Positions 1-64,000 of a stretch of DNA of 64,000 nucleotides are shown here, piece after piece (within the stretch, counting starts at the first letter, position 1; each line of letters starts with the position of its first letter). This DNA is from an uncultured Rhodospirillaceae bacterium (lineage in GTDB: Bacteria; Pseudomonadota; Alphaproteobacteria; Rhodospirillales; Casp-alpha2): the NCBI GenBank assembly GCA_913030825.1, contig CAJWCU010000008.1:1-64000 (forward strand). Direction: 5' to 3'. The notes beneath the pieces are model-generated. The model saw only the letters and a program-made list of their open reading frames with translations, was not told the DNA's origin and ran no database searches. Made by a program: the position numbers and the translations under genes.

Positions 1-489
1 GGCGGCCTGCCCCGCGTCTGCGGCGTCGTCACCGTCTCGCCGCTGCTGCGCGAACTGATCCGCGCCGCCGTGGACCTGCCCGCCGAATACGACACCGAGG
101 GCCCGGACGGGCGCTTGATGACCGTGATCCTGGATCAACTGCGGGTGCTCGACCAGGCCGCCCTGCACCTGCCCTGGCCCGAGGACGCCCGCCTGACCCG
201 GATCGCCGAGGCCCTGATCGACGATCCGGCGATGAACGCCGGGCTCGATGACTGGGCGAGAACGGCGGGCGCCAGTGCCCGCACCCTGGCCCGCCTGTTC
301 GTCAAGGAAACGGGCATGACCTTCGGTGCCTGGCGGCAGCAGGCGCGCCTGCTGAAGGCCCTCGAACTCCTCGCCGCCGGCCAATCGGTGACGGCGACCG
401 CCCTCGACCTCGGCTACGACAGCCCGTCGGCCTTTATCGCCATGTTCAAGAAGGTGCTGGGCGTCAGCCCGGGCAAGTACTTCGTTTGA
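1..489 (+). CDS. AraC-family transcriptional regulator, C-terminal part (5' end outside window)
   Basis: Frame 1 is open from base 1; C-terminal double HTH of AraC type (ASARTLARLFVKETGMTFGAWRQQARLLKALELLAAGQSVTATALDLGYDSPSAFIAMFKKVLGVSPGKY). Confidence 0.9.
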   Translation, partial: GGLPRVCGVVTVSPLLRELIRAAVDLPAEYDTEGPDGRLMTVILDQLRVLDQAALHLPWPEDARLTRIAEALIDDPAMNAGLDDWARTAGASARTLARLFVKETGMTFGAWRQQARLLKALELLAAGQSVTATALDLGYDSPSAFIAMFKKVLGVSPGKYFV

Positions 490-492
490 TCC

Positions 493-1251
493 CTACCCCA
501 GCATCCCGCTCAGCCCATCCCAGGTCAGCTTGATTCCGGTCAGGAACAGGAAGAAGTAGCAGACGCCGAAGAAAATGCCGTCGGACAGGCGTTCCTGGCC
601 CCAAAGGCCGATGCGCATGCCGATGGGCACCAGGGGGACCAGGACCAGGGCGGTCCAGAGGACGTCCGGCGTGAACTGACCCAATTCCCAATAGGCCGGG
701 AACTTCATGATGTTCACGGCCCAGAAGAACACGGCGAAGGTGCCGACGTAGGCGCGCTTCGTCAGGCCGCGCGGCAGCAGGTAGACCTGCACCGGGGGCG
801 AGCCCGCATGGGCGAAGAAGCTGGTGAACCCGCCGAGCGTGCCCCAGATCAGCCCCGGCCAGGTCGCCGGGCGGGCACCATCGGCCTTAGGCCGGAACGG
901 CAACCAGTGATCCAGCGTGAACAGAATGGCGATCAGTCCGACCATCAGGCGGGTGCCGTCTTCGGTCATGAACTGAAATCCGAACCAGCCGACCAGCGTC
1001 CCCACCGCCCCGCCCGGCAGCAGCAATTTCAAATCGGCGCGTGAGAAATCGTTGCGGTAGACCCAGATGTTGATGAAGTCGATGGACATCAGCACCGGCA
1101 GCATGATCGCCGCCGCCATGGGCACCGGAATGATCAACGCCATCAGCGGCACGGCGACCAGGGCCAGGCCAGAGCCGAAGCCGCCTTTGGAGATGCCCGC
1201 GATGAGCACCGCCGGGATGGCGGCGGCGTAGAACAGAGGGTCTGTGATCAT
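493..1251 (-). CDS. Sulfite exporter TauE/SafE family membrane protein
   Basis: 252-aa multi-TM protein with AGISKGGFGSGLALVAVPLMAL and FTSFFAHAGSPPVQVYLLP motifs typical of TauE/SafE. Confidence 0.88.
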   Translation of the reverse strand: MITDPLFYAAAIPAVLIAGISKGGFGSGLALVAVPLMALIIPVPMAAAIMLPVLMSIDFINIWVYRNDFSRADLKLLLPGGAVGTLVGWFGFQFMTEDGTRLMVGLIAILFTLDHWLPFRPKADGARPATWPGLIWGTLGGFTSFFAHAGSPPVQVYLLPRGLTKRAYVGTFAVFFWAVNIMKFPAYWELGQFTPDVLWTALVLVPLVPIGMRIGLWGQERLSDGIFFGVCYFFLFLTGIKLTWDGLSGMLG

Positions 1252-1252
1252 G

Positions 1253-2821
1253 TCAGGGGGGCGGTCCGTCTGATGAAGGGGTGGTGGGCGGCGCCGGAGG
1301 ATCGGTGGGCGTCCCGTCTTGCTTGTCCCGGCGACGCCGCCGTCGGGTATGGCGGAACAGCATCTCCACCGGATAGGTCGCGGCGGCGCGCAGACCGGCG
1401 ACGGAGGTCAGGTTACGCATGCCCTGGCGCGCCGTCGCCATCAATTCTTCCAATACGATATCTTCCTCGACCTCGCCGACCTCGCGAACCTGGCGCAGGC
1501 GGTTTAGCGACAGCAAGCCCAGGAGTGCGGCCAGCCCGAAGAAGAAATCCCAATGGCGCAGGTTGATCGCCTGGAACAGGTGGCGGGTCTCCGGCTCGGT
1601 CCAGCGCAGGATGAGGGTCAGTTCCCGGTCGGCGAACCAGTCGGCGAACAACCCGCCGAAGATGGGGGCCACACCCGCGCAGACGGCGGTGACCAGGGAG
1701 GCGACGGAAAGGTAACTGGCCGCCGCCCCGCGCGGCGCCAGTTTGAGCCCGATGTTGCCCGACGCCAGGGTCACCCCGGCGGTCGAGATACCCGTCAGAA
1801 TATGGATGACGACCAGAAGCGGCGTGGTCATCGCATGCTTTTCCGGCAGGGTCGTGAAGGTCCAAAGGAAGATCGACAGCACGAACAACGGTGCCGCGAC
1901 GGTCAGCACCCCCTTGTTCGACATCTTGTCGGCGATCCGCCCCCAGGTCTTGAGCACGGCGATGTTGGCGGCCTGGCTGACGATCAGCAGAACCGTCACC
2001 ATGGTGACGCTGAGCCCCAGGCGCTTGTAGAGGTAGACCGTGAAGAAGGGGGCCGCCAGGTTGATCGCGAAATTCCAGGTCCCCAGGAAGATCACCAGAT
2101 TCCGGAAGTTGCCGTCCTTCAACGGCTGGGCCAGGCGTTCGATCAGGGGCAGATGCCGTTCGGCGGGCGGCATGGCGGGTTCGGGCATCCGCATCACGCA
2201 ATAAGTTCCCGCCGCGCCGCAGACGAAGGCGAGCACCAGCAGGATCGCGTAGCCGTGGGCTTCCTGCCCCGGCATCCAGATTTTCCATTCGTCGACGAAC
2301 AGACCGGCGCCCAGGCTGACGGCCATGCCCATGGCGGTCATCCAGATCAGGCGTTGGGCGAAGACTTGACCCATGCGGCCTTCGGGCACCAGGTCACGGA
2401 CCCAGGAATTCCACGCACAGCCGACGAAGGCGCCGAACGCGTAACGCAAGGTCAAGGCGCCCAGCAGCACCGCCAGCCCCAGTTCCTTCGACGGCAACAA
2501 CACCGCCGCCGCCATGACCAGCAGCATCGGCCGGCTGACCGCCGCGAACAGCACGGCGAGCAACCGCCGGCGGCGTACCTTCTCGACGACCTGCACGGCG
2601 GGCAGCAGGGTGAGTTGCGCCAGGTTCGGCAAGGCCGCCAACAACCCGATCGCCAAATTCGACGCGTCGAAATAAAGCGCGTAGGCGACCAGAATGGGCC
2701 CCAGCGCCAAGGTCTCCATGGAATGGGAACACACCCCGTCGCGCAGCATCCACCGAAGGCCGCTTTCGACCTCCGCGTCGCTTAACTTTTCGCTGGGCGC
2801 CAGGCGCTGGAAAAGGGACAT
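1253..2821 (-). CDS. MFS transporter
   Basis: 522-aa polytopic protein with about 12 hydrophobic segments and an MFS-like layout; Pro/Arg-rich cytosolic C-terminus. Confidence 0.8.
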   Translation of the reverse strand: MSLFQRLAPSEKLSDAEVESGLRWMLRDGVCSHSMETLALGPILVAYALYFDASNLAIGLLAALPNLAQLTLLPAVQVVEKVRRRRLLAVLFAAVSRPMLLVMAAAVLLPSKELGLAVLLGALTLRYAFGAFVGCAWNSWVRDLVPEGRMGQVFAQRLIWMTAMGMAVSLGAGLFVDEWKIWMPGQEAHGYAILLVLAFVCGAAGTYCVMRMPEPAMPPAERHLPLIERLAQPLKDGNFRNLVIFLGTWNFAINLAAPFFTVYLYKRLGLSVTMVTVLLIVSQAANIAVLKTWGRIADKMSNKGVLTVAAPLFVLSIFLWTFTTLPEKHAMTTPLLVVIHILTGISTAGVTLASGNIGLKLAPRGAAASYLSVASLVTAVCAGVAPIFGGLFADWFADRELTLILRWTEPETRHLFQAINLRHWDFFFGLAALLGLLSLNRLRQVREVGEVEEDIVLEELMATARQGMRNLTSVAGLRAAATYPVEMLFRHTRRRRRRDKQDGTPTDPPAPPTTPSSDGPPP

Positions 2822-2834
2822 GACGGCGGCCCGA

Positions 2835-3185
2835 TCAGCCCCCGGCCTTCAGCGCGGCCTTCTGCGGATCGCGGAACCCGACGATCACGTCGTCGCCTTT
2901 CAGGAATACCGGGCGCTTGATCAGGGTCGGATGTTCGGCCAGCAGGGCCTTCGCCTTGGCCGCGTCGATGCCGTCCTTGGACGCGTCGTCGAGACCACGC
3001 CACGTGGTCGAGGATTTATTGACCAGGGTCTCCCACCCCGCAGCGTCGATCCAGTGCGCCAGTTCATCGACCGGCACGCCATCCGCGCGTACGTCCTTCG
3101 ACTCATAGGCGATGCCCTCGGCCTCCAGCCACTTCAGCGCCTTCTTGCAGGTGTCGCAGGTCTTCAATCCCCAGACGGTCAGCAT
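2835..3185 (-). CDS. ArsC/Spx-family (thioredoxin-fold) protein
   Basis: 116 aa, N-terminal MLTVWGLKTCDTCKKALKWLEAEGI (CxxC) and KRPVFLKGDDVIVGF, as in the ArsC/Spx/YffB family. Confidence 0.85.
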   Translation of the reverse strand: MLTVWGLKTCDTCKKALKWLEAEGIAYESKDVRADGVPVDELAHWIDAAGWETLVNKSSTTWRGLDDASKDGIDAAKAKALLAEHPTLIKRPVFLKGDDVIVGFRDPQKAALKAGG

Positions 3186-3299
3186 GATCCTCGCCTTCTC
3201 CTCCTTGGCTCATTCTTGCTTGGCCGTTTACGATAGGGTCTAGAGCCCCTATATGTCACCGGCATTGATTTCTGCCAACCGAACGGACGAGACCCGAAC

Positions 3300-4088
3300 A
3301 TGCTGGCCCTGATCTCCCCCGCGAAAAAGCTGGACTTCGAAACCGAACCGACGCTGGACAACCATTCCCAGCCCGACTTCCTGCCCCAGTCGAAGAAGCT
3401 GGTCTCCGCCGCGCGCAAGCTGTCGCGCCAGGACCTGCGCAACCTGATGGGAATCAGCGAACAGCTGGCCGACCAGAACTTTCAGCGCTTCAAGGATTTC
3501 AAGCCGCCCTTCGACCTGACCAACGCCAAGCAGGCGGCGATGGTCTTCAACGGCGACACTTACGTCGGGCTGAAAGCGCGCGAGATGTCGAAGGCCGATC
3601 TGGAATACGCGCAGGATCACTTACGGATTCTCTCCGGGCTTTACGGCGTGCTTCGCCCCTTGGACCTGATCCAGCCCTACCGTTTGGAAATGGGCCTGAA
3701 ATTCAAGAACCCGGGCGGTGAAAACCTCTACGAATTCTGGGACTGCAAGCTGGCCAAGGCGGTCGACGACGCAGTCGCGGGCCACAAGGACCCGACCGTG
3801 GTCAACCTCGCCTCCAACGAATATTTCAAGGCGATCGACACCAAGTCCCTGAAGGCGCCGGTCGTCACGCCTGTCTTCAAGGAAATCAACCAGGGCCAGG
3901 CCCGGGTGCTCGGCATGTTCGCCAAGCAGGCGCGCGGCATGATGGCCCGCTACATGATCACCAACCGCGTCGAAACCGCCGATGGTCTTAAAAGTTTCAC
4001 AGAAGGCGGGTATCGCTTCCAGCCGGAGCAGAGCGACGACAAGACGTGGGTGTTCACCCGCAAGCAGCCGCCGAAAGTATCCAAGTAA
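3300..4088 (+). CDS. yaaA: Peroxide stress protein YaaA (DUF328)
   Basis: MLALISPAKKLDFETEP...SGLYGVLRPLDLIQPYRLEMG...NLASNEYFKAI, a characteristic YaaA signature. Confidence 0.95.
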   Translation: MLALISPAKKLDFETEPTLDNHSQPDFLPQSKKLVSAARKLSRQDLRNLMGISEQLADQNFQRFKDFKPPFDLTNAKQAAMVFNGDTYVGLKAREMSKADLEYAQDHLRILSGLYGVLRPLDLIQPYRLEMGLKFKNPGGENLYEFWDCKLAKAVDDAVAGHKDPTVVNLASNEYFKAIDTKSLKAPVVTPVFKEINQGQARVLGMFAKQARGMMARYMITNRVETADGLKSFTEGGYRFQPEQSDDKTWVFTRKQPPKVSK

Positions 4089-4144
4089 GGGATCCGCGAT
4101 TTTCGTGGCGCGGCCCAGGGTGGCGGCGTAACATTTCGGTCCCT

Positions 4145-4238
4145 CCGGGCATTCGGCAGACGCCCGGCACCATCAGGCGGGTCTCCCGTCCAAGCTCTGC
4201 CCTGACGTAGGCCCGACCCGGCGCCAATCGGTACCGGG
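4145..4238 (+). other. Candidate structured leader upstream of chrA (three predicted hairpins)
   Basis: CCGGGC(4145-4150)/GCCCGG(4162-4167); GGCGGG(4176-4181)/CCCGTC(4185-4190, one G-U); CCCGG(4217-4221)/CCGGG(4234-4238). Confidence 0.3.
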
Positions 4239-4263
4239 CCGCCGCTCGACGAAAGGGTTTGTC

Positions 4264-5592
4264 ATGGACGCAGATACCGCCGGCACGGTCGCCGATCCCG
4301 AAAACACCGCCGCACCCAAGGTCTCGTTCGCCGAGGCCGCGCGCTATTGGCTGCACCTGGGCTTCATTTCCTTCGGCGGCCCGGCCGGTCAGATTTCCAT
4401 CATGCAGACGGACTGCGTCGACAAGAAAGGCTGGATCGACCAGCAGGCGTTTCTGCGCGGCCTCAACTATTCCATGCTGCTGCCGGGGCCGGAGGCGCAG
4501 CAACTGGCGGCCTATATCGGCTGGCGCCTGCACGGCATCAAAGGGGCGGTGACTGCCGGCACCCTGTTTTTCCTGCCGGGCGCATTGGTCATGATGGCGC
4601 TGGCCTGGATCGCGGCGGCGCATGGCGACAACACCTGGGTCGTCAAGATCTTCAGCGGCATCAAGCCCGCCGTCATCGGCATCATCGTCTTCGCCGTCTG
4701 GCGGATCGGCAAGAAGACCTGCAATTCCCTGCCCGGCGTGGCCTTGGCGGCGGCGGCCTTCGCGGCGCTGCATTTCGGCCATGTGCCCTTTCCGCTGATC
4801 ATCCTGGCGGCGGGCGTCCTGGGCGCGATGATCCCGGCACTCGGCAAGGTCGGCGGCGGCCACGGCGATGCGTCGGGCGCGGAAGACCCCGCCCATATGA
4901 AACGCCCTGCGGGCAATCCCTGGATTCGCCTGGCGCGCCTGACGGCGGTGTTCCTAATTGCGCTCGCCTTGCCGGTGGCCGCGCTGGTCGCGATTGCCGG
5001 CCCGGCGCCGTTCCTGGCGCTGGCGCAATTGTTCACCACCGCCGCGCTGGTCACCTTCGGCGGCGCCTACGCGGTGCTGCCCTACATCACCGACGCGGCG
5101 GTCAATACCCACGGCTGGATCGCGCCGGGCGACATGCTGAACGGCCTGGCCCTGGCCGAAACGACGCCGGGGCCGCTGGTCCTGGTCAACACCTACGTCG
5201 GCTTCTTCGCCGGTTGGAACGCGGCCGAGGCCGCCGGTCTGCCGCAGATCGCGGCGGGGCTGCTGGCGGCGGGGCTCGTGACCTATGTGACCTTCCTGCC
5301 GTCGTTCCTGTTCATCATCGCGGGTGCGCCCTATGTCGACGCCCTGCAGAAAAACGAACACGCCCGCCGGGCCTTATCCGGGATCACCACAGCGGTGGTC
5401 GGCGTGATCTTCAATCTGGCGGTTTTCCTGGGCGAAGCCGTGTTGATCACGGGCGAACCGGGAACCCTTGGGGTCGATTGGGCCGCCGCCGCGGTCGCTT
5501 TGGGCGCCCTGGCCTTGCTTCTGACGGGACGAGTGCCGATCCCCGCCCTGGTCGGCATCGGCGCGGCCCTGGGGGCGATCGGTCTCGTCTAA
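4264..5592 (+). CDS. chrA: Chromate transporter (bidomain ChrA)
   Basis: 442 aa with two homologous halves; YWLHLGFISFGGPAGQISIMQ...GLNYSMLLPGPEAQQLAAYIGW and LVTFGGAYAVLPYI...TPGPLVLVNTYVGF. Confidence 0.93.
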   Translation: MDADTAGTVADPENTAAPKVSFAEAARYWLHLGFISFGGPAGQISIMQTDCVDKKGWIDQQAFLRGLNYSMLLPGPEAQQLAAYIGWRLHGIKGAVTAGTLFFLPGALVMMALAWIAAAHGDNTWVVKIFSGIKPAVIGIIVFAVWRIGKKTCNSLPGVALAAAAFAALHFGHVPFPLIILAAGVLGAMIPALGKVGGGHGDASGAEDPAHMKRPAGNPWIRLARLTAVFLIALALPVAALVAIAGPAPFLALAQLFTTAALVTFGGAYAVLPYITDAAVNTHGWIAPGDMLNGLALAETTPGPLVLVNTYVGFFAGWNAAEAAGLPQIAAGLLAAGLVTYVTFLPSFLFIIAGAPYVDALQKNEHARRALSGITTAVVGVIFNLAVFLGEAVLITGEPGTLGVDWAAAAVALGALALLLTGRVPIPALVGIGAALGAIGLV

Positions 5593-5672
5593 GCGTTGCC
5601 CGACGGCGCCGGGCGCGTTATCAACGCTCAAGCCCTTTCGGGACACGACCGCCCCAGTACAGGAGACCGCCC

Positions 5673-6797
5673 ATGCGGCAACCGGCCCCCGCACGCATCG
5701 GCGACGCCGCCGAGGACGTGGATACTCCCGCCCTTTTGATCGACCTGGATGCGTTCGAGCGCAACCTGGACAAGATGGCCGCCTTCGCCAAGGACGCGGG
5801 CGTGCGCCTGCGGCCGCATTCCAAAACCCATAAATCGGCCCATATCGCGCGCCTGCAAATGGAACGCGGCGCTGTCGGCGTGTGCTGCCAGAAGGTTTCG
5901 GAAGCCGAAGCCCTGGTGCAATCGGGCATCAACGACGTGCTGATTTCCAACGAGGTCGTGGGGCGGCACAAGCTGAACCGTCTGTCGGCCCTTGCCCGCC
6001 ATGCCAAAGTCGCCGTTTGCGCCGACGATGCGGACAACGTCATCGATCTGAACGCCGCCGCGGGCCAGGTCGGCGTGACCCTGGACGTTCTGGTCGAGAT
6101 CGACGTCGGCGCGGGCCGTTGCGGCATCGCGCCCGGCGCCCCCGCCGTGGAATTGGCCAAGTTGATCGATGGGTCGCGCAATCTGCGTTTCTCGGGCCTC
6201 CAGGCCTATCAGGGGTCGGCCCAGCACATCCGCGATTTCGCCGAACGCAAGATGGCGATCAACGCGGCCCAGGTTCTGACCAAACAGACCCTCGAACTAT
6301 TGGCCGAGGCCGGGCTCGACTGCGAGACCATCGGCGGCGCCGGTACGGGGACCTACGAATTTCATATCGGGTCCAAGGTGTGGAACGAATTACAGTGCGG
6401 CTCCTACGTCTTCATGGATACGGACTACGGCAAAAACCGCATGGCAGACGGCTCGATGTTCACGGAGTTCGAAAACGCACTCTTCGTCCTGGCGACGGTG
6501 ATGTCGAAAACGACGGACGACTTCTGCGTCGTCGATGCGGGCCACAAGGCGCTGGGCAACGACCAGGGCTTCCCCCGTGTCCTTGACCTGGACGAGGTCG
6601 CCTATTCCCATCCGTCCGACGAACACGGCCGCCTGGATCTGAGCGAGACCAAGCAGGCGTTGAAACTGGGCGATAAGGTCAAGCTGATCCCCGGCCACTG
6701 CGATCCGACGGTGAACCTCTATGACTGGTACGTCGGCGTGCGCAACGGGCGGGTCGAAGCGCTCTGGCAGGTCACGGCGCGGGGCGCGCTGACGTAA
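5673..6797 (+). CDS. DSD1-family PLP-dependent enzyme (D-threonine aldolase / D-serine dehydratase-like)
   Basis: ATG at 5673; DVDTPALLIDLDAFERNLDKMAAFAKDAGVRLRPHSKTHKSAHIARLQ (Ala racemase N-terminal fold) and C-terminal PGHCDPTVNLYDWYVGVRNGRVEALW. Confidence 0.88.
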   Translation: MRQPAPARIGDAAEDVDTPALLIDLDAFERNLDKMAAFAKDAGVRLRPHSKTHKSAHIARLQMERGAVGVCCQKVSEAEALVQSGINDVLISNEVVGRHKLNRLSALARHAKVAVCADDADNVIDLNAAAGQVGVTLDVLVEIDVGAGRCGIAPGAPAVELAKLIDGSRNLRFSGLQAYQGSAQHIRDFAERKMAINAAQVLTKQTLELLAEAGLDCETIGGAGTGTYEFHIGSKVWNELQCGSYVFMDTDYGKNRMADGSMFTEFENALFVLATVMSKTTDDFCVVDAGHKALGNDQGFPRVLDLDEVAYSHPSDEHGRLDLSETKQALKLGDKVKLIPGHCDPTVNLYDWYVGVRNGRVEALWQVTARGALT

Positions 6798-6993
6798 ACG
6801 CACCTTCAACGGGTGTGACCTGCGTCATGGTACCGACGCCTGCCGCCGGTATGGTTCTACGCAACGACCGCGTTAAATCTTGGACCCCTCAGTCCCCTTG
6901 CGCCTAAGATGGCGCGGCCGTCCCGGCGGGGGCATGAACGCTGAGCACGGCGGGTACCGTTTTAAAGTTGGCTGGATCAAAGGAAGGGCCACC

Positions 6994-7794
6994 ATGAAAA
7001 AAATCGTCTATGTCCTGGGCGCGATTATCGTCCTTGTCGTCGCCGTCGCGATTTACGTCTTCGTCTTCGCGGGCGACCTGATCAAGACCGCCGTCGAGCG
7101 CGTCGGCAGCGACGCCACCCAGGCCGAAGTGACGCTGAGCAAGGTCGATCTGGACATGTTCCAGGGCACCGGCGGGATGCAGGGCCTGATCGTCGGCAAC
7201 CCCAAGGGTTTCAAATCGCCCAGCGCCTTCGAGTTGGGCTCGATCTCCATGCAGATCGACACGGACACGGTTGGCAAGAACCCGGTCGTCATCAAGTCGA
7301 TCGCCATCACCGGCCCGATCGTGACCTATGAAAAATCGGGCGGCACGTCGAACATCGACGCGATCAAGGCCAATGTCGACGCCTACGCCAAGCAGTTCGC
7401 GGGCTCCGGCGGTGAGGCCAAGACGGAAGAGAAATCGTCCGGCGACGAACAGAAACTGGTGATCGAAAAGCTGACGATCACCGGGGGCCAGGTGAAATTG
7501 AACGCCGGGATGCTGGGCGACAAGACGCTCGACGCGTCCCTGCCCGACCTGACCCTGACCGACATCGGTAAGGATTCGGGCGGCACCAGCCCCGCCGAGG
7601 TGGCCAAGGCCGTGATCGACAAGATCACCGCGGGCGTCATGTCGATCAATCCGGAAAAACTGATCGGCAATGCCGCCAAGATGATGGAAGACGCGACCAA
7701 GGGCGCCACCGACGCCATGAAGGGTGCCGGCGAAGGCGCCGGCAAGGCGATGGAAGGTGTCGGCGATAAGGTGAAGGGCCTGTTCGGAAAATAG
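6994..7794 (+). CDS. Conserved membrane-anchored protein with AsmA-like repeats, unknown function
   Basis: MKKIVYVLGAIIVLVVAVAIYVFVFAGDLIKTAVERVGS: one N-terminal TM followed by an AsmA/DUF748-like beta-rich region and a Gly/Ala/Lys helical tail. Confidence 0.7.
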   Translation: MKKIVYVLGAIIVLVVAVAIYVFVFAGDLIKTAVERVGSDATQAEVTLSKVDLDMFQGTGGMQGLIVGNPKGFKSPSAFELGSISMQIDTDTVGKNPVVIKSIAITGPIVTYEKSGGTSNIDAIKANVDAYAKQFAGSGGEAKTEEKSSGDEQKLVIEKLTITGGQVKLNAGMLGDKTLDASLPDLTLTDIGKDSGGTSPAEVAKAVIDKITAGVMSINPEKLIGNAAKMMEDATKGATDAMKGAGEGAGKAMEGVGDKVKGLFGK

Positions 7795-7817
7795 GTCTTT
7801 TTCCAATCACTTGCATG

Positions 7818-7848
7818 AAAGGCGGGGCTCTCGGGTCCCGCCTTTTTT
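7818..7848 (+). terminator. Rho-independent terminator
   Basis: AAAGGCGGG-gctctcgggt-CCCGCCTTTTTT, a strong GC stem plus T run directly after the CDS ending at 7794. Confidence 0.88.
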
Positions 7849-7927
7849 CATGGCCACTCCACCGGCGGCGACCCAATCGACCGAAAAAATCGATCAAAGG
7901 CAGTGAAATAATCCATCTTTGTTTTAA

Positions 7928-7956
7928 TTGCGAATAATTCGCATTTGCGCTATATT
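7928..7956 (+). promoter_or_regulatory. Candidate promoter (TTGCGA-17-TATATT) overlapped by 15-bp perfect palindrome TGCGAATAATTCGCA (7929-7943)
   Basis: Direct sequence reading; the 7-1-7 palindrome geometry is like a Fur box. Confidence 0.5.
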
Positions 7957-8035
7957 CTTCTCAACACAGGCCGAGAAAGAAGGCCGCCGGGCGAACCGGA
8001 AAACGGGCCGCCCATCTGATGAAAGGAATATCGCC

Positions 8036-8287
8036 ATGCCGCGCAAATTGATCAAAACCGGGACCTACTCCATCATGCACCTGGTGGTCGCCGTGGCCGT
8101 GGCATACGCCCTGACCCGCGACTGGCACATCGCCCTGGGGGTCGGCATTATCGAACCCATGGTCCAGACCGTCGCCTACACGATCCACGAAGCAATCTGG
8201 GGCAAGGTCCAGGACGCCGACGACAAGCGGGACGGCCAATCGGCCGCCCCCGCCGCGCCCGCCGGTGTCACCCCGGCGGCGGCATAA
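8036..8287 (+). CDS. DUF2061 small membrane protein
   Basis: ATG at 8036 after AAAGGA; MPRKLIKTGTYSIMHLVVAVAVAYALTRDWHIALGVGIIEPMVQTVAYTIHEAIW resembles DUF2061. Confidence 0.8.
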   Translation: MPRKLIKTGTYSIMHLVVAVAVAYALTRDWHIALGVGIIEPMVQTVAYTIHEAIWGKVQDADDKRDGQSAAPAAPAGVTPAAA

Positions 8288-8302
8288 GCCTCGACCGCCG
8301 AC

Positions 8303-9796
8303 CTATACGGCGGCGCGTTCCGCCCGCCGTCCGGGCCGGGCCCCGGTCCAGGCCAGTTCAAACCAAACCAACTCCCCGTTCACGTAGACCCGCTCGATCC
8401 CGCCCGCCGGGGTTTCGGGAGCCTCGAAGGTCGCGCGGTCGATAACCGTCTTGGGATCGAAGACCACCAGATCGGCGAAGGCGCCTTGGCGGATTTCGCC
8501 GCGGTCCTTGATGCCAAACACACTGGCCGGTTTGCCGGACATGCGGTGCACGGCCTCTTCCAGGCTGAACACCCCATGGTCGCGGCAGTAATGGCCGAGC
8601 ACGCGGGGGAAGGTTCCCCAAAGGCGCGGATGCGGCCGGCCTTCGTCGATGGGCAGGCCGTCCGACGCGATCATCGCGCCGGGGAAAGCCATGATCCGGC
8701 GGACTTCGTCTTCGTCCATGCGGAAGTACACCGCCCCCGCCGGGGACAGACGATCGATGGCCTCGTCGACGGAACATCCCCATTCGGCGACGATACTGTC
8801 GAATTCGCGGCCGACCATTTCCGGATGGGTCGCCGAGGAGGTCAGAACCGTCTTCTCCGAGGTCGACAGGAAGTCCTTCAACAGGATCGTCGAGGTCGCG
8901 GTATAGGGATAGACGTCGTAATCCAGCTTCATGCGCTGCTGCGCCGCCTTGATATGGGCGAGGCTGTCGTGGCTTTTGCCCCAGTTCTCGCGGCCGACGC
9001 ATTTGTGGTGCGAGATCACGGTCGCCGCCCCGGAACGGTCGGCGATCTCGATGGTCTCGTCCACCGACGGCACCAAGTCCGGGCCCTCGTTCCGCATATG
9101 GGTGGTGTAAAGCGCCCCGAAATCCTTCAGGCAGGCCGCCAGTTCGACGATCTCGTCGGTCGGCGCGTGGATTGCCGTCGGATAGGCCAACCCCGTCGAC
9201 AGGCCGACGGCGCCGTCCTTCAGGCTTTGCTCCAACACCTTCGCCATGGCGTCGATCTCGGCCTTCGTCGCGGGCCGCTCAAAGCCGTCCATGACGCCCG
9301 CGCGCAGGGTCGAATGACCGACCAGGCTGGCCACGTTGATGGCCGGCGGGCTTGCTTCCAGGGCTTCGTTGTAATCCGCCAGGGTCGGATACTTGTAATC
9401 GTCCCAGGTGCCAAGCAGCGCCATGGGGCCCGGCGGGTTGGCCTCGCCCGCACGGCTACCCGGCACGAAGGGCGCCAATGACACGCCGCAGTTGCCGGTC
9501 ACCACCGTGGTCACGCCCTGGCTGGATTTCGGTGCCACGGCGGGCTGCGTCAGGACCATGCGATCATCGTGGGTATGAACGTCGATAAAGCCGGGAGCGA
9601 CGGCCAACCCCGTCGCATCCACGCGCTCCTTGGCCTGGGCTTGGGACAGGTCACCGACGGCCGCGACACGGTCGGCGATGATGCCGACATCGGCGCGGCG
9701 ACGCGGGCCGCCTGTACCATCGATGACGTCGCCGCCGGCAATGATCATATCGAACGAATTGGGTATCTGAGTGGTATCGGGCATGGTCGCGGGCAT
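8303..9796 (-). CDS. N-acyl-D-amino-acid deacylase / amidohydrolase family protein
   Basis: 497 aa; IIAGGDVIDGTGGPRRRADVGI, GFIDVHTHDD, TVVTGNCGVSLAP, HHKCVGRENWG, MIASDGLP typical of D-aminoacylases. Confidence 0.9.
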   Translation of the reverse strand: MPATMPDTTQIPNSFDMIIAGGDVIDGTGGPRRRADVGIIADRVAAVGDLSQAQAKERVDATGLAVAPGFIDVHTHDDRMVLTQPAVAPKSSQGVTTVVTGNCGVSLAPFVPGSRAGEANPPGPMALLGTWDDYKYPTLADYNEALEASPPAINVASLVGHSTLRAGVMDGFERPATKAEIDAMAKVLEQSLKDGAVGLSTGLAYPTAIHAPTDEIVELAACLKDFGALYTTHMRNEGPDLVPSVDETIEIADRSGAATVISHHKCVGRENWGKSHDSLAHIKAAQQRMKLDYDVYPYTATSTILLKDFLSTSEKTVLTSSATHPEMVGREFDSIVAEWGCSVDEAIDRLSPAGAVYFRMDEDEVRRIMAFPGAMIASDGLPIDEGRPHPRLWGTFPRVLGHYCRDHGVFSLEEAVHRMSGKPASVFGIKDRGEIRQGAFADLVVFDPKTVIDRATFEAPETPAGGIERVYVNGELVWFELAWTGARPGRRAERAAV

Positions 9797-9921
9797 CTCC
9801 CCTGGTCTTCGGTTTTGGCTGTGGTTTTCGCCATCTTACATCCTCTTTCGCTTGACGTAACGGCACCGTTGTCAGCGCCCGAAACCTTGCCTAAAACCGG
9901 ATGAACCTGAGGAGACATGCC

Positions 9922-11703
9922 ATGGCCGATTACCGCGCGCCCCTGGACGACATGCGTTTCGCCCTGACCGAAATCGCCGACATGGCGGCGGTCAACGCCC
10001 TGCCCGGCTACGGCGAAGCGACGCCGGATCTGGTCGATGCCGTTCTCGAAGAAGCCGGCAAGTTCGGATCGGACGTGCTGGCCCCCTTGAATCACACGGG
10101 CGACCAGGAAGGTTGCGTTCTGGAAAACGGCATCGTCCGCACGCCCAAGGGCTTTCCGGACGCCTATCAGCAATTCTTCCAAGGCGGTTGGAACGCCATC
10201 TGGGCACCTGAGGAATGGGGTGGCCAGGGCCTGCCCGTCGCACTGGCGACCGCGGTCTCGGAAGTCTGGCACGCGGCCAACCTGTCCTTCGCGCTCTGCC
10301 CCATGTTGACGCAAAGCGGGATCGAGTTGCTGCTGTCTCACGGCTCGGACGAGATCAATGCGGTTTATCTGGAAAAGTTGGTCACCGGGCAATGGACCGG
10401 GACCATGAACCTGACCGAACCGCAGGCCGGATCGGATCTCGCGCGTATCCGCTGCAAGGCGGAACGGACCTCCGGCGGCGGTTACGCCGTGCGCGGCCAA
10501 AAAATCTTCATCAGCCACGGTGAACACGACATGGCCGAGAACATCGTCCATATGGTGCTCGCCCGATCGCCGGACGGGCCCGAGGGCATCAAGGGCCTGT
10601 CGCTTTTCGTCGTGCCCAAGTTTCTGCCCGACGGCGACGGCAACCCGGGCGCGCGCAACGACCTGCGCTGCGTCTCGCTGGAACACAAGATGGGCATGCA
10701 CGCCAGCCCCACCGCCGTCATGTCCTACGGCGACGACGGCGGCGCCACGGCTTTCCTGATCGGCGAGGAGAACCGCGGCATCGAATATATGTTCATCATG
10801 ATGAACGCGGCCCGACTGGCGGTCGGCATGGAGGGCGTGGGCATCGCCGAACGCGCCTATCAGCAGGCCCGCGATTTCGCCAAGGAGCGCGTCCAGAGCC
10901 GCGCCGTTTCGGGCGGCCCCGAACCTGTCTCGATCATTCATCATCCGGACGTCCGCCGGATGCTGCTGGCCATGCGGGTTCAGACCGAAGCCATCCGCGC
11001 CATCGCCTACCGCGTCGCGGCGGCGGCGGATAAGGCGCGGCGCCATTCGGACGCGAATATGAAGGCCCGCGCCCAGGGCTTCGTCGACCTGATGACGCCG
11101 GTCGCCAAGGCGTTTTCGACGGATACGGCGTCCGAGGTCGCGGACATCGGCATCCAGGTCCACGGCGGCATGGGATATATCGAGGAAACGGGCGCCGCCC
11201 AACACGCCCGCGATATCCGCGTCACGCGTATCTATGAAGGCACCAACGGCATCCAGGCCAACGACCTGGTCGGCCGCAAGGTCGCCCGGGACGAGGGCCG
11301 CAACGCCGGAGCATTGGTCGTAGAAATTCGGGGCACGCTGGATGACGTGAAAGCCAGCGACCTGGCCGATCTGGCGCCGGCGCTGGAACAGGCCGTCGAA
11401 GCCTTGGAAACTGCAACGAACTGGATCGTCGAGACCTTTCCCGGCGACCCCGCCATCGTCGCCGCCGGGGCAACCCATTACCTGCGCCTCATGGGCGTGG
11501 TCTCGGGTGGCTGGCTGCTGATCCTTGGGGCCTTGCGCGCGAACCGGCGCCGGGCCGCGGGCGACAGCGATCCGTTCCTGGAACAGAAGCTTGTGTCGGC
11601 CCGTTTCTTCGCCGAGCAATACCTGCCACAGGCGGCCGCGTTGAAGGCCACCATCCTGCAAGGCGGCGGGACCGTGACAGAGGTTTCACCGGACGCATTC
11701 TAA
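9922..11703 (+). CDS. Acyl-CoA dehydrogenase (about 600-aa class)
   Basis: ATG at 9922 after GAGGAGA; MNLTEPQAGSDL, GLSLFVVPKF, EHKMGMHASPTAVMSYG, VHGGMGYIEETGAAQHARDIRVTRIYEGTNGIQANDLVGRK. Confidence 0.95.
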   Translation: MADYRAPLDDMRFALTEIADMAAVNALPGYGEATPDLVDAVLEEAGKFGSDVLAPLNHTGDQEGCVLENGIVRTPKGFPDAYQQFFQGGWNAIWAPEEWGGQGLPVALATAVSEVWHAANLSFALCPMLTQSGIELLLSHGSDEINAVYLEKLVTGQWTGTMNLTEPQAGSDLARIRCKAERTSGGGYAVRGQKIFISHGEHDMAENIVHMVLARSPDGPEGIKGLSLFVVPKFLPDGDGNPGARNDLRCVSLEHKMGMHASPTAVMSYGDDGGATAFLIGEENRGIEYMFIMMNAARLAVGMEGVGIAERAYQQARDFAKERVQSRAVSGGPEPVSIIHHPDVRRMLLAMRVQTEAIRAIAYRVAAAADKARRHSDANMKARAQGFVDLMTPVAKAFSTDTASEVADIGIQVHGGMGYIEETGAAQHARDIRVTRIYEGTNGIQANDLVGRKVARDEGRNAGALVVEIRGTLDDVKASDLADLAPALEQAVEALETATNWIVETFPGDPAIVAAGATHYLRLMGVVSGGWLLILGALRANRRRAAGDSDPFLEQKLVSARFFAEQYLPQAAALKATILQGGGTVTEVSPDAF

Positions 11704-11828
11704 GCCGCCCCGCCCCCTCCTTTCGGCCCCGCCGAAAACCTTTCGCAAACCTTGAAATTTCGGGCTTTGCGCCTTGATTTATTAACCTTTTTCCTACAGG
11801 TTCAATCCCGTATTCCCTGGGGATTCGA

Positions 11829-12956
11829 ATGAACGCGCTGACGCGGTACGTATTGCGCCAACTTCTGGTTGGCATGATCCTTGTGACGACGGGCCTGACC
11901 TGTATCATCTGGCTGACCCAGTCGCTGCGGTTTGTCGAAATGATCGTCAACCGGGGCTTGAGCGCGGGCACGTTTCTGTACCTTTCCGGCCTGCTGCTGC
12001 CGAACTTCCTGGTCGTCATCCTGCCCATCGCACTGTTCACCGTGGTCGTCTTCATCTACGCCAAGCTGATCACGGATCGAGAGTTGGTGGTGATGCGGGC
12101 AGCGGGGCTCAGCCAACTGGCGCTTGCCCGGCCGGCGTTGATCTTGGCCGGGTGCACGGTCGTTCTGTCTTACACTCTGCACCTTCAACTGGTGCCGGAA
12201 TCCTATCGCGCCTTCCGGGACCTGCAATGGGATATCCGCAACAGCGTCTCCCATGTCCTGCTGAAAGAGGGCGAATTCAACAACGTGGGCAAGACCACCA
12301 CCGTCTATATCCGCTCGCGCACGCCGGATGGGCAGCTTCACGGCATTCTCGTCCACGACACGCGGGACGTAGCCAAGCCGTTCACCCTGATGGCCGACCG
12401 CGGGGCGATGATCGACACGCCGACGGGGCCCCGCGTTGTGATGTTCAAAGGGAACCGCCAGGAGGTCGACAAGACCACCAACAAATTCTCGATCTTGTAT
12501 TTCGACCGCTGGGTCTACAATCTGGCGATCGGCGGGCCACAAGGTGCACGATGGCGAGAGCCACGTGAACGCACGCTCGCCGAGTTGTTCGATACGGAGA
12601 ATCAGGCCGAACAGATCGGTTCACAGAACGTCGGGAAGTTCATCGTCGAAGCCCATCGTCGGCTGATCGCTCCCATGCTCTGCCTGACCTATGCGGTGAT
12701 CGGACTATGCTGTCTATTAACCGGGAACTTCGGGCGGCGAACGCAAACGGCCCGCGTTCTAACCGCGGTCGCGACCATGGTAGTCCTGCAAGGAATCATC
12801 CTGGGAACGGAAAACGTGATCGCCAAAAACCTGAATCTGATACCCCTGCTCTATGCGGTCGTGCTGGCGCCGATTCCCATCGCATGGTTCATCATGGTCC
12901 GCCCGCCTTCCGCCGCGCCAGCCGCCGCGCCAGCCAACGCGTCCAGCGCGGCCTGA
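11829..12956 (+). CDS. lptF: LPS export ABC transporter permease LptF
   Basis: YjgP/YjgQ family; first of two tandem permease genes directly upstream of lptD. Confidence 0.93.
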   Translation: MNALTRYVLRQLLVGMILVTTGLTCIIWLTQSLRFVEMIVNRGLSAGTFLYLSGLLLPNFLVVILPIALFTVVVFIYAKLITDRELVVMRAAGLSQLALARPALILAGCTVVLSYTLHLQLVPESYRAFRDLQWDIRNSVSHVLLKEGEFNNVGKTTTVYIRSRTPDGQLHGILVHDTRDVAKPFTLMADRGAMIDTPTGPRVVMFKGNRQEVDKTTNKFSILYFDRWVYNLAIGGPQGARWREPRERTLAELFDTENQAEQIGSQNVGKFIVEAHRRLIAPMLCLTYAVIGLCCLLTGNFGRRTQTARVLTAVATMVVLQGIILGTENVIAKNLNLIPLLYAVVLAPIPIAWFIMVRPPSAAPAAAPANASSAA

Positions 12957-12974
12957 CCGGGAGGGGTCGAGAGA

Positions 12975-14075
12975 ATGCGGCTGTCAGCGATCCTTTCGAT
13001 TTATATCGGGCGCCATTTCCTAGTCAGTTTTCTGGGGATTTTTTGCCTGTTCTTGATGCTGATTCTGTTGTTCGATTCCGTCGAATTGCTCCGCCGCGCA
13101 GGGCAAAACCCAGATGTCACCTTCACGATGATTCTGGAAATGTCGTTACTCAAATTGCCGTTCATGGGGCAGAAAACGTTTCCCTTCGCCATCCTGTTCG
13201 GCGGCATGGCCGCATTCTGGCGCCTAACTCGGACCAACGAATTGGTCGTCACCCGCGCAACCGGCATATCTGCCTGGCAATTCATGTTGCCGGTTTTGTT
13301 CCTCGCCTTCGTCTTGGGAATTCTGCAGGTCATGGTCATCAATCCCCTGTCGTCGTCCATGCTGGCGCGCTACGAGCGCCTGGAAGCGACGCGGATCGAA
13401 GGACACACGAGTTTCCTCTCAATCTCCAATTCAGGTCTTTGGCTGCGTCAGGCGGACCAGAAAGGCCAAAGCGTGGTCCATGCCGAACGTGTTCTGCAGC
13501 AGAACAGCGAAGTCGAACTTCGCGAGGTATTGGTGTTCCTGTACGAAGGGAAGGACACGTTCCTGCAACGCATTGATGCGCAATCGGCGCGCCTGGAAGA
13601 CGGCTTTTGGCATCTGAAGGACGCCTGGCTCTTCCAGCCCGAAGCACCGTCCGCCTTTGAGAAAGATTATTGGCTGCCCACAGATTTGACCGTGACGCGC
13701 ATTCAAGACAATTTCGCACCGCCCGAAACCATGTCTTTCTGGGATTTGCCGCGCTTCATCGACACGCTGGAAGAGGCGGGATTCTCGGCCATCCGCCATC
13801 GACTTTACTGGCATACGTTGCTCGCGGCCCCGCTACTGATGTGCGCCATGGTGCTGATCGCCGCAACCTTTACCTTGCGCCAGACGAGGCGTGGCGGCAC
13901 GACCTTCGTCATCGCCGGCGGCGTGTTCACCGGCTTCGTGCTGTATTTCTTTTCGGATATCGTCTTCGCCCTCGGACTGTCTGACAGCATTCCAGTGCTG
14001 CTTGCCGCCTGGACGCCGTCTGGAGTTGCGACAATGTTGGGCACGGCGATGCTGTTCCATCTGGAAGACGGGTAG
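12975..14075 (+). CDS. lptG: LPS export ABC transporter permease LptG
   Basis: YjgP/YjgQ family (LKLPFMGQKTFPFAILFGGMAAFWRLTRTNELVVTRATGISAWQF); pairs with lptF. Confidence 0.94.
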   Translation: MRLSAILSIYIGRHFLVSFLGIFCLFLMLILLFDSVELLRRAGQNPDVTFTMILEMSLLKLPFMGQKTFPFAILFGGMAAFWRLTRTNELVVTRATGISAWQFMLPVLFLAFVLGILQVMVINPLSSSMLARYERLEATRIEGHTSFLSISNSGLWLRQADQKGQSVVHAERVLQQNSEVELREVLVFLYEGKDTFLQRIDAQSARLEDGFWHLKDAWLFQPEAPSAFEKDYWLPTDLTVTRIQDNFAPPETMSFWDLPRFIDTLEEAGFSAIRHRLYWHTLLAAPLLMCAMVLIAATFTLRQTRRGGTTFVIAGGVFTGFVLYFFSDIVFALGLSDSIPVLLAAWTPSGVATMLGTAMLFHLEDG

Positions 14076-14080
14076 GAACG

Positions 14081-16849
14081 ATGGCCCGCTTCTTGCGCTC
14101 CCTCGCGATGTCCCGACGACTGGCGGCATCCTTGCTGACGGTTACGACCGCTCTCGTTTGCGCGCCTTCCTCGCATGCCGCAACGGATGACGGAAGGGAT
14201 ACCCAACGCCCGCTGGGTATTCTGTTGCTGAACGGCGCACCAACGTCATCAACCGCAGAAGGTGAGCCTGCCGCAACGCCTCCCACGGTGCCAAGCGCCC
14301 TGCCCTCGGCGTTGCCTTCACGTACGGCGCAGCCCACGCCCACCCGATTGTTCAACGCACCGCCCACCTCCGCTCCCCCTGTGCCTTCCACATCGTCGGC
14401 ATCGCGCCCGATCCCGGGCGGCCTGCTCTCAGCCCCCGCATCGGCGCGGGCACAACCGAACCGTCTTTTCAACGCGCCGACCGGCGACAACTCCGCTCCT
14501 ATCCAAAAACCGGCCGCTTCAATCGCTCCGGCCGGTGCCCGCCCGCTCGGCCTATTGTTCGACAATTCGGCGGCCGCGCCGGTCACCCCACGAGGCGACG
14601 GTTCCGGCCAGGCACGGCCTGCGTCGATGATCGCGCCCACCACCTTGCACCCACCCGTCGCGGTACCGCGTCCCGTCATGCCCTCGGCCGCGTCTCCGAC
14701 CGGGCGGGCGCCCCAATACACATCTGATCCGCCCCCTGCGCCGCGCCAAACACGACAGGCAGACACATCGCCCGAAACACCCGAGAGCACGCCGGAAAAG
14801 ATTGAAGGTTCCACGGAGGCTCCGGTCAACCTGCTGGCCGACGAAATGAGCTTCGATCGCGAAAACAGTTTGGTCACGGCTTCGGGCAATGTCGAAATCA
14901 CTTTTGGGGACCGGTCGCTGACTGCCGATCAAGTGACATACAACCAGCGGACGGACATCGTACAAGCCGCAGGGAACGTGACGATCCTGGAACCGTCGGG
15001 GGAACAGATTTTTGCCGACCAAATCACGATCACCGGCGACCTGAAAGACGGCCTGATCCGCAACATCGGCGTGATATTGGCCGATCGTTCTCGTCTCGCG
15101 GCCCAGGGCGCCAAACGGTCCGGCGCGATCGTCACCGAGTTGCGCCAAGGCGTCTATTCTCCATGCAACTTGTGTGCGGAGGACCCTGAACGGCCGCCTC
15201 TATGGCAAATCAAAGCCGTCCGCGTGATCCACGACAAGCGGACCAAAACACTCGAATACAAGGATGCCTGGCTGGAGGTATTCGGGGTTCCCGTTCTTTA
15301 CACGCCCTATTTCATTCACCCAGACCCCAGCATTCGCCGCAAGGCAGGCTTTCTCGCCCCCGGGTTCGGCGGTTCATCCGATTTGGGCTTCGTCGCACGA
15401 ATTCCCTATTTCTACCCGTTCGATGACACGAATGACCTGACCGCGACACCGGCCTTTTCGGAATCGGAAGGCTTCCAGTTGACGCTGGATCATCGCAAGC
15501 GATTCCAGAACGGCAAGTTGGACACCCAGGTCAGCGGGATCAACGATTCTGAAGGCGATTTCCGCGGACACGTATTTTCCGAAGGATTGTGGGATCTGAA
15601 CCGGACCTGGCGCGCGGGTTTCGATATCAATCGTGCGACGGACGACACGTATCTGCGGCGTTTCGGCTTCGACAGCCAGCCCGTCCTTGAAAGCCGGGTT
15701 TTCGCGGAAGGCTTCCGCGGCCGAAATTACCTTGGCGTCAATGCGTATTCCTTCCAGGACCAGCGCGCCGATGCGGATTCAATCGACAGCCCCCTGGTTC
15801 TCCCCCTAATTGAATACAACCACGTCGGAGAACCCGATCGGTTCGGTGGCAATTTCGCCATGGATGCCAGTTTCCTGGTCGTCTCGCGCGACGAAAGTGG
15901 AAACGATACCCGCCGCCTGTCGATTCGACCTTCTTGGAACCGCCGTTTCTCGGATTCCATCGGGAATCTCTTTGCCTTCTCCACCGGCGTTTGGGCCGAT
16001 GGTTATCACGTTGCCAACGTTGAACGCGATAATACCTCGGATTTCACCGGCGTGACCGGGCGTATTTATCCTTATGCATCGCTCGAATGGCGCCTTCCTT
16101 TGATCAATCAACTGGGCAAGGCGAGCCAGACCCTCGAGCCGATCGTCAACTTCGTCGCCAGCCCGAACGGCGGAAACTCCAGCAACATTCCCAACGAAGA
16201 CAGTCAAGAATTTGAATTCGACGACACCAACCTATTCGGGGCTAACCGGTTCGGTGGGATCGACCGGGTCGAGGGCGGCTCGCGCATCAACTACGGCCTG
16301 AAGTGGGGTCTGTTCAGCCCGACCGGACGAAGCATCACCTTGTTGGTCGGCCAGACCTACCGATTTAATCCCGACGATACGTTTGCTGAAGGCAGCGGCC
16401 TGGAAGACGATTTGTCCGATATCGTCGCGGCGGCCCGGATCAATCCGTCACCCTATTTCGACGCCACTTATCGCACGCAGATCGAGAAGGATTCGTTCTC
16501 TGCACGCCGCCATCAGGTTCAGTTAAGTGCCGGCGTGCCGTTGCTGCGGGGCTCGACCAGCTATATCTTCTTCGAAGAACCGGAAGACAGTGAATTCAGC
16601 GGTCGCGAAGAATTGTCTTTCAACATCTCTTCCCAGTTCACACGGGAATGGCGGGTCCAGGTTCAGGCTATTCGGGATATGGCGGCCAACGAAATGCGCT
16701 CGATCTCCAGCGATCTCGTGTACGAAGACGAATGCCTGATAGTCACCACCCGGTTTTCCAGAACGTTTTACGAAGACCGGGACCTTCAGCCAACCGATGC
16801 CTTTACCGTGAACCTTCTTTTGAAGACCCTAGGACAGATCACTTTCTAA
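14081..16849 (+). CDS. lptD: LPS-assembly protein LptD with long Pro/Ala-rich N-terminal insertion
   Basis: 922 aa; signal peptide, then low-complexity region, then OstA-like EAPVNLLADEMSFDRENSLVTASGNVEI and C-terminal beta-barrel; located between lptG and surA. Confidence 0.95.
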   Translation: MARFLRSLAMSRRLAASLLTVTTALVCAPSSHAATDDGRDTQRPLGILLLNGAPTSSTAEGEPAATPPTVPSALPSALPSRTAQPTPTRLFNAPPTSAPPVPSTSSASRPIPGGLLSAPASARAQPNRLFNAPTGDNSAPIQKPAASIAPAGARPLGLLFDNSAAAPVTPRGDGSGQARPASMIAPTTLHPPVAVPRPVMPSAASPTGRAPQYTSDPPPAPRQTRQADTSPETPESTPEKIEGSTEAPVNLLADEMSFDRENSLVTASGNVEITFGDRSLTADQVTYNQRTDIVQAAGNVTILEPSGEQIFADQITITGDLKDGLIRNIGVILADRSRLAAQGAKRSGAIVTELRQGVYSPCNLCAEDPERPPLWQIKAVRVIHDKRTKTLEYKDAWLEVFGVPVLYTPYFIHPDPSIRRKAGFLAPGFGGSSDLGFVARIPYFYPFDDTNDLTATPAFSESEGFQLTLDHRKRFQNGKLDTQVSGINDSEGDFRGHVFSEGLWDLNRTWRAGFDINRATDDTYLRRFGFDSQPVLESRVFAEGFRGRNYLGVNAYSFQDQRADADSIDSPLVLPLIEYNHVGEPDRFGGNFAMDASFLVVSRDESGNDTRRLSIRPSWNRRFSDSIGNLFAFSTGVWADGYHVANVERDNTSDFTGVTGRIYPYASLEWRLPLINQLGKASQTLEPIVNFVASPNGGNSSNIPNEDSQEFEFDDTNLFGANRFGGIDRVEGGSRINYGLKWGLFSPTGRSITLLVGQTYRFNPDDTFAEGSGLEDDLSDIVAAARINPSPYFDATYRTQIEKDSFSARRHQVQLSAGVPLLRGSTSYIFFEEPEDSEFSGREELSFNISSQFTREWRVQVQAIRDMAANEMRSISSDLVYEDECLIVTTRFSRTFYEDRDLQPTDAFTVNLLLKTLGQITF

Positions 16850-18175
16850 ATGCGATTGACCCCGATCACTCCGACGAGTTCGAGCAGTTTCGTTCTCCCC
16901 TTCCCAGCGCTTTCACGCGCAGCAGCAGCCATGGCTTTGGCCACGGTATTTTGGTTCGCCACAGCAGCGCCCGCGTTCGCCCAGCAGATGGGAATTATCG
17001 CCACGGTCAACAGCGCACCGATCTCCGAATACGATCTGAGAGCCCGCCTGGAACTGGTCATGGCGATGTCGGGCCTGCCGCGCAATCGCCAGACTGTTCA
17101 GCAACTGGCGCCCAAGGTGGTTGATACCCTGATCGAAGAAGAATTAAAGCGGCAAGAAGCGGAAGCCCTAGGGATCGAGGTCAGCCAGGAAGAGGTGCAA
17201 TCGGCGGTACGGCGGTTCGAGCAGGCGCGCAACATGCCTGCAGGCGCAATGCTTGAAATGCTGAAGACCATGAACTTATCCGAAGAGGTCCTGTACCAAC
17301 AGATTCGCGCAGATCTCTCTTGGCGTGATGCGCTTCGGCGTCGGTTTCGTGCGTTGACGCAGGTTTCCGACGAGGAGATCGACGAAGAACTGGCCCGCAT
17401 GGAGGCCGAAAAAGGTAAGCCGGTGGCCCTCCTTTCGGAGATTTTCCTTCCGGTGGACCAACCGGACAAAGAACAAGAAGTGCGCGCGGTCGCGAACCGT
17501 ATTATCAGCGAACTTAAGAATGGCGCGCCGTTCCAGACCATGGCCACGACCTTTTCGCAAAGCCCGACAGCGGCCGTCGGCGGCGATCTGGGTTGGGTTT
17601 CCGTTGGAACCTTGGCACCTGAGGCCGGTCGCGCATTGGCGGCCATGAAAACCGGAGATTATTCGAAACCGATCCGATCCCGGGACGGCTTCTCCGTCTA
17701 TTGGCTGAGGGACCAGCGCGTGTCCCAAGGCGCCACGGGCCCCGCGGCCGACCCCCAAATCGAATTGCAACAGGTAACCATCCCTGTGAAGGATGTCAGC
17801 CCGACGTCCGGCGCGGAAAATGAGTTGGATCTGGCCAAGCGACTACGGCTTCGGGCCAATAATTGTCAGGACATGGCCGACATGCCCCGCACCGTCGCCG
17901 GAGGATTGACCGCCGATAGGCTAAAGCTCCGGCTCAGCCAGCTTTCACCGCTGGTCAAGGAATCGATCAAGGACCTGCCCGACGGCAAGCCCAGCGAAGT
18001 CATCAAGGTTCCCGGTGCCTATATGTTGTTCATGGTCTGCGAACGTGTCGCCGAGAATTCCGAAGAAATCGTCCGCGCCCAGGTACGCAGGCGTCTGATC
18101 GACGCCCGCCTTGATCTGGCTGCACGGCAATTCATGCGCGACCTGCGACGTAACGCCTTCATCGAACGCCGTTAG
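16850..18175 (+). CDS. surA: SurA-like periplasmic peptidyl-prolyl cis-trans isomerase
   Basis: Signal peptide, SurA N domain (IIATVNSAPISEYDLRARLEL), parvulin domain (FSQSPTAAVGGDLGWVSVGTLAPE). Confidence 0.92.
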   Translation: MRLTPITPTSSSSFVLPFPALSRAAAAMALATVFWFATAAPAFAQQMGIIATVNSAPISEYDLRARLELVMAMSGLPRNRQTVQQLAPKVVDTLIEEELKRQEAEALGIEVSQEEVQSAVRRFEQARNMPAGAMLEMLKTMNLSEEVLYQQIRADLSWRDALRRRFRALTQVSDEEIDEELARMEAEKGKPVALLSEIFLPVDQPDKEQEVRAVANRIISELKNGAPFQTMATTFSQSPTAAVGGDLGWVSVGTLAPEAGRALAAMKTGDYSKPIRSRDGFSVYWLRDQRVSQGATGPAADPQIELQQVTIPVKDVSPTSGAENELDLAKRLRLRANNCQDMADMPRTVAGGLTADRLKLRLSQLSPLVKESIKDLPDGKPSEVIKVPGAYMLFMVCERVAENSEEIVRAQVRRRLIDARLDLAARQFMRDLRRNAFIERR

Positions 18176-18179
18176 CCCC

Positions 18180-19199
18180 ATGGCGGAAACCCCGCACTGC
18201 GACGCACCGCCCCTTGCCCTGACCATGGGAGAGCCCGCCGGCGTCGGCGGTGAACTGAGCCTCCGCGCCTGGGCGACCGCACGTGACCAAACCGGGCCGT
18301 TCTTCGCCATCGACGATCCGGCCCGTCTCGCCGCCCTGGCAGAGCGGTTGGGCGGCGGCATTAAGGTGGAAGAGATCGCCGCTCCCGCAGAGGCGGCGAC
18401 TGTCTTCGCCCGCGCCTTGCCCGTTCTGGCCGAACCGCTGGCCGCGCCGGTCGAACCCGGCAAACCGGATACCGTCAATGCCGGAGCCGTCGTGAATTCG
18501 ATCGAACGCGCAACCCGGCTGGCACTCGACGGTACCGCCGCTGGCTTGGTCACCAACCCGATCCAGAAATCCGTGCTTTACGCCGCCGGTTTCGAACATC
18601 CGGGGCATACCGAATTCGTTGCTAAGCTGTGCGGCGATGTCGAGCCGGTGATGATGCTGGCCTGCGAGGCATTACGCGCCGTGCCCGTCACCGTTCACGT
18701 CAGCCTGCGCCAAGCGGTCGATAGCCTGAGCACGGAAACCATCGTCAACAAGGGTCGTATCACCGCCGCCGCCCTTAAACGGGATTTCGGCATTGCGCGG
18801 CCGCGGCTGGCCATCGCCGGGTTGAACCCCCACGGCGGCGAAGACGGCACCTTGGGGACCGAGGACCGGGATATCGTCGCCCCCGCCGTCGCGATCCTCC
18901 AAAGCGAAGGGATCGATGCTTTCGGTCCTGCCCCGCCCGACACCTTGTTCAGCCCCCGCGCCCGCCGGGGGTATGACGCCGCCCTCTGCATGTATCACGA
19001 TCAGGCGTTGATCCCGGTCAAGGCGCTCGATTTCGACGGCGGAGTCAATGTGACCCTGGGCCTGCCGGTCGTCAGGACCTCTCCGGACCACGGCACGGCG
19101 TTGGATATCGCCGGCACCGGTCAAGCAAGCGAGCAAAGCCTGGTCGCCGCCTTGATGATGGCGCGCCTGATCGCCGCCAACCGGGCGCAGCGCGCCTAA
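18180..19199 (+). CDS. pdxA: 4-hydroxythreonine-4-phosphate dehydrogenase PdxA
   Basis: PPLALTMGEPAGVGGELSLRAW, GFEHPGHTEFVAKLCG, MYHDQALIPVKALDFDGGVNVTLGLPVVRTSPDHGTALDIAGTG. Confidence 0.95.
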   Translation: MAETPHCDAPPLALTMGEPAGVGGELSLRAWATARDQTGPFFAIDDPARLAALAERLGGGIKVEEIAAPAEAATVFARALPVLAEPLAAPVEPGKPDTVNAGAVVNSIERATRLALDGTAAGLVTNPIQKSVLYAAGFEHPGHTEFVAKLCGDVEPVMMLACEALRAVPVTVHVSLRQAVDSLSTETIVNKGRITAAALKRDFGIARPRLAIAGLNPHGGEDGTLGTEDRDIVAPAVAILQSEGIDAFGPAPPDTLFSPRARRGYDAALCMYHDQALIPVKALDFDGGVNVTLGLPVVRTSPDHGTALDIAGTGQASEQSLVAALMMARLIAANRAQRA

Positions 19200-19221
19200 C
19201 CCGGGCAGGAACCCCGCCACA

Positions 19222-20049
19222 ATGTCAGCCCCCGATCCCGATCTTCCGCCCCTACGCGACGTCATTCGTGATCACGGATTGGGCGCGCGGAAGTCCCTGG
19301 GGCAGCATTTCCTGCTCGACACGAACCTCACCGACCGCATCGCCCGTGCCGCCGAACCGCTCGCCGGCGTGAACGTGGTCGAGATCGGCCCCGGCCCGGG
19401 CGGGTTGACCCGTTCGCTTCTGCGCACCGACGCCGCCGGGGTCTGGGCCATCGAAAAAGACAGCCGCTGTATCGACGCCCTGAGCCAATTGCGGGACGCC
19501 TTTCCCGGGCGCTTCACCATCGTCGAGGCCGACGCCTTGAAAACCGATCCGGCGGACCTGACCCCGGCGCCACGCGCCATCGTCGCCAACCTACCCTACA
19601 ACGTCTCGACCGTCCTGTTGCTGCAATGGCTGCGCCGGGCGGACCAGTACCAGCGCATGATCCTGATGTTCCAGAAAGAAGTCGCGGACCGCTTAACCGC
19701 GAAACCGGGCAGCAAGTCCTATGGCCGCCTGTCGGTCATCACCCAATGGGTCTGCGATGTCCGCCCCCTGTTCAACGTCTCGAAACAGGCGTTCACGCCG
19801 CCACCCAAAGTCGCTTCCACGGTAGTTGAACTGATCCCCCGTACGGCTCCGCTCGCCGATGCCGTCTTCACCGATCTGGAAAAGGTCACTCAGGCGGCCT
19901 TCGGCCAGCGGCGAAAGATGCTGCGCTCAAGCCTAAAACCCTTGGGCATCGATCCGGCCGCCGCCGGGATCAGCCCGGAATCCCGCGCAGAAGATCTGGA
20001 CGTCGTTCAATTCTGCGCCTTGGCGCGGCTTCTCGCGGGCCGCCCTTGA
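19222..20049 (+). CDS. rsmA: 16S rRNA dimethyladenosine transferase RsmA/KsgA
   Basis: RKSLGQHFLLDTNLTDRIARAAEPLAGVNVVEIGPGPGGLTRSLL, NLPYNVST. Confidence 0.96.
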   Translation: MSAPDPDLPPLRDVIRDHGLGARKSLGQHFLLDTNLTDRIARAAEPLAGVNVVEIGPGPGGLTRSLLRTDAAGVWAIEKDSRCIDALSQLRDAFPGRFTIVEADALKTDPADLTPAPRAIVANLPYNVSTVLLLQWLRRADQYQRMILMFQKEVADRLTAKPGSKSYGRLSVITQWVCDVRPLFNVSKQAFTPPPKVASTVVELIPRTAPLADAVFTDLEKVTQAAFGQRRKMLRSSLKPLGIDPAAAGISPESRAEDLDVVQFCALARLLAGRP

Positions 20050-20118
20050 CCCGCCCCCTAGCGGGGGCTCAAGATCAAAAGAAAAGCCACATATACCGCC
20101 GACCGGAGGAAACACCCG

Positions 20119-21114
20119 ATGACCACCCCCCGCCCGATTTCCGACGGCGCGCTTTGGACGCGCGCCGACTTTCCCGAAACCCGTAGCTGGGTCCAGCCGC
20201 TGTCGCCCGGGATGAGCGCCGAATTGAAGACCGCCGTGGCAAAGGCCATGGCCGCCGGCGGCTCTCCCTATGACCTGACGCCGGACACCTTCGATCTGCC
20301 GGCCATGCGGCCCCTGCTTGCCGAAACCCGGCACCAGTTGGAAGAGGGTCGCGGCTTCGCCGTCATTGGCGATTTTCCGGTCGATGATTTCAGCTACGAC
20401 GAAAGCCTCTGGGCCTATTGCGGCCTGTCGTCCTATCTGGGCGAGATCACGGCCCAGGGACGCAGCGGCGACCGCTCCGTCGACGTCCTCGACAAGGGCA
20501 TTCCCTATAGCCATCAATCGCGCGGCTACAGCTCCAACAAGCTGCTGCCGTTCCATACGGACGGCTCGGACCGCGTCGGCCTGCTCTGCTTGGACACGGC
20601 GATGGAAGGTGGGCTGAGCATCCTGGTCTCGGCCCCGGCCGTCTACAACACGGTGGTCCGCGAACGCCCGGATCTGATGCCGATATACGAACGCGGGTTT
20701 TATCACCACCGCCGGGGCGAACAGCGGGACGACGAAAGCCCGATCTCGCCCAACCGTATTCCGGTGTTCGAGTTCTACAACGACCTGCTCCACTGCTTCT
20801 ACAACCGGAACCCCACGAACTGGGTCGAGAAGGAAGGCTTGAAGCTGTCTGCGGAAGAGGTCGAGGCGTTGGACTATTTCGATTCCGTCGTCGCCCGGCC
20901 GGAAATGCAGTTGCCCATGGAAATGCGCAAAGGCGACCTGCAGTTCGTCAACAACTTCGTCCTGTTGCATTCACGCACGGATTACGTCGATGGCCCGGAC
21001 CACCGGCGGCATCTGATCCGGCTCTGGTTGAACGACGATCAGTCGCGGCGGGTCGGTCCGACGACGCTGGACCTTTATGCCCCCGAACATTCGCGCAAGC
21101 GCGCCGCCGGGTGA
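20119..21114 (+). CDS. TauD/TfdA-family Fe(II)/2OG dioxygenase
   Basis: 331 aa; LPFHTDGSDRVGLLCLD (HxD), NNFVLLHSRTDYVDGPDHRRHLIRLWL (distal His/Arg). Confidence 0.85.
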   Translation: MTTPRPISDGALWTRADFPETRSWVQPLSPGMSAELKTAVAKAMAAGGSPYDLTPDTFDLPAMRPLLAETRHQLEEGRGFAVIGDFPVDDFSYDESLWAYCGLSSYLGEITAQGRSGDRSVDVLDKGIPYSHQSRGYSSNKLLPFHTDGSDRVGLLCLDTAMEGGLSILVSAPAVYNTVVRERPDLMPIYERGFYHHRRGEQRDDESPISPNRIPVFEFYNDLLHCFYNRNPTNWVEKEGLKLSAEEVEALDYFDSVVARPEMQLPMEMRKGDLQFVNNFVLLHSRTDYVDGPDHRRHLIRLWLNDDQSRRVGPTTLDLYAPEHSRKRAAG

Positions 21115-21129
21115 CCGGAGGGAGGTCGG

Positions 21130-21762
21130 CTAACTGCCGACGCCCATCCCCTGCACGAAATCGAGCAGGCCCGTCTGGCGGTCCTTCTTCAGGCGCTCCG
21201 CCCGCAGGATCGACTTCACACTCTCGACGCTCTTGTCGAGATCATCGTTGATGATGATGTAGTCGTACTCGGCATAGTGGCTCATTTCCGATTTGGCGCG
21301 CGCCATGCGGCCGGCGACAACTTCATCGGAATCCTGGCCCCGCCCCTTCAGGCGGCTTTCCAGTTCCTCAACGGACGGCGGCAAGATGAAGACACTGACC
21401 AGGTGCTCCTTGGCGCTCTCCTTAAGCTTGCTGGTTCCCTGCCAATCGACGTCGAACAACACGTCCTGCCCCGCATTCAGCGCTTCCCAGACAGGCTTCT
21501 TCGGCGTGCCGTAGGAATTGTCGAACACCGTGGCATGTTCCAGAAAGCCATCCTCGGCGACCATCCGGGCGAACGTCTCGGGCGAATAGAAATAGTAATC
21601 CTTGCCGTCGACCTCGCCCGGGCGCGGTGGGCGCGTGGTCGCCGAGACGGACATGACGATGCCTTCTTCCTCGGCCAGCAGGCGGCGGGAAATGCTGGTC
21701 TTGCCCGCACCGGACGGCGACGACAGCACCAGCATCATGCCACGGCGTGAAATATCGACCAT
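21130..21762 (-). CDS. gmk: Guanylate kinase
   Basis: RRGMMLVLSSPSGAGKTSISRRLL, SVSATTRPPRPGEVDGKDYYF, YDYIIINDDLDKSV. Confidence 0.96.
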   Translation of the reverse strand: MVDISRRGMMLVLSSPSGAGKTSISRRLLAEEEGIVMSVSATTRPPRPGEVDGKDYYFYSPETFARMVAEDGFLEHATVFDNSYGTPKKPVWEALNAGQDVLFDVDWQGTSKLKESAKEHLVSVFILPPSVEELESRLKGRGQDSDEVVAGRMARAKSEMSHYAEYDYIIINDDLDKSVESVKSILRAERLKKDRQTGLLDFVQGMGVGS

Positions 21763-21777
21763 TGGCCCGCCCCTTCG

Positions 21778-22671
21778 CTATTCGATGTTCTGGACCTGCT
21801 CGCGGAGCTGGTCGATCACGGTCTTAAGGTCGAGGCCGATCGCCGTCAGATCCGTATCCGGCGACTTCGAGCAAAGCGTGTTGGCCTCGCGGTTGAATTC
21901 CTGGCAGAGGAAATCCAGGCGGCGCCCGACGGGGCCGTCGGCCTTCTCCAGCATTTCACGGGCAGCCGCCGTATGGGCGATCAGCCGGTCCAATTCCTCG
22001 CGGATATCGGCCTTGGTCATCAGCATCGCCGCTTCCTGCGCCAGACGCTCCTCCGGCATGCCGGGATTGTCGTCGATCAGGCGTTGGACCTGTTCGTTCA
22101 AACGCTGGCGGATGGCCTCCGGCTGTGTCCCGGCAACCGTGGCGGCACGTTCGGTCAGACCCGCGACCTGGTCGATCTGGCCCGTCATGACGGCAAGAAG
22201 GCGCCTGCCTTCCTCGGCACGCATTGCGGCGAGGCCGTCGAGCGCCTTGTCCAGATCCGCCATCATCGCCTTGGCGATGCGCTCGAACGCGTCTTCGGCC
22301 ATCACCTCGTCGACCGGCTCAATCACGCCGCGCAGGCCCAGGATACCGTCTAGGCTGGGCGGCCCGGCGTTCGGGACCTCTTTCGCCAGGGCGTCCATGC
22401 GGCCGACGACCTGGGCGAGGAAGTCTTCGTTGATGCGGTAGGCCCCGCCACCGCCTTCGCGACGGGTCTGCAGATTCACGGAAACGCTGCCGCGTTTGAA
22501 TTTCTTGCCTACCCGGGCGCGGACCTGGGGGTCCAGGGATTCGTAGCCCGGAGGCGGCCGGAACCGCAGATCCAGGCCCTTGGCGTTGACGCTGCGGATT
22601 TCCCAAACCCAGGCGTGATCGTCGAGACCGCCTTCGGTCCGAGCAAATCCGGTCATTGAGTTGATGGCCAA
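21778..22671 (-). CDS. yicC: YicC-family endoribonuclease-like protein
   Basis: SMTGFARTEGG...ELDRLIAHTAAAREMLEKADGPVGRRLDFLCQEFNREANTLCSKSPD; likely TTG start at 22671 preceded by AAAAGGA (ATG at 22656 also possible). Confidence 0.92.
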   Translation of the reverse strand: MAINSMTGFARTEGGLDDHAWVWEIRSVNAKGLDLRFRPPPGYESLDPQVRARVGKKFKRGSVSVNLQTRREGGGGAYRINEDFLAQVVGRMDALAKEVPNAGPPSLDGILGLRGVIEPVDEVMAEDAFERIAKAMMADLDKALDGLAAMRAEEGRRLLAVMTGQIDQVAGLTERAATVAGTQPEAIRQRLNEQVQRLIDDNPGMPEERLAQEAAMLMTKADIREELDRLIAHTAAAREMLEKADGPVGRRLDFLCQEFNREANTLCSKSPDTDLTAIGLDLKTVIDQLREQVQNIE

Positions 22672-22809
22672 GCTGCGTTCCTTTTCCGTGTGGTCGTGAA
22701 CGTTGCGAACCTTATACCGACCCCATGGCACGCCAACAAGCGGCCCGCATCTGCCGGTCGCGGCCGTCGCCTCTTCCCATCGGCCCTACCGGCCCCCTAT
22801 AACCGGGGG

Positions 22810-23583
22810 ATGAGCCTGGAACATCCGAAAACCATTTTGATCACCGGCGGGTCCAGCGGCATCGGGCATGCCCTGGCGCTAGCCTATGCCGGGCACGGCG
22901 TCACGCTCTACGTCTCCGGTCGCGACAAGGACCGCGTCGAAGCCGTGGCCGAAGAATGCCGCGCCCGGGGCGCGACGGCCGAGGGCCGAGTCATCGACGT
23001 GACGGACGCCGATGCCATGGCGGCCTGGATCGCGGATGCCGACGGCAAGACGCCGCTCGACCTCGTCATCGCGAACGCCGGCATCACCAATTCAACTTCG
23101 GGCCTGAAAGACGGTCCGGAGCGGACTCGTCGGATTCTCTCCGTGAATATCGACGGCGTGGTCAACACGATGCTGCCGGCCCTGGCCGCCATGGACTCCC
23201 GTGGGCGGGGCCAGGCCGCGATCGTCGCCTCGATCGCCGGGTTCAGAGGGCTGCCGACGTCGTCCGCCTATTCGGCCTCGAAAGCCGCGGTGAAGGCCTG
23301 GGGCGAAGCCCTGCGCGGCGAACGTCTGGCGACCGGCGTGCGGGTCAACGTGATCTGCCCGGGTTGGGTCGAAAGCCGGATCAGCCAGAACAACACCTTC
23401 GACATGCCGTTCCTGATGCCCGCCGATGCCGCCGCCGCCGCGATCCGCCGGGGGCTGGCGCGGGACAAGGCCCGCATCGTCTTCCCCTGGCCCATGCACC
23501 TGGCGGCCTGGCTGCTCGGCGCCCTGCCCCCGTCCTGGACGGATTCCCTCCTTCACCGCGCCATGCGTGGACGGGAGTGGTAG
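22810..23583 (+). CDS. SDR-family oxidoreductase
   Basis: ATG at 22810; KTILITGGSSGIGHALALAYAG, YSASKAAVKAWGEALR. Confidence 0.9.
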   Translation: MSLEHPKTILITGGSSGIGHALALAYAGHGVTLYVSGRDKDRVEAVAEECRARGATAEGRVIDVTDADAMAAWIADADGKTPLDLVIANAGITNSTSGLKDGPERTRRILSVNIDGVVNTMLPALAAMDSRGRGQAAIVASIAGFRGLPTSSAYSASKAAVKAWGEALRGERLATGVRVNVICPGWVESRISQNNTFDMPFLMPADAAAAAIRRGLARDKARIVFPWPMHLAAWLLGALPPSWTDSLLHRAMRGREW

Positions 23584-23629
23584 AGGTGCGAGAGTACTCG
23601 AAGGATTGGGGCACCGCCGTCAGGTCGGC

Positions 23630-24613
23630 TTAGCGGCTCTGACGCTTGATCCGCCGCCATTTGGCGACGTTGCGGTTATGTTCGTTCAAGGTCTTGGAGA
23701 ATGCGTGTCCGCCGGTCCCGTCCGCGACGAAATAGAGCGCGTCCGTCTCCTCCGGGTGCATGACGGCTTCGATCGCCGCCTGCCCGACGTTGGCGATCGG
23801 CGTCGGCGGCAAGCCGGAGATCACGTAGGTGTTGTAGGCGGTGGCACCCTCCAGGTCTGCGCGGGTCAACTCCCGGTCGAGCGGCTGTTCACCGCGGGTA
23901 ATGCCGTAGATCACCGTCGGATCGGATTGCAATTTCATGCCGCGTTTCAGGCGGTTGATGAACACCCCCGCGACGCGCGGACGCTCCGCCGCGACCCCGG
24001 TCTCCTTTTCAACGATGGAGGCCAGGACCAAGGCTTCCTCGGGACTGTTCAGCGGCAGCCCTTCCGACCGCCCCGTCCAGGCTTTTTCCAAGGCGGCGTC
24101 CAGGGCCTTTTCCATGCGCCGCACGGCCTGCACCTTGGTGTCGTAGTAGGCGTAGTGGTATGTCTCGGGCAGTAGGTGCCCTTCGTCCGGCGCCGGCGGT
24201 AACGGCCCCATCAGACCCTCCGCCTTATCGACGATGGCCAGCGCCTCGACGACCGTTAGCCCCTCCGGCACGGTGAAACTGCGTGACACCGTCTCGCCCT
24301 TGGTCAGGACGGTCAGAACCTCATAAATGCTGGCCTTGGCGGGAATTGTGAATTCGCCGGATTTCAGGCTGCGGTCGGCCTGTTTGATGCGCGCGGCCAG
24401 GCGGAACACCCAATCCGATTCAATGACGCCCTGATCGACCAACGTCTGGGCGATGGACTGGATACCGCTGCCGGGCGGCACCAGGACGACCTGATCCGTT
24501 TGATGGGGGCCGGGGCCGGAAACCTTGTTCTGAAACCAGATCCAACCGCCGAACATCACATCGGCGATCACGATGAACAGGACAACGGCAATGACGGTGG
24601 AGCGGCGGCTCAT
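23630..24613 (-). CDS. mltG: Endolytic transglycosylase MltG
   Basis: YceG family: single N-terminal TM, LASIVEKETGVAAERPRVAGVFINRLKRGMKLQSDPTVIYG. Confidence 0.95.
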   Translation of the reverse strand: MSRRSTVIAVVLFIVIADVMFGGWIWFQNKVSGPGPHQTDQVVLVPPGSGIQSIAQTLVDQGVIESDWVFRLAARIKQADRSLKSGEFTIPAKASIYEVLTVLTKGETVSRSFTVPEGLTVVEALAIVDKAEGLMGPLPPAPDEGHLLPETYHYAYYDTKVQAVRRMEKALDAALEKAWTGRSEGLPLNSPEEALVLASIVEKETGVAAERPRVAGVFINRLKRGMKLQSDPTVIYGITRGEQPLDRELTRADLEGATAYNTYVISGLPPTPIANVGQAAIEAVMHPEETDALYFVADGTGGHAFSKTLNEHNRNVAKWRRIKRQSR

Positions 24614-24628
24614 CCCGGTATTCTAAGG

Positions 24629-25894
24629 CTAGTCGACGGCCTTGAACACCAGCGAGGCATTGGTGCCACCGAACCCGAAGGAATTCGACAGCGCCGCGCG
24701 GATTTTGCGCTCCTTCGGCTGGTGCGGAACCAAATCCACGCCCTGACAGGCGTCCGACGGATTGTCGAGGTTCAGGGTCGGCGGAATAATGCTGTTGTTC
24801 ATGGCGAGGATCGAATAGATCGCCTCGACCGCACCGGCGGCGCCCAACAAATGCCCGACGGCCGACTTCGTCGAGGACATGGAAATGTCCTTGATCGCAT
24901 CGCCGAACACGCGCTTCACAGCACCCAATTCGATTTCGTCGCCAAGCGGCGTCGACGTGCCATGGGCGTTGACGTAGTCGATGTCTTCCGGGTTGAGACC
25001 GGCCCGCTTCAACGCGGCCGACATGCAGCGGTAGGCACCGTCGCCGTCTTCGGCCGGGGCGGTGATGTGATGGGCATCGCCCGACATGCCGTAGCCGACG
25101 ACTTCGGCGTAAATCTTGGCGCCGCGCTTCTTGGCGTGCTCCAGTTCTTCCAGCACGACCACCCCGGCGCCGTCACCCATGACGAAACCGTCGCGGTCCT
25201 TGTCCCACGGGCGGGAGGCCTTTTCCGGCGTGTCGTTGAACCCGGTCGATAGGGCCCGGGCGGAACAGAACCCGGCGACGCCCAACGGGCAGATCGCGGC
25301 TTCGGCGCCACCGGCAACCATCACGTCGGCGTCTTCCCACATGATGATGCGGGCGGCGTCGCCGATGGCATGGGCACCGGTCGAACAGGCCGTCACGACG
25401 GCATGGTTCGGCCCCTTGAAGCCGTAACGGATCGACACATGACCCGAGACCAGATTGATCAGCGAGGCGGGAATGAAGAACGGGCTGAGACGCCGGGCAC
25501 GGCCTTCGTGGACGGTGATCGCACCGGAAGAGATTTCCGGCAGACCGCCGATACCAGAGCCGATCAGGACGCCGGTTTTCCAGCGGTCCTCGTCGGCGTC
25601 CGGCTTCCATCCGGAATCCTCGATCGCCTGAATGGCGGCGGCCATCCCGTAGATGATGAAGGAATCCATGCGGCGCTGGTCCTTGGTCGGAACCCAGTCT
25701 TCCGCATTGAAGGTCCCGTCCGACCCGTCACCGGTCGGAACGGTCCCGCCGATCTTGGCCGGCAGATCGTATTCATCGAAGCCCTCGAGCCTACGAATGC
25801 CCGATTGCCCGTTCAACAGGCGCGACCAGTTCGTCTCGACACCGCTGCCGAGCGAATTGACGATACCTAGTCCGGTAACGACGACGCGTCTCAT
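24629..25894 (-). CDS. fabF: Beta-ketoacyl-ACP synthase II
   Basis: MRRVVVTGLGIVNSLGSGVETNW, VTACSTGAHAIGDA, NAHGTSTPLGDEIE, KSAVGHLLGAAGAVEAI. Confidence 0.97.
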   Translation of the reverse strand: MRRVVVTGLGIVNSLGSGVETNWSRLLNGQSGIRRLEGFDEYDLPAKIGGTVPTGDGSDGTFNAEDWVPTKDQRRMDSFIIYGMAAAIQAIEDSGWKPDADEDRWKTGVLIGSGIGGLPEISSGAITVHEGRARRLSPFFIPASLINLVSGHVSIRYGFKGPNHAVVTACSTGAHAIGDAARIIMWEDADVMVAGGAEAAICPLGVAGFCSARALSTGFNDTPEKASRPWDKDRDGFVMGDGAGVVVLEELEHAKKRGAKIYAEVVGYGMSGDAHHITAPAEDGDGAYRCMSAALKRAGLNPEDIDYVNAHGTSTPLGDEIELGAVKRVFGDAIKDISMSSTKSAVGHLLGAAGAVEAIYSILAMNNSIIPPTLNLDNPSDACQGVDLVPHQPKERKIRAALSNSFGFGGTNASLVFKAVD

Positions 25895-25970
25895 ATCAGA
25901 TTTCACACCCGCCCAAGGGGCGCACCGGCCCCCAAGGGGGCGGGCGCCGAAGGGGACGAATCGCTCGCGA

Positions 25971-26204
25971 TTACTGCTGCGATTCGATGAAGTCGATGGC
26001 GTCCTTGATGGTCAGGATCTTTTCGGCCGCATCATCGGGAATTTCGATGCCGAACTCTTCTTCGAAGGCCATGACCAACTCAACCGTGTCGAGGCTGTCC
26101 GCGCCCAGATCGTCGATAAAGTTAGCATTTTCAACAACTTTGGCTTCGTCCACACCGAGGTGGTCGTGGACGATTTTCTTCACGCGATCAGCAACATCAC
26201 TCAT
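25971..26204 (-). CDS. acpP: Acyl carrier protein
   Basis: 77 aa with [25 protein letters not shown] phosphopantetheine site. Confidence 0.98.
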
Positions 26205-26399
26205 GTTAATTCCCCTAAAGGTTCCCTAATTATTCGCTCAGGAAATAAGGTTGAAATTCGGATTTCGGCGGCAGGATTTCTGGGGCCGCGGACCAAGTTC
26301 GCCCGCTTCCTATCACACTTCGAACTCGTTTGACCAGCACCAGAACGCAGCTTTGTCGATTGGCCTTTCACACCTGCGTGACACGGGCAATGACGACCG

Positions 26400-27137
26400 T
26401 CAGATCATCGCCATCCCGCCGTTCACATGCATCGTCTGGCCCGTCACATAGGCCGCTTCGTCGCTTGCCAGATAAAGGGCGGCGGCGGCGATCTCTTCCG
26501 AGGTGCCCATGCGGCCGGCCGGAATGGCACCCATGATGCTTTCCTTCTGGGCGTCCGTCAGTTCGTCGGTCATCGCCGTGGCGATGAACCCGGGGGCGAT
26601 GCAGTTGACGGTCACGCCCCGCGCGGCGACTTCCTGGGCCAACGATTTGCTCATGCCGATCATGCCGGCCTTGGAGGCCGCGTAATTGACTTGGCCCGCG
26701 TTGCCGGTGACGCCGACGATCGAGGTGATCCCGATGATCCGTCCCTGGCGCTTCTTCATCATGCCGCGCAGGACCGCGCGGGACAGCCGAAAGGCCGCGG
26801 TCAGATTGACGTCGACGACCTCCTGCCAATCCTCGTCCTTCATCCGCATCATCAGGGTGTCGCGGGTCAGACCCGCGTTGTTGATCAGGATGTCGATGCC
26901 GCCCATCGCCGCCTCGGCGTCGGCGGCCAGTTTGTCCGTGCCCTCGGCCGACGACAGATCGGCCGGGATGACATAAACGCGGTCGCCCAGTTCGGCGGCC
27001 AGCGGCTCCATGGCTTCGACGCGGCGGCCGGACAACGCGACCGTGGCGCCCGCACCATGCAAGGCACGCGCGATGGCGCCGCCGATACCGCCGGAGGCGC
27101 CGGTGACCAGAGCGGTTTTTCCCGTAAGATCGAACAT
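26400..27137 (-). CDS. fabG: 3-oxoacyl-ACP reductase
   Basis: ATG at 27137 (MFDLTGKTALVTGASGGIGGAIARAL...YAASKAGMIGMSKSLAQEVAARGVTVN); fab operon context. Confidence 0.96.
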   Translation of the reverse strand: MFDLTGKTALVTGASGGIGGAIARALHGAGATVALSGRRVEAMEPLAAELGDRVYVIPADLSSAEGTDKLAADAEAAMGGIDILINNAGLTRDTLMMRMKDEDWQEVVDVNLTAAFRLSRAVLRGMMKKRQGRIIGITSIVGVTGNAGQVNYAASKAGMIGMSKSLAQEVAARGVTVNCIAPGFIATAMTDELTDAQKESIMGAIPAGRMGTSEEIAAAALYLASDEAAYVTGQTMHVNGGMAMI

Positions 27138-27178
27138 TCCGATGTTCCCTCTTTCCTTATGGTTATAAAGCGGCGGCC

Positions 27179-28138
27179 CTACAGAGAAGCGAGGAAGGCC
27201 TCGACCTCTTCCGGCGTACCGACATTGACGACGGAAAGCTCGCGGTCGATGCGCCGCGCCAAGCCGGCCAGAATCTTGCCCGAGCCGACCTCGACCAACG
27301 TATCGACGCCCTGGGCTTTCAACTGTTCGACGCATTCGCGCCAGCGCACCATGCCGGTCACCTGTTCGACCAACAAGCGCTTGATCTCGGCCGGGTCCTC
27401 CACCGGGGCCGCCGTGACGTTGGCCATCACGGGCACGGCCGGGGCGTTGATCGCGACGGCGCCCAGCGCTTCGTCCATGGCGTCTGCGGCGGGCTGCATC
27501 AGGGCACAATGGAACGGGGCGGAAACCGGCAGCAGAACCGCCCGCTTAGCGCCCGCTTCCTTGGCCAGTTCGGTCGCCCGTTCAACGGCGGCGGTGGAGC
27601 CGGAAATCACGATCTGGCCCGGCGCATTGTCGTTGCCGGCTTGGCAGACCTCGCCCTCGGTCGCCTGGGGGACGGCCATGGCGCCTTCGCAGACCTTTTC
27701 GACGGCATCCATCTCAAGGCCCATCAGCGCCGCCATGGCGCCCTGCCCCACGGGCACGGCCTTTTGCATTTCGGTGCCGCGGGTTTTCAGCAGCCGCGCC
27801 GTATCGGCCAGGGTAAATGTCCCCGCCGCGGCCAGGGCCGAATATTCGCCCAGCGAATGCCCCGCGACGAAATCCGCGCGCGCCGTCAGGTCGAACCCAC
27901 CCTCGGCCTTGAGCACCGCCATCACGGCCATGCTGGCGGTCATGATCGCGGGCTGCGCGTTGGCCGTCAGGGTCAACTCGTCCTCGGGTCCTTCGAACAT
28001 GATCTTGGAAAGGTTCTGCTTGAGCGTTTCGTCCACTTCCTCGTGGACCTCGCGGGCGGCGGCGAAGGCGTCGTAGATGTCCTTGCCCATACCCACGGTC
28101 TGGGAACCCTGTCCCGGGAAAATCAGCGCGCGTGCCAT
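27179..28138 (-). CDS. fabD: Malonyl-CoA:ACP malonyltransferase
   Basis: ATG at 28138; MARALIFPGQGSQTVGMGKD, FVAGHSLGEYSALAAAG. Confidence 0.97.
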   Translation of the reverse strand: MARALIFPGQGSQTVGMGKDIYDAFAAAREVHEEVDETLKQNLSKIMFEGPEDELTLTANAQPAIMTASMAVMAVLKAEGGFDLTARADFVAGHSLGEYSALAAAGTFTLADTARLLKTRGTEMQKAVPVGQGAMAALMGLEMDAVEKVCEGAMAVPQATEGEVCQAGNDNAPGQIVISGSTAAVERATELAKEAGAKRAVLLPVSAPFHCALMQPAADAMDEALGAVAINAPAVPVMANVTAAPVEDPAEIKRLLVEQVTGMVRWRECVEQLKAQGVDTLVEVGSGKILAGLARRIDRELSVVNVGTPEEVEAFLASL

Positions 28139-28379
28139 GTGAGCGACTGTGCTCCTTATCATTATATATTCGGGGCGAGAGGTATTGCCGCCCCGCCCGT
28201 TACCTGTCAAGGGCCCGCGCCGCCCGTGGGCGGCTGTCCCCTCCCATGTTCTGCGCCAGCCTCTTCGCGTGCCCGGTTGCCCCGCCACCCGAGGGTCTTT
28301 CCATCGGCCGCGTCAGAACCCCGCCATGGTAGCCTGCCGAACCCCTCCGGGCCATGCGAAACGCCGATTTTCTGCGTGC

Positions 28380-28407
28380 TTGCGCCATATCCCGGAATGT
28401 GTATAGT
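28380..28407 (+). promoter_or_regulatory. Candidate rpsF promoter TTGCGC-16-TATAGT
   Basis: -35 at 28380-28385 and -10 at 28402-28407, about 100 nt upstream of rpsF. Confidence 0.5.
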
Positions 28408-28510
28408 GCGCCGCCTCGGGGCAAATTCCCCGACCTCCTTGTCGGTCAGGAAACGATATGGCCGGCTATGCCTCCATGGTGGAGGCTGAGACAAGCCAAA
28501 GGGAGCTTAT

Positions 28511-28978
28511 ATGCCTTATTACGAGAGCGTGTTTATCGCGCGACCCGACATCTCGTCCGCACAGGTCGACGGTCTGGTCGAAACCTTCGAAAAAGCCATC
28601 AACGGCGGCGGCGGCAGCATCCAGAAAAAAGAATACTGGGGCCTGCGCAACCTCTCCTTCCGTATCAAGAAGAACCGCAAAGGGCATTACATGCTCATGA
28701 ACATCGACGCGCCGGCCGATGCCGTCGCCGAGATGGAGCGCCAGATGCGGATCAACGAAGACGTCATGCGCCACCTGACCCTGCGCGTCGATGAACTGGA
28801 AGAAGGTCCGTCGATCATCGTCCAGAACAAAGACCGTGGCGACGACCGCCCGCGCCGTGGCCCGCGCCCGGACCGGGGCGACCGTCCCGACCGTGGTGAC
28901 CGTCCCGATCGGGGCGACCGCGCACCGCGCCAGGAAGCATCCGACGACAAATCCAGCGATAAGGGAGGCGACGAATGA
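28511..28978 (+). CDS. rpsF: 30S ribosomal protein S6 with repetitive charged C-terminal tail
   Basis: [30 protein letters not shown]...[22 protein letters not shown]; tail [29 protein letters not shown]. Confidence 0.97.
28871..28924 (+). repeat. Three imperfect 18-bp tandem repeats inside rpsF (encode DRGDRP units)
   Basis: gaccggggcgaccgtccc / gaccgtggtgaccgtccc / gatcggggcgaccgcgca. Confidence 0.9.
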
Positions 28979-29235
28979 AACCCGCACCCGTGAGAGCATC
29001 CGGCCGGGGCAATCGCCCGGTCTTCAACCGTCGCCGCAAGAGCTGCCCGTTCGCCGGGCCGAACGCGCCGAAGATCGATTACAAGGACACGCGCCTGCTG
29101 GGCCGCTTCATTTCAGAACGCGGCAAGATCGTGCCGTCCCGCATCACCGCCGTTTCCAACAAGAAACAGCGTGAGCTGGCGAAGGCGATCAAACGGGCCC
29201 GGTTCCTTGGCTTGCTTCCGTACGTCGTGAAGTAA
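28975..29235 (+). CDS. rpsR: 30S ribosomal protein S18
   Basis: [69 protein letters not shown] overlap with rpsF. Confidence 0.98.
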
Positions 29236-29284
29236 CGAGGAGAGGGCTCCCCCAGGAATCCTTGGGTTCCGGGAGCATGACCCG

Positions 29285-30238
29285 ATGCCGAAAACGATCC
29301 TGATCGCCATTTGTGCAGGCCTCTTGAGCCTGGTAGCGGCCATGCCGGCCCTGAACGGTGCGCCCGGCGGGCTGATGCTGTTCTATGTGGCTAGCCTGCC
29401 GATCTACCTGACGGGATTCGCGTTTGGCGTGACGGCGGGCACGGTGGCGACGCTCAGCGGCTTCGTCGCCGCGGCGACGCTCGGCGGCGTTCTGGTGGCG
29501 GGGGTGTTCGCCCTCGTGCATCTGCTGCCGGCGTTCACCGTGATCCGCCAGGCCATGCTCCAGCGCACGGCGCCGGACGGACATACGGAATGGATGTCCC
29601 CCGGCCCCATCGTCGCCAGCCTGTCCGGGCTGTCGGCGGGCCTTCTTCTGCTTGCGGGCCTGGTGTTCATGGCCAACGGCACCGGTTTCAGCATCGTCGT
29701 CGACGATCGCCTGACCGATGTCCTGAAGGCCATGGCCCCGCAAATGCCGGAGGCCGCGCGCAAGGAAATGGTCGATGCCTACGCCCCGCTTCTGCCGGCG
29801 TCGTTGGGATCGAGCTGGGTCATCATGGCCCTGGTCAGCGCCACCATCGCGCAATCCATCCTGGCACGGGCCGGACGCAACATGCGCCCGACCCCGCGGT
29901 ACGCCAATATGGTCCTGCCCGATTGGATTTCCTGGGCCCTGGTCGGAGCGGCGGTGGTCTCGTTGATCGCCGGCGGCGAGGTCAAGTTCCTCGCCCGTAA
30001 CCTGACCCTTGCCCTGGCCGTGCCCTTCTTTCTTCTCGGTCTTGCCGTCCTGCATCAATGGGCGCGGCGGGTCCGGCGTGGAACCCTGGCCCTGGTGGCC
30101 ATTTACCTGATTCTTTTCATTGTCGGCTGGGCGGGTCTCTTGGTGACCGCCGGGATCGGCGTCGTTGAACAATGGGCCGGCATTCGCCACCGGTTTATCG
30201 GCCCCGCAAGCGGCACCCCGCCGCATGATGATGAGTGA
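29285..30238 (+). CDS. DUF2232 polytopic membrane protein
   Basis: 317-aa multi-TM protein between rpsR and rplI, the usual position of DUF2232 genes in alphaproteobacteria. Confidence 0.8.
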   Translation: MPKTILIAICAGLLSLVAAMPALNGAPGGLMLFYVASLPIYLTGFAFGVTAGTVATLSGFVAAATLGGVLVAGVFALVHLLPAFTVIRQAMLQRTAPDGHTEWMSPGPIVASLSGLSAGLLLLAGLVFMANGTGFSIVVDDRLTDVLKAMAPQMPEAARKEMVDAYAPLLPASLGSSWVIMALVSATIAQSILARAGRNMRPTPRYANMVLPDWISWALVGAAVVSLIAGGEVKFLARNLTLALAVPFFLLGLAVLHQWARRVRRGTLALVAIYLILFIVGWAGLLVTAGIGVVEQWAGIRHRFIGPASGTPPHDDE

Positions 30239-30253
30239 GTAGGAGAGATCGCA

Positions 30254-31015
30254 ATGGAAGTGATCCTGTTGGAACGTATCGAAAAGCTCGGCCAGATGGG
30301 CGAAGTGGTCAAGGTCAAGCCCGGCTTTGCCCGCAACTACCTGCTGCCGCAGAAAAAGGCCCTTCGCGCGACCGACGGCAACAAGGCCGTGTTCGAAGCC
30401 CAGAAGGCACAGCTCGAAGCCAAGAACCTGGAAAACCGCAAGGAAGCGGAAGCCGTCGGCAGCAAGATGGACGGCGAAGCCATCGTCCTGATCCGTCAGG
30501 CCGGTGAATCCGGGCAGCTTTACGGTTCCGTCAACGCCCGCGACATCGCCGGCGGCCTGACCGAAGCCGGCTTTACCGTGGCCCGCAACCAGGTCGAGCT
30601 GAACCAGCCGATCAAGACCCTGGGCCTGCACGACGTGACCGTGCGCCTGCACCCGGAAGTCTCCGTGACCGTGACCGCCAACGTCGCGCGCACGGCCGAT
30701 GAAGCCCAGGTTCAGACCGACACCGGCCAGGCCGTGGTCGGCGAGGAAGCGCAGCAGGCGGCCAATGCCGTCGACGTCGCGAGCCAGGCCGCCGAGGCCG
30801 TCGCCGCCCAGGCCGACGAAGTCTTCGAAGAAGACATCGCCGGTGACGCCGTCGCCGAGTCCGCCGCCGAGGTCGAAGCCGAAGCCGCCGCCGTCGAGCA
30901 GGCCGAAGCCGACGCCCAGGAGCGGGCCGAATTGGAAGCCCGCGCCAAGGCCCAGGCCGAAGCGGAAGCCGCCGAAGGCGATGCCGCCCCGGAAGGCGAA
31001 GACGAAGACAAGTAA
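30254..31015 (+). CDS. rplI: 50S ribosomal protein L9 with long acidic/Ala-rich C-terminal extension
   Basis: [40 protein letters not shown]; about 100-residue Ala/Glu tail after the canonical domain. Confidence 0.96.
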
Positions 31016-31040
31016 TCTCGGGCAACATCCCGACGATCCG

Positions 31041-31067
31041 GGCGGCTCCTTCGGGAGCCGCCTTTTT
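31041..31067 (+). terminator. Rho-independent terminator of the rpsF-rplI operon
   Basis: GGCGGCTCC-TTCG-GGAGCCGCC followed by TTTTT. Confidence 0.93.
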
Positions 31068-31114
31068 CGTGCCCGCTCCTCAAGGCATCGTATATCAGTC
31101 GGGTTTCCGGCGGA

Positions 31115-31149
31115 TTGACACTCGGGCCATTTTTTAGAACAATTATAAA
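31115..31149 (+). promoter_or_regulatory. Candidate cfa promoter (TTGACA at 31115-31120, AACAAT at 31138-31143) overlapping an Irr/ICE-like palindrome TTTAGAACAATTATAAA (31133-31149)
   Basis: Direct reading; 13 of 14 specified positions match TTTAGAA-N3-TTCTAAA (consensus recalled from memory). Confidence 0.45.
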
Positions 31150-31227
31150 GTCTGGAGTTTAGCTCTTAAGTTTCAGAGGTAACCCAGGGTCGCGATAGCG
31201 CAGTCGTGTATCCGGGGGAGGTGGAAA

Positions 31228-32472
31228 ATGCTTTTTGCGCGGCTGCTACGCCATATCGTTTCCGTCGGCCGGCTTCGGGTCATCGACGCCGGCGGTAAGG
31301 AGCACGTCATTTCCGGTTCGCCCGGCAACAGCCTGACGATCCGTCTGCACGACCCTGCCCTGCATTGGAAACTGTTCTTCAACCCCGGCCTCTACCTGGG
31401 CGAAGCCTATATGAACGGTACGCTCACGGTTGAAGACGGCAACATCTACGACTTCCTCCAATTCGCGACCTCGAACATGCAGGACGCCGGCGAACATCCG
31501 GTTATGGCCTGGGTTGCCGCCGCCGATTCCCTGTTTCGCCGGATACAGCAGTACAATCCGGCGAAACGGTCGCGGCAGAACGTGGCGCACCATTACGACC
31601 TTCGCCGCGAGTTGTACGAATTGTTCCTGGACAAGGACCGGCAGTATTCCTGCGCCTATTTCGAGCGGCCGGAAGACGACCTGGAAACGGCGCAACTGAA
31701 CAAGAAGCGCCACCTCGCGGCCAAGCTTCGGATCGAGCCGGGGATGAAAGTCCTCGATATCGGCTGCGGCTGGGGAGGCCTCGGACTTTATCTGGCGGGC
31801 GAATTGGGAGCCCAAGTGACGGGCCTGACCCTTTCGACCGAACAATTGGCCGTCGCCCGCGAACGGGCCGAGCAAGCCGGTCTGGCGGACAAGGTATCGT
31901 TCGAACTTCGCGATTACCGCGACCAGCAAGGCACCTTCGACCGCATCGTCTCCGTCGGCATGTTCGAACACGTCGGCATCGCGCACTACGACGAATATTT
32001 CTCGACCGTCAAAAACCTGCTCACCGAGGACGGGATCGCCTTGATCCATACCATCGGGCGATCTGAAGTGCCGCGCTCGACCAATCCCTGGATCCGCAAA
32101 TATATCTTCCCGGGCGGCTACATCCCCGCCCTGTCCGAAGTCATGCGCAGCGTCGAACAAACCAGCCTGGTCACCACGGACGTCGAGGTGTTGCGCCTGC
32201 ATTACGCGAAAACGCTGGAACATTGGCGCGACCGCTTCCAAAAGCGCCGCGACGACGCCAAGGCGATCTACGACGAACGGTTCTGCCGAATGTGGGAATT
32301 CTACCTGGCCGCCAGCGAATGCTCCTTCCGCTACATGGACAACGTGGTCTTTCAGGTCCAACTGACCCGCCGCCAGGACGCCGTGCCAATTACCCGCGAC
32401 TACATCACCGAATGGGAGAAACGGGCGAATCGGCGGGACAAAGTATCGACCAGCGACGGCGCCGCGGCCTGA
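31228..32472 (+). CDS. cfa: Cyclopropane-fatty-acyl-phospholipid synthase family methyltransferase
   Basis: NVAHHYDLRRELYELFLDKDRQYSCAYFERPEDDLETAQLNKKRHLAAKL...VLDIGCGWGGLGLYLA...SVGMFEHVG. Confidence 0.93.
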   Translation: MLFARLLRHIVSVGRLRVIDAGGKEHVISGSPGNSLTIRLHDPALHWKLFFNPGLYLGEAYMNGTLTVEDGNIYDFLQFATSNMQDAGEHPVMAWVAAADSLFRRIQQYNPAKRSRQNVAHHYDLRRELYELFLDKDRQYSCAYFERPEDDLETAQLNKKRHLAAKLRIEPGMKVLDIGCGWGGLGLYLAGELGAQVTGLTLSTEQLAVARERAEQAGLADKVSFELRDYRDQQGTFDRIVSVGMFEHVGIAHYDEYFSTVKNLLTEDGIALIHTIGRSEVPRSTNPWIRKYIFPGGYIPALSEVMRSVEQTSLVTTDVEVLRLHYAKTLEHWRDRFQKRRDDAKAIYDERFCRMWEFYLAASECSFRYMDNVVFQVQLTRRQDAVPITRDYITEWEKRANRRDKVSTSDGAAA

Positions 32473-32692
32473 TCCGCCCTTACCACCGCCAATCCGCGCC
32501 GACCAAGTTTTCCAGCCATCCCAAGGCCCTCGCCGCAATCGCCCGGAACCGAGGGCGCATGCCTTGCACTTATCCACAGACCATCCCCATACTCACATTC
32601 CGACCGCCGGGTATGAAAACGATCCCCAGTGAATGCCTAATCCCCTTCACTGTCCGCTCGCCCAGCGTGCGGCTTTGGACTACCAGTGACCG

Positions 32693-34300
32693 ATGAGCAC
32701 AACGACCACAGAACCGCCTCACGGCGACGACGCCCCGCCCGTCGAGGATTACGAGGATCGTTACGACGGCCCCGAACCCGACGACGGCCGCGGCCATGAC
32801 GCCGCCCCTGCCGCCAGTGAAAGCGGCGGCGGCGCGATGGCGGCCTTTCGTTCCATGCCGCATAACCTGGACGCCGAGAAAGCGTTGTTGGGCGCGATTC
32901 TGGTCAACAACCGGGCCCAGGAGCAGGTCGCGGAATTCCTCCGCGCGGAGCATTTCTCGGTCGAGCAGCACGCCAAGGTCTATCAAGCCGCTTCGGTCCT
33001 GATCGACAACGGACAGATCGCCGACCCGGTCACCCTCAAACGGTTCTTCGAGAACGAAAACTCGCTGTCGGAAATCGGCGGCCCGGCCTATCTCGCCGAT
33101 CTGGCGGCCAGCGCCGTGACGGTCATTAACGCCCGCGAATACGGACGCATCGTCTACGACCTGTTCCTGAAGCGGGAATTGATCAAGCTGGGCGAAGACG
33201 TCGTCAACGGCGCCTACGGCGGCGAGGTCGATGAGACCGCGACGGATCAAATCGAACAGGCGGAACAGGCGCTTTACGATCTCGCGACCTCGGGCAATTA
33301 CGAAGGCGGCTTTCAGGACTTCAAAAGCTCCGTCGTCGCCGCCATCCATGCGGCCGAGGCCGCCCACAAACGCGACGGCGGCTTGGCCGGCGTGGCGACG
33401 GATTTCATCGACCTGGACGCCTTGCTCGGCGGGCTGCATTCCTCGGATCTGATCATCCTCGCCGGCCGCCCATCCATGGGCAAGACGGCGCTGGCGACCA
33501 ACATCGCCTTCAATACGGCCTACAACTACGCCCGCACCAAGGGCGAGGAAGGCGCTGTCGTCGGCTTCTTCTCCCTGGAAATGTCGGCCGAACAGTTGGC
33601 CAGCCGTATTCTTTCCGAACAATCGGAGCTGTCGTCCGACCGCATCCGCAAGGGCCTGCTGGAGAACGACGAGTTCACAAAGCTGGCCAGCGCCGCGACG
33701 ACGCTGCACGACATTCCGCTGTTCATCGACGACACCCCGGCCTTGACGGTCAGCGCGCTGCGCACCCGTGCCCGGCGGCTGAAACGCCGCCACAACCTGG
33801 GCTTCATCGTCATCGATTACCTGCAGCTGGTTTCCGGTAGCGCCAACAGCCGCAGTGATGGCCGTGTCCAGGAGGTCTCGGAAATCACCCGTGGCTTGAA
33901 GACCCTGGCCAAGGAATTGGAAGTCCCGGTGCTGGCCCTGTCGCAGTTGTCGCGTACCGTCGAACAGCGCGACCCGCCCCGCCCGCAATTGGCCGACCTT
34001 CGTGAATCGGGCTCCATCGAACAGGACGCCGACGTGGTCATGTTCATCTACCGCGAAGAATATTACATGGAGCGCAAGAAGCCGTCCCGCCGGTCCGACG
34101 AAGACGAAAGCAAACTGGTGGAGCGTATCGAACGCTGGGAGTCGGTGCTGGAAGACATTCACCAAGTCGCCGAAGTCATCGTCGCCAAGCAGCGTCACGG
34201 CCCCATCGGCAACGTGCCCATGCACTTCAACGGGGCCTTCACGCGGTTCGGCAACCTGTCCAAGGATCACCCCTACCGTCAGCGGTTCCAAGGTGACTGA
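32693..34300 (+). CDS. dnaB: Replicative DNA helicase
   Basis: MPHNLDAEKALLGAILVNN, DLIILAGRPSMGKTALATNIA, VVGFFSLEMSAEQLASRIL, IVIDYLQLVSG; acidic N-terminal extension of about 50 aa. Confidence 0.97.
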   Translation: MSTTTTEPPHGDDAPPVEDYEDRYDGPEPDDGRGHDAAPAASESGGGAMAAFRSMPHNLDAEKALLGAILVNNRAQEQVAEFLRAEHFSVEQHAKVYQAASVLIDNGQIADPVTLKRFFENENSLSEIGGPAYLADLAASAVTVINAREYGRIVYDLFLKRELIKLGEDVVNGAYGGEVDETATDQIEQAEQALYDLATSGNYEGGFQDFKSSVVAAIHAAEAAHKRDGGLAGVATDFIDLDALLGGLHSSDLIILAGRPSMGKTALATNIAFNTAYNYARTKGEEGAVVGFFSLEMSAEQLASRILSEQSELSSDRIRKGLLENDEFTKLASAATTLHDIPLFIDDTPALTVSALRTRARRLKRRHNLGFIVIDYLQLVSGSANSRSDGRVQEVSEITRGLKTLAKELEVPVLALSQLSRTVEQRDPPRPQLADLRESGSIEQDADVVMFIYREEYYMERKKPSRRSDEDESKLVERIERWESVLEDIHQVAEVIVAKQRHGPIGNVPMHFNGAFTRFGNLSKDHPYRQRFQGD

Positions 34301-35459
34301 GACCGCCGGAAACCCGTCCGGCGTCGATGCGCAACTTGCCGGCGACTCCACAATCGACGCGCGCCTTGCCGGCGCGACTCTGACCATCGACCTGTCGGCC
34401 CTTCAAGCCAACTACCGAACCATCGCCAAGACCCTGGGCAGCGGCACCATTGCCGGGGCCGTGGTCAAGGCCGATGCCTACGGCCTGGGCATCGGTCCGG
34501 CGGGCCGTGCCCTGTGGGATGCCGGGGCCCGCGAATTCTTCGTCGCCCACCCGTCCGAAGGCGTGGCGCTGCGCAGCCACCTGCCGGACGCCCGCATCCA
34601 TGTCCTCAACGGTGCGCATGCCGGAGCCGAAGACGCCTTTCGCGAACATCGCCTGATCCCGGCGCTCAACTGCCTGGGCGACGTCGAACGCTGGCGGGCT
34701 TATTCGGCCAAGGTCGGCGATGCCCTGCCCGCCGTCCTGCATGTCGATACGGGGATGTGCCGCCTGGGCCTGGACCGGACGGAATTCAAACGCGCCGCCG
34801 CCGACCCGTCGCTGCTGGACGGCGTCAATATCGAGACGGTGATGAGCCATCTGGCCTCCGCCGACGACGCGGCCAGCCCGCAAAGCGCGGAGCAGCTCGC
34901 CTACTTCCAGGACATCCGCAAGGCGTTGCCCCTGGGCCGGGCGTCCTTCGCCAATTCCTCGGGCGTCTTTCTGGGACCCGATTATCGCTTCGATCTGGCC
35001 CGTCCGGGGGTCGCGCTCTACGGCGTCAACCCGACCCCGCATACGACCAACCCGATGGCGCAAGTCGTTCGTCTGCAAGCAAAAATCCTGCAGGTGCGCG
35101 ACGTTGACAGCCCCGAGACCGTTGGCTACGGTGCCTCGCATCGGATCGCGGAACCTTCTCGCATCGCGACCCTGCCCGTCGGCTATGCCGACGGATATCT
35201 GCGCTCCTTGTCCAGCCGGGCAAAGGCGTTCATCGGGGATAACGAAGTACCGCTTGTGGGACGGGTTTCCATGGATTTGATCACCGTCGACGTGACCGCC
35301 GTACCCGAAGCCCTGTGCCGGCCCGGCATGACGGTCGACCTGATCGGCCCGCGCCACACGGTCGACGACCTGGCCGCCGAAGCGGGCACCATCGGATACG
35401 AAATTCTGACATCTCTGGGCCACCGGTATCACCGTGTTTACACAGGTGGGGCGGAATAG
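34293..35459 (+). CDS. alr: Alanine racemase
   Basis: In-frame GTG at 34293 overlapping the dnaB stop; GAVVKADAYGLGIGPAGRAL, SSGVFLGPDYRFDLARPGVALYGVNP, RVSMDLITVDVT. Confidence 0.94.
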   Translation: MTETAGNPSGVDAQLAGDSTIDARLAGATLTIDLSALQANYRTIAKTLGSGTIAGAVVKADAYGLGIGPAGRALWDAGAREFFVAHPSEGVALRSHLPDARIHVLNGAHAGAEDAFREHRLIPALNCLGDVERWRAYSAKVGDALPAVLHVDTGMCRLGLDRTEFKRAAADPSLLDGVNIETVMSHLASADDAASPQSAEQLAYFQDIRKALPLGRASFANSSGVFLGPDYRFDLARPGVALYGVNPTPHTTNPMAQVVRLQAKILQVRDVDSPETVGYGASHRIAEPSRIATLPVGYADGYLRSLSSRAKAFIGDNEVPLVGRVSMDLITVDVTAVPEALCRPGMTVDLIGPRHTVDDLAAEAGTIGYEILTSLGHRYHRVYTGGAE

Positions 35460-35483
35460 GCCCATGACGGTCTTTTCTGCGGC

Positions 35484-36266
35484 ATGTCAGCCATGAATCC
35501 ATTGCAAGCCATCGGCCGCGTGTTCCTCGGCTTCCTCGGCACCACCGGGCGGCTGACGCTGTTCGCGCTGAACGCCGTGCGTCATTGTTTCCTGCCGCCC
35601 TATTATCCCCGGATCATGGTCCGCCAGATGATCGAGATCGGGTATTACTCGCTGCCCGTGGTCGGCCTAACGGCGATCTTCGCGGGCATGGTCCTGGCGC
35701 TGCAGAGCTATACCGGTTTCGCCCGCTTCTCGGCCGAGGGCGCCATCGCCAACGTCGTCGTGCTGTCGATCACCCGCGAACTGGCCCCCGTTCTGGGCGG
35801 CCTGATGATCGCCGGGCGGGTCGGCGCCTCCATGGCCGCAGAGATCGGCACCATGCGGGTAACCGAACAGATCGACGCCCTGACGACCCTGTCGACCAAT
35901 GCCATGAAATACCTGGTGGTGCCGCGCATCATCGCGGGCGTCGTGATGCTGCCGCTGCTGATCTTCGTCGCCGACATCATCGGCGTGTTCGGCGGCTTTC
36001 TCGTGTCGGTTTACAAGCTGGGCTTCAACCCGTCGATCTATCTGCAGAACACCTGGGATTTCCTGGAACTGTTGGACGTCGTCTCGGGCCTGGTGAAGGC
36101 CTCGGTGTTCGGGTTCCTGGTCGCCCTGATGGGCTGCTACCACGGCTATTATTCCAAGGGTGGGGCCCAGGGCGTGGGGGCGGCGACGACCAATTCCGTG
36201 GTCTCGGCCTCGATCCTGATTCTCTGCTTCAACTACATCCTGACGGAAGCCTTCTTCGGCCTGTAG
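35484..36266 (+). CDS. mlaE: MlaE-family lipid ABC transporter permease
   Basis: IEIGYYSLPVVGLTAIFAGMVLALQSYTGF...TRELAPVLGGLMIAGRVGASMAAEIGTMRVTEQIDAL. Confidence 0.93.
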   Translation: MSAMNPLQAIGRVFLGFLGTTGRLTLFALNAVRHCFLPPYYPRIMVRQMIEIGYYSLPVVGLTAIFAGMVLALQSYTGFARFSAEGAIANVVVLSITRELAPVLGGLMIAGRVGASMAAEIGTMRVTEQIDALTTLSTNAMKYLVVPRIIAGVVMLPLLIFVADIIGVFGGFLVSVYKLGFNPSIYLQNTWDFLELLDVVSGLVKASVFGFLVALMGCYHGYYSKGGAQGVGAATTNSVVSASILILCFNYILTEAFFGL

Positions 36267-36279
36267 GATGGGGGCCTCC

Positions 36280-37050
36280 ATGAGCGAGCCGAAAATCCAA
36301 CTGCGGGGCGTGGCCAAGGCCTTCGGGCCGAAAAAGGTCCTGACCGGCGTCGACCTGGACGTCGCCAAGGGCGAAAGCGTCGTCATCATCGGCGGTTCGG
36401 GCACCGGCAAGTCGGTGACCCTGAAATGTATTCTGGGCCTGCTGACGCCCGATAGCGGATCGATCAAGATCGACGGGCGCGAAGTCACCGGCTTATCGGT
36501 CGGCGAACGCGACGACATCAACCGTCAGGTCGGCATGCTGTTCCAGGGGGGCGCTTTGTTCGATTCCCTGCCCGTCTGGGAAAACGTCGCCTTCGGCCTG
36601 CTGTCGCGCAAGCAATGCGGGCGCGAGGAAGCGCGGGAAATCGCAATCAAGAAGCTAGCCCAGGTCGGCCTCAAACCCGCCCTAGGCGACGCCATGCCCG
36701 CCGATCTTTCCATTGGCATGCAGAAACGCGTCGGCCTTGCCCGCGCCATTGCCACGGACCCGGAAATCATCTTCTTCGACGAGCCGACCACGGGCCTCGA
36801 TCCGATCATGGCCGACATGATCAACGAGTTGATCGTGCATGTGAATCAAGAGGTCGGCGCCACGGCGCTGTCGATCTCTCACGACATGGACAGTGCCCGC
36901 CGCATCGGCGACCGCATCGCCATGCTGTATCAGGGAAAGATCGTTTGGGCCGGCGCGCCGGGCGACATCGACGGCGAAGTCGATCCCGTGGTCGACCAAT
37001 TCGTCCACGGTCGCGTCGACGGCCCGATCAAAATGCAGGTCCGGGCCTAA
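36280..37050 (+). CDS. mlaF: MlaF-family ABC transporter ATP-binding protein
   Basis: Walker A GGSGTGKSVTLKCILGLL, signature LSIGMQKRVGLARAIA, Walker B IIFFDEPTTGLDPIMADMI. Confidence 0.93.
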   Translation: MSEPKIQLRGVAKAFGPKKVLTGVDLDVAKGESVVIIGGSGTGKSVTLKCILGLLTPDSGSIKIDGREVTGLSVGERDDINRQVGMLFQGGALFDSLPVWENVAFGLLSRKQCGREEAREIAIKKLAQVGLKPALGDAMPADLSIGMQKRVGLARAIATDPEIIFFDEPTTGLDPIMADMINELIVHVNQEVGATALSISHDMDSARRIGDRIAMLYQGKIVWAGAPGDIDGEVDPVVDQFVHGRVDGPIKMQVRA

Positions 37051-37058
37051 ACACAGCG

Positions 37059-37346
37059 TCAGCCCTGCTGTTTTGTCGGCCCATGGCTGCTATCGGGTGC
37101 TGCGCCCAGGGCATCCAACGCCGTAAGGATTTGATCCAGCTTGGCCCCCCTACCCTCGGGCATGCCTTCTTCCACCGAGACGCACTCTTCCTTGGCGTCG
37201 TACTCCCAACGCCGAAGAATTTCGATCTTCTGGGGCGTCGCCAACGCCGCTTCATCGACGACATCCTGTGGCGTGGCGAAAACCGCCGACGGATCGACCA
37301 GGGCTTTTTCCAGATCGATCTCTTGTCGTTTCTGAAGGTCCGTCAT
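37059..37346 (-). CDS. Conserved small protein of unknown function
   Basis: ATG at 37346; MTDLQKRQEIDLEKALVDPSAVFATPQDVVDEAALATPQKIEILRRWEYDAKEECVSVEEGM. Confidence 0.7.
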   Translation of the reverse strand: MTDLQKRQEIDLEKALVDPSAVFATPQDVVDEAALATPQKIEILRRWEYDAKEECVSVEEGMPEGRGAKLDQILTALDALGAAPDSSHGPTKQQG

Positions 37347-37586
37347 GCTGCTCTCTCCTTTTTCTCCGTTTATTTGTTCTAAGACCTCGCGGGCCCTCTT
37401 ACTTTCCCTAATATGGCAAAAAGGTTTGGCGATTCCATGGCAGGTTCGGAATTTCGCAGGGCAAAACATTAAGAAATCCGGGCTTCTCAAGGCGCTGTGA
37501 CCGGTGGCAATCTTTTCCTGAAACAACAAGACAAGCCTGCCGGCCCGGAGAATCGGGGCAATCGGGCACCATCTGGAGGACACACC

Positions 37587-38477
37587 ATGGGACTGAAAAT
37601 CACGCCTGTGAGCGACGTTTGCGGCGCCGAGATTTCCGGCATCGACGTTACCGCCCCCCTGGCGCCCGAAGACGTCGCCGCCATCGAGGCCGCGTTCAAC
37701 CGCCACAAGGTCTTGGTGATCAAGGAACAGCCGATGACGGCCCGCCAGTTGGCGGACTTCTCGGCCAACTTCGGCCCGCTGCAGGCCCACGTCCAAACGG
37801 CCTATCAGCACCCCGAAGTTCCCGAGGTCGTCCAGATGACCAACAAGAAAGCCGACGGCACTTTTGACGAGGTCGGGGCCGCGCGCGGCGCCGCGCCGAA
37901 AACCCGCGACGGCTGGCATTCCGACCTGTCTTTCGAACGCCAGCCAGCGAAGGCGACACTGTTGCATTCGATCGAGGTACCGAACAGCGGCGGCAACACC
38001 TGTTTCTCGAACACCACCATGGCCTATGCGGCCCTGCCGGAAGACGTGAAACAGCGTCTCGACGGCCTGCAGGCCGAATTCGTGTATGGCCAGGCCAAAC
38101 GCAACCCGCTCGCCGCCAAGGCGGCGGAAGCATTGAAGGGCAAGGCGAAGACCGAGACCGTCGCCATTCAGCCCGTGGTCGTCCGTCATGTCGCCACGGG
38201 CGAACCGGCGATCTTCGCCAACCCGTATACGACTTCGCACATCCTCGGCCTGCCCGAGGACGAAAGCGAGGCGCTGATCGAACTGTTGACCGATCAAATG
38301 GAAGACCTCGCCTTCCGTTGGGAACACGAATGGTCGGCCGGCGACACGCTGATGTGGGACAACCGGGGTGGGCTCATGCACTCCGGTCGCATGGACTATC
38401 CCCGCGACCAGGCCCGCAGATTCATCCGCACGACCGTCAGCGGCGGCGAACTGATGCCGTTCAAGATGAGCGCCTAG
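37587..38477 (+). CDS. TauD/TfdA-family Fe(II)/2OG dioxygenase
   Basis: ATG at 37587 after TGGAGGA; GWHSDLSFERQPAKATLLHSIEVPNSGGNTCFSNTTMAY (HxD), DTLMWDNRGGLMHSGRMDYPRDQARRFIRTTVSG. Confidence 0.9.
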   Translation: MGLKITPVSDVCGAEISGIDVTAPLAPEDVAAIEAAFNRHKVLVIKEQPMTARQLADFSANFGPLQAHVQTAYQHPEVPEVVQMTNKKADGTFDEVGAARGAAPKTRDGWHSDLSFERQPAKATLLHSIEVPNSGGNTCFSNTTMAYAALPEDVKQRLDGLQAEFVYGQAKRNPLAAKAAEALKGKAKTETVAIQPVVVRHVATGEPAIFANPYTTSHILGLPEDESEALIELLTDQMEDLAFRWEHEWSAGDTLMWDNRGGLMHSGRMDYPRDQARRFIRTTVSGGELMPFKMSA

Positions 38478-39322
38478 GCCGGACAGCGATCCAGAATGCG
38501 CCTTGCCCGACGGGCGATCGATTCATTGACCATCTTGCCATCGACCCGGGCCGTGCCCAGGGGGTCGTCGGCCGCGGCCGCCAGGACCCGTTCCGCCCAA
38601 TCGAGCTGATCCGCAGTCGGCGTGAACGCCGCATGGATATTGCCGATCTGCACCTGATCGTAAGACGCCTTGCCGGTGAAGCCCATGGCGGCGATGCGCC
38701 CGGCCTCGTCGATCAGTCCCGGCTCATCCGACGGATCGAACCAGACACCGTCCATGGCGTCGATCCCGGCCTCCTGCGCCGCCAAGACCGTTTCCGCCCG
38801 CGCATGAGCCAGCGCGTCCCATCCCAGGTCCGATCCGATGGAGGCCGAAAAATCGGCGGTTCCCAGGAACAGGCAGGTAATCTGCGGGCCGTCGATGCCC
38901 TGGGTCGAACAGGCGATCTCCATGGCGTTCTTCACCCCTCGGGGGCTTTCGATCAGGACGATCAACTCCATGTCCGGGTGCTTGGGCCGCAGCAGGTCGG
39001 CGACCCAGCGCACTTCCTCGGCATGTTCGATCTTGGGCAGGATCAGGCCGTCCGGCCCGTCGGCGCAGTCGAGAACGGCGATCAGATCGCGGATCCCGTC
39101 TTCCGTCCGCGGGTTGTTGACCCGCAGCAGGCGCAGCGGCTGTCCCGCCCCGCGCGCCCCGGCATACATGGCCAGAATTTTGGGGCGTGCTTCGGCGCGG
39201 CGGGCCGGGACGGTGCCGTCCTCCAGATCGAAGACGATCATATCGGCTCCCGAATTCATCGCTTCGTCCCATCGCTCCGTACTGAGAGCCGGATAGAACA
39301 GCACACTCCGCCTTAAAGTCAC
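38474..39322 (-). CDS. HpcH/HpaI aldolase / CitE-like (CoA ester lyase) protein
   Basis: GTG at 39322; RRSVLFYPALSTERWDEAMNSGADMIVFDLEDGTVPARRAEARPKI. Confidence 0.9.
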   Translation of the reverse strand: MTLRRSVLFYPALSTERWDEAMNSGADMIVFDLEDGTVPARRAEARPKILAMYAGARGAGQPLRLLRVNNPRTEDGIRDLIAVLDCADGPDGLILPKIEHAEEVRWVADLLRPKHPDMELIVLIESPRGVKNAMEIACSTQGIDGPQITCLFLGTADFSASIGSDLGWDALAHARAETVLAAQEAGIDAMDGVWFDPSDEPGLIDEAGRIAAMGFTGKASYDQVQIGNIHAAFTPTADQLDWAERVLAAAADDPLGTARVDGKMVNESIARRARRILDRCPA

Positions 39323-39900
39323 TTGTCGATCTCCTCCCATAAATCATCAAGCATGCGCCGGACCGCGCGATCCTCGTGGATCGGATACCGTCCCGTATCT
39401 CGCATCTGTCCGTCGTAGACCTCTTTGCCTCCTGCCTTGAGTAGGCGCCGAAACAGGGTCCGCGCCTCTTGCTGCCGGTCGAGCAAAGCCAAAACATACG
39501 CTTTGTTGCCGTCCGCAGTGTTTCGATACGTCGGGTCCATCTGATTGGCCAAGGCCTGATCGAACTTGGCCAGCGCCTGCTTTAAACCCCTGGTGAATTT
39601 ATGGTCGGGGTCCTCCGCGCCCGGCACCGCCGCCTCCCCTGCGGCGCGCAATTCCTTGGCATCCATCAGATCGATGAATCCCAGCCCATCCAGGCATCGC
39701 GCCCACTGGACCCGCAAACTCGGGTCCTTGGGAAACCGCAATCCGGCTTCGATCTCGGCGAGGATGGACAAGGCACCGTCCAGGTCCATTGCATCGATGC
39801 GCGCCATGGCCGCGTCGATGCGCTGTGCCGCGTCATCGACGGATATCGCGTCGCTGGCGGCAGGTTCACGCCCTTGATCCAGGGGGTCGGCGTCGGTCAT
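39319..39900 (-). CDS. TPR-like hypothetical protein
   Basis: ATG at 39900; helical repeats around ALSILAEIEAGLRFPKDPSLRVQWARCLDGLGFIDLMDAKELR; GTGA overlap with downstream citE-like gene. Confidence 0.65.
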   Translation of the reverse strand: MTDADPLDQGREPAASDAISVDDAAQRIDAAMARIDAMDLDGALSILAEIEAGLRFPKDPSLRVQWARCLDGLGFIDLMDAKELRAAGEAAVPGAEDPDHKFTRGLKQALAKFDQALANQMDPTYRNTADGNKAYVLALLDRQQEARTLFRRLLKAGGKEVYDGQMRDTGRYPIHEDRAVRRMLDDLWEEIDK

Positions 39901-40102
39901 GTCGATATTTCCTCCCTCACCAAGTCTTGCCGAAAAGGACGGCCTGGGCAACTACGCCCACGTCCCACAGGTGACACCGCCCACAGACATCACCTCTCCT
40001 CATGCGAATTCCCGGTTTGCCTTGCCCCGGCCCGCCCCACGCGATAAGAGAGGCAAACGTGTGTCGCCCACGCGAAACAAACCCCAACCCGGCGAGGTTC
40101 CA

Positions 40103-41527
40103 TTGGCCAAGCGCCCGGCGAGCCAATACGTCTGTCAGGAATGCGGCGCCGTCCACCCCAAGTGGTCGGGCAAATGCGATGCCTGCGATGCGTGGAACTC
40201 GCTGGTCGAGGAAGTCCAGGCGGAAACCGTGCCCAAGGGCCTGGGAGCCGGACGCAAAGGCCGCGCCATCGAATTCGTCGGCCTCAAGGGCGACACCCCC
40301 CAACCACCCCGATGGCTGGCCGACATGCCGGAATTCGACCGGGTTACCGGCGGCGGCCTGGTTCAGGGATCGGCGGTACTGGTCGGGGGCGATCCCGGCA
40401 TCGGTAAATCGACCCTGTTGATGCAGGTCGCGGCCAAGCTCGCGGGCAAGCACGGCACAGCCTATATCTCCGGCGAGGAAGCCGTCGAACAATTGCGCCT
40501 GCGCGCGGCCCGCTTGGGGCTTTCGGACGCGCCCGTTAAACTGACCTCGGCGACCAACGTGCGCGACATCGTGGCGACGCTGGATGCGCCGGGCGCGCCC
40601 GATCTGGTCATCATCGACAGTATCCAGACCATGTTCGTCGATAGCCTTGAATCGGCCCCGGGCACGGTCGCCCAGGTTCGAACCTCTGCCCAGGAACTGA
40701 TCCGTCTGGCCAAGCGGCGTGGCTTCGCGTTGATACTGGTCGGGCACGTGACCAAGGAAGGCACCATCGCCGGGCCCCGCGTGTTGGAACACATGGTCGA
40801 TACGGTGCTCTATTTCGAAGGCGAACGCGGCCATCAATTCCGCATCCTACGCGCAGTGAAGAACCGCTTCGGCCCGGCCGACGAGATCGGCGTGTTCGAA
40901 ATGACCGATGGCGGCCTGAAGGAAATTTCCAATCCCTCTGCCCTGTTCTTAGGGGACCGCGAAGACGGCGAAGGCCGCGAAGCCGGCTCCGCCGTGTTCG
41001 CCGGGATGGAGGGATCTCGCCCGGTTCTGGTGGAAATTCAGGCCCTGGTCGCGCCCTCCTCCCTGGGTACGCCCCGGCGCGCCGTGGTCGGCTGGGATTC
41101 CGGGCGTCTTGCCATGATCCTGGCCGTTCTCGAGGCCCGGTGCGGCCTTGCCCTGGGGGCCTGCGACGTGTACCTAAACGTGGCGGGGGGGCTCAGGATC
41201 GGCGAGCCGGCGGCGGATTTGGCCGTGGCGGCGGCCCTGGTGTCCTCGCATACAGGCGTGGCATTGCCGCCCGAAACCGTGGTGTTCGGCGAAATCGGCC
41301 TATCGGGCGAGGTCCGTCCGGTCAGCCGCACGGACGTGCGTTTGAAAGAGGCGGGCAAACTGGGCTTCACGGGGGCCTTCGTTCCGAAGGTCCGGGGCAA
41401 GAGCAAGGGCAAAGACGGCCCGACCAAGGAGTCCGTGTCGATCAAGGCATTGGACCGGTTGGACGATCTGGTGGCGTTGTTCGATGACGGTCATCCGGCG
41501 GTGCGGCCGGCGCGGTCCGTATCTTAA
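40103..41527 (+). CDS. radA: DNA repair protein RadA
   Basis: Zn finger YVCQECGAVHPKWSGKCDACDAWNSL, GGDPGIGKSTLLMQVA; probable TTG start at 40103 (upstream starts possible). Confidence 0.95.
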   Translation: MAKRPASQYVCQECGAVHPKWSGKCDACDAWNSLVEEVQAETVPKGLGAGRKGRAIEFVGLKGDTPQPPRWLADMPEFDRVTGGGLVQGSAVLVGGDPGIGKSTLLMQVAAKLAGKHGTAYISGEEAVEQLRLRAARLGLSDAPVKLTSATNVRDIVATLDAPGAPDLVIIDSIQTMFVDSLESAPGTVAQVRTSAQELIRLAKRRGFALILVGHVTKEGTIAGPRVLEHMVDTVLYFEGERGHQFRILRAVKNRFGPADEIGVFEMTDGGLKEISNPSALFLGDREDGEGREAGSAVFAGMEGSRPVLVEIQALVAPSSLGTPRRAVVGWDSGRLAMILAVLEARCGLALGACDVYLNVAGGLRIGEPAADLAVAAALVSSHTGVALPPETVVFGEIGLSGEVRPVSRTDVRLKEAGKLGFTGAFVPKVRGKSKGKDGPTKESVSIKALDRLDDLVALFDDGHPAVRPARSVS

Positions 41528-41546
41528 GGGGCGGAAGTAACTCAGC

Positions 41547-42257
41547 ATGGAATCGCTCAAGGACCTGCCTGTGAACGTCGTCGATCTGGCCGTGCTGGCG
41601 GTGCTGCTGGTCTCCGCGATCTTCGCCTACGCCCGCGGCTTCATGCACGAAATCCTCTCCATCGGCGGATGGATCGGCGCGATCTTCGCGACCATCTACG
41701 GCTTTCCCTATGCCCAGCCCTATGCCCGCGATTTGATCCCCATTCAACTGGCTGCGGATCTGGCGGCGGGCGTGGTGATCTTCGTGTTCACCCTCTTCAC
41801 GCTGTCGATCATTATCCGGGCCATTGCCAAGCATATTCAGCAAAGCTCGCTCAACGTGCTCGACCGCTCGCTGGGCTTCCTTTTCGGTTTGGTCCGGGGG
41901 GCGTTAATCGTCTGCATCGCCTATCTCGGGGTCGAATTTTTGATCACGCCGCAGGAACAGCCGAACTGGCTGCGCGAAGCGAAATCCATGCCGCTGATCC
42001 TGCGCGGGGCCGACGGCCTGCGCGGCATGATCCCGGACAACCTGGAAAGCCAGTTGAAGGACGTGGCGCCCAGCGGCTTCCAAAAAAGCCTTCCGAGCCT
42101 GCCGAAGACCGAGGGCGAGGCCATCAAGCGCCTATTGACGGCGCCCGAACCCGCGCCGAAAACCGCTCCGCAAAGCGGCCCGGAAAACGCATACGGCGCC
42201 AAGGAACGGGCGACCATGGACCGGGCCATCGAAAACGCCACCGGGCAATCCCAATAA
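41547..42257 (+). CDS. cvpA: CvpA family protein
   Basis: NVVDLAVLAVLLVSAIFAYARGFMHEILSIGGWIGA; directly upstream of purF. Confidence 0.92.
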   Translation: MESLKDLPVNVVDLAVLAVLLVSAIFAYARGFMHEILSIGGWIGAIFATIYGFPYAQPYARDLIPIQLAADLAAGVVIFVFTLFTLSIIIRAIAKHIQQSSLNVLDRSLGFLFGLVRGALIVCIAYLGVEFLITPQEQPNWLREAKSMPLILRGADGLRGMIPDNLESQLKDVAPSGFQKSLPSLPKTEGEAIKRLLTAPEPAPKTAPQSGPENAYGAKERATMDRAIENATGQSQ

Positions 42258-42317
42258 TCGACGGCACGGGGGAAAAATAACGGTGAAAAACGTCCCGATA
42301 CGGAGTACATACCCGTC

Positions 42318-43820
42318 ATGAAATCTCCCCGCCTCCTCCCCGCCAACGCCTACACGGCCGCCGCGCGCGCCAAGGCCGCCCCCTGGGACGATGACAAGCT
42401 GCGCGAGGAATGTGGCGTCTTCGGCATTTATGGTCATGAAGACGCGGCCGCCCACGCGGCACTCGGCCTACACGCATTGCAGCACCGGGGCCAGGAATCG
42501 GCCGGGATCGTCGCCTATGACGGCGAACAGTTTCATGGTCACCGCGCCCTAGGTCTGGTCGGCGACAACTTCAACGACCAGGACACGATTTCACGCCTCA
42601 CAGGCCACTGCGCCATGGGCCACGTGCGGTATTCGACCTCCGGCGGGACGATGATCCGGAACATCCAACCGCTGTTCGCCGAGTTCATGTTCGGCGGGCT
42701 CGCCGTCGCCCATAACGGTAACCTGACCAACGCGTATCAACTACGCCGGGCCCTGGTCGAACGGGGCAACATCTTCCAGTCGACCAGCGACACCGAGGTC
42801 ATCATTCATCTGATGGCGATCAGCGAAGCCGGTCACGTCATCGACCGCCTGATCGACGCCCTGCGCCAGATCGACGGCGCCTATTCCCTGGTCGCCATGA
42901 CGCAGAAAAAGCTGATCGGTGTGCGCGACCCGGCGGGTGTGCGGCCGCTGGTTCTGGGCAAGCTGGGCGACGCCCATATCCTGGCGTCGGAGACCTGCGC
43001 CCTGGACATCATCGGCGCCGATTTCGTGCGCGACGTGGACCCGGGCGAAATCATCGTCATCGACGCCGAAGGCATCACCAGCTACCACCCCTTCGGCCAA
43101 AGCAAGAACCGCCGGTTCTGCATTTTCGAGCACGTCTATTTCGCCCGGCCCGACTCCCGCATCGAAGGTCAGAACGTCTACGAAGTCCGCAAACGCATCG
43201 GCGTCGAACTGGCCCACGAAGCCCCTGTCGCCGCCGACGTCGTCGTGCCGGTCCCCGATTCCGGCGTGCCCTCGGCCATCGGTTTCGCGCGTGAGTCCGA
43301 CATTCCCTTCGAACTGGGGATCATCCGCAATCACTACGTCGGGCGGACCTTCATCGAACCGACGGACAACATCCGGCATTTGGGCGTGCGTCTGAAGCAC
43401 AACTCCAACGTCGCCGAATTGGAAGGCAAGCGGGTCGTTCTGGTGGACGACTCCATCGTGCGCGGCACGACTTCGGTGAAGATCGTTGAAATGGTCCGCG
43501 AAGCCGGTGCCGCCGAAGTCCACATGCGGATTTCCAGCCCGCCGACGACCCATTCATGCTTCTACGGCATCGACACGCCGGAACGATCGAAACTGCTGGC
43601 CGCCCAGCACGACATCCCGGGGATGGCCGACATCATCGGCGTCGACAGCCTGGCTTTCATTTCCTGGGACGGCCTGTACCGCGCCGTCGGGGAAGCCGGC
43701 CGCAACATGGAATTCCCGCAATATTGCGATGCCTGCTTCACGGGCGAGTATCCCATTCCCCTGACCGACCGCAACAGCGCCGCCGGCCCGCGTCAGCTCT
43801 CGCTGTTGGAAGAGGGCTGA
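42318..43820 (+). CDS. purF: Amidophosphoribosyltransferase
   Basis: EECGVFGIYGHEDAAAHAALGLHALQHRGQESAGI, GHVRYSTSG, VVLVDDSIVRGTTSVKIVEMVREAGA. Confidence 0.97.
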   Translation: MKSPRLLPANAYTAAARAKAAPWDDDKLREECGVFGIYGHEDAAAHAALGLHALQHRGQESAGIVAYDGEQFHGHRALGLVGDNFNDQDTISRLTGHCAMGHVRYSTSGGTMIRNIQPLFAEFMFGGLAVAHNGNLTNAYQLRRALVERGNIFQSTSDTEVIIHLMAISEAGHVIDRLIDALRQIDGAYSLVAMTQKKLIGVRDPAGVRPLVLGKLGDAHILASETCALDIIGADFVRDVDPGEIIVIDAEGITSYHPFGQSKNRRFCIFEHVYFARPDSRIEGQNVYEVRKRIGVELAHEAPVAADVVVPVPDSGVPSAIGFARESDIPFELGIIRNHYVGRTFIEPTDNIRHLGVRLKHNSNVAELEGKRVVLVDDSIVRGTTSVKIVEMVREAGAAEVHMRISSPPTTHSCFYGIDTPERSKLLAAQHDIPGMADIIGVDSLAFISWDGLYRAVGEAGRNMEFPQYCDACFTGEYPIPLTDRNSAAGPRQLSLLEEG

Positions 43821-43824
43821 GCCC

Positions 43825-44550
43825 TTGCCGGACGGACGCCTGCAAGACCGGATCATTCTGATCACGGGTGCGACCCGCGGCATCGGCCGTGCCGTGGCGC
43901 TCCGCTTCGCCGCCGAAGGCGCCACTCTGGTTCTGACCGGGCGGACCACCGGCGCGCTTGAGGAAGTCGACGACGAAGTCCGCGCCGCCGGAGGGGCCGC
44001 CGCCACCTTGGTGCCGATGGATCTGACCGACTACGACGCCATCGACCGCCTGGGCGCCGGCATCTTCGAACGCTACGGGCGGCTCGACGGCTTGGTCGGA
44101 AATGCCGGCATGCTTGGCAATCTCAGCCCCCTCGCCCATACGGACCCGAAGGTCTGGGATCAGGTCATGGGCGTCAATACGACCGCCAACTGGCGCTTGA
44201 TCCGGTCCATGGACCCTCTGCTGCGAATGTCCGACGCTGGACGCGTCGTTCTGGTGACCTCGACCGTGGGACACGAACCCCGCGCTTATTGGTCGGCCTA
44301 TGCGGTGTCCAAAGCCGCCCTGGAAATGATCGCAAAGATCTATGCCGAGGAAACGGTGACGACCAACGTCAAGGTCAACATCCTGAACCCGGGTGCCACG
44401 CGGACCAACATGCGGGCCCGCGCCTTTCCCGGCGAAGACCCGGAGAGCGTCAAGGCGCCGGAAAGCATCGCCGACGACTTTCTTCGCCTGATCGACCCCG
44501 CTTGCACCCTGCATGGCGAGACGATCACCGCGCAACCGACACCCACGTAA
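43825..44550 (+). CDS. SDR-family oxidoreductase
   Basis: TTG start at 43825; RIILITGATRGIGRAVALRFAAEGATLVLTGRT, YAVSKAALEMIAKIYAEE. Confidence 0.9.
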   Translation: MPDGRLQDRIILITGATRGIGRAVALRFAAEGATLVLTGRTTGALEEVDDEVRAAGGAAATLVPMDLTDYDAIDRLGAGIFERYGRLDGLVGNAGMLGNLSPLAHTDPKVWDQVMGVNTTANWRLIRSMDPLLRMSDAGRVVLVTSTVGHEPRAYWSAYAVSKAALEMIAKIYAEETVTTNVKVNILNPGATRTNMRARAFPGEDPESVKAPESIADDFLRLIDPACTLHGETITAQPTPT

Positions 44551-44570
44551 CCCGCCCTGGGGGGCCTGAC

Positions 44571-45764
44571 ATGCCCGTCAACGCAATCGCCCTGACCTGG
44601 CCGCCTTCCGCCATTCACGGCTGGGGCGTGTTCGGGACGAACCTGCTGCGCGAGGCGTTGCGGCGGGGCGACGTCAAACCGATCACGCTTTTCCCCATGC
44701 AGGCGGAATACATGAATGCCGCCGACCGGGAGCGGTTCCAAGGCCTGATCGCCGAACAACAGCAGATCGAAAAGCAATTGGCCGGCGCCCAAGGCGACAT
44801 CACGCTGGGCGGCGTCCACGTCCTGCATTCATTGGGCAACGATCTGGCCGAACCGCCGGAAGCCGCGCGTTTTCGCGGCGAGCCGAACGTCGGCTTCACC
44901 TTCTTCGAAAACATGGTGTTCGCCCAAGACGTCGTGGCCCGAAACGCCCATTTTCAGATCATGATGGCGGGATCGACCTGGAATGCCGAAATTTTGCAGG
45001 AGATCGGTTTTCCCCGCGTCGGCTGCGTTTTTCAGGGCGTCGATACCGACGCCTTCAAGCCGGCCCCCAAAACCGGCTGGTTCGGGGACCGGTTTGTCGT
45101 GTTTTCCGGCGGCAAGCTGGAATTGCGCAAAGGCCAGGATCTGGTGGTTGCCGCCTTCAAGCGGTTTCACGAACGCCACCCGGACGCTTTGCTTGTCACG
45201 GTCTGGCTCAACCCTTGGCCGGCGATCATGCAGGACTTGGCCGCAAGCCCGCATGTCAGCACTCTACCCGACGTAAACACCCCCTTTCCCAATTGCATCA
45301 ACGATTGGGTTCGCGATCAGGGCGTGCCGGAAGGCGCACACATCGATTTAAGCCCCACCTTCAACGCCGACATGCCGGCGCTGCTGCAGGAATGCGATGC
45401 GGCCTTGTTCCCCAACCGGTGCGAAGGCGGCACCAACCTGGTCGCCATGGAGGCCATGGCCGCAGGCCTGCCTTGCGTACTGTCGGCCAACAGCGGCCAC
45501 CTTGACCTGACCGGCTCGGACTTGAGCGAAAACGACCGGTGTTATCCGTTGTCTCGACAAAGCCCCGTGCCCTTCGGCCCGACCGGTAGCGAACATTGGC
45601 GGGAATCGGATATCGACGAGATCGTCGCGGCCCTGGAAGCGATCTACCAGGACAGATCAGCCGCCAAGAGCATAGGCGACGCCGCCCATGCCTTCATGCG
45701 AGGGTGGTCCTGGCGCAATCAGATCGACCGGCTGCTCTCGGAGTTGGATAGGCTGACACCATAG
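44571..45764 (+). CDS. Glycosyltransferase (GT4-like)
   Basis: ATG at 44571; GVDTDAFKPAPKTGWFGDRFVVFSGGKLELRKGQDLVVAAFKRFHERHPDALLVTVW, ALFPNRCEGGTNLVAMEAMAAGLPCVLSANSGHLDL. Confidence 0.85.
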   Translation: MPVNAIALTWPPSAIHGWGVFGTNLLREALRRGDVKPITLFPMQAEYMNAADRERFQGLIAEQQQIEKQLAGAQGDITLGGVHVLHSLGNDLAEPPEAARFRGEPNVGFTFFENMVFAQDVVARNAHFQIMMAGSTWNAEILQEIGFPRVGCVFQGVDTDAFKPAPKTGWFGDRFVVFSGGKLELRKGQDLVVAAFKRFHERHPDALLVTVWLNPWPAIMQDLAASPHVSTLPDVNTPFPNCINDWVRDQGVPEGAHIDLSPTFNADMPALLQECDAALFPNRCEGGTNLVAMEAMAAGLPCVLSANSGHLDLTGSDLSENDRCYPLSRQSPVPFGPTGSEHWRESDIDEIVAALEAIYQDRSAAKSIGDAAHAFMRGWSWRNQIDRLLSELDRLTP

Positions 45765-45779
45765 TCGACAGGCCGATGT

Positions 45780-46790
45780 TCAACGTGGCGGCGGTTGATC
45801 CAAGGTCTTGATGATCCGGGCGGCCCCCTTGTGGTCGGGCGCCAACTCCAGCACCTTCAAGGCATCCGCGCGCGCGAGTTTGGTATCCCCCGCCCCGAGC
45901 GCCGCCAATCCCCGTGCATACAGGGCGCCAACATACCCGGGCCGCATTGCGATGGCCCGGCTGTAATCCTCGACCGCGCTGACGTGATTGCCGAGCGCCC
46001 CGTGGACCAGGCCGCGGTTGTAGAAGATTTCCGGACCGATGGCACCCAGACTGGCCGCCATGTTCAAATCGGACAACGCCGCCGGATAATCCTCGATATA
46101 GGCATAGGTCAGGCCCCGTTCGACGTAATACTCCGGATCGGTTCCCTTAAGTTCGATGGCTGCGGAGAAGTCCGCCATCGCCCGGTCATAAAGCCCTTGC
46201 GAACGCAGATATTGCCCCCGCAGGATCAACGCGGCGCGATTACGCGGCTGAACCCGCAAGACTTCGTTGAGGTCCAGGATCGCCGTATCCAGACGCCCAC
46301 TCTGGGCCCGGGTTTTTGCCCGCTCCATGAAGGTCGCCATTTCCTCGGGCCGCAGCTTGATGGCTTCCGCATAATCTTCTTCCGCATCCTTGAACTCGCC
46401 AAGGTCGCCATTGGCCGCCCCGCGATTCAGATGAGCCCGGAAATATTGCGGCCGCAGACGAATCGCCCGGGAGAAATCATCGACGGCATCGTCCGGATTT
46501 CCCATGCGCCGATAAGTCGCCCCCCGGTTGTTGAAAACCCGCGCCCGGTCGCTGTCGTTCAACGCGTCCGAATCCAGCGCCTTGGTGAACAATTCGATCG
46601 CCTGAGCCAACTCGCCCGCCTTGGCGGCGGCGACGCCGGCTTCGAAATCCTGGGCGGCCTGGGCTTGCGGGGAAATCGCCGGGCGCGACTGGGTTTGCGC
46701 CGCCGACGGACCGGCGGACCAAACTTGAGCAAGGGCCGGAATGGCCGCCAGAAAGGCGATGGCCAATGCACGCGCGAGCGCCTTTGTCAT
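45780..46790 (-). CDS. Secreted TPR-repeat protein
   Basis: ATG at 46790 followed by signal peptide (MTKALARALAIAFLAAIPALAQVWSAGP) and multiple TPRs. Confidence 0.85.
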   Translation of the reverse strand: MTKALARALAIAFLAAIPALAQVWSAGPSAAQTQSRPAISPQAQAAQDFEAGVAAAKAGELAQAIELFTKALDSDALNDSDRARVFNNRGATYRRMGNPDDAVDDFSRAIRLRPQYFRAHLNRGAANGDLGEFKDAEEDYAEAIKLRPEEMATFMERAKTRAQSGRLDTAILDLNEVLRVQPRNRAALILRGQYLRSQGLYDRAMADFSAAIELKGTDPEYYVERGLTYAYIEDYPAALSDLNMAASLGAIGPEIFYNRGLVHGALGNHVSAVEDYSRAIAMRPGYVGALYARGLAALGAGDTKLARADALKVLELAPDHKGAARIIKTLDQPPPR

Positions 46791-46926
46791 GGTAATCGGT
46801 CTCCGTTTACCGGGATTGCCGCCGGATCGCCCGAAAGCGCCCCAGCAAATCAAAGCCAGGGCTGGACTTAACAGAATATGCGCCGTCCGTGCAATGGACG
46901 AAGCCGCCACCGCCCCGATCAATACC

Positions 46927-48699
46927 TTAAAGCCAGTGGCGGCGGATATACTTCGCCGCCTGATCGACTGCGCCGCTCCAATCACCCGGAGCCGGCTGGC
47001 GGATCAACCGCATGGTCGGATACCAAGGCGTATCCCCACGCTCCAGCAGCCAACGCCATTCGGGAACATGCGGCAACAGCATCACGACGGGCCGGCCGAG
47101 CGCCCCCGCCAAATGGCCGACCGCCGTATCGCAGGTCACGACAACATCCAAATTGGCAACCAAGGCGGCCGTCGCGGCGAAGTCCATAAGGTCGCCCGTA
47201 GGATCGACGACGGCATCCGCGCCATGGGCCGCCAGATCGGCCGCTCCGCCGTCCTTCTGCAGAGATAGCACCGATGCCCCTGAAAGATTGATCAAGGGCA
47301 GCAACGGTGCCAGCCCCGGGCTGCGGACACGGTCGCGGGGGTGGGCGGCGCTGCCTTTCCAGGAAATGCCGATCCGTGTCCCCGGCAGATCGGCAAGGCG
47401 ATCCGACCAGGCCGCCGTTTCCATCTTGTCCGGCTGCAGATAGGGAACGTCGGCAGGGACGGTATCGGGCTCCGTGGCAAAGGCCGCCGGCAAGGACAAC
47501 ATAGGGATATGGAAATCATGATCAGGCGCAGGATCGCCTTGCTCGACAGTTTTCGTGACGCCCTCCAGCGAGGCCATCAATCGCATCAAAGGCGCCGGGC
47601 ATTGAAGTGTGACGTGGAACCCCAGGTCCGCGATATGCGGCACGTAGCGGGAGAACTGGATCGTATCGCCCAACCCCTGCTCCGCCTGCACAAGGACTGT
47701 CGTCCCGTCCTTCACCGCATCGGCGGTCCACCGCGGTTTGCCCGGATCGCGCCCGCGTCCTTCGTCCTTGAAACGCCGCGTCTGCCAACGTGCCTCGTAG
47801 TCGGCCCATCCGGCTTTGAACCGGCCCAGCAGCAACCGCGTCATTCCCCGGTTGCGGCGGCATTCCGCATCGTCCGGGTCGATCTCCAAGGCCTTGTCGT
47901 ATGCCATCAAGGCGTCGTCGAACCGGCCCATCTCGTGCAGCGCAACACCCCGGTTCGCGTGCAGCGTAGCCTCGCCTGGCGCGGCCGCCAATGCCGCATC
48001 GTACTGTGCCATGGCCGCATCCAGGTCCATGCGTTCGCGCAGGATGTTTCCCAGGTTGCATCGCGCCTCGATCAAGTCCGGACGCGCCGCGATGGCCAAG
48101 CGGTAGCATTCCATCGCCGCATCGTCTTCGCCCCGTGCCTGATGGATTTGCCCGAGCGCGTGATGGGCATCGGCCAAACCGGGATCAAGGTCGGCGGCGC
48201 GCCGAAAACAGGCCTCCGCCTCCTTCGCCGCCGTCCCGCCCGTGCCCTGCAGGGCGAGCCCGAGATTGAGATGGGCCGGTGCCAGGTTCGGGTTCAACTC
48301 CAACGCCAATCGTGCCCGGGAGCGGGCCGCGTCGCTGTCACCGGCGGTCACCAATGCCGCCGCCATGTCGGAATGCAGGGCCGCGTCATCCGGCATCAAG
48401 GCCACGGCGTTGCGATAGGCGTCGACCGCGCCGTGCGCCTCTCCCTGGGCCATCAGGACGCGCCCCAGATTGCCGTGATACATCGGCAGGCCCGGGACCA
48501 AGGAAATGGCCTTTCGGATCAAATCCGTGGCCTGCGCCGGATCGCCTTTCTGATACAGCACGAGGCCAAGCAGATGCAGGGCGTCGGCATGATCGGGTTG
48601 GTTCTCAAGAATCACTCGGTAGGCCTGTTCGGCGCTGTCCAGGTCACCGGCCTGATGACGATCGACGGCCCGCGTCAGGGCCTCGGTGAGATCAGCCAT
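46927..48699 (-). CDS. TPR protein with C-terminal glycosyltransferase (GT41/GT9-like) domain
   Basis: ATG at 48699; many TPRs then VLVQAEQGLGDTIQFSRYVPHIADLGFHVTLQCPAPL...VVTCDTAVGHLAGALGRPVVMLLPHVPEWRWLLERGDTPWYPTMRLIRQ. Confidence 0.87.
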   Translation of the reverse strand: MADLTEALTRAVDRHQAGDLDSAEQAYRVILENQPDHADALHLLGLVLYQKGDPAQATDLIRKAISLVPGLPMYHGNLGRVLMAQGEAHGAVDAYRNAVALMPDDAALHSDMAAALVTAGDSDAARSRARLALELNPNLAPAHLNLGLALQGTGGTAAKEAEACFRRAADLDPGLADAHHALGQIHQARGEDDAAMECYRLAIAARPDLIEARCNLGNILRERMDLDAAMAQYDAALAAAPGEATLHANRGVALHEMGRFDDALMAYDKALEIDPDDAECRRNRGMTRLLLGRFKAGWADYEARWQTRRFKDEGRGRDPGKPRWTADAVKDGTTVLVQAEQGLGDTIQFSRYVPHIADLGFHVTLQCPAPLMRLMASLEGVTKTVEQGDPAPDHDFHIPMLSLPAAFATEPDTVPADVPYLQPDKMETAAWSDRLADLPGTRIGISWKGSAAHPRDRVRSPGLAPLLPLINLSGASVLSLQKDGGAADLAAHGADAVVDPTGDLMDFAATAALVANLDVVVTCDTAVGHLAGALGRPVVMLLPHVPEWRWLLERGDTPWYPTMRLIRQPAPGDWSGAVDQAAKYIRRHWL

Positions 48700-49762
48700 G
48701 GCGATGGGTCTCCGCGGATACGGCCTCGGGCGCACAAGGCACCGTGAACGCCGCCAGGGCCTGTTCCAGACGCCCCCAGGCGCCGGCATCGCCGGGCAGC
48801 CCGAACCGCAGCCGTCGGGCGGCGGCATCGAACCGGCGCACCAAAATACCTGCGCGCGCCAGATGGTCGAACAAGTCCGGAGCGGCGCCATGATCGACCG
48901 TCACGAACAGGTCCGTGCCACCGACAATCTGCGCCCCGGCGCCGGTCAGCATTTCCCGCAACCGGACCATGGCGGCGGCCAACCGGTCGCGTTCGGCGGC
49001 GATCCAGGCGCCGTCGGAAAGTGCCCGCGCGCCGATCGCAAGGCCCGGCCCGGAAACGGCCCAAGGACCCATGAGGGTCTCGAGACGCCGAACGATGTCA
49101 GGCGCCGCTACGGCGAAGCCCAGACGCAACCCCGCCAGACCGAAAAACTTTCCGAAGGATCGCAGGATCACCACGTTGCCCAACGGCATGGTGGGCACCA
49201 GGGACACCTCGGGTCGGACATCGGCGAAGGCTTCATCGACGATCAGTATCTGCCCCTGTCCCGCGGCGTCTCGCGCCCAGGCGGCCAGCACATCGGGCAC
49301 GATGGTCCGTCCATCCGGATTGTTGGGATTGACCAAAACGAGCGAACGATCAGGGGATGGGAGATCTCCAACCTCCGTGACCTCGGCCCCCGCCTGGCGC
49401 CATGCCGAGGCATGCTCGGAATAGGTCGGGCCAAGGATCGACACCCTGCGGCGGTCGAACAGAAGAGGCAGGACTTGGATCAGAGCCTGGGTTCCCGGCG
49501 CGCAGGCGACCAAGTCTGGTGACGTGGCGCCATAGGCCGTGGCCGCCGCCTCCTTCAACGCCGCCAACGCCGCCGATTGCGGCAATTTGGTCCAGGTCTC
49601 GGCGGCAAGATCCGGCAGGGGATAGGCGACAGGATTGATGCCCGTCGATAGATCCAACCATTCCGCGAGGGGCCGCCCGTAGCGCCCGGCCCAGGCAGCG
49701 AGATCGCCGCCATGGGGCATCGCCTGTTCCACAGGCCCGTCTGTATCGTTCGCTGGCGCCAC
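48692..49762 (-). CDS. cobC: Threonine-phosphate decarboxylase (CobC/CobD-like aminotransferase)
   Basis: PHGGDLAAWAGRYGRPLAEWLDLSTGINPVAYPLP, VNPNNPDGR, VIVDEAFADV-type PLP site, SFGKFFGLAGLRLGF. Confidence 0.9.
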   Translation of the reverse strand: MAPANDTDGPVEQAMPHGGDLAAWAGRYGRPLAEWLDLSTGINPVAYPLPDLAAETWTKLPQSAALAALKEAAATAYGATSPDLVACAPGTQALIQVLPLLFDRRRVSILGPTYSEHASAWRQAGAEVTEVGDLPSPDRSLVLVNPNNPDGRTIVPDVLAAWARDAAGQGQILIVDEAFADVRPEVSLVPTMPLGNVVILRSFGKFFGLAGLRLGFAVAAPDIVRRLETLMGPWAVSGPGLAIGARALSDGAWIAAERDRLAAAMVRLREMLTGAGAQIVGGTDLFVTVDHGAAPDLFDHLARAGILVRRFDAAARRLRFGLPGDAGAWGRLEQALAAFTVPCAPEAVSAETHRHG

Positions 49763-49911
49763 CGGTTTCCCCGTCTATGTTTCGCGGAGTGTACCCGCAT
49801 TCGGCGGCGCTTCGATACCGGCCCTGTGTTCAGCAAGGCCGAAGCCTGATATTCAAAGGGCGGGAATTCCGGCGCGGACCACTTGTTCGCGGAATCGGAG
49901 GAGAATCGATC

Positions 49912-50568
49912 ATGACGACCAAACATTTCTTGGATCGCCTCGCGAACCTGTCGGCAGCGGTTCAACTCGCCATTCTGATCGCCCTGCTCGGCACGGGTGG
50001 GGCTTTTGCCGCGGACGGTGATGTGGTGGGCAAGGTGCTGCGCCTGAAAAACGCCGCGACGGCACTGCAGAACACCGATCAACGGCCCCTCGCGGTCGGT
50101 GGCGAGGTGATGATCAACGACGTGATTTCAACCGGCGACGGCGCCCGTCTTGAGTTCTCGCTGCGTGACGGCTCGGTCGTGACCCTGGGGGAGCGGGCGC
50201 GCTTCGCCGTGGCCGACTTCGACGAAGGCCCCGGCCACGAAAACATCGCCCTTCGGCTGTTGGCCGGTGCGTTCAAGGCCGTGTCCGGCGAACTCGCCGC
50301 ACGCAACCCCAATGCCATGACCGTCGCCACCACGACGGCGACCATCGGCATTCGCGGCACCACGGTCTGGGGCGGTACGCTGGAGACGGCCTTCGAAGTC
50401 GCGTTGCTGGACGGCACCGCCGTGACGGTGACGACACAGGCCGGGACGGTCGAACTGACCACTGTCGGCCAAGGCACCGCCGTACCGTCGGCGGAACAGC
50501 CGCCGAGCGCGCCCGTCACCTGGGCCCAGGCCAAGGTCTCGCGCGCCCTCGCGACGGTCGATTTCTAG
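49912..50568 (+). CDS. FecR-domain periplasmic/exported protein
   Basis: ATG at 49912; hydrophobic N-terminus, then GDVVGKVLRLKN...GGEVMINDVISTGDGARLEFSLRDGSVVTLGERARFAV...TVATTTATIGIRGTTV. Confidence 0.85.
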   Translation: MTTKHFLDRLANLSAAVQLAILIALLGTGGAFAADGDVVGKVLRLKNAATALQNTDQRPLAVGGEVMINDVISTGDGARLEFSLRDGSVVTLGERARFAVADFDEGPGHENIALRLLAGAFKAVSGELAARNPNAMTVATTTATIGIRGTTVWGGTLETAFEVALLDGTAVTVTTQAGTVELTTVGQGTAVPSAEQPPSAPVTWAQAKVSRALATVDF

Positions 50569-50665
50569 CCCTCGCCATTCCCGGGCGGTGGACTTTTCAT
50601 GCCGCCCCGGAGACACTGGCGCCCCGCACAGATGCCGCCAAACCGATCGAAAGCCCATCGCCTCC

Positions 50666-51844
50666 ATGACCGCCGACATTGCCCGCCTGACCGCCACCTG
50701 GCCCTTCCCGACCCCCGTGCGTTTCGGACCCGGCCGTATCGCCGAATTGGGCAAGACCTGCGCGCGTTTGGGCTTCAAGCGCCCCTTGCTGGTAACCGAC
50801 GCGGGCTTGGCTGCAACGCCGATGGTCGGCGCCGCGCAGGCGTCCCTGACAGACATGGACCTCGCCCCGGTCCTGTTTTCCGAGGTCAGATCCAATCCCA
50901 CCGCGGGCAACGTCGCGGCCGGGTCAGCGATGTTCCTGGAGAACGGCTGCGACGGCATCGTCGCCATGGGCGGCGGATCGGCCATGGACGCCGCCAAGGC
51001 CATCGCCCTGCAGACGGGACAGGACGGCGCGATCCTGGACTATGCCGTCGGCGGGCCGCGCTATAAGGAAATCAACGCCAAAGGGATCGCTCCCCTGGTC
51101 GCGGTCCCGACGACCTCGGGCACCGGATCGGAGATGGGCTATGCCGCCGTGATCTCGGACGAAGCGGCCACGGCGAAGCGCATTCTCTACCACTCGAAGC
51201 TTCTCGCCCGCACGGTGATTTGTGATCCCGAATTGACCACGGGCCTGCCCGCGAACTTGACGGCCTGGACCGGCATGGACGCCGCCGTGCATTGCATCGA
51301 GGCCTACAGTGCCCGGATGTTCAATCCGATGTGCGACGGCATCGCCGCCGAGGGCATGCGCCTGATCGCCGAATGGCTGCCCCGCGCCGTGGCCGACGGC
51401 ACGGACATCGAAGCCCGATCGCACATGATGGCCGCCGCCGCCATGGGCGCCGTCGCCTTCAACAAAGGCCTGGGAGCGGTGCATGCGATCTCCCACGCCG
51501 TCGGCGCCCACCTGGACACCCACCACGGACTGACCAATGCGGTCGTCCTGCCCTATGTGCTGGTCCACAACCGCCCGGCCATTGAGGACGCCTGTGGCGT
51601 CCTGGCGCGCTGCATGGGACTGCCCCGGCACGATTTCACGGGCTTGCTGGATTGGTCCCTTGCGATCCGCGAAAGCTTCGACATTCCCCCTGGCCTGGAC
51701 GGGCTGGGCGTGACCGAGGCCGATCTCGACGCCTTGGCCGAGACCGCCGCCGCCGACGTGACCGCGCGGGAAAATCCCGTCCCCGTCGATGCGGCATCCC
51801 TGCGCGCCGTCATGGCAAACGCACTCGCCAGCGACCTCGGCTAG
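50666..51844 (+). CDS. Iron-containing alcohol dehydrogenase
   Basis: ATG at 50666; FGPGRIAELGKTCARLG, MGGGSAMDAAKAIAL, VPTTSGTGSEMGYAAVI, AISHAVGAHLDTHHGLTNAVVLPYVL. Confidence 0.94.
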   Translation: MTADIARLTATWPFPTPVRFGPGRIAELGKTCARLGFKRPLLVTDAGLAATPMVGAAQASLTDMDLAPVLFSEVRSNPTAGNVAAGSAMFLENGCDGIVAMGGGSAMDAAKAIALQTGQDGAILDYAVGGPRYKEINAKGIAPLVAVPTTSGTGSEMGYAAVISDEAATAKRILYHSKLLARTVICDPELTTGLPANLTAWTGMDAAVHCIEAYSARMFNPMCDGIAAEGMRLIAEWLPRAVADGTDIEARSHMMAAAAMGAVAFNKGLGAVHAISHAVGAHLDTHHGLTNAVVLPYVLVHNRPAIEDACGVLARCMGLPRHDFTGLLDWSLAIRESFDIPPGLDGLGVTEADLDALAETAAADVTARENPVPVDAASLRAVMANALASDLG

Positions 51845-51869
51845 ATCCGGAAAAGGACAGGATCACGCT

Positions 51870-52490
51870 ATGCCCCCGACCCCCGGCATTCTGGAACTGG
51901 TTGATCAATGCGAGTTCATGGCCCGCGCCTATGCCGAAGCCGGTGCCCCCTTGCCCCGGCGGCGGCCGGACGGTTTCCCCGCCATCGTCGCCAGTATCAT
52001 CGGGCAGCAGGTTTCCGCCCACGCGGGGGCCGCGATCCAACGCAAGGTCGAGGCAGGACTGGGCGGCATCACCGTCGAGGCCGTCCTGGCGCGGGACGAC
52101 GATGAATTGCGCGGCTTCGGGCTGTCTCGCCCCAAAGTGAAATACATTCGCGGCGTGGCAGAGGCCGTGGCGGCGGGGGAATTGGATTTCGACGCCCTGC
52201 GCGACGCGCCGGACGAAGAGGTTCTGGAAACCCTGACCCGTCTCAAGGGCATCGGCCAATGGACGGCGGAGATTTATCTGATGTTCGCCTTGGGCCGGCC
52301 CGACGTGATGCCGTCGGGCGATCTGGCGCTGGCCGAAGCCGCCGCCCGCTTGATGCGCTTGAACGCCCGGCCCAAGCCCAAGCAACTGGCCGAGATCGCG
52401 GAACGCTGGCAGCCTTACCGGTCCACCGCCGCCTTGATGCTTTGGTATTACTACCGCTTCACGGGTGGGCCCGGCGCGCCGGACGTCTGA
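51870..52490 (+). CDS. DNA-3-methyladenine glycosylase II (AlkA-like HhH-GPD)
   Basis: ATG at 51870; SIIGQQVSAHAGAAIQRKVEAGLGGI, LKGIGQWTAEIYLMFALGRPDVMPSGDLAL. Confidence 0.92.
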   Translation: MPPTPGILELVDQCEFMARAYAEAGAPLPRRRPDGFPAIVASIIGQQVSAHAGAAIQRKVEAGLGGITVEAVLARDDDELRGFGLSRPKVKYIRGVAEAVAAGELDFDALRDAPDEEVLETLTRLKGIGQWTAEIYLMFALGRPDVMPSGDLALAEAAARLMRLNARPKPKQLAEIAERWQPYRSTAALMLWYYYRFTGGPGAPDV

Positions 52491-52529
52491 CCGGCGCGCC
52501 TGCCCAGCCCCGAGCACCCGCCCCGGGGA

Positions 52530-55079
52530 TCAGGCCCGTGAGTCGATAAAGGTCAACAGCCGTTCTAGATCGTCGTCGTCCATGTCCAGACAGGCATGGG
52601 TATGGGCATCGGTCTTGGCGACGATGGACGCGGCCAGCGTGCCGGCCCCCGGCAGGTCGATCGTAAAGGCATCGCCTTCTTTGACCTCCAGCCCGCGGTT
52701 CAGGATCACGCTGCCGCCCTTGGAAATGGCATGCAACATCGTGCTCTTGACCGTACCGCCGACGGTGACCTTGATTTCCATCCCCATCGGATGGGCGGTC
52801 GACCATTCCGGGTCCTGGCTGTCACGGATGATCTCGACCAGGCGTTCGTTCATATGATCGATGCCAGAGTTGACCTCACCCGCCGCTTCCAACTGCTGCT
52901 GCGCGGCTTCGCCCGATTGCCCGGCGACGTCCGTCACCTGGATGATGTTGGACGAGACCTCCTGCGTGCCGGCTGCGGCTTGCTCCACATTGCGGGCGAT
53001 TTCCTGGGTCGCCACGCCCTGCTGTTCGACCGCGGCGGCGACGGACGAGGCGATCTCGTTGATGTCGCCGATGGTCTGGGTGATGCCTTCGATCGCATGC
53101 ACCGAGTCCTGGGTCGCCGTCTGGATTCCGCCGATCTGCTTGCCGATCTCCTCGGTCGCCTTGGCGGTCTGGTTGGCCAGATTCTTGACCTCGGACGCCA
53201 CGACGGCGAAGCCCTTGCCGGCGTCTCCGGCACGGGCGGCCTCGATGGTGGCGTTCAGGGCCAGCAGGTTCGTCTGCTCGGCGATATCGGTGATCAAATC
53301 GACCACCTCGCCGATCTTATGTGCCGCCTCGGCTAGGCCCTGGATTTGGGCGTTGGTACGATCTGCATCCTCGGTCGCCTGCCGGGCGATCTGTGATGAC
53401 CGGCCGACCTGAGACGAGATCTCGTTGATCGAAGACGACAGTTCCTCGGCCGCACTGGCTACAGTCTGCACGTTGATGGTCGCCTCCTCGGCGGCACTGG
53501 CGACGGTCGTTGCCTGAACATGCGCCGCCTGTGACAGGTCCGACGCCGACCGGGCGGAAGTCTCCACCGTGCCGGCCCGTTCCTTGACCAGTTCGACGGC
53601 CTTGGCGACTTCTTCCTCCAACGCCGAATTGAGCGCCAGAACCTCGCTGCGCAGGCGGCGGCGGTTGCGGCGTTCTTCGTTGGACCGCTCCGCCGACATG
53701 CGCTGCACCTCCAGGGCGTTCTCCTTGAACACCTGGACCGTCCCGGCCATGGCCGCCAGTTCGTCGGAACCGTGGGTATCGACTTCGACCCCCAGATTGC
53801 CGTCGGCCAGCGCGACCATGTTGTCGGACAGTTGAACCAGCCGCGCGACCAGGCGGCGGACGATGAAGAAGTAGATGAAACCGAGCACCAGGAACGAGGC
53901 GACGGCCAGGAAGATGAGGAACTTCTTGTTCCGCTCCGCCGTTACGTCGGCAGCCGCGGCTTCCGACGACATTTCGGCTTCGGCGATGGTGACCTGCTCC
54001 GCGATCAACTCGCTGAACGACGAAGAAATCTGACGGGACTCGGCCATCAGGCTTTCGACTTCCTCCTGCACCAGAAGCTCGGTAAGACGCATATCGAACA
54101 CGTTGTTCTCACCTGCGCCGACGGCGACCAGTTTTCCAACGATCTTCGCCATCTCGGCCGACTGATCCGACTGGGCGATCAGCGACATGTTGTCTTCCAG
54201 AAGGGATTTGGCGCCGATGAAGCGCTCCTTGAGGGGCTGCATCCTCTCCGGCGCGGTTTCCGCCGCCGCGTTGCCCAACAAGCCGACCACCCGGTTGACT
54301 TCCGCCTTAACGTTCATCGCCGCGGTCAGGGGTTCCACCCCGCCTTCGACGAACTCCAGAACCGCCCCCGGCTGAGTAATATCGACGGCTTCGGCGCCCA
54401 AGGAGAGATTGAAGGCAACTTCGTCGGCGATCACCGACGTCATTGACGCCAGGGTCTCATGCATGATCCCGACGCTCTCCATGGCTTTGTGGCGGGCTTC
54501 GACAAGAGCGTTACGCTGTTCGACCTTATCCCCGACCTGTTGAAGCTTTTCCTTAAGCTGGCCGGCGCCGTCCCTGAGTTGCATGAGGACATCGTCGCTC
54601 ATATCCACGTTGGCGATGATCTGCTGAAACCGGTCGAAGCTGGTGTTGACCAAATCATCGACTTCCTGGCGCCCGAGCTGATCCTTGGCGGCGACCATTG
54701 CGGGCGCGATCGAGGTGATCCGCGCGACGGTCTCCGACAGGCGCAGCGCATTGGCCATCGCCGGCACCTTGCCGTGCGTTATGGTCGCCAACGTATTCGA
54801 CGTGGTGCTCATGGAATACCAGCCGACGGCGATGGCGGCGGCGGTGGTGGCGAAAATGACCAGCACGGAAAACAGCAATCGGGCCCCGATGCCCATGCCG
54901 CTTCGTCCCGTTGCGCCGGGGGCCGCGGATGCGGGCTCCGTCGCCTGATTGTCGGTCGCCTGATTGTCGAATGATTGGTGTTCGTCCGTTTCCGCCGCAG
55001 CGGTCTCAACCTCGTCGGCCGCTTCGGCAAGCGGCTCTCCCACCGTTTCGTCTTCGGCGGGATTTTCTTTGTCGTTCAT
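52530..55079 (-). CDS. Methyl-accepting chemotaxis protein with acidic N-terminal tail and C-terminal PilZ-like domain
   Basis: ATG at 55079; two TMs, HAMP (VALADGNLGVEVDTHGSDELAAMAGTVQVFKENA), MCP signalling hairpin (DIAEQTNLLALNATIEAARAGDAGKGFAVVASEVKNLANQTAKATEEIGKQI), PilZ-like C-terminus (LHAISKGGSVILNRGLEVKEGDAFTIDLPG). Confidence 0.93.
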   Translation of the reverse strand: MNDKENPAEDETVGEPLAEAADEVETAAAETDEHQSFDNQATDNQATEPASAAPGATGRSGMGIGARLLFSVLVIFATTAAAIAVGWYSMSTTSNTLATITHGKVPAMANALRLSETVARITSIAPAMVAAKDQLGRQEVDDLVNTSFDRFQQIIANVDMSDDVLMQLRDGAGQLKEKLQQVGDKVEQRNALVEARHKAMESVGIMHETLASMTSVIADEVAFNLSLGAEAVDITQPGAVLEFVEGGVEPLTAAMNVKAEVNRVVGLLGNAAAETAPERMQPLKERFIGAKSLLEDNMSLIAQSDQSAEMAKIVGKLVAVGAGENNVFDMRLTELLVQEEVESLMAESRQISSSFSELIAEQVTIAEAEMSSEAAAADVTAERNKKFLIFLAVASFLVLGFIYFFIVRRLVARLVQLSDNMVALADGNLGVEVDTHGSDELAAMAGTVQVFKENALEVQRMSAERSNEERRNRRRLRSEVLALNSALEEEVAKAVELVKERAGTVETSARSASDLSQAAHVQATTVASAAEEATINVQTVASAAEELSSSINEISSQVGRSSQIARQATEDADRTNAQIQGLAEAAHKIGEVVDLITDIAEQTNLLALNATIEAARAGDAGKGFAVVASEVKNLANQTAKATEEIGKQIGGIQTATQDSVHAIEGITQTIGDINEIASSVAAAVEQQGVATQEIARNVEQAAAGTQEVSSNIIQVTDVAGQSGEAAQQQLEAAGEVNSGIDHMNERLVEIIRDSQDPEWSTAHPMGMEIKVTVGGTVKSTMLHAISKGGSVILNRGLEVKEGDAFTIDLPGAGTLAASIVAKTDAHTHACLDMDDDDLERLLTFIDSRA

Positions 55080-55398
55080 CGTCCCAGACCCTTTTCTTGG
55101 CTGTTTCCTCTGTCTAAACGGCGTCCGTCCCACCCGTTTTCCGGTAGGTTCGGGCCGCTTCCCCCAACTGGAGCACGTTATCCTATGCGATTGGCCTTTC
55201 GGCGTCAGAACCAATAGGACCAGAAAACAATCCGAAAAGCTCTGGGATCAATCACCTATTCCCCCGCCTGAAACCGGCGGATTAAAGGGAATTAGATGTG
55301 CACGATTGGATAATTTGCCCCCCAGCTGTCTCAGCACGGTCGCAAGCATACAAATTCCGGTCAATTGGAATCTAGCTATCCAAAAGGCGTATGTACGA

Positions 55399-56265
55399 TC
55401 AGGAGACTTTCACGTGATGCAGCCAGTTGTCGATTTCCCGGCAGCGGACCGCCGGATCGGCGACCACTTCGCCCACGCCCAGGCCGGCGGCCAAGGCTGC
55501 CACATCGGGTGCTGAGCGGTCGTCCGCCGCCCCGATACGGCGCATGCCGTCCGTCGCCGCCACCATCGTCTGGCGGTCGGGATAGATGCCTTGATCGACC
55601 ATATCGTCGCCGTACCGCCGGATCAGGCCCGCCATATGTTCCAGGGTAAATTCGGGATGGTACTGGACGCCCCAGAACTCGCCTTTGTCAAAGGTGAACC
55701 GGGCGGCCTGGATCGGGCTGTGGCGATTGGACGCCAGGACCTGGGCCCCAGGCGGCAAATGCGTGACTTCGTCATAGTGGATCGCCAGGGAGTCGAAAAC
55801 GGCCGGTTTACCGCCGAACAGCGGAAAGGTCCGGCCGTCATCGCTGATCTCGATATCGCGGCACAACCCGACCTCGCGCCCGTTGGGGCTGGGCGCCACG
55901 TCGCCGCCGGCGGCGACCACGGCGACCTGAAGGCCCCAGCAACTGCCCAACAGCGGCAGACCCGCGTGGAACACGGCCTTGATCAAATCGACCTGGCGTT
56001 GAACCTCCGGCGCGTTGCCAGACGCCCGCACGAACAGCCCCGATCCCCCCAGGATCGCACCATTGAAATCACCCAGCGCCACGCCGCCCGGCAGGTCCGC
56101 AGGCCCGTCGGCGGGGAACACGATATGGATGTCCGCGTCGGGTGCCGTGCGGCGGACGGCCGCGGCGTATTGTTCGGAATTGGTGCCCAGGCCGGCCTGC
56201 GCCATGGCTTGGTTGCCTGCCGCCGTGTTGCCTTCGATCAACAGGATACGAAGCGGCTCGGTCAT
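55399..56265 (-). CDS. Class I glutamine amidotransferase (GMP synthase-like)
   Basis: LPLLGSCWGLQVAVVAAGG nucleophile elbow; FWGVQYHPEFTLEHMAGLIRRYG. Confidence 0.9.
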   Translation of the reverse strand: MTEPLRILLIEGNTAAGNQAMAQAGLGTNSEQYAAAVRRTAPDADIHIVFPADGPADLPGGVALGDFNGAILGGSGLFVRASGNAPEVQRQVDLIKAVFHAGLPLLGSCWGLQVAVVAAGGDVAPSPNGREVGLCRDIEISDDGRTFPLFGGKPAVFDSLAIHYDEVTHLPPGAQVLASNRHSPIQAARFTFDKGEFWGVQYHPEFTLEHMAGLIRRYGDDMVDQGIYPDRQTMVAATDGMRRIGAADDRSAPDVAALAAGLGVGEVVADPAVRCREIDNWLHHVKVS

Positions 56266-56287
56266 GGCTGTGTCGCCCTTTTCGTTA

Positions 56288-57010
56288 TCATTGTTTCGTC
56301 CCGGACATTTCCCGCGCCATGCGTTCGGCCCGATTGATCTGCGTCCTGTTCAAGGTAACCATCAGCTTTTCCCGCTGGCCCTTGGGATCGAATTGCGGAT
56401 TGTGGTTTTTGATCTCGGCAGCATGGGGCAGCGCCAGGGTCAGCCACTTATATGCCTCGACCGCATCGCGTTTCACGCCCCATCCTTCGACGTACATGAT
56501 CCCGATCAGATATTGGGCTACCGGCTGCCCCTGATAGGCCGCCTTACGGTACAGATCGATGGCCCGGCCGTAATCGTTGGCCACGCCCAGCCCGTTGAAA
56601 TAGAGCTCGCCCAGCGCGAACTGAGCATCCTTGTCCCCCCCCGCCGTCGCCGCCACGCGGTACCATTCGGCGGCCTTGGCGAAATCCCGCGGCAGCCCCC
56701 GGCCGTTGGCGTAGGCCCAACCCATGGCGTACTGGCCGCGAACCGAGCCCTTGCCCGCCGCGTCACGAAACAAGGCAACGGCGCGATCGGGGTCGGCAAC
56801 GCGCGAGTCTCGGCGGACCATCAACCAGCCAAGATCGACCGCCGCGTTCAGATCCCCCGCCGCGACTGTTTTCTCCAGGCGGACGATCTCGCGTTTGAGG
56901 GCGGCCAATTCCGGGTCGTCCTCCTGCGCGGGCGCGCCGAAGAAGAACCAGGCCGCCCAACCGGAGCCCAGCAAGGCCGACAACAGGAGGATGTAAGCGA
57001 GAAAACGCAT
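56288..57010 (-). CDS. SEL1/TPR repeat protein with N-terminal membrane anchor
   Basis: Repeats such as GQYAMGWAYANGRGLPRDFAKAAEWYRVAA and AQFALGELYFNGLGVANDYGRAIDLYRKAA. Confidence 0.88.
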   Translation of the reverse strand: MRFLAYILLLSALLGSGWAAWFFFGAPAQEDDPELAALKREIVRLEKTVAAGDLNAAVDLGWLMVRRDSRVADPDRAVALFRDAAGKGSVRGQYAMGWAYANGRGLPRDFAKAAEWYRVAATAGGDKDAQFALGELYFNGLGVANDYGRAIDLYRKAAYQGQPVAQYLIGIMYVEGWGVKRDAVEAYKWLTLALPHAAEIKNHNPQFDPKGQREKLMVTLNRTQINRAERMAREMSGTKQ

Positions 57011-57103
57011 GGCGCCGCATTGAACGACGGCGACGGGCCCGAGGACAAGCGTCTCGTAAGCGGCTCGGGAAAATTTAAATGATCAAGGGGGCGCCCGGCG
57101 GCG

Positions 57104-57424
57104 TCAGCGCGGTTTTTCGCCGCCCTGACGAACGCGTTCCTGTTTGCCTTCGAACACCGGCTTGTCGTAGCAGGTGACCTCGCCCAACGTCCGATAGCAG
57201 TAGACGTTCATTTGCGGGACGACTTCGTCTTCTTCGCAATAGGTCAGGCCGCGTTCCTTGCGAACGGAGGAGCAATTCTTGCCGCTGGACAGGGAAATAA
57301 CGTGATCGCCCAATGTCTTATCCGTCGCAATGACGGAAACACCTTCGACGCCGACGGCGGCGGCGCACCCGGCGATCAATAGGCCAACGGCAAGCGTCGC
57401 GAGAATTCGTGTCATACCCTTCAT
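57104..57424 (-). CDS. Small lipoprotein, unknown function
   Basis: ATG at 57424; lipobox LLIAGC after hydrophobic signal; several Cys residues in mature part. Confidence 0.75.
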   Translation of the reverse strand: MKGMTRILATLAVGLLIAGCAAAVGVEGVSVIATDKTLGDHVISLSSGKNCSSVRKERGLTYCEEDEVVPQMNVYCYRTLGEVTCYDKPVFEGKQERVRQGGEKPR

Positions 57425-57633
57425 GGGGCTCCTCACAGGCGAAAAGCGGCCGAATGGAACGCCGCCATTCCGCATCCTGCCCGATCATCGTTAAGGAGCC
57501 GTAAACCCGCCGGACGCATCAAGGGGCGTCTCACGGCAACATAGGCATCCCGCACCGCGCCCCACCAGTTGCTATCAAATGAAAAGGCCACTATTTTCCC
57601 CGCGAATTCAAACCGAACGTCGGGAGCCCCAGT

Positions 57634-58293
57634 GTGGCCGATCATACCGAAGACAGCCTAATCCGCGAAATCGACGAAGAGTTGCGCCAGGACCAGTTCC
57701 AAAAGGTCTGGAGCCGCTACGGCAAACTCATTCTCGGCGCCGCGGGGCTCTGCGTCGCCGCCGTCGCCGGCTACCAGTTCTGGCTCAAGCACGACCTGGA
57801 AACCCGCCACGCGCTGGGCGAACGTTTCGATCAGGCGCAACAGATGGCCGCCGGGGACAAAGCCGACGCCGCCGTCACTGCCTTCAAGAACCTGACCGAA
57901 GAAGGCGGCGGCTATGGCCTGCTCGCCCGGTTCCAGGAAGCGGCCCTGCTCGCCAAACAGGGCGATGCAGCGGGTGCGCTGGCCGTGTACGACGAAATTT
58001 CAAAGAACTCAGGCGCCACGAAGCTCTATCAGGAACTGGCGCAGTTGCTGGCGGCTGGGATCCAGGTCAATCAGCCGGACGCCGACGCAGCGGCCATTCA
58101 AAGCCGCCTCGCGCCGTTGACGGCGGCCGGGAACCCCTGGCGGTTCAGCGCGCAGGAATTAATGGCGGCATTGGCGCTAAAGGCCGGGGATACGGCCAAG
58201 GCGAAGGAAATCTATGGCGAACTTTCCAAGGATTCCGAAACGCCGGGCCGCATGCGCCAACGCGCAACGGAAATGTTAACGATATTGCGTTAA
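57634..58293 (+). CDS. yfgM: YfgM-like TPR membrane protein (ancillary SecYEG/BAM component)
   Basis: SLIREIDEELRQDQFQKVWSRYGKLILGAAGLCVAAVAGYQFWLKHD (TPR_21 family) directly upstream of bamB. Confidence 0.88.
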   Translation: MADHTEDSLIREIDEELRQDQFQKVWSRYGKLILGAAGLCVAAVAGYQFWLKHDLETRHALGERFDQAQQMAAGDKADAAVTAFKNLTEEGGGYGLLARFQEAALLAKQGDAAGALAVYDEISKNSGATKLYQELAQLLAAGIQVNQPDADAAAIQSRLAPLTAAGNPWRFSAQELMAALALKAGDTAKAKEIYGELSKDSETPGRMRQRATEMLTILR

Positions 58294-58347
58294 AAACCCC
58301 GCTGAATTAATCAGGACAAGACATCGGGGAACAGGGAAAAGACCGGA

Positions 58348-59760
58348 ATGGCTGCGCCGACGAACGGAATTCGCCCGCAACGGGGCGTTCTTGCCCATCC
58401 GGGACACGCCGGATACCCCCGCCGCCTGCGCGCGCGGGCCCTGTCCTGTGCCCTTGCCGTGACCTTGTCCGTCGCGGTCGGCGGGTGCACATATCTGCAG
58501 GATCTGTTTACCAAAGAGGACCCACCGCTCCCCGGAACGCGGATTTCTATCCTGTCCAATCAGCGCACCCTGGCCGCCGACCCGGACCTGGCGGGACATC
58601 AGATTTTGCTGCCGGCACCCTCGCCCAATCCCAATTGGCCGCAGCCGGGGGGCTATCCCAACCACGCCATGCATCACATTCAGGTACCGGAGAACATTTC
58701 CCTCGCCTGGGAGACCAGCATCGGCACCGGGAACGACGATGAATTGCGGTTCATGGGATCACCCGTGGTCGCGGACGGGCGGGTCTACGCCATGGATGCC
58801 GAATCCGAGGTGTCTTCCGTCGATCTGGAGACCGGTGAGCGTTATTGGGAGGTTCCCCTAGCACCCGAGGCAGAAGAAGATGACGGCCATATCTCCGGCG
58901 GCGTCGCCTATGAGAACGGGCGGGTTTTCGCCGCGACCGGTTTCGGCCACGTCATCGCGCTGGACGCCAAGACTGGCAAGGAACTGTGGCGCACGGTCCT
59001 GACCGGCCCCATGCGCGCCGCGCCGACCGTGCGCGGCGGGCGGGTGTTTGTGGTGACGTTGGACAACCGCTCCTTCGCCCTGGATGAAAAAACCGGCCAA
59101 CAACTGTGGGATCATTCGGGCATCACCGAGTCCGCGTCGCTGCTGGGTGCCGCCAGCCCCGCCGTCGATCAGGGCGTCGTCATCGTCCCCTATTCTTCCG
59201 GCGAACTGGTGGCGCTGCGCACGGAGAACGGCCGCCTGCTGTGGTCGGACTCGCTGGCTTCGCTGAAACGCTCGGACATCGTCTCGGCCCTGTCCCATAT
59301 TCGCGGCCGGCCGGTCATCGACCGGGGACGCGTCATCGCCGTCAGCCACTCCGGAATCATGGCCGCCTATGACCTGCGCACCGGACGGCGCATTTGGGAA
59401 CGCGATATCGGCGGCGTCGAAAGCCCCTGGGTTGCCGGCGAATACATTTACGTCCTGACCAACGACGCCGAAGTCGCCTGCGTCAGCCGCGATACGGGCG
59501 GTGTCTATTGGGTCCGCCCGCTGCCGCGCTTCGAAGACCCCGACGATCAGGAAGACCTGATCATCTGGACCGGCCCGATCCTGGCGTCCGACCGGCTGAT
59601 CATGGCGGGATCGCATGGTCTGGCCTGGGCACTGTCGCCCTACACGGGCCGCTTTATCGGTGAAGTCGAATTGCCGGACGGCATTTCCGTGCCGCCGGTG
59701 GTCGCCGACGGCCGCGTGATCTTCCTGTCCGACGACGCCGAACTGGTCGTCTACAAGTAA
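58348..59760 (+). CDS. bamB: Outer membrane assembly lipoprotein BamB (PQQ-like beta-propeller)
   Basis: Lipobox VGGC, repeated PQQ-blade motifs (ALDAKTGKELWRTVL, ALDEKTGQQLWDH, YDLRTGRRIWERD), yfgM-bamB-der order. Confidence 0.94.
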   Translation: MAAPTNGIRPQRGVLAHPGHAGYPRRLRARALSCALAVTLSVAVGGCTYLQDLFTKEDPPLPGTRISILSNQRTLAADPDLAGHQILLPAPSPNPNWPQPGGYPNHAMHHIQVPENISLAWETSIGTGNDDELRFMGSPVVADGRVYAMDAESEVSSVDLETGERYWEVPLAPEAEEDDGHISGGVAYENGRVFAATGFGHVIALDAKTGKELWRTVLTGPMRAAPTVRGGRVFVVTLDNRSFALDEKTGQQLWDHSGITESASLLGAASPAVDQGVVIVPYSSGELVALRTENGRLLWSDSLASLKRSDIVSALSHIRGRPVIDRGRVIAVSHSGIMAAYDLRTGRRIWERDIGGVESPWVAGEYIYVLTNDAEVACVSRDTGGVYWVRPLPRFEDPDDQEDLIIWTGPILASDRLIMAGSHGLAWALSPYTGRFIGEVELPDGISVPPVVADGRVIFLSDDAELVVYK

Positions 59761-59820
59761 CCCGACCCACTTAACCCATCTGCCGGACGTTCAAGGTCCG
59801 CAATCTGATTGGCCAAGGCC

Positions 59821-61266
59821 ATGCCCTTCACCATCGCCATCATCGGCCGCCCCAACGTCGGCAAGTCGACCATGTTCAACCGTCTGGTCGGCCGCCGCCT
59901 GGCGATCGTCGACGACACCCCCGGCGTGACCCGCGACCGCCGCGAAGGCGAAGGCCGCATCGGGCCGATGAAATTCCGCGTGATCGACACGGCGGGACTA
60001 GAAGACGTCACCGACGACAGCCTGGAAGCCCGCATGCGGGCCCAGACGGAACGCGCCCTGGACGAAGCCGACGTCGCCTTGATGGTGATCGACGCGCGGG
60101 CCGGGGTCACGCCGCTGGACCAATATTTCGTGCAATGGCTGCGCTCGCGCGGTACGCCGGCGATCCTGATCGCCAACAAATGCGAGGGCCGCGCCAGTCA
60201 GGGCGGTCTGATGGAAGCCTATTCCCTGGGCCTGGACGAGCCGGTGGTGTTTTCCGCCGAACACGGCCTCGGCCTGTCGGACCTGCACGACCGCCTGCAG
60301 CCCTATGCCGACGCCGTCGCCGCCGACGGCGCCGAGGACCTGATCGACGACGACGAATTCGCCGACCTGGCCGACGATGGCCTGGGCGACGTGGACGCGC
60401 TGGAATTGAACGAAGACGGCGAGTTGGAGATCGAAGACCTGCCCGAGCCAAAGGCCCTGCAACTGGCCATCGTCGGGCGCCCCAACGTCGGCAAGTCGAC
60501 GATGATCAACCGCCTGTTGGGCGAGGACCGCATGCTGACCGGCCCCGAAGCCGGGATCACCCGCGACGCGATCTCGGTCACCTGGAACCATGACGGCCGC
60601 GATTACCGGCTGATCGATACGGCGGGACTGCGACGCAAGGCGCGGGTCACGGAAAAGCTGGAATACCTCTCGACCCGCGACACCATGCGGGCCGTGCGCT
60701 TCGCCCATGTCGTGGTGTTGGTGCTGGACGCCGACGCGGTCCTGGAACGCCAGGACCTGACCATCGCGCGCCGGGTCATCGACGAAGGCCGGGCCCTGAT
60801 CATCGCCGTCAACAAATGGGATGCGGCCAAAGACCGGAACGAAACCATCGAACGGCTGAGCGACCGGTTGCAGACCAGCCTGCCGCAGGTACGGGGCATT
60901 CCGGTGATCACCCTGTCGGCGCTGACCGGCAAGGGCATGGACAAGCTGCTGCCCACGGTCAATGAAGCCTACGACACCTGGAACGCGCGGATCGGCACCG
61001 GCGACCTCAACCGCTGGCTCGGCGCCATGCAGGAAGCCCACCCGCCCCCCATCGGCAAGGGCGGCAAGCGCATCCGCCTGCGTTATGCGACGCAGGCCAA
61101 GACGCGGCCGCCGACTTTCGTGATTTTCTGTACGCGCGCCGTCGAATTGCCGGACAGCTATACCCGCTATCTGGTCAACGGCCTGCGTGACGATTTCGGG
61201 TTGGACGGTGTGCCGATCCGCCTGATCTACCGCAAGAGCGATAATCCATATGCCGACCGGCGCTAG
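59821..61266 (+). CDS. der: Ribosome-associated GTPase Der/EngA
   Basis: Two G domains: [18 protein letters not shown] and [18 protein letters not shown], plus KH-like C-terminus; in-frame TTG at 59809 is an alternative start. Confidence 0.97.
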
Positions 61267-61292
61267 GCCCTACGCCGACAAGCGGTAGGGCC
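61266..61292. terminator. Candidate hairpin between convergent der and EncFtn-like genes
   Basis: GGCCCTAC-gccgacaagcg-GTAGGGCC, perfect 8-bp stem; no clear T run. Confidence 0.4.
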
Positions 61293-61315
61293 GCGCCGTC
61301 GATCAGGCGATCGGC

Positions 61316-61624
61316 TTATTCGTCGTGATCGTGGCCGTGATGGCCGGTGATCGGGCCTTCCTTGAACAGGTTTTCGCGGAGTTCCTTGTCGAAGGCCGGC
61401 ATCTTGCGCCGGATCCATTCCAGAACCATGGCCGCGTGTTCGATCTCTTCGTCCCGGTTGTGCTCGAGGATCGCCTTGAGTTCCGGGTCCTTGGTGGCAT
61501 CGACCCGCTGCTGATACCAGTCCACGGCCTCAAGCTCTTCCATCAGAGAGACGATGGCACGGTGCTTGTCCATCGTGTCTTCCGACAGTTTATCCAACGG
61601 TTCGTGGAAACCTTCGCTCGTCAT
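61316..61624 (-). CDS. Encapsulated-ferritin (EncFtn)-like ferroxidase
   Basis: 102 aa: HEPLDKLSEDTMDKHRAIVSLMEELEAVDWYQQRVDATKDPELKAILEHNRDEEIEHAAMVLEWIRRKMPAFDKELRENLFKEGPITGHHGHDHDE, matching the recalled Rhodospirillum rubrum EncFtn pattern (MEELEAVDWY...AHNRDEEKEHAAMTLEW...LFTEGPIT). Confidence 0.9.
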   Translation of the reverse strand: MTSEGFHEPLDKLSEDTMDKHRAIVSLMEELEAVDWYQQRVDATKDPELKAILEHNRDEEIEHAAMVLEWIRRKMPAFDKELRENLFKEGPITGHHGHDHDE

Positions 61625-61638
61625 GGGAACTCCTTAAT

Positions 61639-61651
61639 ACAGATATTCTGT
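61639..61651. promoter_or_regulatory. 13-bp perfect inverted repeat ACAGA-TAT-TCTGT adjacent to the EncFtn-like gene RBS
   Basis: Direct reading; AAGGAG RBS lies between it and the ATG. Confidence 0.4.
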
Positions 61652-61697
61652 GGACATTTAAGATAATGGATACGCCGCAGGGATCAACGGACATGAT

Positions 61698-61710
61698 CGG
61701 GATAATCCCG
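61698..61710. promoter_or_regulatory. 13-bp perfect inverted repeat CGGGAT-A-ATCCCG in the gap between the 97-aa gene and the EncFtn-like gene
   Basis: Direct reading. Confidence 0.35.
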
Positions 61711-61724
61711 GCCCATCCGCCCTG

Positions 61725-62018
61725 TCATCCCCCACCCCGCTGAAACGCCCGGTCGAAACGCGCCAGGGCCGCCGCGCGATCACGATCCGAGTATCCCGAA
61801 AAAGCCAGGGTCACGTCCATGATTTCGATCTCCATCAGGGCGATTTTCCGGCGGCGTTCCGACCCTAGGGTGATTTCCAAACGCCGTCCCTCCGCGGCCA
61901 ACACAATGCCCGACGGCGTCCGCTCGTAGGCGTCGGAACCCAACGCCTTCTCGATGCCCCGGTAAAAACCGGCCCGCGTCAGGGCCATTTCTTTTTCGAT
62001 GACGACCGGATCGGTCAC
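61725..62018 (-). CDS. Small protein of unknown function associated with an AOR/MoaD cluster, C-terminal GGG
   Basis: GTG start at 62018; VTDPVVIEKEMALTRAGFYRGIEKALGSDAYERTPSGIVLAAEGRRLEITLGSERRRKIALMEIEIMDVTLAFSGYSDRDRAAALARFDRAFQRGGG; 10 nt after the MoaD-like gene. Confidence 0.75.
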   Translation of the reverse strand: MTDPVVIEKEMALTRAGFYRGIEKALGSDAYERTPSGIVLAAEGRRLEITLGSERRRKIALMEIEIMDVTLAFSGYSDRDRAAALARFDRAFQRGGG

Positions 62019-62028
62019 GCCCGACCCC

Positions 62029-62280
62029 TCACCCACCCGCGACCGGCGGCCACATGGCGAGTGCGTCGCCGTCTTCGAACGTCGCCGTGTGGCGCGCCGA
62101 AGGCTCGACATAGATGCCGTTCAGCAGGACCAGATGGCACATCTTTTCCGGCAGACCCAAGGTCGCGATGACCTGGGCGGGCGTGGCGTCGTCGGCGACC
62201 TCGATCTCCGCCTCGTTGCCCTTGGATCCCGCCGGCAGGTGATCGGCAAGCGAGGCGTAGAGTTTGACTGTGATCTTCAT
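62029..62280 (-). CDS. MoaD/ThiS-family ubiquitin-like sulfur carrier
   Basis: 83 aa beta-grasp-like MKITVKLYASLADHLP...LPEKMCHLVLLNGIYVEPSARHTATFEDGDALAMWPPVAGG ending in GG. Confidence 0.9.
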   Translation of the reverse strand: MKITVKLYASLADHLPAGSKGNEAEIEVADDATPAQVIATLGLPEKMCHLVLLNGIYVEPSARHTATFEDGDALAMWPPVAGG

Positions 62281-62313
62281 CGCGGCCCCCGGCCTTCATC
62301 GCCTCTGGCGACC

Positions 62314-63561
62314 TCAGGCATAGGCATGGGCGACGTAGGCTTCCATGATGCGGTGGGGGTCTTCCATCAACTTGGCCTTCCACGGGCCCAGATGGGTGCG
62401 GTTCTGGATCAGCCCGCGCAGCACACCCATGTGGTCCGTGCGGCCCAACGACAGGGCACCGACCAGCACGTCGTCCTTGAAATTCAGGCGCAGGTATTTG
62501 AAATGGCCGGCGTCCAGCACCTCGGCCATTTCCGTGCCCGGGCCGCCTTCCCAATCGCCGAAGGAGGTCGAAATCAGACCCGCCGTATCCAGCACGTTCA
62601 TCTGCAGCGACCCCTGATAGGGCGTGACCCGCCCCGCCATATTGAGCGCCGCGATCCGGCCGTGCTCGGTCGAAGTCGGCTGGATCGCGTGAACGTTGAA
62701 GCCACCGCCGAAGTCCGGTCCCTGGGCGCAGTCACCGGCCGCATAGACGCCGGGGACGGAAGTTTCCAGGAACTCGTTGATGCGGATGCCCTGTTCGATC
62801 TCGATGCCGGTACCTTCCAGGAATTCGATGTTGGAAGTCACGCCCGCCGCGACGACGACGAGATGCGCCGCGATCTGATCGCCGGTATCCAGGTCGACGA
62901 AAAGCTTGTCCTCGTCGTCGGCCTCGCGGCGTTCGACCTTGGTCACCTTGGTGCCCGTCTCGACATTGATGCCTTTCTGAACGCACCAGTCCTTGATCAA
63001 GCCACCGGCGGTGGCGTCCATCATGCGCGGCACCATGCGGTCCAGCGCTTCGACCACGGTCAACTTAACGCCCCGTTCGACCAGGGCTTCCAGAATGATG
63101 CAGCCGATGAAGCCCGCCCCCATCAGCACGACATGCGCACCTTCATGGGCCAGTTTCTCGATGGCGCGGCAATCGTCGAGCGTCCAGCAGTGATGCACGC
63201 CCGGCAGGTCGAGCCCCGGCACGGGCGGCTTGATGGGCCTGGCCCCGGTGGCGATCAGCAGCTTGTCGTAGGGCTGCTCCCCACCGCCCTCGAGCAGCAC
63301 CTTGCGGCCCGCAACATCCAGGCCCTTGGCGATGCCTTGGCGATAGGTAATGCCGAGAGCCTCGTAATGCCCGGCTTGTTTACGCAAATGCGTGCCGCCA
63401 TGGTCGATGATGCCGGTCAGGACATAGGGGATCGCCATGCGGGAATAAGGCGGATCGGCTTCCCCGCCCAGCAACACGATCTCCGCGCCCTTGTCCGTCT
63501 TGGCAAGCGTTTCCGCGGCGACGACGCCCGCAGGCCCCGCGCCGATGATGACATAGGTCAT
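62314..63561 (-). CDS. FAD/NAD(P)-dependent oxidoreductase
   Basis: YVIIGAGPAGVVAAETLAK (FAD), VVLMGAGFIGCIILEALVERGVKLTVVEALDRMVPRMMD (NAD), VPGVYAAGDCAQ. Confidence 0.93.
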   Translation of the reverse strand: MTYVIIGAGPAGVVAAETLAKTDKGAEIVLLGGEADPPYSRMAIPYVLTGIIDHGGTHLRKQAGHYEALGITYRQGIAKGLDVAGRKVLLEGGGEQPYDKLLIATGARPIKPPVPGLDLPGVHHCWTLDDCRAIEKLAHEGAHVVLMGAGFIGCIILEALVERGVKLTVVEALDRMVPRMMDATAGGLIKDWCVQKGINVETGTKVTKVERREADDEDKLFVDLDTGDQIAAHLVVVAAGVTSNIEFLEGTGIEIEQGIRINEFLETSVPGVYAAGDCAQGPDFGGGFNVHAIQPTSTEHGRIAALNMAGRVTPYQGSLQMNVLDTAGLISTSFGDWEGGPGTEMAEVLDAGHFKYLRLNFKDDVLVGALSLGRTDHMGVLRGLIQNRTHLGPWKAKLMEDPHRIMEAYVAHAYA

Positions 63562-63583
63562 ATTGTGCCGTCCTTCCTAGCCG

Positions 63584-64000
63584 TCACAGAGTCAGCCGGC
63601 TGACCGTTTCGTTGGTCGGCACCCCGTCCTTGGACCAGCCGCGCAGTTCGTAATATTCCGGCAGCATCTTGTCCAAACCGTTGGTCAGGCCTTTGGCCGG
63701 TCCGGTCTTGGCCGCGTCCTTGACCAAGCGCTTGGGCAGGTTGTCGTCCTTGCCCGTGAACCCGGCGGCCAGGTTGAACCGACGTTCCAGGTTCCACACC
63801 CTCTCACCCAGTTCCAACAGATTCTCGACCGACCAGTCGCCTTCGCAGGCGGCGTCGATCTGTGGTGCGATGTCTTCCAGCGTCCAGGCGAAGGTCGTGA
63901 AGACGCAAATGCCCGCACTGTCGACCGCCGCTGTCGCGTCCTGAAACGCCTTGACCAGACCGGCCTTGCCGTCGGTGACCAGCGGATCGGTCTTTTCCGG
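63584..64000 (-). CDS. Aldehyde:ferredoxin oxidoreductase (tungsten AOR family), C-terminal part; 5' end outside window
   Basis: Frame is open to base 64000: GKAGLVKAFQDATAAVDSAGICVFTTFAWTLEDIAPQ...SVENLLELGERVWNLERRFNLAAGFTGKDDNLPKRL...LPEYYELRGWSKDGVPTNETVSRLTL, the characteristic AOR C-terminal domain. Confidence 0.92.
   Translation of the reverse strand, partial: PEKTDPLVTDGKAGLVKAFQDATAAVDSAGICVFTTFAWTLEDIAPQIDAACEGDWSVENLLELGERVWNLERRFNLAAGFTGKDDNLPKRLVKDAAKTGPAKGLTNGLDKMLPEYYELRGWSKDGVPTNETVSRLTL

Follow-up and report, generated by a model that had tools for sequence, protein, structure and literature searches.

EncFtn proteins have been described almost solely as encapsulin cargo that needs the shell. 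The gene at positions 61316-61624 (minus strand) of the window, by which we mean the whole 64,000-nucleotide stretch of DNA analyzed here, raises the question of what such a protein could do on its own. An earlier note on this DNA had read it as an EncFtn with no encapsulin partner and with a His/Asp-rich tail in place of a cargo peptide, and had suggested a free-standing protein in a new role.

The EncFtn gene and its product

Direct reading of the gene gives an ATG start codon and a product of 102 amino acids ending in ...LFKEGPITGHHGHDHDE. A ribosome-binding site, AAGGAG on the complement of 61630-61635, precedes it and is also found in congeners. The protein, of which the genome search found one copy, matched the Pfam EncFtn-like family PF22277 (E 6.8e-43, 144.8 bits, cut-off 27) and TIGR04535 (138.5 bits, cut-off 125). 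An AlphaFold2 model built with 32 relatives (mean pLDDT 88.8) has helices at residues 15-43, 47-74 and 76-85, so that the predicted fold consists of two long antiparallel helices and a short third one. As shown by Foldseek, the nearest solved structures are the Rhodospirillum rubrum EncFtn (5da5; TM-score 0.83, 67% identity) and the decameric NE0167 of Nitrosomonas europaea (3k6c; 68% identity). By analogy with these two structures the window EncFtn is probably an annular decamer. The profile matches and the fold bear out its identification as an EncFtn, and the model adopts the two-helix fold on which that identification had been made to depend. A classical ferritin, bacterioferritin or Dps was rejected: PF00210 scored 15 bits, below its cut-off of 24.5, and the monomer has two long helices, not a four-helix bundle.

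The ferroxidase ligands of the R. rubrum protein are Glu32, Glu62, His65 and Tyr39 (PMC5012862). In the alignment their counterparts are E30, E60, H63 and Y37 of the window EncFtn, while the entry site (R. rubrum Glu31 and Glu34) corresponds to E29 and E32 and the outer site (His57, Glu61 and Glu64) to H55, E59 and E62. Residues of all three sites are invariant, or almost so, in 149 distinct EncFtns (129 short and 20 peptide-bearing). Judged by these residues, the ferroxidase centre is intact and unchanged from that of the shell-associated forms. The ligands proposed previously (E30, E32, E60, E62, H63, W36 and Y37) mix the three sites and omit E29, H55 and E59.

Proteins of this kind are already known. 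A 'Non-EncFtn' group without an encapsulin sequence was distinguished by He et al. (2016; PMC5012862). A 2024 review describes an s-FLP class that was first classed as non-encapsulated; it left their encapsulation undecided and put forward LFTDKPIAHE as a putative targeting peptide (PMC11202242). The window EncFtn belongs to this s-FLP/Non-EncFtn kind, the type of which is NE0167. Both proteins are of about 95-102 amino acids, lack a cargo peptide and share the EncFtn fold and the ferroxidase residues. They differ in the tail, which is of the short PIAHE type in NE0167 and is the longer and richer GHHGHDHDE in the window, and in that the absence of a shell was assumed there and is shown genomically here. 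The R. rubrum EncFtn (Rru_A0973) likewise shares its core and its di-iron and entry-site residues with the window protein, but it has a long linker with the peptide SLGIGSLK, both of which are missing from the window EncFtn. Rru_A0973 is encapsulin cargo, whereas the window genome gave no family-1 encapsulin, adjacent or distant. Since a shell-less, peptide-less group had been named before and the ferroxidase site is unchanged, 'new role' was too strong a term. No biochemistry or published function for any s-FLP was found in the literature searched.

Shell, targeting peptide and tail

The genome containing the window is 95.9% complete, and its search with the family-1 encapsulin profile PF04454 gave no match, while control genomes were matched. 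The family-2 (SrpI-like) profile PF19307 gave zero matches in the window genome and zero in the control genomes too. Eight genomes of the genus were searched, that of the window included; seven carry the EncFtn gene, and the six congeners among these gave no family-1 encapsulin. G386 and G390, both single-contig assemblies that are 98-99% complete, have the EncFtn gene and no encapsulin. The lack of an encapsulin partner thus holds for PF04454 in the window genome and in the two single-contig congeners, and the encapsulin elsewhere in the genome that had been kept in reserve was not found by the genome-wide search for family 1.

The same question was asked of the class. Full-length EncFtns were present in 63 of 385 genomes and encapsulins in 13, and the C-termini of all 63 EncFtns were read. 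In 13 of the 63 the C-terminus carries a targeting peptide (GSLGIGSL[KR] or GLTIGRMK in most cases), and coordinates placed the shell gene directly beside the EncFtn gene in all 13. Among the 50 genomes with a short-tailed EncFtn none had a match to PF04454 (Fisher p 9.6e-14 for the association of peptide and shell, a value that overstates independence as the genomes are related). A second sample comprised 66 genomes picked by similarity to the query, with some species present twice (e.g. L003 and G391). Five of these had peptide and shell, 59 had a short EncFtn and no shell, and two (G453 and G471) had a short EncFtn and a shell. In both of the latter the gene immediately preceding the shell (L169, L170) encodes another EncFtn, one with GSLGIGSL.

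Because peptide and shell go together, even in G453 and G471 with their tagged copies, the short form is a protein of its own that is not encapsulated. The strict coupling (13 of 13 against 0 of 50) also argues against a hidden targeting peptide in s-FLPs. A hidden family-1 encapsulin was rejected on the search of the window's own genome, the 385 class genomes and the 66 further ones. With the peptide absent and a shell in none of 50, a free-standing EncFtn is well supported, for this genome and for short EncFtns generally.

Two further observations concern the distribution of these genes. A Myxococcota metagenome-assembled genome (MAG), G477, has two encapsulins (contigs C79 and C23; L172 and L173), neither of them beside its peptide-bearing EncFtn (L060). 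MAGs labelled Acholeplasmataceae and Izemoplasmatales (L024/L171 and L080) carry EncFtns 69-73% identical to the window protein; that of L024 ends in SGKLK and lies next to an encapsulin, that of L080 is short and shell-less, and close relatives thus differ in state. Mis-binning of these EncFtn contigs is possible.

The tail of the window protein, GHHGHDHDE (61319-61345, minus strand), follows shortly after GPIT, as had been noted and as is seen in the translation. It extends 15 residues past the last core Phe and contains no cargo-loading peptide motif, and its residues 97-102 are predicted to be disordered (pLDDT below 50). Codon comparison indicated that congeners keep GHHG[HD]DH despite synonymous codon changes, and the tail is therefore a real coding feature. 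Short EncFtns generally extend 8-22 residues past the last core Phe, compared with 26-56 in peptide-bearing ones. The final ten residues include a His in 87 of the 104 distinct short tails and in 0 of the 20 peptide-bearing tails. At least two His occur in 40 of the 104 and at least three in 22; many short tails have a single His (e.g. IAHK, IADH) and some have none.

A tree computed from only the EncFtn cores (87 columns, with weak resolution) requires at least 18 changes for tails that have at least two His, and at least seven each for the peptide state and for membership of the rubrerythrin operon described below. When His tails were compared with the peptide in a pair test that corrected for the tree, the supported branches offered few independent pairs. 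Tails holding two or more His are dispersed across the tree, and the clade of GHHGHDHDE-like tails that had been envisaged is absent, being ruled out by the 18 or more changes. As the His-rich tails need that many changes, the His/Asp tail marks no clade; short EncFtns commonly have such a feature, of which this is a richer form.

Gene neighbourhood and promoter

The neighbours proved to be those reported earlier. Downstream lies the convergent der gene for the EngA GTPase (59809-61266, plus strand; MMR_HSR1 and KH_dom-like of EngA). Upstream, all on the minus strand, are a genus-conserved 128-codon ORF without a Pfam or NCBIfam match (61725-62111), which overlaps a gene for a MoaD/ThiS-like protein (62029-62280; PF02597, PF14451), then a FAD/NAD oxidoreductase gene (62314-63561; PF07992) and the gene for an aldehyde ferredoxin oxidoreductase (AOR; 63584-64000), which runs past the window end and was assigned through AFOR_N and AFOR_C on protein P0001 from L165. 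The order AOR, FAD oxidoreductase, MoaD, 128-aa ORF, s-FLP and convergent der is conserved in the genus. In the loci compared outside the genus the EncFtn gene is not beside AOR. AOR linkage was accordingly discarded as a functional clue, the order being conserved within the genus only.

A different linkage was found elsewhere. In 39 of 164 loci the EncFtn gene is flanked by RFO and DUF3501 within a co-directional rubrerythrin - RFO - DUF3501 cluster, the gaps between genes amounting to tens of bases where they were measured; none of these 39 EncFtns bears a peptide. The loci belong to Thioalkalivibrio, Acidiferrobacteraceae, other Gammaproteobacteria, one MAG labelled Alphaproteobacteria and one unassigned MAG (L030:3993-7309, L043, L062, L066, L074 and 34 more), and in two of them a DUF302 gene is next. 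The three-gene cluster is known as the aerobic-type rubrerythrin operon, connected with oxidative stress (PMC5114695), to which these related loci add the short EncFtn as its fourth gene. Searched by term, that paper gave no mention of an encapsulin or a ferritin-like protein in the cluster. The window genome has its rubrerythrin - RFO - DUF3501 cluster on contig 25, without EncFtn, the EncFtn gene being on contig 8 and thus not inside the operon. The gene adjoining the contig 25 cluster is irr (IrrA in NCBIfam, 221.6 bits, cut-off 150).

Alignment of congener promoters (L002, L004, L115, L116) revealed TTAGAANNNTTCTAA upstream of the EncFtn start codon, a motif which we take to be an Irr box or ICE. 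A genome-wide pattern search of G386, G388 and G390 (~3.9 Mb) found one perfect box per genome, in each case 87 bp upstream of the EncFtn gene, and the box in the L004 promoter is perfect too. Boxes with one mismatch precede the catalase/peroxidase gene katG in the genus (L197, L199) and, in the window genome, a Dps-like gene and the irr-adjacent rubrerythrin operon. Since the total of one-mismatch boxes was barely above that of a reversed control, placement and perfect matches were used as evidence, and not the number. The Irr (ICE) iron/peroxide regulon of Alphaproteobacteria includes bfr, mbfA and rubrerythrin-like genes (PMC3413700).

In contrast to the congeners, the window species and its sister species L003 have no TTAGAANNNTTCTAA in the EncFtn promoter. 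The window has another palindrome, CGGGATAATCCCG (61698-61710), at the position of the Irr box of the congeners, with symmetric changes in both arms as seen in the aligned promoters. A 13-bp palindrome, ACAGATATTCTGT (61639-61651), lies in the leader near the ribosome-binding site; L003 has ACAGANNNTCTGT, of the same form, and in other species this palindrome is imperfect. CGGGATAATCCCG and ACAGATATTCTGT are possibly a changed operator.

Some other sites and genes were recorded. An Irr-box-like TTAGAACAATTATAA is located at 31134-31148 of the window and recurs in each of the four other genomes of the genus that were searched; the ORF downstream of it (31228-32472) may encode a cyclopropane-fatty-acid synthase. 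The window genome (G000) has two adjacent genes of the bacterioferritin family (contig 10:50569-51454; L174) and a Dps-like gene (contig 4:58987-59570; L175), the latter with its Irr-box-like site about 80 bp upstream.

Possible function of the unencapsulated form

On balance we favour the view that the window EncFtn is a free, cytosolic, shell-less stress ferroxidase. Its observed basis is the fold, the ligands, the missing peptide and shell, and the coupling of peptide to shell, together with the operon and the Irr box in relatives. The two-helix protein would form dimers that build a symmetric di-iron ferroxidase centre, and the dimers would probably assemble into a ring of ten subunits whose rim carries the ten disordered His/Asp tails. 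In the cell the protein would bind Fe2+ and oxidize it with O2 or H2O2, thereby clearing Fenton-active iron as well as some of the peroxide. Mineral cannot be stored in an open ring, so the ferric product would need sinks in the cytosol, for which the two bacterioferritins and the Dps of the window genome are the probable candidates. The tail would probably keep metal near the rim.

The rubrerythrin operon and the Irr box favour a role as a ferroxidase or in peroxide defence. These functional leads come from relatives, because in the window species the EncFtn gene lies outside the operon and has no Irr box. What a stress ferroxidase explains least well is where the ferric iron goes: in vitro, and deprived of its shell, the R. 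rubrum EncFtn is slower and precipitates iron (PMC5012862), and a free ferroxidase would for that reason need a hypothetical iron acceptor.

This problem would be avoided by the main rival explanation, which we consider rather unlikely. According to it EncFtn is mainly a peroxide reductase similar to rubrerythrin, in which iron is a cofactor and the di-iron site is re-reduced by an Fe-S oxidoreductase such as RFO. The missing iron store would then be immaterial, and both the compact gene cluster that EncFtn shares with rubrerythrin and RFO in 39 loci and the Irr box common to EncFtn, katG and rubrerythrin in the genus would fit. However, shell-associated EncFtns with identical residues are ferroxidases (PMC5012862), the entry-site glutamates that channel iron are kept, and the window genome links no reductase partner to EncFtn.

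The abundance of His in short tails could alternatively be explained by a metal chaperone or buffer, its His/Asp tails binding Fe, Zn, Ni or Cu for delivery to, for instance, AOR. The tail and the AOR neighbourhood are indeed both kept in the genus, yet single-His tails are frequent, some tails have no His, tails vary freely over the tree with 18 changes, and outside the genus the gene is away from AOR. We regard this explanation as improbable.

Encapsulation in a shell encoded elsewhere, with the tail serving as an unconventional targeting peptide, is already largely refuted and very improbable. It could draw on the proposal made for LFTDKPIAHE (PMC11202242), on the 95.9% completeness of the window genome and on a family-2 search that matched neither window nor control genomes; against it stand the 50 short-EncFtn class genomes and two single-contig congeners without PF04454, and the separate tagged EncFtn adjoining the shell in both genomes that have a shell and a short form. 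That the gene is what remains of an encapsulin system whose shell and peptide were lost is equally hard to credit: the peptide state does change at least seven times on the tree, but catalytic residues and tail are conserved through many synonymous changes between species and the gene is kept in seven of eight genus genomes.

Beyond the stress ferroxidase that we favour for the window protein, a wider reading of the family can be offered tentatively, as a possibility that we doubt more than we believe. EncFtn may primarily be a free, cytosolic, peroxide-linked di-iron enzyme, the fourth component of the aerobic rubrerythrin system, from which the encapsulin-bound form would be derived, being gained or lost repeatedly together with the peptide.

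To what was known of s-FLPs the present data add genome-wide evidence that the short form occurs without a shell, the link to the rubrerythrin operon and the Irr box of congeners; a search of the open-access literature found no papers on these three points. The free form is the commoner one, as 50 of the 63 EncFtn genomes of the class have a peptide-less EncFtn and no encapsulin. With the rubrerythrin operon and the Irr box as leads, the function of EncFtn can be put directly to the test.
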